The notes beneath the pieces were generated by a model. The model had not been told where the DNA came from. It was given only the letters and a program-made list of their open reading frames with translations, and did no database searches. DNA of 41,255 nucleotides. It comes from Nitrospirota bacterium (GTDB lineage Bacteria; Nitrospirota; Thermodesulfovibrionia; Thermodesulfovibrionales; UBA6898). How positions within the stretch are numbered: position 1 is the first letter of the stretch; each line of letters begins with the position of its first letter. The translations under genes were made by a program, and so were the position numbers. Location: NCBI GenBank assembly GCA_016215155.1, contig JACRLQ010000034.1, positions 1 through 41,255 on the forward strand, written 5' to 3'. Positions 1 through 41,255 of the stretch are shown here, piece after piece.

Positions 1-507
1 CATATGCGGGGATGAACCGATCTTGAATAGCCTGAGTGCGGGCAAAGGGGCATGTTCCCCGCATATGCGGGGATGAACCGAGGAATCGGCTGCTGAATCT
101 GATTGTCTTTCTATGTTCCCCGCATATGCGGGGATGAACCGGACTCCGACAGACTTATCATCATTGACGAGGCATGTTCCCCGCATATGCGGGGATGAAC
201 CGATGATCGGGTGGCCTTGTTTTTTGCTGTCCTGATGTTCCCCGCATATGCGGGGATGAACCGGCGCAGCAATGGGCCACGTTGCTGGCTATCACATGTT
301 CCCCGCATATGCGGGGATGAACCGGCCGTATACTTGACAGTGTAACTCTGTAGAAAATGTTCCACGCATATGCGGGGATGAACCGTTCGCTCGGGACTGG
401 TGATTGGTTCGGTGTTAATGTTCCCCGCATATGCTGGGATGAACCGTTGGATGCGATGATTCCGTCCACGTGCCCCAGATGTTCCCCGCATATGCGGGGA
501 TGAACCG
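1..507 (+). CRISPR. Type I-E-like CRISPR array, trailer end
   Basis: Nine 29-nt repeats are seen: a partial one at 1-19 and full ones at 52-80, 113-141, 174-202, 235-263, 296-324, 357-385, 418-446 and 479-507. Eight spacers of exactly 32 nt separate them. The repeat begins ATGTTCCCCGC, ends GGGGATGAACCG and contains the perfect 16-bp palindrome CCCCGCATATGCGGGG. Length, sequence and 32-nt spacers match type I-E (Cas6e-processed) repeats. By analogy with E. coli the reading direction is +, so the leader lies left of the window. The two mutated repeats (C to A in 357-385, G to T in 418-446) lie toward the right end, as expected of a trailer. No cas genes are in the window, and I saw no spacer matching other sequence here. 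Confidence 0.97.
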
Positions 508-670
508 TCTATCTCTCACAGACAGGGCGCAAGGGGGGGGCCGGTGTCAATGTGGCGGTCGATTACCTGATCTATCGCACAGTCGCGCCCCGCGCGGGCG
601 CGTGGATTGAACTCTATGACGTTTTACGAGTTTCAATCAAGTAAAGGCCATAACGCTTCTAAAGGCCGGA
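508..670. other. Intergenic trailer after the CRISPR array
   Basis: No gene is seen. The 32 nt after the last I-E repeat could be a terminal spacer, but no repeat follows them. The stretch holds a run of eight G and a single type I-C-like repeat, annotated separately. Confidence 0.6.
582..612 (+). repeat. Single type I-C-like CRISPR repeat, degenerate
   Basis: This 31-nt segment starts GTCGCGCCCC, contains the GCGCGGGCGCG stem and ends GTGGATTGAAC. It closely resembles the 32-nt type I-C repeats that end in GTGGATTGAAAC, with one A missing near the 3' end. No second copy occurs on either side in the window, so this looks like a relic rather than an active array. Confidence 0.7.
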
Positions 671-1096
671 TTATTCCGGAGTGAGGACCGTAAACCCTTC
701 GGCGGATGCCGCATTGTTGAGTTTTTCATCAAAGGATGAAAAAGACAGCGAGAGGCCGGCCTGGGCTGTTTTAAGCAGTATTGCGGCAGAGAGATGTACC
801 GCATCGAAACCCCGCAAGCCGTAAACGTTCACCAGACGCCCCGCCTCCAGTTCGTCAAAGTCCAGTGCGGCAAAGCGTCTCCATTCACCAGAAAACCTTG
901 CGACCAGGGCATCATATTGCGTTTCAGCCAAATCACCCTGCCTGAAACGCCTGTTTATGGCCGACATGGTTTCAGGATAGGCTATGCGGCAGGTGGCGAC
1001 TATCTCAGCTTCATCGACCAATTTTTTCACTGACACCGAATGTGCCTCCTGAACATATAGCTTTACGAGACTGCTGGTGTCGAGATAGGCGATCAC
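671..1096 (-). CDS. PIN-domain toxin (VapC-like RNase)
   Basis: The 141-residue protein has the size and motifs of VapC-type PIN ribonucleases, toxins that cleave RNA with a Mg2+-binding acidic cluster. The expected residues are visible: D6 in the LDTSSLVKL N-terminus, E42 (YPE), D98 (RGFDAVHL) and D123 (SFDEKL). It starts with GTG inside the stop of the upstream antitoxin gene (4-nt GTGA overlap), so the two are translationally coupled and antitoxin is made first. The partner is Phd/YefM-like rather than VapB-like, a mixed pairing that is common for PIN toxins. Family assignment is firm; the target RNA is unknown. Confidence 0.9.
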   Translation of the reverse strand: MIAYLDTSSLVKLYVQEAHSVSVKKLVDEAEIVATCRIAYPETMSAINRRFRQGDLAETQYDALVARFSGEWRRFAALDFDELEAGRLVNVYGLRGFDAVHLSAAILLKTAQAGLSLSFSSFDEKLNNAASAEGFTVLTPE

Positions 1097-1353
1097 CGCC
1101 GTTCCTCAAGGACAGTCTTTGAAAGAGCCTTGCCTTTAATCTTGAGGTGGTCGAGTCCCTTGGGTTTTCCCCCCGACCATTTGGCTTTCCCTGAGTCGAT
1201 AAGTGACTTGACCGCTTTCCTCTCAGGCGAAATCGGAATGACAAGGGCCACTTCCCTGCCGTGTTCGGTGATGACAACTTCTTCTCCATGCCGCACCCTG
1301 TCGACATAACTGCTGAGCTTTGTCTTCAATTCCTTTATTCCGACAGAAATCAT
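1093..1353 (-). CDS. Phd/YefM-family antitoxin
   Basis: The 86-residue protein begins MISVGIKELKTKLSSYVDRV and continues with EEVVITEHGREVALVIP, the typical N-terminal DNA-binding fold of Phd/YefM antitoxins. The C-terminal half would bind and neutralise the PIN toxin. I chose ATG at 1353 because GGAGG lies 5 nt upstream at 1359-1363; an ATG 39 nt further upstream would run through the operator and has no ribosome binding site. The complex probably represses its own promoter through the inverted repeat at 1369-1390. The toxin gene follows with a 4-nt overlap. Confidence 0.88.
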   Translation of the reverse strand: MISVGIKELKTKLSSYVDRVRHGEEVVITEHGREVALVIPISPERKAVKSLIDSGKAKWSGGKPKGLDHLKIKGKALSKTVLEERR

Positions 1354-1368
1354 ATCAACCTCCAAAAC

Positions 1369-1390
1369 GTATATTATGGTTACAATATAC
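1369..1390 (-). promoter_or_regulatory. Inverted repeat, probable toxin-antitoxin operator
   Basis: The perfect 7-bp arms GTATATT and AATATAC are separated by 8 nt, 16 bp before the antitoxin start codon. Phd/YefM antitoxins autoregulate by binding palindromes at such positions. Binding here is inferred from position and symmetry only. Confidence 0.6.
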
Positions 1391-1461
1391 AATAAAAGTG
1401 ATCACATAGACAAGAGGAGCGATATGCAGGACAGGGCGAGGCGCTGCCGCGCCGCCATGAC

Positions 1462-2073
1462 TTATGATTTTTTTACAAACTTCCCGAAACCCTCAAGCAC
1501 CTTAAGTCCCAGTTCCTGGCTCTTTTCGGGGTGGAACTGGGTGGCAAAGACGTTGTCCTTCCAGATCATTGAAGTGAAGGTCACCCCATAGTCCGTGGTC
1601 GTGGCGACGATGCCTTTGTCCTCAGGCACAACGTAAAAGGAATGGACGAAATAAAAATACGAATCGTCGGCGATATCGGAAAGTATCGGCGGCCTGTTGA
1701 CCATCTTTATCGTATTCCAGCCCATGTGGGGGACTTTTTCACTGATCCGGAACCTCACCACCTTGCCCCTGAATATGTCCAGCCCCCTGCAGGCGCCGAA
1801 CTCCTCGGACTCGCTGAACAGCACCTGGAGCCCAAGGCATATTCCAAGGTATGGCTTGCCCTTTTCGATGGACCTTACGATCGCCTCTGTAAGCGACAGG
1901 TCCTTCAGGTTTTTGATGCAGTCCCTGAAGGCCCCGACACCGGGGAGCACAACCGCCGAGGCGTTGTCAACGACCGAGGCATCAGAGGTGACCACGGTCT
2001 CTATCCCGACCTTTTTGAAGCCCTTTTCGACGCTCCTTAGGTTTCCCATTCCATAATCGACTATCGCTATCAT
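1462..2073 (-). CDS. hisH: Imidazole glycerol phosphate synthase, glutamine amidotransferase subunit
   Basis: HisH is the class I glutaminase that feeds ammonia to HisF in histidine biosynthesis. The 203-residue length is typical. Visible signatures are MIAIVDYGMGNLRSVEKGF at the N-terminus, LPGVGAF (oxyanion-strand region), the nucleophile C79 in GICLGLQ, and the H181/E183 pair in QFHPEKS. The gene stands alone here: no hisA or hisF is in the window, and it is divergent from glgC. The start codon has no Shine-Dalgarno, and a TTGACA element lies so close that the mRNA may be leaderless. Confidence 0.96.
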   Translation of the reverse strand: MIAIVDYGMGNLRSVEKGFKKVGIETVVTSDASVVDNASAVVLPGVGAFRDCIKNLKDLSLTEAIVRSIEKGKPYLGICLGLQVLFSESEEFGACRGLDIFRGKVVRFRISEKVPHMGWNTIKMVNRPPILSDIADDSYFYFVHSFYVVPEDKGIVATTTDYGVTFTSMIWKDNVFATQFHPEKSQELGLKVLEGFGKFVKKS

Positions 2074-2079
2074 GGTTTA

Positions 2080-2108
2080 AATTAATTCCGGCGCCATGAA
2101 ATTGTCAA
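2080..2108 (-). promoter_or_regulatory. Probable hisH promoter
   Basis: On the minus strand TTGACA (2108-2103) is followed after 17 nt by TTAATT (2085-2080), or after 18 nt by TAATTT. The predicted transcript start falls at or a base or two from the hisH ATG at 2073, which agrees with the missing ribosome binding site. Confidence 0.5.
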
Positions 2109-2126
2109 CCTGACGCGGATAACTCG

Positions 2127-2156
2127 TTGACACTCTTGGATTTTTCCTGATATACT
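2127..2156 (+). promoter_or_regulatory. Probable sigma70 promoter of glgC
   Basis: TTGACA (2127-2132), an 18-nt spacer and TATACT (2151-2156) form a near-consensus promoter. It would give a leader of about 80 nt before glgC. A 7-bp inverted repeat (TGTCAAC at 2103-2109 and GTTGACA at 2126-2132) joins the -35 elements of this promoter and of hisH. Confidence 0.65.
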
Positions 2157-2241
2157 CGACTATAAAATAAGACGTAAAAAAACGGTCCTCACGGTCCGGA
2201 TTCTAACGGATCACTATTTCTGAAAACCGGAGTTTTGGGCT

Positions 2242-3489
2242 ATGAACAGGGGTAGAATCGAACAGTCAATGAACCATGTCCTGGCGCTGGTCCTTGCCGG
2301 CGGCAAGGGGGAGAGGCTTCATCCCCTTACGCTCGATCGCGCGAAGCCGGCGGTGCCCTTCGGCGGCAAATACCGCATCATAGATTTCACCCTCAGCAAC
2401 TGCATAAATTCCAACTTAAGAAGGATAGTCGTGGTCACCCAGTATAAGTCTCTTTCCCTGGACCGGCACCTCGCGCTCGGATGGGAGCACCTTCTTAATC
2501 CCGAACTCGGGGAATATATTTTTTCCGTCCCCCCGCAGCAGAGGATAGATGAACGCTGGTATCAGGGGACTGCCGACGCTGTTTTTCAGAACATCTATCT
2601 TATCGAAAAGGAAAACCCCCGCTACATACTTGTGCTCTCAGGTGATCATGTATACAAGATGAATTATGCCGATATGTTCGATTACCACGTCCGAAACGGC
2701 GCCGCAGGGACCGTCGCGACTATAAAGATAGACAAAAAAGACGCCGGGGCCTTCGGGATAGTCGAAGTGGACGCCGGCTCAAGGATCATCGGGTTCCATG
2801 AGAAACCGGAATCTCCCGTCACAATACCCGGAGACCCGGAGCACTGCTACGCCTCTATGGGGCTCTACCTGTTTAATACGGACGAGATCATATCGGAACT
2901 CAGGGCCGACTCCGTGACGTCCTCCGCGCATGACTTCGGCAAAAACATTCTGCCTGCCATGATGGGCTGCGGGGGGCTCTATGCCTACGAGTTCAAGGAC
3001 GAAAACAGAAAAGAGGCAAAATACTGGAGGGACGTGGGGACGATCGACGCCTATTGGGAGGCGAACATGGACCTGGTGTCCGTTGACCCCCATTTCAACC
3101 TCTACGACAGGGACTGGCCCGTCAGGACGAACCAGGGGCAGTACCCTCCGGCGAAGTTTGTCTTCGCGCAGGAATACAAGGGCGGCAGGCTCGGAATAAG
3201 CCTGGATTCGATCATAAGCGGGGGATGCATCATAAGCGGAGGCAGGGTCCAGAACTCCGTCCTTTCTCCGAATGTCAGGGTCAACAGCTTCGTTGACATT
3301 CGGGAATCGATCCTGATGGAAAATGTCGAGATAGGAAGAAGCTGCAGGATAAGAAAGGCCATTATCGACAAGGACGTCTATGTGCCGTCAGGGACTATCA
3401 TAGGGTATGATCCTGAGGCGGACAGGGAGAGGTTCGTCGTCAGTGAAGGCGGCGTAGTGGTGATTCCAAAGGGCGCGGAGATCCGATGA
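2242..3489 (+). CDS. glgC: Glucose-1-phosphate adenylyltransferase
   Basis: This enzyme makes ADP-glucose from glucose-1-phosphate and ATP, the committed step of bacterial glycogen synthesis. The 415 residues fit GlgC. The N-terminal nucleotidyltransferase core is clear (LVLAGGKGERLHPLT, KPAVPFGGKYRIIDFTLSN), as are YQGTADAV, LSGDHVYKMNY, the GIVEVD and HEKP substrate region, and YWRDVGTIDAYWEAN. The C-terminal third is the left-handed beta-helix (SIISGGCIISGG, IDKDVYVPSGTIIG). The annotated ATG has GGAG 9 nt upstream; an ATG nine codons later would also keep the whole fold. The last 4 nt overlap the start of the DUF4388 gene. Confidence 0.96.
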   Translation: MNRGRIEQSMNHVLALVLAGGKGERLHPLTLDRAKPAVPFGGKYRIIDFTLSNCINSNLRRIVVVTQYKSLSLDRHLALGWEHLLNPELGEYIFSVPPQQRIDERWYQGTADAVFQNIYLIEKENPRYILVLSGDHVYKMNYADMFDYHVRNGAAGTVATIKIDKKDAGAFGIVEVDAGSRIIGFHEKPESPVTIPGDPEHCYASMGLYLFNTDEIISELRADSVTSSAHDFGKNILPAMMGCGGLYAYEFKDENRKEAKYWRDVGTIDAYWEANMDLVSVDPHFNLYDRDWPVRTNQGQYPPAKFVFAQEYKGGRLGISLDSIISGGCIISGGRVQNSVLSPNVRVNSFVDIRESILMENVEIGRSCRIRKAIIDKDVYVPSGTIIGYDPEADRERFVVSEGGVVVIPKGAEIR

Positions 3490-4622
3490 GCCTTGTAGGA
3501 AGGCTTGAAGACCTTTCTCTTTCGGATATATTCCAGATCCTGAGCGTAGGCAGAAAAACCGGCACACTCGTGGTAAAGGGGAGTAAAGGGACCGCTCTCA
3601 TAGTCTTCAAAAACGGTCTGATAGTCAGGGCCGAAACCGACGATATCGAAGGCAACATGGGGGACATCCTTGTACAATCGGGCCTGATCAAGGACACGAT
3701 AATGTACCTCGCCCTGGAGGTCAAAAAAGAGCTCCCTGCCAAGCCTATTGCCGAAATACTCCATGACCTCGGCTCAGTGAGGCCCGAGATGCTCGAAAAG
3801 GCCGCTAAAAAGAGGATAGAGAGGGTGATATGCCGCCTCCTTTCATGGGAAGACGGGGATTTTCAGTTCGAACTGGATGACCTGGAACTTCAGAGCAAAA
3901 CGGAACTTCCAGACCTCGGATGGGAAGTAAGCCGCGGACTGAGTCCGGAATATCTTCTGATGGAGGGCGCCAGGGTCCAGGATGAGATGTCCCAGCAGTC
4001 ATACATCCCGTCAGAGGACCTTTCGGTCTCCGACTCCGGGGATGCGGACGAAGAGGGGGGCTGGGAGGAACCATTGGATAGCCCGTCGGCGGAGAGAAGG
4101 GACATCACGGCGCTTAAGTCTCTAACACAGGAACTGCGGTTCCCCAACTCCGCGTCGGAGATAACACTCCTGATCCTCCGTTTCGCCAGCGATATGTTCC
4201 TTCGCGGCGTGCTTTTTATGATAGGCAAAGGGGAGATGGTAGGTCTTGGACAGTTCGGGCTCGAGATCGAGAGGGCCGACGAGATGGTGCGGGCGACCGT
4301 GCTCAACGTGGACAAAAGCCCGTTTTTCAAAAAGATCGTGACCGAACAGCTCACTTATAAAGGCGCGCTTGAAAAAGACGAGGTCACGGCCAGACTGGTG
4401 GAAGTGCTCGGCGGCGTCTGGCCCAGAGACACCGTAATATTCCCCATAGTGGCGGAGGGCAGGGTGGTGGCGTTCCTCTACTGCGACAATTCTTCCGACG
4501 CCGGGCCTGTCGGGGAGACCGAAGGCCTGGAGATATTCATAAACCATGCCGGGCTGGCCCTCGAAAAATCCCTGCTCCAAAGAAGGATCCAGGACATGGA
4601 GACCGACCGGGGGACAGCCTGA
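3486..4622 (+). CDS. DUF4388 (PATAN) regulator with GAF-like C-terminus
   Basis: The start ATG overlaps the glgC stop (ATGA), so the two are co-translated. Residues 1 to about 110 match the DUF4388 pattern (LVGRLEDLSLSDIFQILSVG followed by RKTGTLVV), a domain of two-component and gliding-motility proteins thought to mediate protein-protein contacts. A helical stretch follows, then an acidic linker around residues 175-205. The C-terminal part (about 215-365) looks like a degenerate GAF fold, with DTVIFPIVAEGRVVAFLY and a closing helix. No catalytic motif is seen. It sits between glycogen synthesis and the chemosensory cluster, so it may be an adaptor; that is inference. Confidence 0.75.
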   Translation: MSLVGRLEDLSLSDIFQILSVGRKTGTLVVKGSKGTALIVFKNGLIVRAETDDIEGNMGDILVQSGLIKDTIMYLALEVKKELPAKPIAEILHDLGSVRPEMLEKAAKKRIERVICRLLSWEDGDFQFELDDLELQSKTELPDLGWEVSRGLSPEYLLMEGARVQDEMSQQSYIPSEDLSVSDSGDADEEGGWEEPLDSPSAERRDITALKSLTQELRFPNSASEITLLILRFASDMFLRGVLFMIGKGEMVGLGQFGLEIERADEMVRATVLNVDKSPFFKKIVTEQLTYKGALEKDEVTARLVEVLGGVWPRDTVIFPIVAEGRVVAFLYCDNSSDAGPVGETEGLEIFINHAGLALEKSLLQRRIQDMETDRGTA

Positions 4623-4734
4623 TGGGGAGAGATTTTTTACCGCGTTATCTGATAGAATCTAATACTGCGACAGGTCGTCTTGTTTCCTGTGGAGCAGGGA
4701 AATTCGTTAATCCGGTCAGGGCAGGAAAGGTTCA

Positions 4735-5103
4735 GTGAAGACTATTCTGATAGTAGATGACTCTGCCACAACAAGGGCCCTCATAAGGGCGGTGATCGAT
4801 GAACTCGGAGATGTCGAGACCGTCGAGGCCGCTTCCGGATTTGAGGCCCTTAAGATGCTGCCCCAGCAGGACTATGACCTGATCATCACCGATATCAATA
4901 TGCCGGACATAAACGGGCTCGAACTTATCAATTTTATCAGGAACAACGCGCGGTATGTCCACCTGCCTATTATCATAGTAAGCACCGAAAGAAGCGAAGA
5001 GGACAAAAAACGCGGCATGGCGCTCGGCGCCACAAGTTATGTCACCAAACCCTTCAAACTGCCTGAACTGCAGGAGATAATCAAAAGGACCCTGGGGCTG
5101 TGA
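4735..5103 (+). CDS. CheY-like single-domain response regulator
   Basis: The 122-residue receiver domain has no output domain. The acidic pocket D8/D9, phospho-acceptor D53 (ITDINMP), switch T84 (VST) and K105 (TKPF) are present. The start is GTG with an AGGAAAGG ribosome binding site. The stop overlaps the GTG start of cheA by 4 nt, which makes it the likely phosphorylation partner of that kinase. The 112 nt before it hold AT-rich -10-like sequences around 4650-4665, but no convincing -35. Confidence 0.93.
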   Translation: MKTILIVDDSATTRALIRAVIDELGDVETVEAASGFEALKMLPQQDYDLIITDINMPDINGLELINFIRNNARYVHLPIIIVSTERSEEDKKRGMALGATSYVTKPFKLPELQEIIKRTLGL

Positions 5104-7100
5104 AGGCTTCGAAAAAGGAATTCATAGCCGAGGCGGAGGAACTTCTTGAGGAATCCCAAAGACTCATTCTGGAGATCCAGGACACGTTCCTTACAGGTCT
5201 TAATCCGGATACCATAAACGCGCTCTTTCGTTCCATGCATACCCTCAAGGGGGTTTCGGGCCTGTTCGGAGTCCATGGCATTACGACCCTGAGCCACGCG
5301 CTCGAGACGCTCATGGACGAGGTGAGGCTGGGCAAAATCGACCTCAACCAGGACGTCGTCCAGTTCCTTTTCAGGAACCTTGACATCCTCAGGGAGATGA
5401 CCGACGAGGTGAGCAAGGGGAACAAGGAAGGGGACGCAGAGCATTACGTCAAAGACATAGAGGCCTTCAGGGCGTCCCAAAAGGGACAGGCCGGGACCGA
5501 CTCCCAGATATCAGCTATCGATGAGTCCATAATGAAGGTCCTGTCTGAATACGAGGAGCACAGGCTGAAATCGAATATCAGGGAAGGCAGGGGCATCTAC
5601 CTTGTCAAGGCGGCCTTCAGTCTTGATACCTTCGATACCTCTCTTGAGGCCCTTACCAGCGCGGTCAAAGCGAAGGGCGAACTGATATCGACGCTTCCGA
5701 CGTCCGATAATGTGCCGGAGGGGTCCATCGGCTTCAACCTTATGTTCGGGACCACGGCGCAGGCTGAGGAAATGAAAAAAGACCTGGAATTCGATATAGA
5801 TACGCTTGTAAGTCCGCGCATAGCGGCCCGTGCCCCGGCACAGGCGCACGTTGAGGCTGAGGCGGAACCGCAACAGCAAAAGCAGGACACCCACTTAAAA
5901 AGCACCTCCACCACGGTGCGGGTCGACATAGAAAAACTCGACAGGATACTCAATACCGTCGGTGAGCTTACCCTCGCCAAGGGGGCCATAAAACGCATAG
6001 GCACCGAACTTTTAGAGCATTATGGACAGAACCACCTGGTCTATGACATACACAAGATATCCCAGGCGCTCGAAAGAAGGCTTGCCGAACTCCAGGACCA
6101 GGTGCTGGAGATACGCATGGTCCCGATAGGGCAGATCTTTACCCGGTTGGCCCAGGTGGTGAGGCGTTATTCAAGGGAGATAGGAAAGAATATCGACCTG
6201 GTCATGTATGGAGAAGACACTGAACTGGACAAGTACCTTGCCGAAGAGATAGTTGACCCCCTTATGCATCTCGTAAGGAATTCCATCGACCACGGCATCG
6301 AGCCGGCCGAGGACAGAAAACGCAAGGGGAAAAAAGAGACCGGCACGGTCATATTGAAGGCATATCAGCAGGGCAACCATGTTATCGTCGAACTCCGCGA
6401 CGACGGCGCCGGCATAGACCTTGTAAAGGTAAGAAAGAAGGCGGTCGAGAAGGGCCTTTTGGAAGCCGGGTCCGAACCGTCCGAAAAGGAGATCATCGAC
6501 TGTATATTCGCCCCGGGCTTCAGCACCAAGGACGTCGTCAGCGAGGTCTCCGGGAGGGGGGTCGGCATGGACGTCGTGAAGGAGAAGCTCTCCGCAATGG
6601 GCGGTTATGCCGTGGTCGAGACAAAGAAAGATATCGGCACGGTCTTCATGCTTACGCTGCCGATCACACTTGCCATAATCAAGGCCCTGATCGTGAGGGT
6701 CGGAAGCGAGCGCTTTGCCGTGCCCCTGACTTCGATGTCCGAGACCCTGATAGTTGAGCACAAGGACCTCCAGACGATCGAATGGAAAGAGGTCTATTAT
6801 TTAAGGGGCGAGATGCTTCCGATGATCAGGGTCAGCAGTTTCTTTAATTTCGAGCCGACAAAGTCGGAGAGGTCCTTCGCCGTGGTTGTGGGTATCGGGG
6901 AACGGAAAGTCGGGCTGCTCGTCGACGAGATGTTCGGCCAGAGCGAGATAGTCATAAAGTCGCTCGGGGACTACCTAAAGAAGCTCAGGGGTTTTGCGGG
7001 CGCGGCTGAAATCGGAAAGCATGAGGTCATCCTTGTGCTGGACACCGAATCGCTTATAGACGATACCGTCGTGAAACAGAGAGGTATTTCCAATGTATGA
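5100..7100 (+). CDS. cheA: Chemotaxis histidine kinase CheA
   Basis: CheA takes phosphate from ATP and passes it to CheY and CheB under receptor control. The order is complete: HPt domain with phospho-acceptor H47 (SMHTLKG); a regulator-binding P2-like region at about 155-245; a charged Gln/Ala-rich linker at about 250-268; the P3 dimerisation helix from about 273; the HATPase with N-box around H390 (HLVRNSIDHG), G1 DDGAG at 434-438 and GRGVGMDVV; and a CheW-like P5 domain from about 525 to 660. The GTG start overlaps the upstream cheY stop, and the 3' end overlaps the ATPase gene by 8 nt. The 666-residue length is normal. Confidence 0.97.
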   Translation: MKASKKEFIAEAEELLEESQRLILEIQDTFLTGLNPDTINALFRSMHTLKGVSGLFGVHGITTLSHALETLMDEVRLGKIDLNQDVVQFLFRNLDILREMTDEVSKGNKEGDAEHYVKDIEAFRASQKGQAGTDSQISAIDESIMKVLSEYEEHRLKSNIREGRGIYLVKAAFSLDTFDTSLEALTSAVKAKGELISTLPTSDNVPEGSIGFNLMFGTTAQAEEMKKDLEFDIDTLVSPRIAARAPAQAHVEAEAEPQQQKQDTHLKSTSTTVRVDIEKLDRILNTVGELTLAKGAIKRIGTELLEHYGQNHLVYDIHKISQALERRLAELQDQVLEIRMVPIGQIFTRLAQVVRRYSREIGKNIDLVMYGEDTELDKYLAEEIVDPLMHLVRNSIDHGIEPAEDRKRKGKKETGTVILKAYQQGNHVIVELRDDGAGIDLVKVRKKAVEKGLLEAGSEPSEKEIIDCIFAPGFSTKDVVSEVSGRGVGMDVVKEKLSAMGGYAVVETKKDIGTVFMLTLPITLAIIKALIVRVGSERFAVPLTSMSETLIVEHKDLQTIEWKEVYYLRGEMLPMIRVSSFFNFEPTKSERSFAVVVGIGERKVGLLVDEMFGQSEIVIKSLGDYLKKLRGFAGAAEIGKHEVILVLDTESLIDDTVVKQRGISNV

Positions 7101-7911
7101 GCAGTTTTACGGACTGAAGGCAAGGCCGTTTTCGAAAACCCCCGACCCGAGGTTCCTCTTTTTAAGCAGAAGCCACGAAGAGGCGCTTGCGCGCCTCCAG
7201 TACGCCGTTGAGGAGAAGGAACTCGTGCTTTTGACGGGGGATGTCGGCTGCGGCAAAACCACCCTTACCAGGGCGCTTATGGACATGACGGGGCCCCAGT
7301 ATAAGGTCATAAATATAATCAACCCGATACTGACGCCGGCACAGTTCCTCAAGACCATCGCCATGAGGATGGAGATAGAACTGCCGTCGAACTATAAGGC
7401 GGAACTGCTCGATGCGATCTATAACAGGGTGTATCAGGATTTCGAGGCCGGGATTTATTATGTGATTATAATAGATGAGGCGCAGCTTATCCCGGCAAAA
7501 GAGACCTTCGAGGAGATACGTCTGCTGACGAATTTCCAGCTTGACCACACAAACCTCATAAGCCTTATCCTGGTGGGCCAGACTGACCTTAGAAAGAGGC
7601 TCAACCATAAGGCGTTTCTGCCGTTGAAGCAGCGGATCGGCCTTTTTTATCACCTGGGGCCGATCAGGGAGGAAGAACTGAGGGATTACATGACCTGCCG
7701 CTTGAGCCGGTCGGGCAGGGAAGACATGTTTTTTTCGGACGGGGCGCTGAAGCTGATCTATAAATATTCAGAAGGCGTGCCGAGGCTGATTAACAGCCTT
7801 GCGACATCGGCGCTGCTCGACGGTTTTGTCCGTGAGATTGAGGTCATCGATGAGATCCTGATTGAGGAGGCCTCCAGGGAACTGGGATTAAATGGATATA
7901 GCGAAAATTAG
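7093..7911 (+). CDS. ExeA/GspA-like AAA ATPase
   Basis: The 272-residue protein starts MYEQFYGLKARPFSKTPDPR and has FLSRSHEEALARL, both characteristic of the ExeA/GspA family. These ATPases work in type II secretion or transposition-type complexes. Walker A is GDVGCGKTT (about 49-57), Walker B is VIIIDEAQ, the sensor region is LILVGQTDLRKRL, and a winged C-terminal lid follows. No transmembrane segment or peptidoglycan-binding domain follows the ATPase, unlike full-length ExeA. It overlaps cheA by 8 nt and cheW by 20 nt, so it is translated as part of the chemosensory operon. Its role there is not known to me. Confidence 0.88.
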   Translation: MYEQFYGLKARPFSKTPDPRFLFLSRSHEEALARLQYAVEEKELVLLTGDVGCGKTTLTRALMDMTGPQYKVINIINPILTPAQFLKTIAMRMEIELPSNYKAELLDAIYNRVYQDFEAGIYYVIIIDEAQLIPAKETFEEIRLLTNFQLDHTNLISLILVGQTDLRKRLNHKAFLPLKQRIGLFYHLGPIREEELRDYMTCRLSRSGREDMFFSDGALKLIYKYSEGVPRLINSLATSALLDGFVREIEVIDEILIEEASRELGLNGYSEN

Positions 7912-8605
7912 GAAAAAGGCCCTTGCCGGGGGCAGGCAGCCGGAAACCGAAAAAACTCCGTCGACGGAGAACGGACCTGTCGCGACCGGCGCCGGGGACC
8001 CGGAAGTCCTTCCGGACCCGACGGAGGGGCCGGAGAACGCGGACGCGGCGCATCTTACGGAGGAAGCGGCAGGTCCGGCCGACGGGCCTTCCGCCGCTGA
8101 AAATCCGGTTGCGGCGTCCCCTGACTCCGGACCGCGGGCAACGGAACTTCTCACGTTCAGTCTCGACAGGGAGGAGTTCGCGTTCAGGGTCCCTGAAGTC
8201 GAGGAGATCATCCGTTTTCAGAGGATCACCCGGGTGCCGACCGTGCCTGACTATGTGCTGGGCATAACATCTCTGAGAGGAAAGATCATCCCCGTGATTG
8301 ACCTCAGGGCGAGACTCGCGCTCGACAGGCGATCGTCCTCAGGGCCTGACAAAAGCGGGCTGGCGGGGGACGGCGTTACGGAGCGGAAGGAGAAGATAAT
8401 CATCCTCTCAGGGCCAAAAGGACTTATCGGGGCGATCATAGACAGAGTAATGGGGGTCGTCAGGCTTACGGAGGACATTATCCTGGAGCCCCCTCCCCAC
8501 CTTACGGAAGAGGAGACCAGGTTCATAGAAGGGGTTGTGATCGTGGACAAAAGGTTTATATCGATAGTCAGAGCGGAAGACGCTATGGACATAGAACTGG
8601 AATAA
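7892..8605 (+). CDS. cheW: CheW coupling protein with long N-terminal extension
   Basis: The C-terminal 150 residues are a CheW domain that links receptors to Che[18 protein letters not shown] from residue 84, then [20 protein letters not shown] and [12 protein letters not shown]. Ordinary CheW is about 150-170 residues. This one adds about 83 N-terminal residues rich in Ala, Pro, Gly and Glu after a short basic start ([14 protein letters not shown]). The extension looks disordered and may be a tether or regulator-binding arm. The first 20 nt overlap the ATPase gene; the receptor gene starts 12 nt after the stop. Confidence 0.93.
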
Positions 8606-8616
8606 GAGGGGAACGA

Positions 8617-11472
8617 ATGCACGATAAACTTGAATTGAAGATTCTGGCGCTTGTTGCGGCGCTTCTTTTGATCGGGGTCCTGACCGCGGGCTTCATGGTA
8701 TTTAAGATTGAAAAGACCAGTCTATACTCCATTACCGAAGCCAGCACGGGGGTGACCGCCAATATCATCGTCAAGGACATCGAGAGGATAATGCTTGAGG
8801 GCAGGGCCGACTTCGCGAAGTCCTATATGGAGAGTCTGCAGGGGGTGAGCGGACTGGATGAGATAATACTGCTTCACCATGACGGACACCTGGCGTTTAA
8901 TCCCAAGTCGGAACTGACTGCCGACGCCGATATAATGAAAAAAATGCTCCTTACGAAGGCCCCTGTCGTCCAGCGGGCCGACAAGAAGCTCATTTTTTTC
9001 AAGCCCCTTGAAAACACCGACCGTTGCAAAGGCTGTCATGCGAATGACCCGGCGGTCCTCGGCGCCGTAAAACTGTCGTTTTCGATTGCAAAGGAATATG
9101 ACAATTCCATGAGACTCATATTCATAGTCATCCTGGCTACGATTGTAGCGTGCCTGATATTCAGCATTATTTTGTGGGCCGTGATACGGAAGATGGTGAT
9201 CACCCCGGTAAAGAAACTTGAAGACGCGGCCGTGAAGCTTTCCGAGGGCGACCTCGCGCTCAGGCTCGACATCAGCAGCAATGATGAAATCGGCAGGTTC
9301 AGCAGGGCCATACACGCTTCCCTGGTTTCGATATCCGGCATGCTGCTGAGGGTGAGGGAGGTATCAAGGCGCGTAAACCTGGTGGCCGAGGACGTCAGCA
9401 GGGAATCGCGGAAAGTCGTCGAGGGGACGGTATTGGAGACCGAGACGATCAATAACATATCCGCTTCGGTGGAAGAGATGAACGCGGCGATATCCGACAT
9501 TTCCGAAGGCACCGATGGGCTCGCAGCCACCGCCGAAGAGACCGCGGCGGCAACGGAAGAGATGGTCATGAGCATAAACCAGATAACCCACAATACGCAG
9601 GAAATGTCCAGGGCGGTCGAGACGACTTCCGCCTCTATCGAGCAGTTCTCCGCTACCATAAAAGAGGTCGCCGCCAATTCGGGGGAACTGGCCGCCGCGG
9701 CGGATGAGACCCAGAGTGCGATCCTCGAAATCGCGTATGCCATAAAAGAGGTCGAGCAGCTGGCAAAAGAATCCGCTATTCTGTCGGACAAGGTAAAAAA
9801 AGATGCCGTGGGCCTCGGGATGGTCTCGGTCGAAAAGTCCATCCTCGGCATGCAGAACATAAAAGCGTCCGTCAAGAAGACGGCTGATTGCATATCCAAG
9901 CTCGGGGGAAGGTCCGAAGAAATTGGAAAGATACTCAATGTCATAGACGAGGTGACCGACCAGACCACGATGCTGGCGCTCAACGCCGCGATACTTGCGG
10001 CCCAGGCGGGCGAGCACGGGAAGGGTTTTTCCGTAGTCGCCGAAGAGATCAAGGACCTGGCAGGACGCACCTCGGTGTCCACCCAGGAGATAGGGGAGCT
10101 TATCCAGGCGGTGCAGCAGGAAGTCAGGGACGCCGTTACCGCCATGAATGAAGGGCTGGATTCCGTCGAGACGGGGTTCAAGGTGACGAACGAGGCGGTG
10201 GACGCCCTCCGGAAGATCGTCGAGAGCTCCAAGAGATCTTCGGAAATGGCCGCCGCTATCGAGCACTCGACCACGGAGCAGTCGAGGGCGGCCAGATTGG
10301 TCTCGGAGGCCATGGAGAGGGTCCTGGGCATGGTCGGGCAGATCGCCAAGGCCACCAATGAGCAGAGCAACGGGATGCAGCTGATAATGAGCGCGACGGA
10401 GAAGATCAACGATCTTGCCAGCCACATCAGAACGGCCTCCGCGGAGCAGTCACACACGAGCGGACAGATTTTCATGGCGGTGGAGCAGGTATCCGAAAAG
10501 AGCCAGCATATCTCCAACGCCATCCGGGAGCAGAAGATCGGGTCTAACCAGATATGGACCTCCCTCGAGAAGATCAAGGACCTCCCGCGGGAAAACAGGG
10601 AGCGGGCCTTTAAGCTTAACCAGATGGTGAACGAACTGGTCAAGGACGCCGAATTGGCGGCAATAGAGCTGGAAAAGTTCAAGCTGAGCACTGATGGGAT
10701 AGAAGGACGGCTCAGGATGGGCATCGTTCCGCTTGAAGCCCCGGCGGTCATGTATAAGAAGTTCAGTCCTCTTGTGGAATATCTTGGGAAGAGGCTTCAA
10801 AGGAAGATAGAACTCAGGGTCGCCATCGATTTCGTGGGGGCCGTGAACGATCTCGGCAGGGGGGAGACGCAGTTCTGCTTCATGACCCCTTCGACCTACG
10901 TCGAGGCGCACAAAAAATACGGCGCCTCGGTCATAGTCAAGGCCCTGAGAAACGGGAAGCCCTTCCAGCACTCGGTGATCATTACGCGGGAGGACACCAA
11001 CATAAAGGACATTAAAGACCTCAGGAACCGGTCGTTCGCGTTTGGCGATATCAACTCTACCTCCAGTCATATAGTCCCCAGGGGCATGCTGCTTTCAGAG
11101 GGGATAGACCTGAAGGACCTCTTCTACTATAACTATCTGGGTCATCACGACGATATTGTGAAGGCCGTGCTTGCCGGCGAATTCGACGCCGGCGCCGTCA
11201 TGGAATCCGCGGCCAATAAACACAAGGCCGCCGGCCTTAGGATAGTCAGGGTCTCTGATGATATCCCTGAATTCAATATATCCGTTTCGGGCCGCCTCGA
11301 CACGGAGGTGGTGTCCGAACTCAGGACCGCGCTTCTTGCCCTCAACGACGGAAGCGCCGAGAGCATTGACGTGTTAAAGGCGATCAACGAGAGCTATACA
11401 GGGTTCACGGAATCCAGCGACGATGACTACAGCGGCATAAGGACCATGATGTCCAGGATTGCCCTGATTTAA
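8617..11472 (+). CDS. Chemoreceptor with periplasmic heme motif and C-terminal PhnD-like domain
   Basis: The 951-residue protein has a first membrane helix at about 8-29, a periplasmic domain with a c-type heme site CKGCH (137-141), a second membrane helix at about 166-190, and HAMP at about 191-243. The signalling hairpin runs from about 244 to 685, with its tip near 464-466. From about 698 to 940 comes a domain matching PhnD-type binding proteins of phosphonate transporters: [60 protein letters not shown]. No third membrane helix is visible, so this domain should be cytoplasmic. The periplasmic domain could sense redox state, oxygen or NO; the PhnD part could report a cytoplasmic ligand. 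Both are inferences. Confidence 0.92.
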
Positions 11473-11483
11473 GGAGGATATAT

Positions 11484-12305
11484 ATGAATATGAGGGTACA
11501 CGTAATTTGTATTTGCCTGCTGGCAAGCGCTCTGTTTGTTGGAGCGGCGGGGGCGGAAGAAAAGATAAGATTGGCAGGGTCAGGGGGCATGATCCCTATC
11601 ATGAACGACCTGGCAAAGGAATATATGGCTGAAAACAGGAATGTCCGCATAGAGATCAACCAGAAGTCCATCGAATCAAAGGGAGGCATAATGTCCGCCG
11701 CCGAGGGGAGGGTCGATATCGGCATGGCCGCAAGGACGTTGAAAGACGACGAGAAGAACCTCGGTCTGCAGGCGACGGAGATCGCCCGCGTGGGGACCGT
11801 CATAGGCGTAAACAAAAACGTGTCCCTCAGGGAGATCACCAGCGAACAGCTCTGCAGGATTTATGAAGGCAGGCTTGCCAGCTGGGGGGAACTAAAGGCG
11901 GGCAAGGACAATATTATGGCGCTGACGCGGCCGAACCAGGATGCGACGAAAGAGACTGTAAGAAAATATATCCCCTGCTTCGCCGACCTGAAAGAGCCTG
12001 ATACCGTTATATCGATAGCGACCGCCCCGGAGATGACCAAGGTGCTTACAAACAGGCCGAATACCATCGGTTTTACCGATGCCGTAGCGGTCGAGTCCTC
12101 CGGCGGGGCCATTGTTCCCCTTAAGCTCGACGGGGTTGACCCCACCCCCGACAATGTCAAAAGCGGCAAATATAAGGTGATCAAGAGTTTTTTCCTTATG
12201 ACCAAAGGCCAGCCGTCAGGCGCCGTGAAGGAATTCATCGCCTTTGTCAGGGGGCCCAAAGGCGCCAGGATAATCGGCTCACATAAGGCGGTCCCCGTAA
12301 AGTGA
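11484..12305 (+). CDS. PstS-like periplasmic substrate-binding protein
   Basis: A signal peptide (MNMRVHVICICLLASALFVG, cleavage near AGA-EE) precedes a type 2 periplasmic binding fold of the phosphate class: IRLAGSGGM, GRVDIGMAARTLK, IGVNKNVSLREITSEQL, IYEGRLASWGEL and RPNTIGFTDAVAV. Phosphate-binding loops are altered compared with PstS (ESKGGI where GSGxG is usual), so the ligand may be another oxyanion. No pstCAB transport genes are nearby. It lies between two chemoreceptors and its TGA overlaps the next receptor's GTG, suggesting it is a ligand-presenting partner rather than a transporter part. AAGGAGG gives a strong ribosome binding site. Confidence 0.88.
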   Translation: MNMRVHVICICLLASALFVGAAGAEEKIRLAGSGGMIPIMNDLAKEYMAENRNVRIEINQKSIESKGGIMSAAEGRVDIGMAARTLKDDEKNLGLQATEIARVGTVIGVNKNVSLREITSEQLCRIYEGRLASWGELKAGKDNIMALTRPNQDATKETVRKYIPCFADLKEPDTVISIATAPEMTKVLTNRPNTIGFTDAVAVESSGGAIVPLKLDGVDPTPDNVKSGKYKVIKSFFLMTKGQPSGAVKEFIAFVRGPKGARIIGSHKAVPVK

Positions 12306-14326
12306 TACTCAATAAATCCATAACCGCAAAATTTATTACGGCGCTTTTTGTCGTTTTTCTGATCGGCCAGTTTATCGGGGGCATTTTCATAATCATGTTT
12401 ACGAGATCGGCGCTTTTCGATTCACTCGAAAAGAGGATCAGGCGGACCGGTATCACGACGGCGGGTGTAAGTTCAGGCCCGCTGCTGAGTTACGATTATG
12501 GCCTGGTGGACCTCTTCCTCGAAGAAGTCCTCAAGGATGACGATATAATTTCCGTCCATATAATGGACGCAGGCGGCAAGGTGGTCAGGGAGACCGTCAA
12601 GACTTCGGACGTTAAATCTGACGGCATCAACCCGTTTACTTATAAGGGAGTAAGGTCGCTCAACGTTCCCGTCAATGCCGCGGGAGCAAAGATAGGCGAA
12701 GTGCGCATGGACTATTCGGCGGAAAGCATCAACAGAAATATAAACGACAGTATGATCACCATATTCCTTTATGAATTGCTGATGCTTCTGGTCATGGGAC
12801 TGATCATGACTTATTTTTTCAACCGGCATATTAAAAAACCGGTCCTGCAGATCAACAAATCGATAGAAAAGATAACCCTGGGAGACCTTACCATAGAGGT
12901 GCCGAACCTCGGAGACAACGAGATAGGAAGCATTGCGAAAGGAATCATCTTCCTGGTTGAAAGGCTCACCCAGACCGTTTCGAAGCTCAATTCCACCGCC
13001 ATAAACGTATCTATGGCCATCAAACAGGTGAATATAACATACAGTAATGTGACCAACGGAATGAAGAGGCAGTCCGACGCGGTCAGCGATGTCTCCCTCG
13101 CCGTACAGCACGCGTATAAGGCCCAGTCGGACGTAAGCGATAGCTCGGAAAAACTGGCCAGTTTTTCGATAGAGAACGTCTCATCCCTTATCGAACTGAA
13201 GGCCACGGCGGATGAGATCGCATCCAATACCCAGAGACTTCTGAAGGCCACGGAAGACCTTTACTCGGTAGTCTCCCAGATAACCCAGACCGCGAAGTCC
13301 ATCTCAAAGACTTCCAGCGGCGCGCTGGTGGCGGTCGAGGACACCTCCACCTCCGTCGAAGAGATAGGCGCTTCGATCCGGGAGGTCGAGGAGCACGCAA
13401 GGGAATCTTCAAAGATGGCCCTGAAGGTCCAGGATATAACTTCCGATTTCGGCATGGACGCGATAATGAACGCCGTCGAGGGAATGGAGAATATCTCCGC
13501 CGAGGTGCAGAAGTCGTTCGAGATCGTCGAGAGACTGGATTCGAGGTCGGCCGACATCGAAAAGGTCCTTTCCGTGATAAAGGATGTTACTGAACAGACG
13601 AGTCTCCTTTCCCTGAACGCGGCGATCCTTGCCGCGCAGGCCGGTGAATACGGAAAAAGTTTCTCGGTTGTCGCCGATGAGATCAGCGCCCTTTCGGACA
13701 GGACGGCAAGTTCCACCAGGGAGATAAGCGGCATAGTCAAGACCATCCAGAGGGACATAAAGGACGCCGGCTCCTCGATAGTGTCCGCCAAGTCAAAGGT
13801 CGAGGAAGGCAACGGGTTGGTCCTTAAGGTAGGGGACGCTCTGAAAGACATACTGAACGCCTCCGAGCATTCCACTGAGATGACCATGGCTATCGAGAGG
13901 GCGACCGAGGAACAGTCCAGGGGCCTTAAACAGATTACCATGGCCATTGCGGAGATCCGCAAGATGATGATGAATATAACGAAATCAACTTCCGAGCAGG
14001 ACCGCGCGCTCAGTTTCCTTCTTGAGAGTGTGGGCGAGGTCAAGGAGGTCGCGGACCTCAGCAAGCGGGGCACGGAGGAACAGGCCATCGGGACCAAGGG
14101 GATATCGAGGAATCTGGAGCTTGCCAATGAAAGGATAACGAGCATAAACCAGGCCGTCATGAACCAGAACAAGCTCAATGACTCCATTGTCGAGGCGATG
14201 GACAAGATAAAGGGCATCGGCAACGCAACGGTAAAGGACATGGACGAAGTGTCCGTTTCGCTCAATACCCTTTTCGGCGAAATAGAGGTGCTCAAAAAAG
14301 AGATGGAAGGATTCAGGACCAGATAA
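12302..14326 (+). CDS. Methyl-accepting chemotaxis protein
   Basis: The 674-residue receptor has a membrane helix at about 10-33, a periplasmic domain of about 115 residues resembling a small Cache/PAS sensor (LLSYDYGLVDLFLEEV, VHIMDAGGKVVRE), a second membrane helix at about 152-174, HAMP at 175-226 and a long signalling hairpin with tip residues [13 protein letters not shown] (439-451). It has no heme motif and no extra C-terminal domain. It starts with GTG inside the stop of the PstS-like gene, so the binding protein may dock on this receptor. The next gene, cheW, starts on the base after its stop. Confidence 0.94.
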   Translation: MILNKSITAKFITALFVVFLIGQFIGGIFIIMFTRSALFDSLEKRIRRTGITTAGVSSGPLLSYDYGLVDLFLEEVLKDDDIISVHIMDAGGKVVRETVKTSDVKSDGINPFTYKGVRSLNVPVNAAGAKIGEVRMDYSAESINRNINDSMITIFLYELLMLLVMGLIMTYFFNRHIKKPVLQINKSIEKITLGDLTIEVPNLGDNEIGSIAKGIIFLVERLTQTVSKLNSTAINVSMAIKQVNITYSNVTNGMKRQSDAVSDVSLAVQHAYKAQSDVSDSSEKLASFSIENVSSLIELKATADEIASNTQRLLKATEDLYSVVSQITQTAKSISKTSSGALVAVEDTSTSVEEIGASIREVEEHARESSKMALKVQDITSDFGMDAIMNAVEGMENISAEVQKSFEIVERLDSRSADIEKVLSVIKDVTEQTSLLSLNAAILAAQAGEYGKSFSVVADEISALSDRTASSTREISGIVKTIQRDIKDAGSSIVSAKSKVEEGNGLVLKVGDALKDILNASEHSTEMTMAIERATEEQSRGLKQITMAIAEIRKMMMNITKSTSEQDRALSFLLESVGEVKEVADLSKRGTEEQAIGTKGISRNLELANERITSINQAVMNQNKLNDSIVEAMDKIKGIGNATVKDMDEVSVSLNTLFGEIEVLKKEMEGFRTR

Positions 14327-14812
14327 ATGCGGAAGTTCGCCGTATTCAGGATATCAGATGAGGTCTTCGGCATAGCCATTGAAAGGGTCGTTGAGATCAT
14401 AAAGGTGCAGAAGGTCTTTACCATTCCGGGCCTCCCGGGGTTTCTCTCGGGAGTCATGAATGTAAGGGGACTGGTCGTACCGCTGATAGACCTCAGAAAG
14501 CGTTTCGGGATGGAGCCCTCGGGTAAGAAAGAAAGGATCATCGTGGTAAGGTTCGAACAGGAAAAGGTCGGTTTCCTTGTGGACGAGATACTGGACATAC
14601 TGCCGATTTCCCAGGAGGAGATGACGAGACCGCCTTCGATATTCAGGGGGTTCAAGACCGAATTTATTACGGGGCTCGGCAGGAAGGACAACAATATTAT
14701 CATACTTCTGAATATAGACAATCTGCTGACCTCGGAAGAGAGGATAATGCTTAAAGAATCGATCGGCCTGATCGGAGAAGACCTTGCAGGAACTGATAAA
14801 ACAGCTAAGTAG
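14327..14812 (+). CDS. cheW: CheW coupling protein (second copy)
   Basis: The 161-residue protein is a plain CheW: FAVFRISDEVFGIAIERVVE, FTIPGLPGFLSGVMNVRG, VVPLIDLRKRFGM, EKVGFLVDEI. The ATG immediately follows the TAA of the upstream receptor gene, which suggests reinitiation by the same ribosomes. Its 3' end overlaps the HEAT-repeat gene by 29 nt. Two different CheW proteins in one operon, one short and one extended, may couple the two receptors differently to the single CheA. Confidence 0.94.
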   Translation: MRKFAVFRISDEVFGIAIERVVEIIKVQKVFTIPGLPGFLSGVMNVRGLVVPLIDLRKRFGMEPSGKKERIIVVRFEQEKVGFLVDEILDILPISQEEMTRPPSIFRGFKTEFITGLGRKDNNIIILLNIDNLLTSEERIMLKESIGLIGEDLAGTDKTAK

Positions 14813-16757
14813 CAGCAATATAGAGGTCAGACGGGAAGTCGTCGAGAGCATGCGCGGAGTGAAGGACGACGCCTGTATCCCGGTCCTTCTTAAGGCCATG
14901 GAGGACGTCAGCTGGCGTGTAAGAAAGACCGCGGTGGACATTCTCTTTGACGAGTACCCCGTCGGGAAATATATACAGGGTCTCATCCAGCTGCTTTATA
15001 TCGAAGACAATGCCGGCGCGAGAAACTCGGCCATAGAGTCGCTCATCAGGCTCGGGAAGAAGGCCACGGCATTCCTGATTGAGGCCTTTAAAACGCCGAA
15101 CAGGGACGTCAGGAAATTCATCATCGACGTGCTCGGGGAGCAAAGGGACGGCAGAGCGCTGCCGCTTATGCTTGAGGCCATAAGAGACGAAGACGAAAAC
15201 GTGAGCGCCACGGCGGTGGAGCATCTCGGCAAAGTCCGCGAGGTATCGGTGGTTGACGCGCTGATAGAGATCCTCGAAAACGGCGAACTCTGGACCGCCT
15301 ATCCGGCCGCGGACGCCCTTGGAAGGATAGGCAATAAAAAGGCCGTCCCGCACCTTCTTACTGCGCTCGGCAAAAAACCTCTGCGGGAGCCGGTGCTTAA
15401 GGCCCTTGGCAGGCTGGCTGACCCCTCGACGCTTCCCGCTGTAGTGCCGCTGATGCAGGACGCCTCAAAAAATATCCAGGAACAGGCTTTGAGGACAGTC
15501 GAAATGTTTTATCATAACGGAGTTGACGCCGAATTTATCGTTTCCGAAATAAAGGGTATCCTCGGCGGTCCGGCCCTGGACCTTCTGATCAGGCATGCGT
15601 GGTCCAGCAAGCGGGAGGTCAGGATATCGGCGATACTCCTGCTGGGTCTCATGAAAGACGAAGCCGCCTATGGTCCGCTTCTGGACATATCGCATGAGGA
15701 GGAGTTCGCGGAGGATGTCAAAAACGCCCTGGTCTTTATCGGAAGGCATAACCCCGAGTCACTCCTGAAACTTTTTGATACGACTGATACCCACCAGCTG
15801 AGGTTTATATGCGAGGTGACTGAAAAGGTCAGTTCGCCTGTCTATTACGATGTCCTTGAGTCCCTGCTTCGCAATGATGACGGGCATGTGCGCGCGACTG
15901 CCGCAATCAGTATATCGATGTTAAAAGATGTCAGGGCGGCGGGCGGACTGAGGGAACTGCTTGTTGACCCGTATTCGGATGTCCAGGAGTCCGCGGTGGC
16001 GGCCCTTTCAAACCTCGGAGGAGGATTTTCCGACGATCAGCTGCTGGAGATGCTCAGGGACGACGACCCGGTGCTTCGCAGAAATACCGCTATGCTTCTG
16101 GGGAAAATGAGGTCCTCGGGGCTGGTTATGGAACTTGGGTTTGCCCTGAAAGATTCGGACAGGATGGTCAGGCAGTCGGTTGTCGAGGCCCTTTCGTCGA
16201 TAGGCACGGATGAGGCTGTAAAATATCTCATGTACGCGCTTACCGACGAGGAGCCCTCTATCAGGACGGCAGCCGCGCTAAGCCTGGGTCGAATAGGCGG
16301 CCCCGGAGTCGGTGATTCACTTATGATCCTTGCGTCGGACCCTGACAACTCCGTCAGGGTGGCGGCCGCGAAGTCGCTCGGGACATTGAAAGACAAAGCG
16401 GCGATCGGAACGCTTGTCTGTCTTTTGGACGACAGAAGCGGTTTTGTCGTCACGTCGGCCATAAAAGCCCTCGGCGTGATAGGGGGGAATGAGGCGCGCG
16501 AAGCCGTCTTGTCGATGCTGTCCGCCTCCGACGATGAAATACGCCGGACCGCCATAATAGCGCTGTCCGCGTTTGAGGACATCGAGGGCCGCATCGTCCC
16601 CTTTCTCAAGGACAGGGACTGGGCGACCAGGATGGCGGCCGTCAGGACGCTGGGGAGCATGCCGGGGAAAGACGCGATCAGGGAACTTGAGAAACTCCTG
16701 GATACGGAAGAAGACCCGACCGTCATAAAGACTGTCGAGGAGATCCTGAGTGCTTGA
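14784..16757 (+). CDS. HEAT-repeat protein in chemosensory operon
   Basis: This 657-residue protein is built almost entirely of about 30-residue HEAT/PBS-lyase repeats, for example DVSWRVRKTAVDILFD, DEDENVSATAVEHLGKV, DEEPSIRTAAALSLGRIGG and DPDNSVRVAAAKSLGTLKD. Such solenoids are scaffolds for protein contacts; no catalytic motif or membrane segment is seen. The start is TTG with GGAG upstream, inside the end of cheW, and the 3' end overlaps cheR by 8 nt. This position between CheW and CheR suggests a scaffold or adaptor role in the array; that is inference. A second HEAT protein lies on the other strand at 21176-22831. Confidence 0.9.
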   Translation: MQELIKQLSSSNIEVRREVVESMRGVKDDACIPVLLKAMEDVSWRVRKTAVDILFDEYPVGKYIQGLIQLLYIEDNAGARNSAIESLIRLGKKATAFLIEAFKTPNRDVRKFIIDVLGEQRDGRALPLMLEAIRDEDENVSATAVEHLGKVREVSVVDALIEILENGELWTAYPAADALGRIGNKKAVPHLLTALGKKPLREPVLKALGRLADPSTLPAVVPLMQDASKNIQEQALRTVEMFYHNGVDAEFIVSEIKGILGGPALDLLIRHAWSSKREVRISAILLLGLMKDEAAYGPLLDISHEEEFAEDVKNALVFIGRHNPESLLKLFDTTDTHQLRFICEVTEKVSSPVYYDVLESLLRNDDGHVRATAAISISMLKDVRAAGGLRELLVDPYSDVQESAVAALSNLGGGFSDDQLLEMLRDDDPVLRRNTAMLLGKMRSSGLVMELGFALKDSDRMVRQSVVEALSSIGTDEAVKYLMYALTDEEPSIRTAAALSLGRIGGPGVGDSLMILASDPDNSVRVAAAKSLGTLKDKAAIGTLVCLLDDRSGFVVTSAIKALGVIGGNEAREAVLSMLSASDDEIRRTAIIALSAFEDIEGRIVPFLKDRDWATRMAAVRTLGSMPGKDAIRELEKLLDTEEDPTVIKTVEEILSA

Positions 16758-17619
16758 AAAAGATGAAATTGTCCCTCTCTCAGAAGATGTCTTCAGGCTG
16801 ATCAGGGACATCATAAGAGACTACTGCGGCCTTTTTTTTGATGACTCTTCAAGATACCTGCTCGAAAAGAGGCTTTCGCGTCGTGTGAGGAGCCACCACC
16901 TCGATGACTTCAGGGATTACTACCGGTTCCTCCGTTACGACAGGAACTCTTCACAGGAACTGTCCGAAATCATGGATATCCTCACTGTCAACGAGACCTA
17001 CTTTTTTAGGGAGCAGAACCAGTTGAAGGCCTTCAGCCAGGAGATCCTGGAAGAACTCAAACATACGAATGCCGCAAGAAAGACCCTGAGAATATGGTCT
17101 GCCGGATGTTCTACCGGAGAGGAACCCTATACGGTCGGAATGCTCATCAATGAGAAGACTGAATTCAGGGACTGGGACATCGAGATCTACGGCAGTGATA
17201 TCAACCAGCGGGTGCTGCAGACGGCCAGGCGGGGAGTATACAGGAAGAACTCCTTCAGGACGACGGAGCCCTATTTTTTGAGCAGGTATTTTGTTGAGGA
17301 AGAGGGGGGATCCAGAATCGCGGATGCTATAAAGAAGAACGTCAACTTCAGCTATCTCAATCTTCTGGACCCTTTTAAGATGAAGTTTCTGGGCAAAATG
17401 GATGTAATATTCTGCAGGAATGTTTTAATATATTTCGACACGGTATCGCGCAAAAAAGTGATCGAGAATTTTCATGACAGGCTGAATGACGGCGGCTATC
17501 TCCTCCTTGGCCATGCCGAGTCCCTGATAAACATCTCTACCGCTTTTAATCTGAAACATTTCAAAAACGATATGGTTTACCAAAAACCTCTCAGGGCGGA
17601 AATGAATTTCAGGGTCTGA
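16750..17619 (+). CDS. cheR: Chemoreceptor glutamate methyltransferase CheR
   Basis: CheR methylates glutamates of the receptor hairpin using S-adenosylmethionine. The 289 residues show the N-terminal helical domain (RLSRRVRSHHL), NETYFFRE (81-88), the SAM-binding loop SAGCSTGEEP (117-126), YGSDIN, and NVLIYFD with GGYLLLGHAE near the end. GTG is the start, 8 nt inside the HEAT gene. A 76-nt gap then separates it from cheB. No C-terminal pentapeptide-type tether is needed or seen. Confidence 0.97.
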   Translation: MLEKDEIVPLSEDVFRLIRDIIRDYCGLFFDDSSRYLLEKRLSRRVRSHHLDDFRDYYRFLRYDRNSSQELSEIMDILTVNETYFFREQNQLKAFSQEILEELKHTNAARKTLRIWSAGCSTGEEPYTVGMLINEKTEFRDWDIEIYGSDINQRVLQTARRGVYRKNSFRTTEPYFLSRYFVEEEGGSRIADAIKKNVNFSYLNLLDPFKMKFLGKMDVIFCRNVLIYFDTVSRKKVIENFHDRLNDGGYLLLGHAESLINISTAFNLKHFKNDMVYQKPLRAEMNFRV

Positions 17620-17695
17620 TCCGGGTTGTTCAGCGCGCCGCCCGTAAGACCGGTGCGGGTATTTTTCTATTAATTTTACAAGGAGCAGGGAGCAA

Positions 17696-18754
17696 GTGAG
17701 CGCCAGAGTTCTGATAGTTGACGATTCTGCCTATACCAGGCAGCTTATTAAAAATATAATAGAGCAGGAACCCCACCTTGAGGTCGCCGGGATAGCGTCC
17801 GACGGAATTGACGCCATGGCCAAGACCCTCAGGCTTAAACCCGACATGATAACGCTCGATTTTGAAATGCCGGGGATGGACGGGTTCAGTTTCCTTCGCT
17901 GGCTGATGCGGGAGCGTCCGACCCCGGTGATCATGGTAAGTTCCTATAACGATACAAAGACGGTCTTCAAGGCCCTGGAGCTCGGCGCGGTGGATTTTAT
18001 AGCCAAGCCCACAAAACGCGCGTCGATCGAACTGAGGGGCATAGAGAGGGACCTGATCAGGAAGCTGAGGGGCATAAAAGATGTCAGACTTGAAAAGCTC
18101 AGTAAAAACCTCGAACTCCTTGACAGGCCTGAGCCGGTGTCCCGGACGGTATCCAGGGCGAACAACAGGGTGGACCTGGTGACGATCGGTTCGTCGACCG
18201 GAGGACCGGCCGCTCTCCAGATAATACTTACCAGATTGCCGGCCGATTTCCGGGCCGCGGTGGCCGTCAGCCAGCATATGCCGAGGGGGTTCACAGGTCA
18301 GCTTGCGCAGAGGCTTAACAAAATTTCTAACGTCTCGATAAAGGAGGCGCGCGACATGGACACCGTTGAACCCGGACATGTGCTGATATGTCCAGGCGGC
18401 TATCACATGGGATTCGAGAAAAAAGGAGCGGAGTATATCGTGTCCCTTAAAAAAGGGATGGTCGATGACAAATACACGCCTTCAGTCGATTACATGATGA
18501 AGTCTGCCGCCGAGATATTCGGGGACCTGACCATGGGGGTCATACTCACCGGAATGGGCAATGACGGGAAGGCGGGGATGGTGGAAATTAAAAATAAAGG
18601 CGGTTATACTATAGCAGAGTCGGAAGATACCGCTGTGGTATTCGGCATGCCGGGAGAGGCCATCAAGACGGGGGCGGTCGTCTCCGTGCTGCCGGTATCC
18701 GAGATACCCGCAGCGATCACGCGGATTGTAAACCGTCAGTCGGCAGGGAGATGA
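17696..18754 (+). CDS. cheB: Chemoreceptor methylesterase/deamidase CheB
   Basis: CheB removes methyl groups from receptors when its receiver domain is phosphorylated. The receiver has D9/D10, phospho-acceptor D55 (TLDFEMPGMDG) and K104 (AKP). A linker of about 50 residues leads to the esterase with the catalytic triad S167 (IGSSTGGP), H194 (SQHMP) and D290 (TGMGNDG). The GTG start has AAGGAG and GGGAG upstream. The next gene begins directly after its stop codon. Confidence 0.97.
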   Translation: MSARVLIVDDSAYTRQLIKNIIEQEPHLEVAGIASDGIDAMAKTLRLKPDMITLDFEMPGMDGFSFLRWLMRERPTPVIMVSSYNDTKTVFKALELGAVDFIAKPTKRASIELRGIERDLIRKLRGIKDVRLEKLSKNLELLDRPEPVSRTVSRANNRVDLVTIGSSTGGPAALQIILTRLPADFRAAVAVSQHMPRGFTGQLAQRLNKISNVSIKEARDMDTVEPGHVLICPGGYHMGFEKKGAEYIVSLKKGMVDDKYTPSVDYMMKSAAEIFGDLTMGVILTGMGNDGKAGMVEIKNKGGYTIAESEDTAVVFGMPGEAIKTGAVVSVLPVSEIPAAITRIVNRQSAGR

Positions 18755-19579
18755 ATGAGCGAGAAAGAGACAGCATATACCAATAAGGCTGATGAATTCC
18801 TCCAGATGTTCCGTAAGGGGGAGGAATTTACCAAGGAGCTTTTGAAGGAGAATGAAAAGCTCAGATACAGGATCGCCCAGCTGACGGAAACCGTTCAGCG
18901 CTCCGGAGATGAAGCCAGGACGAAGATCTATGAAAACAGGATACAGCTGCTGGAGGAAGAACTGAGTTCTCTCCGCGAGCGTTTCATGCAGGTTGAGCAG
19001 GAGAACAAGGACTTTGCCTCTAAATACATAGAGGTCGAAGAGGAAAACAATAATCTCGCCAACCTTTATGTAGCGAGCTATCAGCTGCATTCGACCCTGG
19101 ATTTTTCCGAGGTGCTGAGGATTGTCCTCGAAATTGTAATTAATCTGATAGGGGCGGAAAAATTTACGGTCCTTCTTATAGAAGACAAGACGAATGAGCT
19201 CGTCGCGGTCTGCACGGAAGGCATGGCGATGTCGGAGGCGCCCAAGGTAAAAATCGGGGACGGCACAATCGGGACGGTCGCCAAAGAGGGAGAAAGTTTT
19301 TTTGCCCAGGACCTCAGCAATGTCAGGGAATTCAACCCCCTTGACCCGATCGTCTGCATACCGCTTAAGATAAAAGAGCACGTTATCGGGGTCATCGCCA
19401 TTTATAAATTACTGGTGCAAAAAGATGGTTTTACCAATGTCGATTACGAACTTTTCAATCTCCTTGCGGGTCACGCGGCCACTGCGATCTTCTCCTCCCG
19501 GATGTATACTCAGTCTGAGAGGAAACTTACGACGATCCAGAGTTTCCTTGACCTTCTGAAAGAGAAGCCGAGGAGATAG
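18755..19579 (+). CDS. Coiled-coil GAF-domain protein
   Basis: Residues 1-105 are charged and heptad-rich (for example ELLKENEKLRYRIAQLTETV and RIQLLEEELSSLRERF), predicting a long coiled coil. Residues from about 110 to 255 form a GAF domain, with LDFSEVLRIVLEIVINLIGAEKFTVLLIED and a LKIKEHVIGVIAIYKL strand pair. No kinase, cyclase or DNA-binding output follows, so it is probably a sensory adaptor. ATG follows the cheB stop with no gap. It is followed after 9 nt by a CheY-like regulator, and the two could act together. Confidence 0.85.
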   Translation: MSEKETAYTNKADEFLQMFRKGEEFTKELLKENEKLRYRIAQLTETVQRSGDEARTKIYENRIQLLEEELSSLRERFMQVEQENKDFASKYIEVEEENNNLANLYVASYQLHSTLDFSEVLRIVLEIVINLIGAEKFTVLLIEDKTNELVAVCTEGMAMSEAPKVKIGDGTIGTVAKEGESFFAQDLSNVREFNPLDPIVCIPLKIKEHVIGVIAIYKLLVQKDGFTNVDYELFNLLAGHAATAIFSSRMYTQSERKLTTIQSFLDLLKEKPRR

Positions 19580-19588
19580 GGGACGAGC

Positions 19589-19951
19589 ATGCGTAACATA
19601 CTGGTTGTGGAGGACTCACCTACCATGAGGCAGCTTATAAGCTTTGCCATTAAAAGGGTCCCGAACTCACACGTTATCGAAGCCACCGACGGTGTGGACG
19701 CCCTCAAAAAATTATCTTCGGAGAAAATAGACCTGATACTCGCCGATATCAATATGCCTGTGATGGACGGTCTGAAACTGGTGAGTCTCGTGCGGGGGAA
19801 TCCTTCCTATAAAGACATCCCGATAATAATCGTGACAACTGAGGGCGCTGAAGAAGACAGAAAAAGGGCCATAGCGATAGGGGCCAACGCCTACCTCCCC
19901 AAACCCATCCAGACCCAGGAGCTTATCAAGCTGGTAAACGGTTTCCTGTAA
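19589..19951 (+). CDS. CheY-like single-domain response regulator (second)
   Basis: The 120-residue receiver has E8/D9, phospho-acceptor D53 (LADINMPVMDG), switch T83/T84 and K105 (PKP). It is the last gene of the + strand chemosensory run and closely resembles the regulator before cheA, so the kinase has at least two receivers plus CheB to choose from. Either could act as a phosphate sink or the output regulator. The gene is convergent with the HD-GYP gene after a 58-nt gap. Confidence 0.93.
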   Translation: MRNILVVEDSPTMRQLISFAIKRVPNSHVIEATDGVDALKKLSSEKIDLILADINMPVMDGLKLVSLVRGNPSYKDIPIIIVTTEGAEEDRKRAIAIGANAYLPKPIQTQELIKLVNGFL

Positions 19952-20009
19952 AATAGCGCGGAAGTCGGGAAGCTGGGAAGGCCGGATGACAAAACAGAAA
20001 TAGTGCCTG

Positions 20010-21176
20010 TTACGACCTGAATATTCCTGCAAATACCCTGATCAGCACAGGGTCATACACCGAGCCGCCTTTTTCTTCCATGACCTTCAGTGATTCCGAA
20101 ATACCGTGTCTTGAGCGGTCCCCGGCCATGCCCGAGACCATATTGGAAAAATCGCTCGCGATGCTTACTATCCGGCTGAACACATTGACGTCTTTGCGTG
20201 CAGTATTGGCGGGATATCCCGACCCGTCAATATTCATGTGGTGTTCATGCGCCGTAAGCATCGAGAGGATCGAGGACTCATTGAGTCCGAAGGACCTCAG
20301 GATCACCTTTACCCCGTCCACGGGGTGACGCTTCAGCAGTTCGGCTTCCCCTGGGGTGAGACCTGTTTTTTTGTTGAGTATATCAGCGGGAATTTCTACT
20401 TTTCCGATATCATGGAAAAAAGCCGCCATCGAAAGCGCCCTCAGCTGGACCCTGCCCATGCCAAGCCTCTTTCCGAGGGTCGCTGCAAGTATCGCAACGT
20501 TCACGGCATGTATAAAAAAGGTGTTCCCGGAGACCTTCGCCACGGTCAATGACACAAGGTGGCTCTCGTCCGACAGTATGCTGTCCACCATAATCTGGAG
20601 GGCGCGTTTGATCCTCTTTAATTTGATCCTGGACCCGGACTTGATGGACTTGTCGATATCTTTGACCACACCGACCGCCTTTGTGTAGGCCCGCACCGCT
20701 ACCGCCCTGCTGTCTTTTAAGTCGATCCCTTCCTCTCTCCTGAGGACAACCGGTCCTCCGATGGTGATGACCTGGGACATTTTACGGTCGACCGCGTTTT
20801 GGATGTCGGACGCCTCTGTCCCCTCTTTTATTGCATAGGCCAGGGTTATAAGGTCTTCATGTCTTATCGGCGCCCTGAAATCCAGGAGTCCGATCGATTT
20901 ATTCCTGAGTTCGGCGGCCAGCGCGGTAAAGTTTTCGACGTCAGAGATTCCCGCCTTTATCCGGATGCCCTCGATATAGAAAGACCCCTCGATCATCTTC
21001 AGGGTTATCTCACCGTTTTCTCCGAGCAGCAGGTCCAGGTCCGCGGCAAGCCTTTTGGCCGAGTTCAGCACTGCGTCGTTCATGGAATCATAGATCCCGG
21101 TAATCCTGATGAGAATGAAAAGATTGGTGATAAGCGGCCTGCCGCGCCTGGTGACTTTGTCTTCTAATGATTCCAT
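20010..21176 (-). CDS. HD-GYP domain protein (probable c-di-GMP phosphodiesterase)
   Basis: HD-GYP enzymes hydrolyse cyclic di-GMP. The C-terminal half of the 388-residue protein has HAVNVAILAATLGKRLG, the metal-binding FFHDIGKVEIP, LLKRHPVDG, and TAHEHHMNIDGSGYP with an intact GYP motif. The N-terminal 140 residues (EITLKMIEGSFYIEGIRI, LRNKSIGLLDFRAPIRHEDL) resemble the N-terminus of the HEAT protein encoded just upstream, suggesting a shared docking or sensor domain. Start and upstream stop overlap by 1 nt (TAATG), so the two are coupled. Confidence 0.9.
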   Translation of the reverse strand: MESLEDKVTRRGRPLITNLFILIRITGIYDSMNDAVLNSAKRLAADLDLLLGENGEITLKMIEGSFYIEGIRIKAGISDVENFTALAAELRNKSIGLLDFRAPIRHEDLITLAYAIKEGTEASDIQNAVDRKMSQVITIGGPVVLRREEGIDLKDSRAVAVRAYTKAVGVVKDIDKSIKSGSRIKLKRIKRALQIMVDSILSDESHLVSLTVAKVSGNTFFIHAVNVAILAATLGKRLGMGRVQLRALSMAAFFHDIGKVEIPADILNKKTGLTPGEAELLKRHPVDGVKVILRSFGLNESSILSMLTAHEHHMNIDGSGYPANTARKDVNVFSRIVSIASDFSNMVSGMAGDRSRHGISESLKVMEEKGGSVYDPVLIRVFAGIFRS

Positions 21177-22831
21177 TATCCTTTTTTTGCCTCTTTGAGC
21201 GACTTAATACAGGCCTCTCTCAGGATGTCTTTGCGCGAGCCGGTTTCCTTCTCGATCATTGATAAGGCCTCGGGAGCTCCTGTCAAGGCCAGGCCGTATG
21301 CGGCCGCGGCCCTGATCTCAGTGGTCTCATCCTTTTCCAGAAGGCCTTTTTTTCTGAACAGTTCCTCCAAAAGAGGTAAGGCTTCTTTACCTCCTGTGAG
21401 GGCGAGCGTTTCGAGGAGTTCCTTTTTCTCAAGGAAGGTTTTTTTTCTGAACTCCTCGGCGGACACCGCTTCCCTGATGACCTTGAAATGGGCCGGGTCC
21501 CTGAACCTTCGTATGGCCCTCAGGGCAATTGTCCTTACGGACTGGTCCGCATCCGCTAAAGCAGAGAGAAAGGACTTTTTGGTCTCCGGGGTATTAATGC
21601 CGTCTAAGGCTCGGACCGCTTCTCTTCTTACCCTGACGTCGGAGTGGAGAAGGATTTTCCCGAGGTATGGGACCGCCTCGGGTTCCTTTGTCATGCCGAG
21701 AATCATTGCGATATTCCTTATGAGATACCAGCGCTTGTCCGTAAGGAAAGCGGCAAAGGACTGAATTCTCAGCTTTCCGATGTCTGAGAGGATATCGCAG
21801 AGAAGTTTCCTGTGCCTCCTGTCCTGGAGTTCACCGAGCAACTCTATTGTATTGGGGATGATCCTTGGTCCAAGACGAAGGAGATATTCTTTGATCTCCT
21901 CCGGGGGCCGCGTCTCACTGAAGAAAAGCGCGAGATTTTCAACACTGCCGGCGCGGGCAAGTATATCGCCTATCATCTCCTGCTGTTTTTGGGAGTCATA
22001 TAAAGAGGAGATGTTCTGAAGTCCCTTTGATATCTCCAGGGCGCCTGAGATGTCCTTGCTCTGCATCCTCATGTCCATTATCTTGCCAAGGTTAAGAACG
22101 ATAATCTGGAACGCATCGGCATCGCGTTCATTGGAAAGGAGGTCCATAAAAAGGGCGACGGACGATGAAAGGAGAAATTTATCGTCCAGGGTCTGAAGTT
22201 CATTTTTTATACCTTCGATATCTATGTCCTCCGAAGGTCCGACTTTGACTATTGACTCCGACACGCTCCCGCCCTCTTCAGCAGGGGCCAGTGTCACGCT
22301 ACCCTGGTCGGTCGAGACCTCAGCGGTATCGTCGAAGATGAGGCTCTCCTCTATGACCAGGTCGTCGTCCACACTGTCTTCAACCGCGGTATATCCCATA
22401 TTCCTGATATTTTTCGCCCAAAGAAGTGTCACGATGTCATCTTCATCCGCATTGTCGTCCTTGGGAGTGCGCCTGAGGATATCGACAAAGTCCTTTATTT
22501 CCTCGAAGGTAATGCCTTTATGAAAAGATATCTGTCTTAGTCCGTCCGCAAAAAGAAGCATGGCGGGGTTATCGTTGCGCTCCTCGCTCCGGAACACTTC
22601 ATTGCCCTTAAAAGAAAGCGAGTACTGGTCTATATCGAAGGCCAGCTCGTCGCTGGTTTCAAAAAAGGCGTTGAACCTGTCAAAAAGTTCGCCGGAGAAT
22701 TTCTGGTATACCGGATTGTCCTTCGGGTAAACGTTTACGGCCTTGACGGTCTTGGTGACGGTCTTCATGATTTCCTTCGCAAGACCGATATCTTTTTCGC
22801 TTATCTCCTCGACAAGATCTTCATTCACCAT
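21176..22831 (-). CDS. HEAT-repeat protein paired with the HD-GYP gene
   Basis: The first 125 residues form a domain with FDIDQYSLSFKGNEVF and DGLRQISFHKGITFEEI, similar in pattern to the N-terminus of the downstream HD-GYP protein. A charged linker with EDIDIEGIKNEL follows. From about 330 to 551 there are HEAT repeats such as HSDVRVRREAVRALDGI, DADQSVRTIALRAIRRF and AAAAYGLALTG. No enzymatic motif is visible. The ATG lacks a Shine-Dalgarno; a TTGACA promoter ends right before it. A scaffold for the HD-GYP enzyme is the simplest reading, but it is inference. Confidence 0.85.
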   Translation of the reverse strand: MVNEDLVEEISEKDIGLAKEIMKTVTKTVKAVNVYPKDNPVYQKFSGELFDRFNAFFETSDELAFDIDQYSLSFKGNEVFRSEERNDNPAMLLFADGLRQISFHKGITFEEIKDFVDILRRTPKDDNADEDDIVTLLWAKNIRNMGYTAVEDSVDDDLVIEESLIFDDTAEVSTDQGSVTLAPAEEGGSVSESIVKVGPSEDIDIEGIKNELQTLDDKFLLSSSVALFMDLLSNERDADAFQIIVLNLGKIMDMRMQSKDISGALEISKGLQNISSLYDSQKQQEMIGDILARAGSVENLALFFSETRPPEEIKEYLLRLGPRIIPNTIELLGELQDRRHRKLLCDILSDIGKLRIQSFAAFLTDKRWYLIRNIAMILGMTKEPEAVPYLGKILLHSDVRVRREAVRALDGINTPETKKSFLSALADADQSVRTIALRAIRRFRDPAHFKVIREAVSAEEFRKKTFLEKKELLETLALTGGKEALPLLEELFRKKGLLEKDETTEIRAAAAYGLALTGAPEALSMIEKETGSRKDILREACIKSLKEAKKG

Positions 22832-22834
22832 ACT

Positions 22835-22864
22835 TTTTTATCATTTAACGCCCCGTTATGTCAA
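22835..22864 (-). promoter_or_regulatory. Probable promoter of the HEAT/HD-GYP operon
   Basis: On the minus strand a perfect TTGACA (22864-22859) is followed after 18 nt by TAAAAA (22840-22835). The predicted start point is within a few bases of the ATG at 22831, which has no ribosome binding site. Confidence 0.5.
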
Positions 22865-22966
22865 TAAGGTCTCATCGAACGCGGTCCGCGCAGGCCGGAA
22901 ATCCTTGGATATGGCCGCGACACAACGGGAAGAGCGGGCGTCTTTGGGGCCCCTAAAACCAACACT

Positions 22967-23878
22967 TTATTGCGGAGTCGAAGAGGACGGCTTACAGAAG
23001 AACTCGTAACCGTTTTTGCCCCTCTTTTTTACGCGATACATGGCCGAGTCGGCTTTCCTTATGAGGTCCTCGACGTCTTCTCCGTCAGAGGGGTAGATGC
23101 TTATCCCTACGCTTGAGCCGACATTGACCTCGCTTCCGTCGAGGGTAAAGGGTTCCGCGATCGATTCGACTATCCTGGCGGCAAAATGTGAAATCTCTTC
23201 CATGGCTGATATGTGCGAAAGCAGTATTATAAACTCGTCCCCCCCGAACCTGGCCACAGTATCGGATTTGCGCACACATCCCCTCAGCCTCGCGCCCGCC
23301 TCTTTAAGGAGCAGGTCGCCCATATAATGTCCCTTTTCATCGTTGACGGGTTTAAGGTTGTCGATGTCGATATACAGCAGGGAGAAGCTGTGCTTGTATC
23401 GTCTGGAATATTCTATGGCCTCGGTCACCCTGTCATAGAACATCTGCCTGTTCGGAAGCCCCGTCAGAAGATCGATATGAGCGCGTTTTCTGAGCATCTG
23501 GAACTCCTGGTGGTCCCGGACCAGCTTCTGAAAACGGATGGCAAACTCGGTCAGGTTAAAGGGCTTGGAGATGAAATCCCTGGCCCCCACTGAAAGGGCG
23601 TCCTTTTCAGGATATTCATCGGAAAATGAGGTCATCACCATGATAGAGATGTCGGGATGGAGCTTCAGAAGTTCCCGCATCAGGGTGATCCCGTCCATGG
23701 ACGGCATCTTGATGTCCGTGATAACGACATCGAAGTTCACCTCGCTGCTCCTTTTAAGGGCCTCCGCGCCGTTTGATGCTGTTTCTATGAGTATGTTCCG
23801 GCCGGAGAGAAACTCCTCAAGGACGTCTCGTATGTCTTTGTCGTCATCGACGATAAGCACCCTGCATAAAGGTAACAC
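22967..23878 (-). CDS. Response regulator with GGDEF diguanylate cyclase output
   Basis: A receiver domain (acidic pocket in VLIVDDDKD, phospho-acceptor D55 in VITDIKMPSMDG, lysine in SKPF) is followed by a GGDEF domain that makes cyclic di-GMP. The catalytic GGDEF is intact at 212-216, and the allosteric inhibition site RKSD lies five residues before it. I chose GTG at 23878 (303 residues) because AGGAGG sits about 10 nt upstream; a TTG 45 nt further up would add 15 residues but lies in the promoter palindrome. It is flanked by the HD-GYP operon, so opposing c-di-GMP enzymes are adjacent. Confidence 0.93.
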   Translation of the reverse strand: MLPLCRVLIVDDDKDIRDVLEEFLSGRNILIETASNGAEALKRSSEVNFDVVITDIKMPSMDGITLMRELLKLHPDISIMVMTSFSDEYPEKDALSVGARDFISKPFNLTEFAIRFQKLVRDHQEFQMLRKRAHIDLLTGLPNRQMFYDRVTEAIEYSRRYKHSFSLLYIDIDNLKPVNDEKGHYMGDLLLKEAGARLRGCVRKSDTVARFGGDEFIILLSHISAMEEISHFAARIVESIAEPFTLDGSEVNVGSSVGISIYPSDGEDVEDLIRKADSAMYRVKKRGKNGYEFFCKPSSSTPQ

Positions 23879-23900
23879 CCGGAACAACCCTCCTGAAGCA

Positions 23901-23950
23901 TATATTGCAAGTCTTGCATACAATATATCCTGAAAAGATCAACTATGCAA
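23901..23950 (-). promoter_or_regulatory. Promoter and operator-like palindrome before the GGDEF gene
   Basis: On the minus strand TTGCAT (23950-23945), 17 nt and TATATT (23927-23922) form a good sigma70 promoter. The -10 element is part of an inverted repeat, TATATTGCAAG (23901-23911) against CTTGCA plus AATATA (23913-23927, with a 3-nt insertion). The symmetry over the -10 and start point suggests a repressor site. Confidence 0.6.
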
Positions 23951-23963
23951 CATGCGGCGATTT

Positions 23964-24710
23964 CTAGTCCCCGGGTTCGGAAGAAATTTTTTCCAGGGCT
24001 TTTTTGGCCGCGATCGTCTCTGCTTCCTTCTTCCTGTGACCCGACGCGGTCCCTAGTTTTTTGTCGTCCAGATATACGGAAACCGTAAAGGTCCTCTTGT
24101 GCTCCATGCCCTGCTGCCTGACAAGCCTGTATTCAGGCAGTTTCCCGTAGAGAAACTGCGTCTTTTCCTGCAGTTCGGTCTTGTAATCGTAAAAATCACC
24201 GGCTGAGATCGCCTGATCAATCTTTCCCCCGATGATCCTCAGGACCAGGTCCCTGGTTATCTCAAAGCCGCCATCGAGGAATACGGCCCCTACAACCGCC
24301 TCAAGCACGTCTGCAAGGATGGATTTTTTCGTCCTCCCGCCCGTTGCCTCCTCTCCCTTGCCGAGCATGATATACTTGCCCAGAGAGACAGAGGCGGCAG
24401 TCTCGGCAAGCACGGTCTCACTGACAAGATAGGATTTCATCTTGGCAAGCACGGACTCGCTGTGTGACTGACTGAGACGGAAGAGATATTCGACCACGAT
24501 GAGTCCCAGGACGGAGTCCCCAAGAAATTCAAGCCGTTCATTATATTTCTTTACGGAGCCGCTGTGTTCATGGAAATACGACTTGTGGGTCAGGGCTTCG
24601 GCAAGCAGGGCGCTGTTTTCAAAAACATGACCAAGGCTTTTTTCCAGGTCATGGAGTCCGGACTTATGAGGAGGGCGGATCAACTCTGATATTTTTTGAA
24701 AATGAGGCAT
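23964..24710 (-). CDS. rnc: Ribonuclease III
   Basis: RNase III cuts double-stranded RNA in rRNA and mRNA maturation. The signature [14 protein letters not shown] lies at about 57-70 (E61, D65), with [15 protein letters not shown] later and a C-terminal dsRNA-binding domain ([43 protein letters not shown]). I placed the start at the ATG encoding MPHFQKI (248 residues), which has GGCGGA upstream. An upstream TTG would add 14 residues of fabF-overlapping sequence. It overlaps the end of fabF by 31 nt; fabF-rnc is a common gene order. Confidence 0.95.
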
Positions 24711-25924
24711 GCATTCGTTCCGCCAAACCCGAATGAATTGGAGATCGCACAATTGACAACAGTGTGTTTTGCCTTGTGCGGGACGTAGTCAAGGTCGCAT
24801 CCCTCGTCAGGGTTGTCGAGGTTTATCGTGGGAGGGATCGTGTTGTTGACGATGCTGAGGACGGAGATTACGGCCTCGATCCCCCCTGCCGCCCCCAGGA
24901 GGTGCCCCGTCATGGATTTTGTCGAACTGACGGAAAGCTTGTACGCATGTTCTCCGAAGATCGTTTTTATGGCGGTAGTCTCCAACTCGTCCCCGAATTT
25001 TGTAGAAGTTCCGTGTGCGTTTATGTAGTCAATATCAGAAGGTCCGATACCGGCGTCCCTAAGGGACATCGCCATGCATCTTGCCGCGCCCTCGCCGCCG
25101 GGCGCGGGGGCGGTCATGTGATAGGCGTCACCGGCAAGCCCATAACCTGCCAGTTCCGCGTATATCCTTGCGCCCCGGGCCAGGGCGTTTTCGAGCGACT
25201 CCAGTACGACTATGCCGGAGCCCTCACCCATGATAAAACCGTCTCTGTCCCTGTCGAAGGGTCTGCTGGCCTTTTCGGGCTCATCGTTTCTTGTGGAAAG
25301 GGCCTTCATCGCATTAAATCCGCCTATGCCCATAGCGCTTATGACCGATTCAGTGCCTCCGGCAATCATGGCGTCGGCATCACCGCGCTGGATTATCTTG
25401 AAGGCGTCGCCTATGGCGTGGCTCCCCGTTGCGCAGGCCGTTGCAGGTGCCTGATTGGGGCCCTTTGCCCCGTGTCTGATGGATATCTGTCCCGCCGCCA
25501 TATTCACGATGAGACTGGGGATAAAAAACGGGGTTATCCTCCTCATGCCTTTTTCGAGGAAGACCTTGTGGTAATGTTCGATGGTGGTAAGTCCCCCCAT
25601 CCCGGCCCCAACGCAGACGCCGACCCTTTCCGCATTCTGCCCGTCGATTATGAGGCCTGAGTCCTTCACCGCCATAATGGAGGCCGCCAACCCAAGATGG
25701 ATGAAACGGTCCATCTTCTTGATTTCTTTGGGTTCTATGTAGTCTTCGGCCCTGAAATCGGGGACCTCACCGGCTATCTGGGTGGGGAATGACGATGCGT
25801 CAAAATAGGTGATCCGCCTGATCCCCGATCTGCCCTGGACCAGAGCTTCCCAGCTCTTCTCAACGCCGACGCCCAGGGGCGTTATCAGCCCCAGGCCTGT
25901 TACAACGACTCTGCGTCCGGTCAT
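24680..25924 (-). CDS. fabF: 3-oxoacyl-[acyl-carrier-protein] synthase II
   Basis: FabF elongates acyl-ACP by condensation with malonyl-ACP. The catalytic Cys-His-His set is present: C164 ([10 protein letters not shown]), H304 ([11 protein letters not shown]) and H341 ([12 protein letters not shown]). N-terminal [15 protein letters not shown] and C-terminal [12 protein letters not shown] are typical. The ATG shares its A with the acpP stop (TGATG), so I prefer it to the TTG one codon upstream; the protein is then 414 residues. Confidence 0.97.
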
Positions 25925-26154
25925 CAAGCCTGTTTGTTCTTTATATACTCTATCGCGTCTTTGACCTTTGCGATCTTTTCGGCGTCTTCGTCAGGTATTT
26001 CTATGTTAAACGTCTCCTCGAATGCCATGACCAGTTCGACGGTATCAAGTGAGTCAGCGCCGAGGTCCTCGACAAAAGAAGCGTCCGGCACCACGTCCGC
26101 CGCATTGACCCCAAGCTGCTTGGCTATAATCTCTTTTACTTTTTCTTCAACCAT
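25924..26154 (-). CDS. acpP: Acyl carrier protein
   Basis: The 76-residue acidic protein carries the 4'-phosphopantetheine attachment serine S35 in [16 protein letters not shown]. Length and N-terminus ([15 protein letters not shown]) are standard. It lies between fabG and fabF, the usual order. The ATG is preceded by GGGAGG on the minus strand. Confidence 0.98.
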
Positions 26155-26239
26155 TACAATACCTCCCGTTTAGTTTCTTTTTAAACTCAGAAAGATTATT
26201 TATAAAACCTCTCCGGACATGCGACAGGGTCCGGACAGG

Positions 26240-26983
26240 CTACATATACATTCCGCCGTTGACGTGAATGACCTGCCCGGTAACATACGCGCTTTCGGAC
26301 GACGCAAAAAAAGCCACGGCGTTGGCTACGTCCTCTACCGAGCCGAATTTTCCGACAGGTATAGATTTTAACATTTCCTGCCTTACATTTTCAGCAAGGG
26401 CATCGGTCATGGCGGTCGCGATGAACCCGGGGGCCACCGCGTTGACCGTTATACCCCTGCTGGCGTATTCGCGGGCTATGGTCTTTGTCAGGCCGACAAT
26501 GCCGGCCTTTGAGGCGCTATAGTTGGCCTGCCCCGGATTACCCATGAATGCGACCACGGAGGCAATGTTGATGATCCGGCCCGACTTCTGCTTTACCATG
26601 ACCTTTACCGCCTCTTTGGAGCAGAGGAAGGTGCCCTTGAGGTTTATATTCATGACGGCGTCCCAGTCTTCGGCCTTCATCCTCAGAAGCAGGCCGTCCC
26701 TGGTGATGCCGGCATTGTTTATGAGGATGTCGACCCTGCCGAACTCCCTTATGATATCCTCGAAGGCCTTTGTGACTTCGTCGGCCTGGGAGACGTCAAG
26801 CTTGAGCGCGAGGGTCCGGACACCCTCCTGGGCGCCGATCTCTTTTGCCGTCTCGGCAGCGCTTTCATAAGAAATGTCCGCGACGACCAGGTCGGCGCCT
26901 TTTTTTGCCAGGCGGATTGCGATGGCCTTTCCTATGCCCCGGGCGCCCCCGGTTATTAACGCGATTTTACCTTTTAGTTCCAT
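26240..26983 (-). CDS. fabG: 3-oxoacyl-[acyl-carrier-protein] reductase
   Basis: FabG is the NADPH-dependent reductase of fatty acid elongation. The Rossmann loop TGGARGIGKAIA (11-22), NNAG (89-92) and catalytic S142, Y155 and K159 (YSASK) are all present; the 247-residue length is exact for the family. The start has GGGGG 5-9 nt upstream. plsX, fabH and fabD, often upstream, are not here: the next gene on this strand is a response regulator after a 224-nt gap that has no clear gene. Confidence 0.97.
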   Translation of the reverse strand: MELKGKIALITGGARGIGKAIAIRLAKKGADLVVADISYESAAETAKEIGAQEGVRTLALKLDVSQADEVTKAFEDIIREFGRVDILINNAGITRDGLLLRMKAEDWDAVMNINLKGTFLCSKEAVKVMVKQKSGRIINIASVVAFMGNPGQANYSASKAGIVGLTKTIAREYASRGITVNAVAPGFIATAMTDALAENVRQEMLKSIPVGKFGSVEDVANAVAFFASSESAYVTGQVIHVNGGMYM

Positions 26984-27207
26984 AAATACCCCCTAAAAAA
27001 ACAGTCTATAATTTTAACAGAGTGGCCCTTTCTTTTCCAGTGTTTTGTCCATGCAGCGACATTCATTAAGGCCCTGCTCTCTGATGTATGTCCGAGTTGC
27101 CGGAAATTATGTAAAAATGCGGGTGCCGTGAAGGGCCCGGGGACGGGAAGGGTAAATCAGGGTCTGTTTAAACTATGAATTAGCGCCCGCGATGAGCGGA
27201 CGTGCTT

Positions 27208-28077
27208 TCAGCCCTGGTCCGGAGGCGCGTTCATGATTTCATGAACATTTTTCAGGATCTCCCTGATCGGGGACGGTTTTGTTAAAAATCTCAGATTGTT
27301 CTTTCTGAAGAATTCAACATGTTCGGGGTTAGCCATGCCGCTGAAAAATATGATCCTCCTGCCTATATCGGGGTCATGTTCAGCGGCCTTTTTGTAAAAC
27401 TCCATGCCGTCCATTACCGGCATTTTAAGGTCGGTGAGGATTACATCGAAATAGTTTTCCGTCACCTTCCGGAGACCCTCCCTGCCGTTTAAGGCCGTCT
27501 CGACAGTCCCTTCATCATTGAGGAGATTTTTCAAAAAACCCAAAATAGACGGTTCGTCGTCTATGACGAGTATTTTTTCATTCCACTGGGGCATTAGTCT
27601 TTTTATGGACGAAATATACTTCTCGCCTTCGGGAAGAGACCTGAAAAAGGCCTCTATCTCGAGGAGATGGTGGTAGATCCTTGACGGAACAGGCATGAAT
27701 TGACGTTCTTTTTTCAACAGGTCCATTACATGGATGAAGATATAATTCCATTCAGAAAACTCGGCAGCGGCGAGGCAATCAAGCAGGTCCTGTCTGTTGA
27801 GTGCGCCTTTGTTCAGAAGTTCGACGCACCGCGCGAGCGGGGCCTCGATGCTATTTTTTGTCGCGGCATCAAGGATGATCGAGGATTCGGCAATCGCGTT
27901 GCGGCTTGCGAACTCCGCGGCGCTTTCGATTACTTTCAGATGCCAGGCCTCCTCGTCCGAAAGGTGCCGGAGGAATTTTGATACCGGCTCGTCCTCTCTG
28001 AAAAATACCGACGCCTCCCTGTAAAAAGCACTGGAAAGTCTTTCGATATGGGCCAGCCATTCGATAGTCTCTAACAT
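27208..28077 (-). CDS. Response regulator with N-terminal ferritin-like domain
   Basis: Residues 1-160 are all-helical with a ferritin/rubrerythrin-like metal pattern: E12 and E21 in helix 1 (HIERLSSAFYREA), EExxH at 42-46 (DEEAWHLKV), E106/E109 in helix 3 (AAEFSEWNYIF) and H136/H137 with E140 in helix 4 (YHHLLEIEAFF). Residues 168-285 are a receiver domain with D173/D174, phospho-acceptor D216 (LTDLKMP), S246 and K267 (TKPS). No DNA-binding or enzymatic output follows. The helix 4 order (H then E) differs from the usual ExxH, so metal binding is unproven. The gene follows a heme-motif histidine kinase by 52 nt, its probable partner. Confidence 0.82.
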   Translation of the reverse strand: MLETIEWLAHIERLSSAFYREASVFFREDEPVSKFLRHLSDEEAWHLKVIESAAEFASRNAIAESSIILDAATKNSIEAPLARCVELLNKGALNRQDLLDCLAAAEFSEWNYIFIHVMDLLKKERQFMPVPSRIYHHLLEIEAFFRSLPEGEKYISSIKRLMPQWNEKILVIDDEPSILGFLKNLLNDEGTVETALNGREGLRKVTENYFDVILTDLKMPVMDGMEFYKKAAEHDPDIGRRIIFFSGMANPEHVEFFRKNNLRFLTKPSPIREILKNVHEIMNAPPDQG

Positions 28078-28086
28078 GTAGGTCCT

Positions 28087-28116
28087 CCTCTTTTATTATT
28101 ATCATAATAAAAGAGG
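28087..28116 (-). promoter_or_regulatory. Hairpin over the ribosome binding site of the ferritin-like regulator
   Basis: Perfect 13-bp arms (28116-28104 and 28099-28087) enclose a 4-nt loop. In the minus-strand mRNA the 3' arm ends in GAGG, which is the first half of the GAGGAGG Shine-Dalgarno (28090-28084) of the gene starting at 28077. Folding would hide part of the ribosome binding site. The loop region also contains the palindrome ATTAT-N-ATAAT at 28098-28108, so a DNA operator is an alternative reading. Confidence 0.65.
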
Positions 28117-28129
28117 ATTGTCTATCTGA

Positions 28130-30127
28130 TTAGCGGGTGTCCTGACCTGTAATGCCGTCAGCCGGGTACAGGGGAAGCAGTATCGTGAAGGTCGTGCCTT
28201 TTCCAAGCTCGCTCTTTACGTCTATCCTGCCTTTATGACTCTGAATGATCTTATAGGTTATCGAAAGCCCCAGTCCGGTGCCTTTTTCCTGTTTGGTCGT
28301 AAAGAAGGGCTCGAAGATCTTGGGAAGAACATCGGGGGGGATGCCGTGACCGGAGTCCGATATCGAGATAAAAACAAAGGTGTCCTGCACGCCGGAGCTG
28401 ATATGCACTTCCCTCCTGTCGCCGGCGATCGAATGGACGGCGTTGTTAAGTATATTCAGAAATACCTGCTTTAGCTGATTGGGGTCTCCCATGATTATGG
28501 GCATAGGGTCATAACGCTCCGTTATCTTTATTCTGGCGTCCCTCAGCTGGACGCTGATAAGAGACACTGTTTCTTTCAAAAGTCCGCGGATATTGACTTC
28601 CCTGATCTCCAGAGGTCTCTTCCTGGCAAACTCAAGGAGCTGCTGGACGATGTTCCGCGCCCGCAGGGACTCGGTGCTGATGATGTCTACATCCTTCATT
28701 ATGAGTTCAATGTCAGTTTCTTCTTTTATGAGTTCCGCATATCCCATAATGCTGGTCAGCGGGTTATTTATCTCGTGCGCGACATTCGAGGCGAGTTCAC
28801 CGATTGCGGCGAGCTTGGCCGCCTGCACGAGCTGCTCCTGTGTTTCCTTGAGCTCGTGCATCTGGGCCTTGAGGTTCTCGTACAACTTGGCATTATCTAT
28901 GGCCACGGATATATTGTTCGAGATGATGCCGATCAGTCTTACAGACTCCTCCGAGAATTCTCCGTCTTTTTTGTTGGCGAGCCGGATCAGTCCGATAAGT
29001 TCACCCTGGAGTCTGATCCACCCGATCAGCATATTCCGCGCATTCTCATCGGAAGGTCCTATAAGGCCGCGGGGCAGTTTCGCGGATTTAACGTCACTTA
29101 TTACGACCGGCCGCCTGTTGTTGTCATAGTAAAGGTCGAGCAGGTCCTCCTTCTTTACCCTTATCGAGGCCGCCTCCTGTTCACTGAGGCCATGGGCAGG
29201 ATGTTTGTGCGCTATGAAATTGCGGTCTTCGTCCTGAAGCATAAGGCCGCACTGTTCAACCCCTATGAGGTCGGCCACGCTGCTTGAGACCTCCCTGAAT
29301 ATCTCCGTGATGCTGGAGACGGAGTGAAAGGGCAGGGTGACTTTATAGAGTCCGGCGAGACGGTTCATATGCTGGATGGTCTTTTCGTTGCCGTCCTGCA
29401 GGGAACGGCTCATCTCATTAATGGACAAAGCGAGTTCTCCAAACTCGGTGCTGTCTTTATAGCCGGTGGTGTACCCGAGGTTGCCTGTGGTGATGTTTCG
29501 GGAGACGTCCATAAGCTCCCTGATAGGGCTGAGGATGTTCCTTATGAGCGTGACCGCTATCCAGAGGGCGATAATAAATGCCACCGCCAGAGTTATCGAC
29601 AAAATAATCTGTGCGTGCCTGACCCCGTCGAGGGCCTTGCCTGTCCTCTCCTGCAGCCTCTTGTTCGCGATAAAGGCCATTTCAGTAGTGATGTTGAGGA
29701 GTTCCGAACCCGCCTCATAGGATTCCACTTTGAGATTTCTTATCCTGTCCGTGTCCGCCGCGGCCGTAATATAATGGCTGAGCGAGTTTTCAAATTTTTC
29801 TACATTCGTCTTGATCTGCGCAAGTTTCCGGGTGATGAGCGGCGAGTGATGACAGTTTGTGCAGTTGTTGATCGCCTTGTCGAGGTCCGTCATATTGGAT
29901 ATTATCTTGTCCAGTTTGCTTCCAAGTTCCGTATGGACGGTCAGAAGGTCCTGCTCGACGTTTTGTATCTTTATGATCAGGTCCTGCCTCAGGATCTCGA
30001 CACCGTGGAGTGTGATCAGTTTTTTGAGCTCGGACGTGGTAAACGTGATATACAGCATGGATATGGCCGCGCCGAGCGTGAACACGAAGAACAAAAGTGA
30101 CAAAAAACCTATAATTCGCCGTTTCAT
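28130..30127 (-). CDS. Membrane histidine kinase with periplasmic CxxCH motif, HAMP and GAF
   Basis: The 665-residue kinase has a membrane helix at about 5-30, a helical periplasmic region with CTNCH (89-93), a second membrane helix at about 173-195, HAMP at about 196-248 and a GAF domain at about 262-415. The kinase core follows: phospho-acceptor H451 (NVAHEINNPLTSIMGY), an N-box around NILNNAVHSIAGD, DSGHGIPP, FEPFFTTK and GTGLGLSITYKII. The CxxCH motif predicts covalent c-type heme in the periplasm, hence sensing of redox state, O2 or NO. The downstream ferritin-like response regulator is the likely phosphate acceptor. Confidence 0.93.
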   Translation of the reverse strand: MKRRIIGFLSLLFFVFTLGAAISMLYITFTTSELKKLITLHGVEILRQDLIIKIQNVEQDLLTVHTELGSKLDKIISNMTDLDKAINNCTNCHHSPLITRKLAQIKTNVEKFENSLSHYITAAADTDRIRNLKVESYEAGSELLNITTEMAFIANKRLQERTGKALDGVRHAQIILSITLAVAFIIALWIAVTLIRNILSPIRELMDVSRNITTGNLGYTTGYKDSTEFGELALSINEMSRSLQDGNEKTIQHMNRLAGLYKVTLPFHSVSSITEIFREVSSSVADLIGVEQCGLMLQDEDRNFIAHKHPAHGLSEQEAASIRVKKEDLLDLYYDNNRRPVVISDVKSAKLPRGLIGPSDENARNMLIGWIRLQGELIGLIRLANKKDGEFSEESVRLIGIISNNISVAIDNAKLYENLKAQMHELKETQEQLVQAAKLAAIGELASNVAHEINNPLTSIMGYAELIKEETDIELIMKDVDIISTESLRARNIVQQLLEFARKRPLEIREVNIRGLLKETVSLISVQLRDARIKITERYDPMPIIMGDPNQLKQVFLNILNNAVHSIAGDRREVHISSGVQDTFVFISISDSGHGIPPDVLPKIFEPFFTTKQEKGTGLGLSITYKIIQSHKGRIDVKSELGKGTTFTILLPLYPADGITGQDTR

Positions 30128-30160
30128 GGCAGGCAGCTTTGAAAAAGCCCTTTGTTTGGC

Positions 30161-30171
30161 ATTATCATAAT
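30161..30171. promoter_or_regulatory. Fur/PerR-like palindrome between divergent genes
   Basis: ATTATCATAAT is an ATTAT-N-ATAAT palindrome; with flanks the minus strand reads GATTATGATAAT, one base from the Fur hexamer pair GATAATGATAAT. It lies just downstream of TATAAT (30180-30175), the probable -10 of the heme-motif kinase, and beside AT-rich promoter sequence of the metallochaperone gene on the + strand. The same 11-mer is at 28098-28108, before the ferritin-like regulator. The binding protein is not known. Confidence 0.45.
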
Positions 30172-30209
30172 CATATTATAAACTTTAGATTGATCAAAAA
30201 GGAGAAATC

Positions 30210-30413
30210 ATGGCGGACGTGACCATTAAAATCGGGGGGATGAGCTGTCAGCATTGCGTGATGAGGGTGAAGAAGGCCGTAGAGGCTCTGGCGGGCGTGG
30301 CCGGGGCAAGCGTCACCGTGGGTCAGGCGCAGGTAAGTTTCGACGAGACAAAGTTGACGCGGTCTGACATCGAAGAGGCGATAATAAGGGCCGGATATAA
30401 GATAACCGGCTGA
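30210..30413 (+). CDS. Heavy-metal-associated (HMA) metallochaperone, CopZ-like
   Basis: The 67-residue HMA domain binds Cu(I) or another soft metal through C13 and C16 in GGMSCQHC. The rest (VKKAVEALAGVAGASVTVGQ, TRSDIEEAIIRAGY) is the ferredoxin-like fold. AAAAGGAG is a good ribosome binding site. No copper ATPase or CueR-type regulator is adjacent, so the client protein is unknown. It is divergent from the heme-motif kinase gene. Confidence 0.93.
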   Translation: MADVTIKIGGMSCQHCVMRVKKAVEALAGVAGASVTVGQAQVSFDETKLTRSDIEEAIIRAGYKITG

Positions 30414-30429
30414 TTATCGCATCAGACCT

Positions 30430-31149
30430 TTGAAGAGCCATATTATTCCCGGAGCCCGGCCTCCTTCCCTGCTTGACCGGCTGCTTAAGGAAGCCGCTGC
30501 CATAGGCGATGCCGGAAGCAGGACAGCCTATATTTCAGGTCTTTTTTTAGGCACGCCGTATAAGGCATCGACATTGCCCGGACCTGACGGGGATGTCGAG
30601 ACCCTCGTGATCAATCTTGCCGAAGTCGACTGCCTGACTTTCATCGAATATGTTGAAGCCATGAGACGCTCGGATTCATTCAGGAGTTTCAGCTTGAACC
30701 TTCTGCATACGAGATACAGGTCCGGACGGCCGGCTTTTCGGGACAGGAACCACTTTCTTACCGACTGGAGGGAGCATAACGGCCTTTTTTTTTTTGTTTT
30801 TACAAAAGAGACCGGCGGAGGTAAGGCCCTTGGCGTGCTCAAGACACTGAACAGAAAAAAAGACGGCTCCGAATATGTCAGGGGCATACCCGCCAAAGAA
30901 AGGGAAGTGGACTATATCCCATCCACAGCGATCGACCCAGTTATCTCAGACCGGCTTAAGACCGGAGATTATGCCGGGATCTATTCTGAGGAGCCGGGAC
31001 TGGATGTTTCTCACGCCGGGATAATCATCCGCGCGGACGGGGTACTTATGTTCAGACATGCATCTTCAGTCGCGGGCAGGGTAGTTGATGAAGACTTTAA
31101 CGATTATATGTCCGGAAGGCCCGGGTTGATTGTTCTGAGGCCGGTCTGA
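30430..31149 (+). CDS. DUF1460 (N-acetylmuramoyl-L-alanine amidase-like) protein
   Basis: The 239-residue protein matches the DUF1460 family, which has an NlpC/P60-like papain fold. C68 (EVDCLTFIEYVEA), the conserved RNHFLTDW (about 106-113) and H195 (VSHAGIII) are the expected active-site features. No signal peptide is seen, so it may act on cytoplasmic muropeptides, or the start may be misplaced: it begins with TTG and has no clear ribosome binding site, 16 nt after the HMA gene. It is convergent with an AmpG-like muropeptide permease, which fits peptidoglycan recycling. Confidence 0.8.
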   Translation: MKSHIIPGARPPSLLDRLLKEAAAIGDAGSRTAYISGLFLGTPYKASTLPGPDGDVETLVINLAEVDCLTFIEYVEAMRRSDSFRSFSLNLLHTRYRSGRPAFRDRNHFLTDWREHNGLFFFVFTKETGGGKALGVLKTLNRKKDGSEYVRGIPAKEREVDYIPSTAIDPVISDRLKTGDYAGIYSEEPGLDVSHAGIIIRADGVLMFRHASSVAGRVVDEDFNDYMSGRPGLIVLRPV

Positions 31150-31161
31150 TCACGTCCCGAT

Positions 31162-32412
31162 TCAGACCCGGGTCCCGCTCAGTCCGGCTATGTCGCCCCT
31201 TAACCTCCAAAGCAGTACAAGTCCGGGTATCGCGGTAAATGTCGTTATGACGAAGAACCACCCCCATCCCGTCATTTCCACCACATAGCCTGAGGTAGGC
31301 GCGATAATGACCCGTCCCAATGCGGCAAGCGACGAAAGCAGCGCGAACTGTGTAGCGCTGTATCTTGCACTGCAAAGCGACATTAACAATGCCACAAATG
31401 CCGCAGTCCCCATGCCTCCCGTGAAGTTTTCGAAAGCGACCGCGAATATCATCGCCGGATAACTTTTTCCCGTCCAGACAAGAAGTATGAACGAAAGGTT
31501 TGAGACCGCCTGGAGTATCCCGAAAAAAAGGAGTGAGCGGAACATCCCGAACCTTATCATAAGGGTGCCTCCGAGGGTCGCCCCGAATATGACGGACAAG
31601 AGGCCGAGTCCCTTGTTTACGGTGCCGACATCGGTTGGTGTAAACCCGGCCCCCCTTATCAGGAAGGCGGTTGTCATTGTGCCGGCGTAAGCGTCTCCCA
31701 GTTTATAGAGGATTATAAGAAAAAGCATGACCAATGAAGACCTTCGGGAGAAAAAGTCCTTCAGCGGCCCGGTTACGGCCTCCTGAAGACTTTTGGGCGG
31801 GGCCATGACGGAATCCGGCTCAGGACCCAGTAGTGTCGTGCAGATGCCGACCGACATCAGACCGGCCATTATGAAATAGGTATTCTGCCACCCGATCCTG
31901 TCGGACATCACGAGGGCGAAGGCGCCCGAGATCAGCATGCCTATCCTGTAACCCGTAACGAATACCGCCGCCCCGACTCCCCTTTCCTTTTCAGGGAGAA
32001 GGTCTGTCCGGTAAGCATCTGCGACGATATCCTGCGATGCCGACACAAAGGCCACAGTCAGTGCCAGTGCCGCAAGGGCCAGGGGGGCGTCGACAGGAGA
32101 GGTCATGCCCATTACGGCTATGCCCGCCATGAGCCCGAACTGTGTCACAAGGACCCAGCCCCTGCGTCTTCCCAGCCATGGCGGCGTGAACCGGTCCATC
32201 AGGGGCGACCAGAGGAATTTCAGGGTATAGGGAAGCCCGACAAGGGAAAATATCCCGATTGTTTTTAAATCGACCCCTGCGACTGTCATCCAGGCCTGAA
32301 GCGTGCCGCTGGTAAGCGAGAGAGGGAGCCCCGAGGAGAGGCCCATGAAAATCATTACCGCTGTTCTGCGGTTATTGAATATTCTGAAATAGCCGGCGGG
32401 ATCAATCTTCAT
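31162..32412 (-). CDS. AmpG-like MFS permease (muropeptide uptake)
   Basis: AmpG imports anhydro-muropeptides across the inner membrane for recycling. The 416-residue protein has about 12 hydrophobic segments and AmpG-type motifs: MGLSSGLPLSLTSGTLQAWM, GLPYTLKFLWSPLMDRF, GRRRGWVLVTQ, SASQDIVADAYRTDLL and ERGVGAAVFVTGYRIGML. It ends 12 nt from the stop of the convergent amidase-like gene. Substrate is inferred from family similarity. Confidence 0.88.
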   Translation of the reverse strand: MKIDPAGYFRIFNNRRTAVMIFMGLSSGLPLSLTSGTLQAWMTVAGVDLKTIGIFSLVGLPYTLKFLWSPLMDRFTPPWLGRRRGWVLVTQFGLMAGIAVMGMTSPVDAPLALAALALTVAFVSASQDIVADAYRTDLLPEKERGVGAAVFVTGYRIGMLISGAFALVMSDRIGWQNTYFIMAGLMSVGICTTLLGPEPDSVMAPPKSLQEAVTGPLKDFFSRRSSLVMLFLIILYKLGDAYAGTMTTAFLIRGAGFTPTDVGTVNKGLGLLSVIFGATLGGTLMIRFGMFRSLLFFGILQAVSNLSFILLVWTGKSYPAMIFAVAFENFTGGMGTAAFVALLMSLCSARYSATQFALLSSLAALGRVIIAPTSGYVVEMTGWGWFFVITTFTAIPGLVLLWRLRGDIAGLSGTRV

Positions 32413-32467
32413 AGGCTGTCATTATAAAGCAGGCCGGCGGCAACACGCAATAAGGACGTCTGTTCCC

Positions 32468-33211
32468 TCAATCCTTTATGACAGCGCTGGCGTGAATATC
32501 CATCGGGTTCATCCTTACCGCCAGGGAAAAAAGATAGGGATAGTCTTTCTTCAGATGTTTCATATACGAGAGCCATTCGGTAAGAAGGAGAAGGAAGGCC
32601 CGTTTCATGTCAACGGACAGGTGCTCGAAGTCCGCCCTGGGGAGGTCCGTCAGCGTAGTACGGGAAGTCAGCTCCTCAAGCAGGTGAAAGACCGCCCAGA
32701 GCAGGTCGGTAAAGGCGTCATGCTCAAGGAGGTTCGGGTTGGCAAGGAGGCTGAGAAGAAAGCCCCTCTTTGACTCGAGGAACTCCCTCACCTTTGTAAG
32801 GTCGTCCCTGGTTGAATCGAGGTGGGGGTTCGTCGAGGCCGCGAGGGCGCGGGCCTTCTCGAAATCCCGGTCCGTCCAATGCCCGGTGACAAGCAGGTGC
32901 CGGGCCAGTTCGCTCAGATCAGGGCTGAACCGCGAGCAGTGTTTTATAAGGTCCGAGCCGACTTCGCTGTAGAACGTGCCTATAAGCATGTTCATTTTTT
33001 TGAGGAGGGCGGCCTTTTCGCGCTCATTGAGAATCCGCTCGACAATAAGCGACACGATCAGGACCTGGATGGGGACAAAGGCGATGTCCTGCAGCATGTA
33101 AAAAAATGTGTCTTCGGGTTTTCGGAATATGATCAGCTGGGCGAAATACATGGCCGATGAAAGTAATAATAACGATACGGCCAAAGGACCATGCCATCTG
33201 CGACGTCTCAC
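32468..33211 (-). CDS. Membrane-anchored protein of unknown function
   Basis: The 247-residue protein has two N-terminal membrane helices (about 9-28 and 38-60, ending LIVSLIVERILNEREK) and then a soluble helical domain of about 185 residues rich in Leu, Arg and Glu. Repeated aromatic/charged helices such as DAFTDLLWAVFHLLEELTSR and TEWLSYMKHLKKDYPYLFSL are visible. I recognise no catalytic motif. GTG is the start, with GGAGG 6 nt upstream. It is on the same strand as the AmpG-like gene, 56 nt apart. Confidence 0.75.
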   Translation of the reverse strand: MRRRRWHGPLAVSLLLLSSAMYFAQLIIFRKPEDTFFYMLQDIAFVPIQVLIVSLIVERILNEREKAALLKKMNMLIGTFYSEVGSDLIKHCSRFSPDLSELARHLLVTGHWTDRDFEKARALAASTNPHLDSTRDDLTKVREFLESKRGFLLSLLANPNLLEHDAFTDLLWAVFHLLEELTSRTTLTDLPRADFEHLSVDMKRAFLLLLTEWLSYMKHLKKDYPYLFSLAVRMNPMDIHASAVIKD

Positions 33212-33310
33212 TGAGTTCCTCCGGGGTGTTTCGGCATATTTTTATCATATCACATGTACGCATCCCGGCTGCCGGGTTATGTGAAAGGACCTCAAAATTT
33301 GTATTTTTTC

Positions 33311-33344
33311 CGTCATGCCCGAGATCCTTAGTCGGGCATCCACT
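33311..33344 (+). repeat. Palindromic repeat, left copy
   Basis: The core ATGCCCGA-N9-TCGGGCAT is a hairpin with 8-bp arms. An inverted copy with about 31 of 34 matching bases lies at 34094-34127. The two bracket the AT-rich patch with the small membrane protein and the transposase remnant. Confidence 0.75.
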
Positions 33345-33390
33345 TGCTTTAGCTAATCTCCTTCCTGATAATAGAGGGAGAATCGAGAAT

Positions 33391-33702
33391 ATGAGTAATA
33401 GAAAGTATGCGAAGTATATAACTGGCTACACAATATTAACGGTCTATATTGCAATATTTCTGTCTGCACTAATGTTTTATTTCTTAAACGTTCAGCGCAC
33501 TCCTTTTGCTGGTATCTATATTTTTATCGTTACATTGCCTTGGAGTTTGTCACTCATTATAATTCAATTTATAATTACTATACTGTTTCCAAATCATTTT
33601 AGTTCAATGATGGGGCTATTATTAATTTTATTCGGAGTTATTAACGCTTATTTTGTATTTCGCTTTGGTTGTAAAATCAGTGACGGAAATGATCAGCGGT
33701 AA
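33391..33702 (+). CDS. Small AT-rich membrane protein, unknown
   Basis: The 103-residue protein starting MSNRKYAKYITGYTILTVYI has three or so hydrophobic segments: about 8-31, 40-62 and 70-92. GAGGGAG lies about 10 nt before the ATG. Base composition is much richer in A/T than the genes on both sides, a sign of acquisition by transfer. I do not recognise a family. It lies inside the pair of inverted repeats at 33311 and 34094. Confidence 0.6.
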   Translation: MSNRKYAKYITGYTILTVYIAIFLSALMFYFLNVQRTPFAGIYIFIVTLPWSLSLIIIQFIITILFPNHFSSMMGLLLILFGVINAYFVFRFGCKISDGNDQR

Positions 33703-33784
33703 CAGACATAGAGGGCAGGACCATAAGTTACCGGAGGCAAAACAAATGGGACAGACTGGTTTAGTGAGTGAAAGTGAAAAAGAG

Positions 33785-33883
33785 ATGCCGAGTATAGCAA
33801 GAGGAATAGGAGAAGGGATTGTATACCACGTTATTGATCGTGGAAATGGGAGACAGGAAGTTTTCCATAAAGAGAAAGATTAT
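33785..33883 (+). pseudogene. REP-associated tyrosine transposase (RAYT) fragment
   Basis: The codons from MPSIARGIGEGIVYHVIDRG to about FHKEKDY match the N-terminus of Y1/IS200-like RAYT transposases, which read A/G-xVYHVxxRGNxRQxxF. After residue 33 the similarity stops, and the catalytic HUH and tyrosine regions are missing, so this is a remnant. The open frame runs on to 33961 only by chance. The REP-like palindromes just downstream are what such transposases act on. Confidence 0.7.
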
Positions 33884-33922
33884 ATGAAAACGAGAAATAA
33901 ACAGCATTATTCGGAAATAACC

Positions 33923-34030
33923 GTAGGGGCGACCCGGTGGGTCGCCCATGAAACAGAATAATGAAAATTGAACGAATGACAAAAACGAACGGCGACGGCA
34001 ACCCCGGGCGACCCACCGGGTAGCCCCTAC
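33923..34030. repeat. Inverted pair of REP-like palindromes
   Basis: The 25-nt unit at 33923-33947 (GTAGGGGCGACCC then GGTGGGTCGCCC) recurs in inverse orientation at 34006-34030 with one mismatch. Each unit is itself a hairpin with 9-bp arms. Together they could form a cruciform of about 108 nt. A related unit is at 37885-37911. This matches the layout of REP/BIME elements next to RAYT genes. Confidence 0.8.
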
Positions 34031-34093
34031 AAAAGGCGAATCCACTGTAAAAAAAGACTGGCTGCTTCAGGCGGGAAGCTGCTGGAATAAAGA

Positions 34094-34127
34094 GGTGGAT
34101 GCCCGACTGAGGCTCTCGGGCATGACG
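34094..34127 (-). repeat. Palindromic repeat, right copy
   Basis: This is the inverse of the element at 33311-33344, with the arms ATGCCCGA/TCGGGCAT conserved and three differences, two of them in the loop. No gene is seen from 34031 to 34219 apart from this repeat and the promoter at 34206-34214. Confidence 0.75.
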
Positions 34128-34205
34128 GGAAAGTATCAACTGAAGTTGAAGTGATAAACGAATAATCTTTTCTTGCAGGCAGGTTATATGATATGGTCAT
34201 GAGGC

Positions 34206-34214
34206 TGTTATAAT
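34206..34214 (+). promoter_or_regulatory. Extended -10 promoter next to a start codon
   Basis: TGTTATAAT is a perfect extended -10 (TGn plus TATAAT at 34209-34214). Only 5 nt separate it from the ATG at 34220, so transcription should start at or next to the ATG. No -35 consensus is needed for this class and none is obvious. Confidence 0.55.
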
Positions 34215-34219
34215 ATCAT

Positions 34220-35830
34220 ATGGATCAGAACCTGACCATCTTCAACCTGATAAGCGAACTGAGCGGGATCATAAACTCAAGCCTGAGTATCGGCACCGTA
34301 TTCAGGATCATGGTCTCGGAGATAAGGAAACTGGTCGGCTATGACCGCGCGAGCCTTCTGTTGTTCAATGAAGCGGACAATAACATGCTGATCTTCGCCC
34401 TCGATACCGAGATGAACACGGTCATGAAAAAAGGTGTGAAGGCCCCGGTAGAAGGCACCAGCGCCGGATGGGTCATAATGAACAACGAGCCCTGGATAAA
34501 CTATGACCTGAGGGACCTCAGATTCCCCCTTGATAAAAAACTCTTCGACGAGGGCCTCAGGTCCACGATAAGCGTCCCCCTTTATCATGACAAGGTCCTG
34601 GGTGTATTCAACCTCGACAGTACCCGGCCTTTCAGATATTCCGAAGAAGACCTCCGGATACTGCTGCCTGCCGCGAAGCATATTTCGATAGCCCTCGAAA
34701 ATGCGCTCCTTTTCCAGGAGATCTCGAGGGAGAAGAAAGAGTGGGAGAGGACCTTTGATTCCATTACGGACATGGTATGGATCGAAGATATCAGGCAGCG
34801 GGTGATCCGCGCCAATCAAACGCTTTTGAAAAAGGCCGGTCTGTCTTCGGTCGAGATTTCCGGCAAACGGTGCTGGGAGATTTTCTACAGGATAGGCATC
34901 AATACTCAGGAATGCGCCTGCTCCGAGACTGTCGCTAGCAGGAGGCAGTCGTTCATGGAATTAAAAGGCATGATGGGACAGATCTGCCATTTCTGGGCTT
35001 ATCCGCTGACCGATGAAGAGGGGCGCCTGTATGCCGTAGTCCATTATCTCAAGGATGTCTCTGACCAAAAGAGGCTCGAACAGCAGCTGATAAGGTCCGA
35101 CAGGCTCGCCTCGCTCGGCACCCTGGTCGCCGGTATTGCCCATGAAATCAATAATCCTCTTGGCATAATTGCCGGGTATTCGGAGGCCCTTCTGGACAGG
35201 GCTAAAGACAAGAAGCTGCTTGGGACGGCGGAGTTCGAGGATTTTCCGGAATACCTCGAAACGATCCATAACGAGATCTTCAGATGTAAGGACATCTTAA
35301 ACAGTCTCCTTGATTTTGCGAGGCCCTCCGGAGGCATATACAGGGAGATCGATATCAATGAACTGATAAAGGAGGTCATCCTCCTTGTAAATCACAGGGC
35401 CAAACGTCTGGACCATAATATTCAACTGAGCCTCAACAGGGACCTGCCCAGGATCTACGCCGATCCCGGGAGCCTCAGGCAGGTCTTCATGAATATCATC
35501 ATGAACTCTATGTACTTTACCCCCGGGAAGGGCAGGATCGTGATAAGGAGCAGCAGGAGCAACGGGATACAGGGGAAGAAATATCTGGAGAATGTTTCGA
35601 GCATCACCGTTTCCGTAGCGGATTCGGGGGCCGGAATCCCCGAAGAAAACATCGATAAGATATTCGACCCTTTTTTTACGACCAAGCCTGTCGGCGAGGG
35701 GACCGGGCTCGGACTTTCGATCTGCCACAAGATAGTCGAGGACCATAACGGCAGCATAGATGTAATAAGCGAGGAGGGCAAGGGCACGACCTTCAGCATA
35801 AGGCTCCCGGCGCGGTCCGGCCATGATTAG
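34220..35830 (+). CDS. Soluble histidine kinase with GAF and PAS domains
   Basis: The 536-residue kinase has no membrane helix, so it senses in the cytoplasm. Residues about 10-165 are GAF (ELSGIINSSLSIGTVFRIM, ISVPLYHDKVLGVFNLD) and about 175-290 PAS, with Cys-rich RIGINTQECACSET. Phospho-acceptor H308 sits in GIAHEINNPLGIIAGYSEAL; the ATPase has NIIMNSMYFT, DSGAGIPEENI, FDPFFTTK and GEGTGLGLSICHKI. The 3' end overlaps the sigma54-type response regulator by 8 nt, so these are partners. No Shine-Dalgarno precedes the ATG. Confidence 0.95.
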   Translation: MDQNLTIFNLISELSGIINSSLSIGTVFRIMVSEIRKLVGYDRASLLLFNEADNNMLIFALDTEMNTVMKKGVKAPVEGTSAGWVIMNNEPWINYDLRDLRFPLDKKLFDEGLRSTISVPLYHDKVLGVFNLDSTRPFRYSEEDLRILLPAAKHISIALENALLFQEISREKKEWERTFDSITDMVWIEDIRQRVIRANQTLLKKAGLSSVEISGKRCWEIFYRIGINTQECACSETVASRRQSFMELKGMMGQICHFWAYPLTDEEGRLYAVVHYLKDVSDQKRLEQQLIRSDRLASLGTLVAGIAHEINNPLGIIAGYSEALLDRAKDKKLLGTAEFEDFPEYLETIHNEIFRCKDILNSLLDFARPSGGIYREIDINELIKEVILLVNHRAKRLDHNIQLSLNRDLPRIYADPGSLRQVFMNIIMNSMYFTPGKGRIVIRSSRSNGIQGKKYLENVSSITVSVADSGAGIPEENIDKIFDPFFTTKPVGEGTGLGLSICHKIVEDHNGSIDVISEEGKGTTFSIRLPARSGHD

Positions 35831-37157
35831 AATCCTGGTGGTTGACGACGAAGAGCCGATAAGAAGGCTCTTAAAAAAAGAGCTGACCCGAAAGGGTTTT
35901 TCCGTCGAGGCCGCCTCTGACGGCGAAGGGGCCTTAGGGCTTATCAAAGAAAGCATCTTCGACGTCATCCTCCTTGATATCGTTATGCCGGGGATAAACG
36001 GTATCGGGCTTATGAAGAAACTCCATTATGACCCGTCTTCCCCGGTAATAATCGTGCTTACCGGAAAGGCGACGGTCGAGACGGCCGTTGAAGCGATGAA
36101 GCATGGGGCTTATGATTACCTCACAAAGCCGTACAAGCTGGACGAACTGGTCATCGTCATAAACCGCGCGTATGAGTATGGAAAATTGAGCATGAAAACC
36201 CAGCTCCTTCAGCAGGAACTCCTGAGGGTAGAGTCAACGTCCGAATTTATATCGAACAGTCCGCAGATGAAGTCCATTATGGGGCTTATAAGAAAAATCG
36301 CCCCGACAGATTCCGCGGTCCTTATCCAGGGCGAAAGCGGCACCGGCAAAGAGCTGGTGGCCAATACTATATGGCATAACAGCGGGAGGAACAGGACCCC
36401 TTTGATAGCCCTTAACTGTGCGACGCTCTCCGAGAATCTAATCGAATCCGAGATCTTCGGCCACGAGAAGGGGTCTTTTACGAGCGCGTACCAGACCAAA
36501 CACGGGATCGTGGAGGTCGCGGACAAGGGCACTCTGTTTTTGGATGAAATAGGGGAGATGCCGCTGGGGCTGCAGGCGAAGCTTCTGAGGTTCCTCGATT
36601 CAGGTGAATTCAGGAGACTCGGGAGTAACAGGACCCTTAACGTTGATGTGAGGGTCCTCGCCGCAACGAACAAAAACCTGCTGGAGAGAGTGAAGGCCGG
36701 GGCATTCAGGGAGGACCTCTATTACAGGCTGAATGTCATAAATATTACTATTCCGCCACTGAGGGAGAGGAGGGAAGACATCTCCGGACTCACCTCATAT
36801 TTTATGGATAAATACAGCCGGAAACTCTCCAAGTCTGTCGCCGGAGTGAGTCCTGACGCCATTGAGGCCCTTGGTCGATATGATTGGCCGGGCAATGTAA
36901 GAGAACTCGAAAATGTGATCGAACGGGCCGTCATACTCTGCGACGCCGGAAGCATCTCGGTAGAAGACCTGTCGATTCCGGCGCTTTCTTTCTCCCCGGA
37001 TGTCACGGGACGACAGCCGTCTCTTGAGGACATGGAAAGGGATTATATTCTAAAGGTCCTTAATGGGGCGCGGGGCAACCAGTCGAAGGCTAGCCAGATA
37101 CTGGGCATTGACAGAAAGACGCTTTATCACAAATTGAAGAAATACGGGATAAACTAG
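35823..37157 (+). CDS. NtrC-family sigma54-dependent response regulator
   Basis: A receiver domain (D8/D9, phospho-acceptor D52 in LLDIVMPGING, lysine in TKPYKL) is followed by an AAA+ domain with Walker A GESGTGK (170-176), GTLFLDEIGEM (Walker B), RVLAATNKNL and FREDLYYRLNV. A Fis-type helix-turn-helix ends the protein (GNQSKASQILGIDRKTLYHK). The sigma54-contacting loop reads GSFTSA (217-222) instead of GAFTGA. The functional threonine remains, but the second glycine is serine. It is encoded with the GAF/PAS kinase and would activate sigma54 promoters in response to it; targets are not evident here. Confidence 0.95.
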   Translation: MIRILVVDDEEPIRRLLKKELTRKGFSVEAASDGEGALGLIKESIFDVILLDIVMPGINGIGLMKKLHYDPSSPVIIVLTGKATVETAVEAMKHGAYDYLTKPYKLDELVIVINRAYEYGKLSMKTQLLQQELLRVESTSEFISNSPQMKSIMGLIRKIAPTDSAVLIQGESGTGKELVANTIWHNSGRNRTPLIALNCATLSENLIESEIFGHEKGSFTSAYQTKHGIVEVADKGTLFLDEIGEMPLGLQAKLLRFLDSGEFRRLGSNRTLNVDVRVLAATNKNLLERVKAGAFREDLYYRLNVINITIPPLRERREDISGLTSYFMDKYSRKLSKSVAGVSPDAIEALGRYDWPGNVRELENVIERAVILCDAGSISVEDLSIPALSFSPDVTGRQPSLEDMERDYILKVLNGARGNQSKASQILGIDRKTLYHKLKKYGIN

Positions 37158-37744
37158 GACCCCTGTCCGAGAAGTGCTCTGTACACTGCTTCGACCTGCT
37201 TTGACGTCTCCTCTTTTGTGCCGGTATTGTCTATCGAATAATCGGAAAGACGGATTTTGTCCTCAATAGGCATCTGTACCGCCAGTCTGGCCTCCGCCTC
37301 CCGAGGCGCTATCCCGGATTTTATCAGACGTTTCAGGGCCTCGTCTTTCGTCGTATAGACCGTAATTGTTTTGTCGAACCTGCCGCTACGGCCCGCCTCG
37401 AAAAGCAGCGGCACCTCAACGACCGCAACCTGCCGAAGGTCCTTCATATCTTTTATGAAAGCGTCTATTTTTTCGAATACCAGCGGGTGGATCAGCTCCT
37501 CCAGCCTGTTCCTGAGGACAGGATCATGGAAGACCCGGCGAGCTATGGCTTTTTTGTCGAGCCTGCCGGAACCCTCAAGCACCCCGCCGATCATCTGTTC
37601 TATACTGTCGATAACAGGTTGTTCTTCCAACAGCTGCTCTACGACCTTGTCGCAGTCAAGCACGGCGGCGCCAAAAGAGGCAAACAGGGAAAGAACTGAA
37701 CTCTTTCCCATACCGTAATTGCCTGTCAGAGCGGCGACGATCAT
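37154..37744 (-). CDS. coaE: Dephospho-CoA kinase
   Basis: CoaE performs the last step of coenzyme A synthesis. The P-loop is GNYGMGKSS (8-16), followed by LDCDKVVEQLL, a DxD-like site, HPLVFEKI, VVEVPLLFEAG and the CoaE-type lid RLIKSGIAPREAEARLA. I chose the ATG at 37744 (196 residues), since the reading frame upstream has no family similarity. No Shine-Dalgarno is visible and TATAAT lies 9 nt upstream. Its stop and the stop of the convergent regulator share the 4-bp palindrome CTAG. Confidence 0.95.
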   Translation of the reverse strand: MIVAALTGNYGMGKSSVLSLFASFGAAVLDCDKVVEQLLEEQPVIDSIEQMIGGVLEGSGRLDKKAIARRVFHDPVLRNRLEELIHPLVFEKIDAFIKDMKDLRQVAVVEVPLLFEAGRSGRFDKTITVYTTKDEALKRLIKSGIAPREAEARLAVQMPIEDKIRLSDYSIDNTGTKEETSKQVEAVYRALLGQGS

Positions 37745-37753
37745 AATGGTTAT

Positions 37754-37759
37754 ATTATA
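37754..37759 (-). promoter_or_regulatory. Probable -10 element of coaE
   Basis: TATAAT on the minus strand lies 9 nt before the coaE ATG at 37744, so the leader would be about two nucleotides or none. A TG lies one base too far for a standard extended -10, and no good -35 is seen. Confidence 0.4.
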
Positions 37760-37785
37760 TGCATATCTGTGTGAAAGTAACATTC

Positions 37786-37979
37786 TAAGATTCCCCTCAC
37801 CCCCGACCTCTCTCTCAATGGAGAGGGGGTTGTATTATTTCACCCGTGGCCGGAGGCGATTTTGATATTTCACCTTTTTATTCTGTAGGGGCAATCCCTC
37901 TGTGGTTGCCCGGTCTGACGAATATCCTATTTTAATCCCCTCGCCCTTGAGGGAGAGGGTCAGGGTGAGGGGGCTCTTA
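37786..37979. repeat. Nested inverted repeats with a REP-like centre
   Basis: A 44-nt C-rich segment at 37786-37829 (with CCCCTCACCC and CTCTCTCAA) recurs inverted at 37937-37979 with roughly 80% identity. Between them, 37885-37911 is a REP-like hairpin (GTAGGGGCAATCC then GTGGTTGCCC) related to the pair at 33923-34030. The 374-nt gap 37784-38157 holds this element and a promoter but no gene. Confidence 0.75.
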
Positions 37980-38046
37980 GGACGGCAGCAGGGGGTCTGA
38001 ACGATTACGGTATGACCTCGGCATACGTCTAGATTTCCCTCCGGAA

Positions 38047-38076
38047 TTGACGCGGTTTTACGCCCTGCGTTATAGT
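38047..38076 (+). promoter_or_regulatory. Probable promoter of the DUF262-HNH gene
   Basis: TTGACG (38047-38052), 18 nt and TATAGT (38071-38076) resemble sigma70 elements. AAGGAG at 38141-38146 provides a ribosome binding site 11 nt before the ATG at 38158. Confidence 0.55.
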
Positions 38077-38157
38077 AAAGAAATAGAAAAAAGTATTATT
38101 CAACGGACGAGATTGATATTATTGGCCAGCATAATAATGAAAGGAGACGAATAATTT

Positions 38158-39459
38158 ATGACGCAAAACATTTATTCAGAATATGGAGATAAGACCATTC
38201 AGGAATTCGTCCACCTATTCAATAACGGCCAATTAAATCTTGAACCGGGGTTCCAACGAAAATCAGTCTGGAACATATCGGATCGTAGAAAACTCATTGA
38301 ATCTATCTTTCAAAACTATCCGGTGCCGTCAATCTTTCTTTACAAACAAAACCATAATGGTCGGCTATGTTACGACGTAATTGATGGTAAACAAAGGCTT
38401 GAATCAATATTGATGTTTCAAGGACTCGGTCGTTTTCGAGGTCAGCGTTATTCGGTGAAGGCACGAATAGATGAACATGAGGGGCTTGCCGAATGGAATT
38501 GGCAGCGCGTTACCAAACGTCGCCATGAGCATCGCTTCATGGGTTATAAGATTCAGATCGTTGAAGTGTCAGGCGAGTTTTCAGACATCGTTGATCTCTT
38601 TGTTCGTATCAACTCCACCGGCAAGAGCCTTGCCGGGGCGGAGAAACGTCACGCCCGTTTTTATCATAGCCCGTTCCTCAAACTTGCTGGCCGGCTTGCG
38701 GAGGGGAAAAAGAAATATTTTGAGGACAATCACATCTTATCAAAAGGTCAAATTAGCCGGATGAAGCATGTTGAATTGACGTGCGAACTTTTAGCATCCA
38801 TCCATGCGTCAGGCCCAATAAATAAGAAAAAGGCACTCGATGGAATTTTAGCTGGGCAGTCGTTTGATCAGCGCAGTATGCAACGTTGTGTGAAAGACTT
38901 TGATCACACACTGAATCTCGTGAAACGTGTTTTCCCCGATCTTCGGACAACACGGTTTAGCAAAGTCTCTGACTTTTATTCGCTTTTCCTGATTGTTTGG
39001 GCAATGGACAAAGCCAACTGCATTCTTACAGACACGAAGCGGAATCAGCAGGCTCAGAAACTGTTGTCGTGGCTCTCTGATGGTGTCACAGTTGTAAGAG
39101 ATCAAGTAAAAAAGGCAGAAGGGGCCAAGCCAGATCAGCGCATTTTTGCAGACTATTTGCTGACTGTGCAAGGTGACACTGACAGCATCGCAAATCGCAA
39201 ACGGCGGGCAGACATTTTGCGCCAAATCGTGGGTGGCATATTCGAGCGGAAAGACGACAAAAGAGGATTTACCGCTGAACAGCGCAGTTTAATTTGGCAT
39301 ACGGAAGAGAATCAAAAGTGTAACAAATGCGGGCAATCATTAACGTGGAACAACTTTACAGTTGACCATGTTAAACCACATTCGCGTGGCGGTAAGACTA
39401 CCTTGAGCAATGCGGCTCTCATGTGCCGCAGTTGTAATTCAATAAAAGGAAATAGATAG
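38158..39459 (+). CDS. DUF262-HNH endonuclease, probable phage-defence protein
   Basis: The N-terminal DUF262 domain, as in GmrS of the GmrSD type IV restriction system, shows PGFQRKSVW (30-38) and DGKQR (76-80), which form the ParB-like nucleotide-binding/hydrolysis site. A helical middle region follows. The last 46 residues are an HNH nuclease with zinc cysteines C388/C391 and C423/C426, DH at 403-404, H408, N418 and N427. The fusion into one 433-residue protein suggests nucleotide-controlled DNA cleavage. It starts a run of three same-strand accessory genes of lower GC than the left part of the window. Function as defence is inferred from family. Confidence 0.87.
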   Translation: MTQNIYSEYGDKTIQEFVHLFNNGQLNLEPGFQRKSVWNISDRRKLIESIFQNYPVPSIFLYKQNHNGRLCYDVIDGKQRLESILMFQGLGRFRGQRYSVKARIDEHEGLAEWNWQRVTKRRHEHRFMGYKIQIVEVSGEFSDIVDLFVRINSTGKSLAGAEKRHARFYHSPFLKLAGRLAEGKKKYFEDNHILSKGQISRMKHVELTCELLASIHASGPINKKKALDGILAGQSFDQRSMQRCVKDFDHTLNLVKRVFPDLRTTRFSKVSDFYSLFLIVWAMDKANCILTDTKRNQQAQKLLSWLSDGVTVVRDQVKKAEGAKPDQRIFADYLLTVQGDTDSIANRKRRADILRQIVGGIFERKDDKRGFTAEQRSLIWHTEENQKCNKCGQSLTWNNFTVDHVKPHSRGGKTTLSNAALMCRSCNSIKGNR

Positions 39460-39547
39460 GAATAAGAGTACTTACAATAATCGAGGCATTCGGGAAGATC
39501 CTCAGTGGTTTTATTAAGGGCTGTTGGGCGTGTGCTAACAAAATACG

Positions 39548-40201
39548 ATGACGAATAACAAATCAACGACACTCGATTTGTACAACTTCTATGCGCAATG
39601 TAATCTTGGCATGCATATAAATTATTATAATGAGCACAGACGACTGGTCCATAATGAGATCGTTTGGATTAATAAGAAATTGCAGGATAGTAACACAGAT
39701 CAGAAGGATCTTATAGAGCTTGAAATCAAAAAACAGACGTATGAATCCTCATATCACGACTACATGATCATAAACTGCTACCTCATGATGTATGCCCATT
39801 TTGAGGAATGTTTGGCTGTAGCTTTTCGACTATTTCCGAAGGGTGAATATGTAACTAATGGAGCCGGTTTGAATAGATTCAATGAGGCTTTTCTGAACAA
39901 ATATTCGATCAGAATAACTGAAGCTCCCTCATGGCCGTTTCTAAATGATTGCTCACAACTGCGTAATGTCCTGCTGCATGCAGCTGGTAACATCACACTT
40001 GTGAGGGACAAAAAGAAAATAGATACTATCATCAGCAGGCATAGCAATTTGGTGAGACTTTCAAGTTCTCGCATTAATCTAGAGGGGCAGATACTAAATG
40101 AATTCTCAAAGGCACTGTCAGAATTTGTAGAATGGGTGGGTTCCAAAATAGAAATGCAGCAAAACTCACTTAAGAAAGACGAAGGGAAACAAAGCGGCTG
40201 A
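39548..40201 (+). CDS. HEPN-like protein of unknown function
   Basis: This 217-residue helical protein contains R139-N140-x3-H144 (LRNVLLHAAG), which fits the R(N/H/D)x3-4H active-site motif of HEPN ribonucleases, preceded by a helix with CYLMMYAHFEECLAVAF typical of HEPN helix 2. HEPN RNases are widespread in toxin-antitoxin, CRISPR and abortive-infection systems. No antitoxin nucleotidyltransferase gene is next to it. It lies 88 nt after the DUF262-HNH gene and 45 nt before a BRO/DinD gene. The start ATG has no clear ribosome binding site. Family assignment rests on the motif and helices only. Confidence 0.6.
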   Translation: MTNNKSTTLDLYNFYAQCNLGMHINYYNEHRRLVHNEIVWINKKLQDSNTDQKDLIELEIKKQTYESSYHDYMIINCYLMMYAHFEECLAVAFRLFPKGEYVTNGAGLNRFNEAFLNKYSIRITEAPSWPFLNDCSQLRNVLLHAAGNITLVRDKKKIDTIISRHSNLVRLSSSRINLEGQILNEFSKALSEFVEWVGSKIEMQQNSLKKDEGKQSG

Positions 40202-40246
40202 CCCTTAGCCGTTGCGAGACGCCGGAATTAGGGAATCAGCTGAAAA

Positions 40247-41077
40247 ATGACGCCTGCACAGTTATTAGCGGGGAGGAAAATCCGCCGCTATTACGATGCG
40301 CAAACAGAAACCTGGTATTTTTCAATTATTGATGTTGTATCAGCGCTTACGGTTTCAATAAATCCGACGGATTACCTGAAAAAGCTCAGAAAAAGGGATA
40401 TAGAACTTGGCGCCTACCTAGGGACAAACTGTCCCCAGGTAGAAATGCTGACAGAAACGAGAAAAAAAAGAAAAACTCTTGGAGGATCTGTTCAACATAT
40501 TTTGCGGCTCGTTCAGTCCATTCCATCTCCCAAAGCCGAACCTTTCAAGCAATGGCTGGCCAAGGTGGGATATGAACGCATTCAGGATATGAGCGACCCC
40601 GCTCGTTCACTCGACCGGGCGCGTGAATACTGGCAACAGCTCGGCAGAAGTGAAAAATGGATTCAGCAGCGGATGATGGGTCAGGAAACCCGTAATAAAC
40701 TCACTGATTACTGGAAAGATCACGAAATTACAAAAGAGGAAGAGTATGCCATTCTCACCAATATTATTCATCAGGAGTGGAGCGGAGTTGATGTAAAAAA
40801 GCATAAAGAAATAAAAGGGCTTAAAACACAGAACCTTCGCGACCACATGAATGAAGCGGAGTTGATTTTCACGGCGCTTGCAGAGCTCTCCACCAGGCAG
40901 ATTGCCGAAAGCGTGAATGCTACCGGAGTGGTTGAAAATGCGGATGCTGGCAAAAAAGGCGGCAAAATAGCCCAAAAAGCCCGCTTGGAACTGGAGTTGA
41001 AAACCGGAAAAAGCGTCATCACATCCGAAAATTATCTTCCTCCAGTAAAAAAACAAAAGCGGTTAACCCATAAGTAG
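40247..41077 (+). CDS. BRO-N/DinD-family protein
   Basis: The N-terminus (IRRYYDAQTETWYFSIIDVV, LTVSINPTDYLKKLRKRD) is a BRO-N domain, found in phage antirepressors and the DNA-damage-inducible protein DinD. The C-terminal stretch AGKKGGKIAQKARLELELKT and SVITSENYL is the DinD-type ending. The 276-residue length agrees. Its function is unknown; DinD has been linked to RecA inhibition in E. coli. It may be a phage or mobile-element passenger, in keeping with the neighbouring HEPN, DUF262-HNH and transposase genes. Confidence 0.85.
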   Translation: MTPAQLLAGRKIRRYYDAQTETWYFSIIDVVSALTVSINPTDYLKKLRKRDIELGAYLGTNCPQVEMLTETRKKRKTLGGSVQHILRLVQSIPSPKAEPFKQWLAKVGYERIQDMSDPARSLDRAREYWQQLGRSEKWIQQRMMGQETRNKLTDYWKDHEITKEEEYAILTNIIHQEWSGVDVKKHKEIKGLKTQNLRDHMNEAELIFTALAELSTRQIAESVNATGVVENADAGKKGGKIAQKARLELELKTGKSVITSENYLPPVKKQKRLTHK

Positions 41078-41145
41078 TGTCTGTGTATGAATTGCCTTTT
41101 TTTGGCCGTCATTCCCGCGAAGCCAACAGTAGACATAATGTATTA

Positions 41146-41228
41146 AACCTGTCCAACCTTAAGCGACGTGGATTAAGCTTAAGGGAATAAACCCAGAGGC
41201 TCAGAGCCACAATTAAGGAGGACAGGTT
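41146..41228 (+). ncRNA. Structured non-coding region before a probable IS110 transposase
   Basis: Long arms pair across the region: AACCTGTCC plus CCTTAA (41146-41162) against TTAAGG plus GGACAGGTT (41213-41228). Inside are the perfect palindrome TTAAGCTTAA and a GGCT-N3-AGCC hairpin (41198-41208). The 3' arm includes the AAGGAGG Shine-Dalgarno of the next gene. In IS110-group elements the non-coding left end encodes the bridge RNA that guides target choice. Whether this region is that RNA or a translational control element cannot be settled with the element cut off. Confidence 0.4.
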
Positions 41229-41255
41229 ATGAAAAATTATAGCAAATACGTAGGG
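41229..41255 (+). mobile_element. Probable IS110-family transposase, 5' end only
   Basis: Only nine codons (MKNYSKYVG) are in the window, after a strong AAGGAGG ribosome binding site. This is how many IS110 transposases begin, continuing as LDVHK at the start of the DEDD RuvC-like domain. The call depends on that short stretch plus the structured upstream region. Nothing downstream can be judged. Confidence 0.5.

Follow-up and report, generated by a model that had tools for sequence, protein, structure and literature searches.

A conserved chemoreceptor architecture in Nitrospirota joins a periplasmic heme-motif sensor to a C-terminal PhnD-type domain

Introduction

GSU0582 and GSU0935 of Geobacter sulfurreducens are among the described chemoreceptors closest in plan to the protein analyzed here, having two transmembrane segments (TMs), a periplasmic sensor that contains CxxCH and belongs to the same family, a HAMP domain and an MCP hairpin. 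In contrast to our protein, their published descriptions give HAMP and then MCP and mention no C-terminal binding domain (PMC8396549, PMC12889525). Their sensor family, Mcp40H-20, was renamed sCache_heme in a 2026 preprint, which also reported its enrichment in Nitrospirota and, where it is fused to signalling modules, NO-sensor-like properties (PMC12889525). NO binding is known for the family (PMC8396549, PMC12889525), and Met60 is one axial heme ligand of GSU0935 (PMC8396549).

Sensing from the opposite end of a transmembrane receptor has a precedent in DcrH of Desulfovibrio vulgaris, in which a periplasmic region, HAMP and MCP are followed by a C-terminal cytoplasmic domain; the signal path in DcrH is not understood (PMC9388753). 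The C-terminal domain of DcrH is a hemerythrin, whereas the receptor described below carries a periplasmic-binding-protein (PBP) fold at this place, the fold of PtxB, HtxB, ArrX and PhnD, which are themselves periplasmic.

We analyzed a window of 41,255 nucleotides from a Nitrospirota bacterium (assembly GCA_016215155.1, contig JACRLQ010000034.1, positions 1 to 41,255, forward strand). An earlier note on this DNA, made from its letters alone, had regarded the combination of a periplasmic heme-motif sensor with an intracellular PhnD-like domain in one chemoreceptor as not known to form a described class. This agrees with our own search, since in the open-access literature searched we found no account of a chemoreceptor that bears a PhnD-type domain at its cytoplasmic terminus; architecture tables may well list it. 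What is new is thus an apparently undescribed arrangement of known modules, one that is both conserved and modular.

Results and discussion

The open reading frame at 8617..11472 on the + strand encodes a chemoreceptor of 951 aa. Pfam recognizes PF21563, HAMP, MCPsignal and PF12974 in this order, and the ORF, the Pfam matches and full-length homologues together define a layout of heme sensor, HAMP, MCP hairpin and PhnD domain, with all features of the gene given below on the + strand. HAMP (PF00672, E = 1.5e-9) occupies residues 190-227 (9184..9297) and is followed by the signalling hairpin at residues ~243-687 (9343..10677), which was delimited by the MCPsignal match (PF00015, residues 416-569, E = 2.6e-44) and the helices of the structural model. 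The hairpin is complete, with its tip near 460-470 and two arms of about equal length. Together with CheA, CheW, CheR and CheB encoded within one cluster, it places the protein among the MCPs. A long minus-strand ORF (9036-10751) runs antisense inside the receptor gene.

We then examined the periplasmic region. Residues 50-157 (8764..9087) matched PF21563 above the cut-off (E = 2.2e-8) and aligned with the c-heme sensor structures of GSU0582 (3b47, E = 1.8e-4) and GSU0935 (3b42, E = 2.7e-3). The CxxCH site that the earlier note had placed in the periplasm at 137-141 is indeed present as CKGCH (9025..9039), and it coincides with the heme sites of both structures, so that similarity and motif position alike assign the domain to the Mcp40H-20/sCache_heme type. 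C137, C140, H141 and M59 were invariant in an alignment of 23 rows, and 27 of 31 full-length homologues carry CxxCH. M59 (8791-8793) may act as an axial ligand in the manner of Met60 in GSU0935. Cytochrome c assembly proteins are encoded in the host genome. By analogy with the family of GSU0582 and GSU0935, we infer that the periplasmic domain senses heme redox state or a gas.

A Kyte-Doolittle scan of the receptor revealed two membrane segments only, TM1 at residues 9-27 (8641..8697, hydropathy 2.66) and TM2 at residues 167-185 (9115..9171, hydropathy 3.24), and exactly two TMs were found in all 31 full-length homologues checked. The earlier note had likewise seen only two membrane helices and had accordingly placed the PhnD fold inside the cell, where the coiled coil lies nearest the membrane, a placement against which a third helix at 680-700 would speak. 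No segment comparable to the TMs was found there: among 19-mers starting at 621-719 the best value was 0.76, compared with ~2.7-3.2 for the real TMs, and the hydropathy scan thereby rules out a third membrane helix in this receptor. Likewise, the hydropathy of the receptor gave no indication of a signal peptide or TM preceding the PhnD domain. Because the hairpin must be inside the cell to meet CheW and CheA, and because neither a TM nor a signal peptide follows it, the C-terminal domain must, judged from the sequence, be cytoplasmic; it begins directly after the complete hairpin, and the placement proposed earlier therefore holds. In one relative (L058), a hydropathy peak lies within the PhnD fold itself.

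The C-terminal region, residues 699-947 (10711..11457), is a PhnD-type (type II PBP) domain by Pfam, alignment to PtxB and Foldseek. PF12974 (Phosphonate-bd) matched residues 701-938 over the full profile (1-242 of 242, E = 3.1e-62), and NCBIfam TIGR01098 also exceeded its cut-off. The nearest solved structures by sequence were PtxB (5o2j, E = 8.7e-24) and ArrX. An AlphaFold model of residues 640-951 had a mean pLDDT of 88.8, with most of the PhnD fold at 88-97, and Foldseek matched the domain model to PtxB, ArrX and PhnD with E-values down to 2.3e-27 (5o37); TM-scores normalized to the target were 0.85-0.89 for PtxB and ArrX (0.89 for 6x8w). The full-length profile match and the two-lobed PBP fold place the domain in the PF12974 class. 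Hence the PhnD-type domain that had been proposed at about 698-940 stands, and the contrary outcome, a C-terminus with no match of this type, did not arise.

A low-confidence stretch (688-697) separates the coil's last helix from the first PhnD strand. In the domain model, pLDDT drops below 50 at 688-694, and in the full-length model, whose pTM was 0.38, it does so at 686-696. The corresponding segment, residues 688-698 (10678..10710), is probably a flexible linker according to these models. In architecture, the receptor resembles DcrH in having a domain C-terminal to the MCP hairpin of a transmembrane receptor, in this case a candidate sensor that is not a hemerythrin.

To characterize the putative binding site, we mapped the ligand contacts of the Te_PtxB structure (PMC5700983) onto the domain by alignment. 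The oxyanion-binding STS motif of PtxB/PhnD is kept, with S130/T131/S132 of Te_PtxB corresponding to S814-T815-S816 (11056..11064), as is the ligand histidine H160, which corresponds to H844 (11146..11148). Other contacts are changed: Y55 is replaced by F739 and Y100 by Q784 (histidine in many relatives), while the PtxB caps, tyrosine and aspartate, have become phenylalanine and leucine, with F886 (11272..11274) occupying the position of the capping Y208 and L706 that of D22. Among 29 PhnD domains, S814 was invariant and H844 and F886 were each found in 27; the paralogue group mostly has S-A-T in place of S-T-S. Taken together, the columns of the pocket exceed the whole domain in conservation only slightly, since the mean of the pocket was reached by random columns in 10% of draws and that of the STS-H columns in 6% (29 domains).

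These comparisons suggest that an anion site is likely present. The residues that give PtxB its specificity are replaced, so PtxB-type phosphite specificity is not expected, and a phosphite-specific PtxB-type domain was rejected on the changed caps although the STS-H motif is there. The oxyanion-type ligand envisaged in the earlier note finds only indirect support: the STS-H motif that would hold such a ligand is mostly kept, while the cap residues that would define it are not. The domain also falls outside the periplasmic solute-binding proteins, which are characterized by their location and an ABC permease, as it has no signal peptide or TM and no PhnE above the cut-off accompanies it.

Next, we considered the genomic context. 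The receptor gene lies between genes for CheY, CheA, an AAA ATPase and CheW upstream (4735..8605, +) and a downstream part (11484..19951, +) that begins with a PstS-like protein, a second MCP without PhnD, CheW and a HEAT-repeat protein and continues with CheR, CheB, a GAF protein and CheY. No flagellar genes were found among the annotated genes of the window. The order CheY-CheA-AAA-CheW-receptor-[PstS-like]-[second MCP]-CheW-HEAT-CheR-CheB recurs in orthologous loci, in which the two bracketed genes are variable and the other che-cluster genes are conserved; the second MCP, for example, was not detected in the stretch read of L027, L030, L031 and L044. Because the cluster order recurs while the bracketed genes come and go, the MCP-PhnD receptor is a standing receptor of a conserved chemosensory system and not a stray fusion.

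Several neighbors deserve mention. The PstS-like binding protein (11484-12305) has a signal-like N-terminus and sits between the two chemoreceptor genes; an obligate partnership of the receptor with it was rejected because in many orthologous loci no such gene was detected. The AAA ATPase (7093-7911), whose best NCBIfam match is an XrtA/PEP-CTERM-associated ATPase below its cut-off, and the HEAT-repeat protein (14784-16757) hold the same places in the clusters of many relatives. Immediately upstream of the che cluster, a GlmU-like nucleotidyltransferase is encoded at 2242-3489 and a DUF4388 protein at 3486-4622.

To determine how widely the arrangement occurs, we searched 396 Nitrospirota genomes with a 197-residue query spanning the junction of hairpin and PhnD domain. 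About 93 places in ~86 of these genomes matched both sides of the junction in one open frame. The arrangement is conserved across many Nitrospirota families, where a second type with a shorter hairpin also occurs, and full-length orthologues are 47-73% identical to the receptor. With the junction conserved over so many genomes and families, the arrangement is neither chance nor artefact. A paralogue of the same layout (C22) is present in the host genome itself. No MCP-PhnD fusions on plasmids were found among the best matches listed, and a Salinivibrio match (H67) consists of two genes.

The PhnD domain persists where the periplasmic part differs. It occurs with other periplasmic sensors, namely 4HB (L041) and sCache_3 (L060), and with non-heme periplasmic regions (L040_1771, L057_3744, L058 and L059). 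Five short receptors of 635-655 aa (L034, L035 and L061-L063) have no periplasmic domain and consist of two adjacent TMs, HAMP, a shorter hairpin and PhnD, which is the sole recognized input domain in short-hairpin receptors. Conversely, PhnD is missing in rare relatives: the orthologue L033 keeps the heme sensor and ends right after the hairpin, and no PhnD remnant was found 3' of it; at the orthologous loci L054-L056, the receptor lacks both input domains. Retained when the periplasmic sensor is swapped or absent, and lost alone in L033, the PhnD domain behaves as an independent module. In a congeneric genome (L040:1771-11999), a gene for a free PhnD-type protein lies between two MCP-PhnD paralogues, only one of which has CxxCH.

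A phylogenetic tree of PhnD domains placed those of long-hairpin MCPs in one clade (support 96/93) and those of short-hairpin MCPs in another (100/99). The two clades were joined with weak support (82/28), so one and two fusion events are indistinguishable.

Based on these observations, we consider it fairly probable that the protein is a dual-compartment chemoreceptor, in which a heme-based redox or gas input from outside and a small anionic ligand inside both set CheA activity. Outside, a covalently attached c-type heme would sense redox state or a gas, for instance NO, as its sensor family suggests, and oxidation of the heme or gas binding would be signaled through TM2 and HAMP. Inside, the PhnD-type domain at the end of the returning helix may open and close around a small anionic ligand, probably phosphate-like or another oxyanion, or an organophosphate. 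Its closure would alter the hairpin close to the membrane, on the methylation/HAMP side, and CheA activity would then reflect both inputs. The modular architecture is what leads us to infer such two-signal integration. Alternatively, coupling might occur through contact of the PhnD domain with HAMP, the partner subunit or the membrane; a rigid lever is disfavored because the linker is predicted to be flexible.

Several findings weigh against a dual-compartment receptor. The flexible linker predicted by the models provides no obvious rigid path from the PhnD domain; orthologous loci exist without PhnD (L033) or without both inputs (L054-L056); and the changed PtxB contacts, the barely elevated conservation of the pocket and the low pTM of the full-length model point in the same direction. 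It is more tentative, and close to evenly balanced, that receptors throughout the phylum use the PBP fold as an intracellular sensor, comparing redox state or NO outside with the level of an anion or phosphorus metabolite in the cytoplasm.

Within the dual-compartment reading, the PhnD domain could sense a metabolite other than an inorganic oxyanion, such as a nucleotide or organophosphate, and report the energy or phosphorus state of the cell. We regard this version as rather doubtful: the structure of its fold relative XAC2383 (5ub7, a Foldseek match) has ATP bound, ArrX structures contain sulfate, malonate and acetate, and the caps that make the PtxB pocket small are lost, but the nearest sequence matches are PtxB and ArrX. 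It seems unlikely, moreover, that the domain is a degenerate fold that senses no small molecule and serves as a structural or docking module, for array spacing or for recruitment of CheR/CheB or another partner. The altered cap and aromatic contacts, the marginal pocket conservation, the linker and the missing domain in L033 would fit such a role, yet S814, H844 and F886 are nearly invariant in 29 sequences and short-hairpin receptors have no other recognized input domain. Finally, an ordinary heme chemoreceptor with an inconsequential recent or artefactual C-terminal fusion (a frameshift, a false join in the assembly or read-through into a neighboring phnD) is most improbable. Gene joining is imaginable from side-by-side overlapping MCP and PhnD genes on a Cereibacter plasmid, but an assembly or read-through artefact is refuted by the identical junction in those ~86 genomes and the full-length orthologues, and the fused domains are monophyletic and preceded by no signal peptide or TM.

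If the PhnD domain of the dual-compartment receptor does bind a ligand inside the cell, a type II binding-protein fold would serve as a cytoplasmic chemoreceptor sensor, the C-terminal end of the hairpin would offer a point for tuning receptors, and a single receptor would integrate redox state or NO outside with metabolite state inside. Because short-hairpin relatives have no periplasmic domain, the idea of a cytoplasmic sensor can be tested directly in them.

PhnD-type domains are also linked to signalling proteins elsewhere. In the host genome, a histidine kinase (C1:186232, 678-688 aa) carries such a domain at its N-terminus; unlike that of the receptor, it lies after a signal or TM segment and before a second TM, and is thus periplasmic. 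The same genome encodes one free PhnD protein and a PhnD protein with a signal peptide, whose gene adjoins that of a 312-aa sCache_3-HAMP protein (L011:4134-6066). Despite these several PhnD-type proteins, no PhnE permease above the cut-off was found in the host genome. Fusion or adjacency of PhnD to signalling proteins and the lack of a PhnE match fit, without proving, a role of the fold in signalling and not in uptake.

On plasmid pORIO4 of Cereibacter azotoformans (L053:3461-6092), the genes of a chemoreceptor and a PhnD-type protein overlap and form a counterpart of the MCP-PhnD fusion made of two genes; the PhnD-type protein has a hydrophobic, signal-like N-terminal segment and, unlike the receptor domain, is probably periplasmic. 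Relatives (L064:2229-3977, L066:2342-4042 and L072:1816-3483) encode proteins of 555-582 aa in which an N-terminal hydrophobic segment accompanies a tandem pair of PhnD-type domains.

Follow-up and report, generated by a model that had tools for sequence, protein, structure and literature searches.

A response regulator with a predicted ferritin-like, candidate metal-binding domain ahead of its receiver in a Nitrospirota bacterium

The kinase and regulator genes

The window, which is the whole 41,255-nt stretch of DNA analysed here, contains a sensor histidine kinase gene and, 52 bp downstream on the same strand, a response regulator gene. The features of this locus are as follows.

28130..30127, minus strand: sensor histidine kinase, 665 aa, with the order TM-periplasmic-TM-HAMP-GAF-HisKA-HATPase (ORF, Pfam)
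29846..29863, minus strand: periplasmic CxxCHH of the kinase (C89-H94), predicted covalent heme c site
28086..28117, minus strand: perfect AT-rich hairpin with 14-bp arms in the kinase-regulator gap, its 3' arm running into the Shine-Dalgarno sequence of the regulator
27208..28077, minus strand: response regulator gene, 289 aa, predicted ferritin-like domain plus receiver (ORF, Pfam, AF2 models, 44 aligned full-length fusions)
27583..28077, minus strand: predicted ferritin-like domain, residues 1-165 (AF2, structure comparison, profile against the PDB)
27211..27582, minus strand: receiver domain, residues 166-289 (Pfam Response_reg, E 5.8e-19)
27430-27432, minus strand: codon of the phosphoacceptor Asp216 in the receiver, which also has the conserved Lys267

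The Response_reg match (PF00072) covers residues 169-278 of the regulator and lies above the Pfam cut-off. Asp216 and Lys267 are kept in 42/45 and 44/45 proteins, respectively, of our family alignment (44 full-length fusions plus the window regulator), and both are present in the window protein, whose receiver is, judged by its residues, intact. Pfam detected no further domain C-terminal to the receiver, in agreement with the initial annotation, which had assigned no known output domain to the regulator.

The kinase has hydrophobic segments at approximately residues 5-27 and 170-195, with a periplasmic stretch between them, and thus shows the arrangement of a c-type heme sensor kinase, in which two TM segments flank a conserved CxxCH in the periplasm. 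The protein contains a single CxxCHH, and this motif, noted as a periplasmic CxxCH in the initial annotation, was invariant in the window kinase and the 15 homologues aligned with it (16/16). Since the motif is invariant across the homologues, the kinase likely carries covalent heme at this site. In more distant genomes (L138-L140 and L142-L145), one or two genes for periplasmic binding protein-like proteins of approximately 300-345 aa mostly precede the CxxCHH kinase, which hints that the kinase has a ligand input of its own.

It had been proposed that the CxxCHH kinase evolved together with the metal-regulator as a dedicated two-checkpoint redox switch. The two window genes are indeed adjacent, on one strand and separated by only 52 bp, and the invariance of CxxCHH throughout the kinase family would also fit this proposal. 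However, the closest kinase homologues (67-75% identity) precede fabG or other genes and are not accompanied by such a regulator, and the kinase sensor family was found in 82 of the 176 genomes of the order, mostly without a ferritin-like regulator, versus 6 of 176 for the regulator. As the stretch immediately ahead of fabG is conserved, the regulator gene of the window can be placed between this stretch and the end of the kinase gene; in a related genome (G003), the kinase and fabG are about 220 bp apart. A conserved kinase partner was also sought beside the relatives of the regulator and was not found: nearly all of them lack an adjacent kinase, and at only one other locus (L051) does a same-strand kinase gene directly precede the regulator, encoding a kinase without CxxCH. 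As the nearest kin of the kinase lack the regulator and nearly all kin of the regulator lack an adjacent kinase, the pairing is local and holds for the window locus only, and a dedicated switch is improbable.

The hairpin in the intergenic gap is the longest perfect inverted repeat of its kind within the window, with a predicted RNA fold of -22.8 kcal/mol (z -5.5). The genome contains this sequence at one site only, and it was absent upstream of all 43 other family members examined. Given its overlap with the Shine-Dalgarno sequence, the hairpin may limit translation of the regulator.

Elsewhere in the window, positions 35-507 hold at least eight copies of ATGTTCCCCGCATATGCGGGGATGAACCG, 61 nt apart and with differing spacers, which look like part of a CRISPR array. 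A pair of 38-nt inverted repeats (92% complementary, 751 nt apart) at 33306-34132 possibly marks the ends of a small mobile element, and at 34214-37157 another kinase-like gene precedes an open frame that overlaps it and is related to regulators with receivers in other genomes.

Fold and predicted metal site of the N-terminal domain

When searched as a single sequence, residues 1-165 matched no Pfam or NCBIfam model (PF02915, Rubrerythrin, gave no hit), and a single-sequence search of the PDB gave nothing useful; family profiles alone gave matches. The family profile matched 2fzf (9.2e-7) and TM1526 (7.5e-5), then ferritins and symerythrin, and ferritin-like proteins of the PDB were matched again when the search was repeated with 45 sequences. 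PF02915 matched 18/45 members at E<=1 (best 4.1e-6), and two stand-alone relatives exceeded the Pfam cut-off of this model.

A structure search with the whole regulator returned receivers only, and the domain was therefore predicted and searched alone. Modelled from 45 sequences, it gave an AF2 pLDDT of 91.9 and a pTM of 0.87, with helices at residues 2-25, 30-59, 71-89, 95-106/110-120, 130-147 and 152-161 of the regulator. Foldseek E-values for the lone domain were weak (best 0.12). VIA-align placed TM1526 (1vjx) at the top (Z 13.4, rmsd 2.7, 140 residues aligned), followed by YciF, Dps, bacterioferritin and rubrerythrin (for 1b71, Z 10.9, rmsd 3.7, 130 residues aligned), although Z values of 10-13 are within chance reach of helical bundles. 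In total, 49 of the 50 VIA-align rows were of ferritin, Dps, YciF or rubrerythrin type, and the remaining row was a DUF305 entry. Because VIA-align re-examines the candidates of Foldseek and bundles can reach such scores, our assignment rests on the sequence profile and the structure together. On this basis, the N-terminal domain is predicted to belong to the ferritin-like superfamily, with its four-helix bundle of two helical hairpins, as the initial annotation had proposed for the region ahead of the receiver.

Two other assignments were rejected. DUF2383, which had been named as an example of a metal-free bundle that might match better, matched only 1/45 members (E 0.033) versus 18/45 for Rubrerythrin. 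A hemerythrin domain would require a His-rich set of seven diiron ligands, which is absent; the conserved His residues of the 45 members are H46 and H137 only.

The positions of the candidate metal site are listed below.

28042..28044, minus strand: Glu12, predicted metal ligand in helix A, in the register of rubrerythrin/SulE Glu20
28021..28023, minus strand: Tyr19, predicted second-sphere Tyr at the position of SulE Tyr27
27940..27951, minus strand: Glu43-x-x-His46, predicted ligands in helix B at the position of SulE Glu53/His56
27751..27762, minus strand: Glu106-x-x-Glu109 in the motif E(F/Y)SEWN, predicted ligands in helix C with the spacing of SulE Glu92/Glu95
27667..27678, minus strand: helix D, Ile134 (where the bridging Glu is expected) and His137 (predicted ligand)

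The predicted site rests on register and conservation. In the structural alignment with rubrerythrin 1b71, residue 1 of the model corresponds to residue 9 of the chain, so E12 falls on rubrerythrin Glu20 if helix A is ungapped; the bacterioferritin alignments (residue 1 of the model to residue 7 of the chain) likewise place E12 on Glu18, a ligand in E. coli bacterioferritin. E12, Y19, E106, E109 and H137 are invariant in the family alignment (45/45), and E43 and H46 are kept in 44/45. Nine positions are kept in at least 44/45 members (these seven, N111 and F114), and all six predicted ligand positions are among them (hypergeometric p = 4e-9). The ligand pattern of the ferritin superfamily (Glu in helix A, ExxH in helix B, Glu in helix C and His in helix D) is thus found in 44-45 of the 45 members. 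The conserved set in the alignment is accordingly E12, E43, H46, E106, E109 and H137, plus Y19. Of the diiron-like set listed in the initial annotation, E12, E43, H46, E106 and H137 stood, while E21, E42 and E140 are not conserved: K is the commonest residue at position 21, position 42 holds either D or E, and E140 is kept in only 16%. E109 had been missed.

The full rubrerythrin ligand set, including the helix-D Glu of ExxH, was not found in any of the 45 members. Position 134 is always hydrophobic (I in 29, M in 9, L in 4 and V in 3), and canonical rubrerythrin-like relatives from the same phylum retain the helix-D ExxH. Because the helix-D Glu is gone but four Glu and two His are retained, one carboxylate appears to have shifted from helix D to helix C. 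With a hydrophobic residue in place of the bridging Glu, the site might be mononuclear, use a different bridge or contain Mn or Zn.

The absence of one bridging carboxylate from every member, together with the equal conservation of two non-ligands, N111 and F114, could point to a metal-free bundle that only dimerises or docks partners, with the conserved Glu and His residues forming a structural polar core. This is distinctly unlikely, because the six other ligand positions are kept across phyla with the significance given above and because two stand-alone relatives pass the Rubrerythrin cut-off, one of which (L044) carries all the conserved site residues of the regulator family. In addition, the sole exception in the alignment, a degenerate copy on the longest branch of the family (L077), has lost both E43 and H46, as expected if the two residues form one site. 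We therefore consider it very probable that the ferritin-like domain binds metal, as judged from these patterns of conservation.

Distribution, other fusions and gene neighbourhoods

A search of the order identified six receiver-fused relatives in five genomes and one stand-alone relative. The survey for the same fusion that the initial annotation had called for, a scan of 84,980 genomes together with a search of the phylum, gave 46 fusions of ferritin-like domain and receiver besides that of the window. They come from Nitrospirota, Desulfobacterota, Spirochaetota, SAR324, Verrucomicrobiota, deltaproteobacteria labelled Myxococcota, and one genome labelled Pseudomonadota; no relatives of the regulator were found in the viral contigs searched. 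No fusion extends more than about 20 residues past the receiver, and additional output domains are accordingly absent from all of them. One locus (L049:5956-7915) contains a tandem pair of ferritin-like response regulators.

Related domains were also found in front of other partners. They are N-terminal to GGDEF in L110 (G076), L112 (G057), L149 (G393) and L157 (G077), and, judged by sequence, in L156 (G086); the GGDEF versions that were aligned (L110 and L112) have Asp in place of E12 and lack E109. In L150 (G003) and L151 (G004), a related domain precedes a J domain (PF00226, up to 1.5e-13), and the same order is seen by sequence in L152 (G013); all three genomes are relatives from the genus and family to which the window belongs. 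Four further proteins (L098-L101) combine a related domain with a C-terminal cold-shock-like stretch, for which the Pfam CSD match of L098 (E 0.01) is below the cut-off. Fusion to GGDEF, J and cold-shock-like parts suits a regulatory input module.

MsrA(B) was the only recurring same-strand neighbour of the regulators beyond kinases and common transporters. In a Desulfosudis MAG (L061:4713-7669), MsrAB, the ferritin-like response regulator and a thiol peroxidase lie in this order on one strand, which is possibly an oxidative-stress operon. MsrAB is directly upstream of the degenerate regulator copy of L077, and MsrA is nearby on the other strand in L075. The Msr association concerns three of about 45 loci, and most members have unrelated neighbours; the Msr and thiol peroxidase genes are a hint at an oxidant-related function.

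Proposed function and comparison with known systems

The Msr and thiol peroxidase context and the fusions of related domains lead us to favour a metal domain that responds to oxidant or iron and is coupled to the receiver. We propose, with a probability of roughly 0.55, that the regulator is a metal-dependent receiver protein in which such a domain is coupled to a receiver acting by protein contact. In the rubrerythrin-type bundle, four Glu and two His would form a probably dinuclear metal site, with the second Glu of helix C (E109) supplying the fourth carboxylate in place of the usual helix-D bridging Glu. Oxidation of the site, binding of peroxide or O2, or loss of metal would change the bundle, and this change would pass through the helical linker (residues 149-161) to the receiver. 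A histidine kinase would phosphorylate Asp216: in the window perhaps the CxxCHH kinase encoded just upstream, at other loci a distant one. As there is no DNA-binding or enzymatic domain, the receiver would signal through protein-protein contact. The analysis supplies the predicted fold, the fusion itself, the invariant residues, the intact receiver and the spread of the family, whereas metal binding, iron rather than another metal, the sensing of oxidant or iron, the direction of coupling and the kinase partner are the parts of this proposal that we infer.

The direction of coupling might also be reversed, with phosphorylation of the receiver switching a peroxidase- or ferroxidase-like activity, or the iron handling, of the bundle as the output. 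Response regulators usually require an output, and here the receiver is followed by none; rubrerythrins scavenge peroxide (PMC5114695), Tyr19 and Glu109, both invariant, correspond to residues of the sulerythrin active site, and MsrAB and thiol peroxidase adjoin the regulator in L061. However, the loss of the helix-D bridging Glu in 45/45 members and the lack of a rubredoxin-like electron donor disfavour an efficient rubrerythrin-type peroxidase, and related domains lie N-terminal to GGDEF, itself active, as expected of an input. We regard an output role as rather unlikely.

A broader reading extends the metal-dependent receiver protein to the receiver fusions of several phyla and to the related GGDEF, J and cold-shock-like fusions, a family previously undescribed. 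Here, ferritin-like metal sensors with a six-ligand centre and a fourth carboxylate from helix C would serve as an interchangeable N-terminal input through which the state of oxidant or iron would directly control a phosphorylation switch; this we put forward tentatively, at somewhat under even odds. A response regulator normally does no more than receive a phosphoryl signal passively. If our reading is true, a conserved metal site would let one read the chemistry of the cytoplasm directly in addition to its kinase input, and such regulators would occur, as a small and well-conserved family, in anaerobic lineages that are largely uncultured. Among non-heme diiron domains, hemerythrin is a known sensor, and the ferritin fold is known for storage and catalysis; the ferritin fold would then be a second scaffold used in signalling.

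Among proteins of known structure, TM1526, a ferritin-like diiron-carboxylate protein, is both the best structural match to the domain and a profile match, although it is a stand-alone protein without a receiver. Rubrerythrin (1b71/1ryt) aligns over 130 residues with the domain model; the regulator differs in lacking a rubredoxin-like domain and in having a receiver fused C-terminally. In sulerythrin, the first sphere consists of E20, E53, H56, E92, E126 and H129; E95 lies nearby, and the modelled active site also includes Y27 and Y100 (PMC9589262). E20, Y27, E53, H56, E92, E95 and H129 of SulE all have counterparts in the regulator, with matching spacings (E12/Y19 +7, E43/H46 +3 and E106/E109 +3, then H137), whereas the position of Glu126 is occupied by I, M, L or V in 45/45 regulators and that of Tyr100 by Phe (F114). 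In its active-site residues and its lack of a DNA-binding or enzymatic output, the receiver resembles the stand-alone receivers of CheY, DivK and Spo0F type, from which the regulator differs by the 165-aa ferritin-like domain that precedes it.

In Vc Bhr-DGC and Ferrovum Bhr-HD-GYP, a non-heme diiron domain N-terminal to the signalling domain reports redox state or O2 (PMC8846402), and the regulator likewise has a candidate metal bundle before its signalling domain. Their domain belongs to another family with other, His-rich ligands, whereas that of the regulator has two conserved His, and their output is c-di-GMP turnover, in place of which the regulator has a receiver. The main text of PMC8846402 does not contain the words 'ferritin' or 'rubrerythrin', and within the open-access literature we found no description of ferritin- or rubrerythrin-type response regulators or GGDEF fusions, consistent with the earlier impression that the type had not been described. 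The hemerythrin-DGC and hemerythrin-HD-GYP proteins are therefore the nearest precedents in kind, and the ferritin-like scaffold is, as far as found, new for signalling.

Follow-up and report, generated by a model that had tools for sequence, protein, structure and literature searches.

The window analysed here is a whole contig of 41,255 nt, and its 3' part carries three open reading frames on one strand (Table 1), hereafter genes 1, 2 and 3. They code for a DUF262-HNH protein, a HEPN protein and a Bro-N protein, and are separated by gaps of 88 and 45 bases. An earlier, sequence-only reading of this DNA had described a same-strand trio of low G+C content. The three frames are real, and the G+C content of the stretch is indeed low (0.43, 0.42 and 0.45 per kb versus ~0.49–0.58 across most of the window).

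Table 1. Positions of the genes, motifs and flanking features of the cluster within the window
Feature	Position	Strand	Basis
Promoter TTGACG-18-TATAGT	38047..38076	+	10/12 match; duplicate of the zinc-ribbon gene's resident promoter
Gene 1, DUF262 (GmrSD_N)-HNH protein, 433 aa	38158..39459	+	Pfam, motifs, model compared with BrxU and SspE
Gene 1, DGKQR nucleotide-pocket motif, residues 76–80	38383..38397	+	Invariant 29/29
Gene 1, HNH nuclease domain, residues 388–433	39319..39456	+	PF01844, 1.4e-12
Gene 2, HEPN protein, 217 aa	39548..40201	+	RTasHEPN 4.1e-9; leave-one-out profile 1e-15
Gene 2, RNVLLH = Rx4H catalytic motif, R139–H144	39962..39979	+	R139, N140, H144 and E86 invariant 8/8
Gene 3, Bro-N/PDC-S13 protein, 276 aa	40247..41077	+	PF02498 4.8e-6; PDC-S13 2e-111; operon survey
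IS110-like element, left end	41105..41255	+	Broken off by the contig end; ORF start 41229

The 3' end of the contig falls inside a repeated element, which we take to be IS110-like. Copies of its end at 98–99% are found on five other contigs, together with one shorter copy at 93%, and one copy of the element reads MKNYSKYVGLDVHKETIAVGIA. The transposase that had been noted beside the trio is present, but just its first nine codons lie inside the window.

The cluster lies between coaE and a zinc-ribbon gene, which are adjacent in related genomes. The coaE gene adjoins a zinc-ribbon-type gene in all four genus relatives examined, while in the present genome the gene after coaE's usual zinc-ribbon neighbour is located close to the end of contig C94. 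A 61-bp stretch around the promoter of gene 1 (38045–38105) occurs at two sites in the genome only, upstream of gene 1 and upstream of the zinc-ribbon gene on C94, and sequence of this type adjoins coaE in the genus relatives too. The promoter scan as a whole was at chance level (6 found versus 6.6 expected), and hence the promoter call rests on this conservation and not on the scan. A second repeat, of 119 bases at the start of coaE, also has a copy on C94 (79%). These findings are most simply explained by an insertion that duplicated the intergenic region and placed gene 1 behind a resident promoter; contigs C3 and C94 would then border one common gap. The terminator scan was likewise at chance level (5 found versus 3.9 expected). 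Rfam matched only microRNA models, with scores that fell far short of the gathering thresholds; we regard these matches as chance. The gap at 39460–39547 had been considered as an integron attC-like site, a candidate that was dropped when no support was found in the Rfam scan.

The DUF262-HNH protein and its family

Gene 1 has the two domains ascribed to it by the sequence-only reading, namely GmrSD_N/DUF262 (PF03235, 8.2e-23) and HNH. Its best PADLOC profiles are NsnA and PD-T4-2_A. The DUF262 motifs FQR, DGKQR and FxRIN are invariant in 29 of 29 aligned relatives, with Q33 R34, D76 G77 K78 Q79 R80, F148 and N152 as the residues concerned. The same holds for C388, C391, D403, H404 and N418 of the HNH domain (29/29).

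The structure of gene 1 was modelled with a pLDDT of 82.9. In a Foldseek search BrxU ranked first (2.5e-5); ParB-type proteins and SspE ranked lower, and DndI was also listed. Alignment with VIA-align gave Z 9.0 for BrxU (rmsd 14.5 over 293 aligned residues), Z 8.9 for SspE (rmsd 4.0, 147 residues) and Z 5.0 for the HNH nickase 4h9d. In view of the rmsd of 14.5, the domains of gene 1 and BrxU agree singly, while their arrangement does not.

Gene 1 thus shares with the type IV restriction enzymes of the GmrSD family (GmrSD, BrxU, SspE, DndI) an N-terminal DUF262 domain with QR, DGxQR and FxxxN motifs, a helical middle part and a C-terminal His-Me/HNH nuclease, and its best structure matches are members of that family. 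It differs in several respects. The nuclease is a classical HNH domain with zinc-type cysteines instead of DUF1524, which Pfam did not detect at E up to 1. The pocket motif reads DGKQR, with K for the first Q of the DGQQR motif named in PMC10952713. Furthermore, the protein is short (433 aa, where the BrxU, SspE and DndI chains that it matched have 557–771 residues), and no modification genes adjoin it. We therefore do not file gene 1 as a GmrSD member, because DUF1524 is absent. By analogy it is probably a GmrSD-like, NTP-gated DNA nuclease that most likely works in the GmrSD manner; a dependence on modified DNA would likewise hold by analogy, because the nuclease domain is HNH and not DUF1524.

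The family is widespread. A scan of species genomes yielded 39 loci, of which 34 form a close set (39–69% identity; L132, L133, L135, L136 and L137 are omitted from it), in Nitrospirae, Chloroflexi, Bacteroidetes, Acidobacteria, Verrucomicrobia, Phycisphaerae and other groups. BLAST of genes 2 and 3 against these 39 loci gave a best E of only 1.1. Neither a HEPN nor a BRO neighbour was found at any of 40 DUF262-HNH loci (the 39 plus L005, with L003 and L004, whose contigs are equal in length to those of L099 and L110, counted once). A HEPN profile, which recovered the members of its own alignment as a control, matched none of 3584 ORFs at E up to 10 across 76 loci (42 of gene 1 including the two duplicates, 20 of BRO genes in genomes and 14 of viral BRO genes).

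No other partner recurs in the family either, and the largest cluster of neighbours comprises three loci. Among 122 neighbours scanned with Pfam (3 of 125 proteins, longer than 1300 aa, were omitted), Methylase_S occurred in three and ResIII in three, and the rest were mixed, with many single housekeeping families. In L004 a specificity subunit precedes the gene 1 relative, an assignment taken from PADLOC and the Pfam counts. Since no partner recurs, the gene 1 family consists of solitary, mobile nucleases that at times lie within type I restriction loci.

The HEPN protein

Gene 2 matches no Pfam family. The PADLOC profile RTasHEPN, which represents HEPN proteins associated with defence reverse transcriptases, matches its C-terminal half only, and a HEPN profile built without the window protein recovers it, in line with the HEPN identity first proposed for it from its RNVLLH motif. 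Aligning R139 and H144, as had been suggested, showed no exception in eight of eight HEPN proteins, nor for E86 and N140. The protein accordingly has the Rx4-6H motif, the polar residue after the arginine and the upstream acidic residue by which HEPN proteins are recognized in the relevant section of PMC3710099. Gene 2 probably encodes a metal-independent RNase. The likeness to RTasHEPN concerns the HEPN core. No reverse transcriptase is present among the six genes scanned (34220–41077). A single-sequence model consisted entirely of helices, but at pLDDT 47 it was too poor for a structure search.

The distribution of gene 2 is narrow. Among 101 relatives it is present in its own genome only, and it is absent from the four genus relatives. 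Of 395 genomes of the phylum, 12, its own included, had weak relatives (E up to 0.1), and none were found in the plasmids, phages, viral contigs and species genomes scanned. No gene 1-like gene lay near the HEPN relatives in 10 stretches. The HEPN alignment is too divergent to serve for scanning, and the exact HEPN subfamily falls outside the co-occurrence survey because no close homologue was found anywhere searched. By these sequence comparisons gene 2 is an orphan HEPN protein.

Alternatively, genes 1 and 2 might make up one functional unit, in which the DUF262-HNH protein senses and restricts foreign DNA, the HEPN protein is its coupled RNase effector, and the BRO gene is a passenger. This would be consistent with two loci (L024 and L027) where a DUF262 gene is directly followed, on the same strand, by a RiboL-PSP-HEPN gene (1.4e-18 and 1.6e-14). 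Similarly, the HEPN paper PMC3710099 gives 'operon with ParB' for RiboL-PSP-HEPN and lists both the pairing of MAE_28990 with a ParB nuclease and a fusion with DUF262 and HNH. Moreover, RiboL-PSP-HEPN (PF18735) is matched by two of the eight sequences in the window HEPN alignment. However, this pairing is a weaker one, since the DUF262 proteins of L024 and L027 lack HNH and their HEPN proteins match PF18735, whereas the window HEPN has no match to PF18735 at E up to 1. The gap between genes 1 and 2 is 88 bases, in contrast to a 4-base overlap in L027, and HEPN is missing from all 40 DUF262-HNH loci. Hence, we regard a two-gene unit as unlikely.

Bro-N proteins beside restriction and CRISPR genes

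The Bro-N domain is known best from phage antirepressors. In gene 3 it scores above the Pfam cut-off, and the PADLOC profile PDC-S13, where S presumably stands for single gene, matches the protein over its full length (residues 4–272 of 276). The sequence-only reading had called it a BRO/DinD protein. Its BRO part holds, whereas the DinD part was rejected, since the protein scores 17.8 bits with NCBIfam NF008573, whose cut-off is 242. DinD inhibits RecA; the C-terminal likeness of gene 3 to it is weak (residues 127–248, E 0.0017). PDC-S13 is the better label.

Thirty-five of 150 related genomes contain a relative of gene 3, as do 57 of the 395 phylum genomes at E up to 1e-30. We surveyed 75 stretches, 55 from the 90 places listed and 20 from relatives, omitting most truncated matches. 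The BRO gene was seen as an ORF in 74 of them (L156 was lost). At 55 of these 74 loci a same-strand neighbour lies within 150 bases, giving 78 neighbours in total. Their Pfam families include ResIII (16), Cas1 (8), N6_Mtase (7), Eco57I (7), Cas3_HD (6), MmeI methylase (5) and CRISPR_assoc (3). In the 122 neighbours of the gene 1 family, by contrast, ResIII has three and Cas1 is not among the 25 families listed, a rough control, given that selection followed different rules in each set.

A restriction-modification or CRISPR gene is the same-strand neighbour within 150 bp at 30 of the 74 BRO loci. Fifteen of these carry a restriction-modification gene, nine named singly by Pfam (L138, L140, L141, L148, L154, L206, L242, L249, L259) and six by similarity that is weak in some cases (L215, L219, L232, L236, L250, L253). 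The other fifteen carry a CRISPR gene (five singly by Pfam, ten by similarity), either cas1 (L149, L152, L153, L223, L237, L241, L243, L247) or cas3 (L151, L222, L225, L226, L227, L233, L244). The BRO gene lies directly upstream of cas1 in all eight cas1 loci, and what appears to be a cas6-type gene lies on its far side in L153, L223 and L247. In L138, L140, L141, L206 and L242 it sits between methylase and restriction helicase genes. Overlaps of 4 bases are frequent at the junctions, for instance in L140, L149, L206 and L243. We found no paper, in the literature searched, on a Bro-N protein within cas or restriction operons.

A tree of the BRO proteins (74 rows, with one of the 74 loci omitted by a length filter) shows how often this linkage arose. 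Neither label applied to 44 of the 74 rows, a point against a universal rule, and the cas1 locus L241 carried the label 'none'. The restriction label changed 14 times, at least 11 of them on well-supported branches, which equals random spread (shuffled mean 13.9). The CRISPR label changed nine times, at least seven on well-supported branches, and was somewhat clustered, as one in 500 shuffles was as low. Therefore, BRO genes became associated with defence genes on many occasions. The closest relative of the window BRO protein, with strong branch support, is that of L206, in an MmeI-type restriction operon.

Fourteen viral BRO loci showed mixed contexts. In L091 the BRO gene adjoins ResIII, in L094 it adjoins Fic and in L087 a RepA-type gene.

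Two of the fourteen, the viral contigs L088 and L089, show the order EcoRI-type methylase, BRO, DUF262+HNH. They bear on another possibility, that genes 1 and 3 are functionally linked, with the BRO protein in an accessory role to the DUF262-HNH nuclease, as apparently to other restriction enzymes, and the HEPN protein a passenger. The loci where BRO is flanked by methylase and restriction helicase fit this as well. Yet the two contigs are near-identical, and their DUF262 protein is remote, at just 21% identity to gene 1, so that this pairing too is a weaker one. Neither a near relative of gene 1 nor a HEPN gene adjoins BRO at any of the 74 chromosomal loci. A link confined to genes 1 and 3 is thus rather improbable.

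The repeated, independent entry of Bro-N into restriction and CRISPR operons suggests a shared accessory step. Tentatively, Bro-N/PDC-S13 might be a portable accessory across DNA-cutting defences with unrelated mechanisms, namely restriction-modification of types I, II and III, CRISPR-Cas of type I (beside cas1 or cas3) and DUF262-HNH nucleases, serving a step common to them such as repair of cut DNA or nuclease expression, with the window cluster as one instance that has a GmrSD-like partner. This is a possibility to which we give distinctly less than even weight. The BRO linkage is the most interesting result of this study and the part worth following up. Unlike what the single-gene sense of the PDC-S13 name would suggest, gene 3 sits behind DUF262-HNH and HEPN genes, and a number of its relatives lie inside restriction-modification and CRISPR operons.

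Reading of the cluster

The reading that we favour, and consider fairly probable, is that of an acquired cluster whose three genes, all of defence type, lie behind one resident-type promoter, were not inherited as a unit and would act additively: gene 1 as a GmrSD-like nuclease, gene 2 as a separate HEPN ribonuclease and gene 3 as a portable accessory. A defence locus is likely because the genes are of defence types and belong to an acquired stretch that follows a resident-type promoter, from which they may be co-transcribed. Of the defence module proposed earlier, the defence type of each gene and the acquired nature of the segment stand, whereas a named or conserved trio is not supported, with none at the 40 DUF262-HNH and the 74 BRO loci.

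According to this favoured reading, the DUF262 domain of gene 1 would bind a nucleotide triphosphate and recognize foreign DNA by some feature of it, probably a modified base or backbone. Hydrolysis would free the HNH domain, which could then nick or cut the foreign DNA, comparable to GmrSD, BrxU and SspE. Gene 2 would cleave RNA once infection is not stopped, and could in this way offer a second, abortive layer of phage defence. Gene 3 would be an accessory of DNA-cutting defences, more likely to influence their expression or how cut DNA is repaired than to cut DNA itself.

Conversely, the same strand, short gaps and one promoter could also point to co-adapted genes in an operon that happens to be rare. 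Another explanation might be that mobile genes accumulated by chance at a hot spot of insertion and now serve no function. The IS110-like end, the repeated sequence upstream and the duplicated promoter would agree with it, but all three frames are open and their catalytic motifs intact, which makes it quite improbable. Least likely by our estimate is a dedicated three-gene system confined to this lineage: its common strand, small gaps and single promoter are offset by the absence of the trio from every other genome examined, the wide occurrence of genes 1 and 3 apart from each other and the lack of the HEPN gene in four genus relatives, so that the neighbourhood survey on which the sequence-only reading had staked its trio went largely against it. 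The trio instead looks like a local assortment of defence genes of known kinds. It brings to light an orphan HEPN protein and a compact, widespread GmrSD-like family in which a true HNH domain replaces DUF1524.

Bro-N/PDC-S13 genes in defence operons

Genes of the Bro-N/PDC-S13 (BRO) type lie between a methylase and a helicase gene in restriction-modification operons of several types (loci L138, L140, L141, L206 and L242), and one adjoins, with a 4-base overlap, a YhcG-type PDDEXK nuclease gene. They also occur in CRISPR-Cas operons, all from the phylum of the window organism, with cas1 directly downstream, often at a 4-base overlap (L149, L152, L153, L223, L237, L241, L243, L247), or with cas3 adjoining (L151, L222, L225, L226, L227, L233, L244).

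Neighbours of DUF262 genes

Among the loci surveyed, BRO and DUF262-HNH were neighbours outside the window only in two near-identical viral contigs (L088, L089), where they follow an EcoRI-type methylase gene consecutively. In L017 and L018, the gene directly 3' of a DUF262 gene encodes a 215-aa protein that carries the motif RNAC(Q/L)H; the two proteins had no meaningful Pfam family and may represent a further DUF262-paired HEPN.

Insertion site and contig end

Two copies of the resident promoter, one on another contig (C94) of the same genome, flank the insertion between coaE and the zinc-ribbon gene; a bacteriohemerythrin-like ORF is located on the C94 side. An IS110-like element occupies the end of the contig; five other contigs of the genome carry copies of it at 98-99%, and there is a further, shorter copy at 93%.

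Coordinates of the features
Feature	Sequence	Positions
BRO with YhcG-type nuclease gene	L210	2859-3983
Methylase, BRO, DUF262+HNH	L088	907-4515
Methylase, BRO, DUF262+HNH	L089	
215-aa protein	L017	239-883
215-aa protein	L018	611-1255
Promoter copy	window	38045-38105
Promoter copy	G000 contig C94	36762-36821
Contig-end element	window	41105-41255
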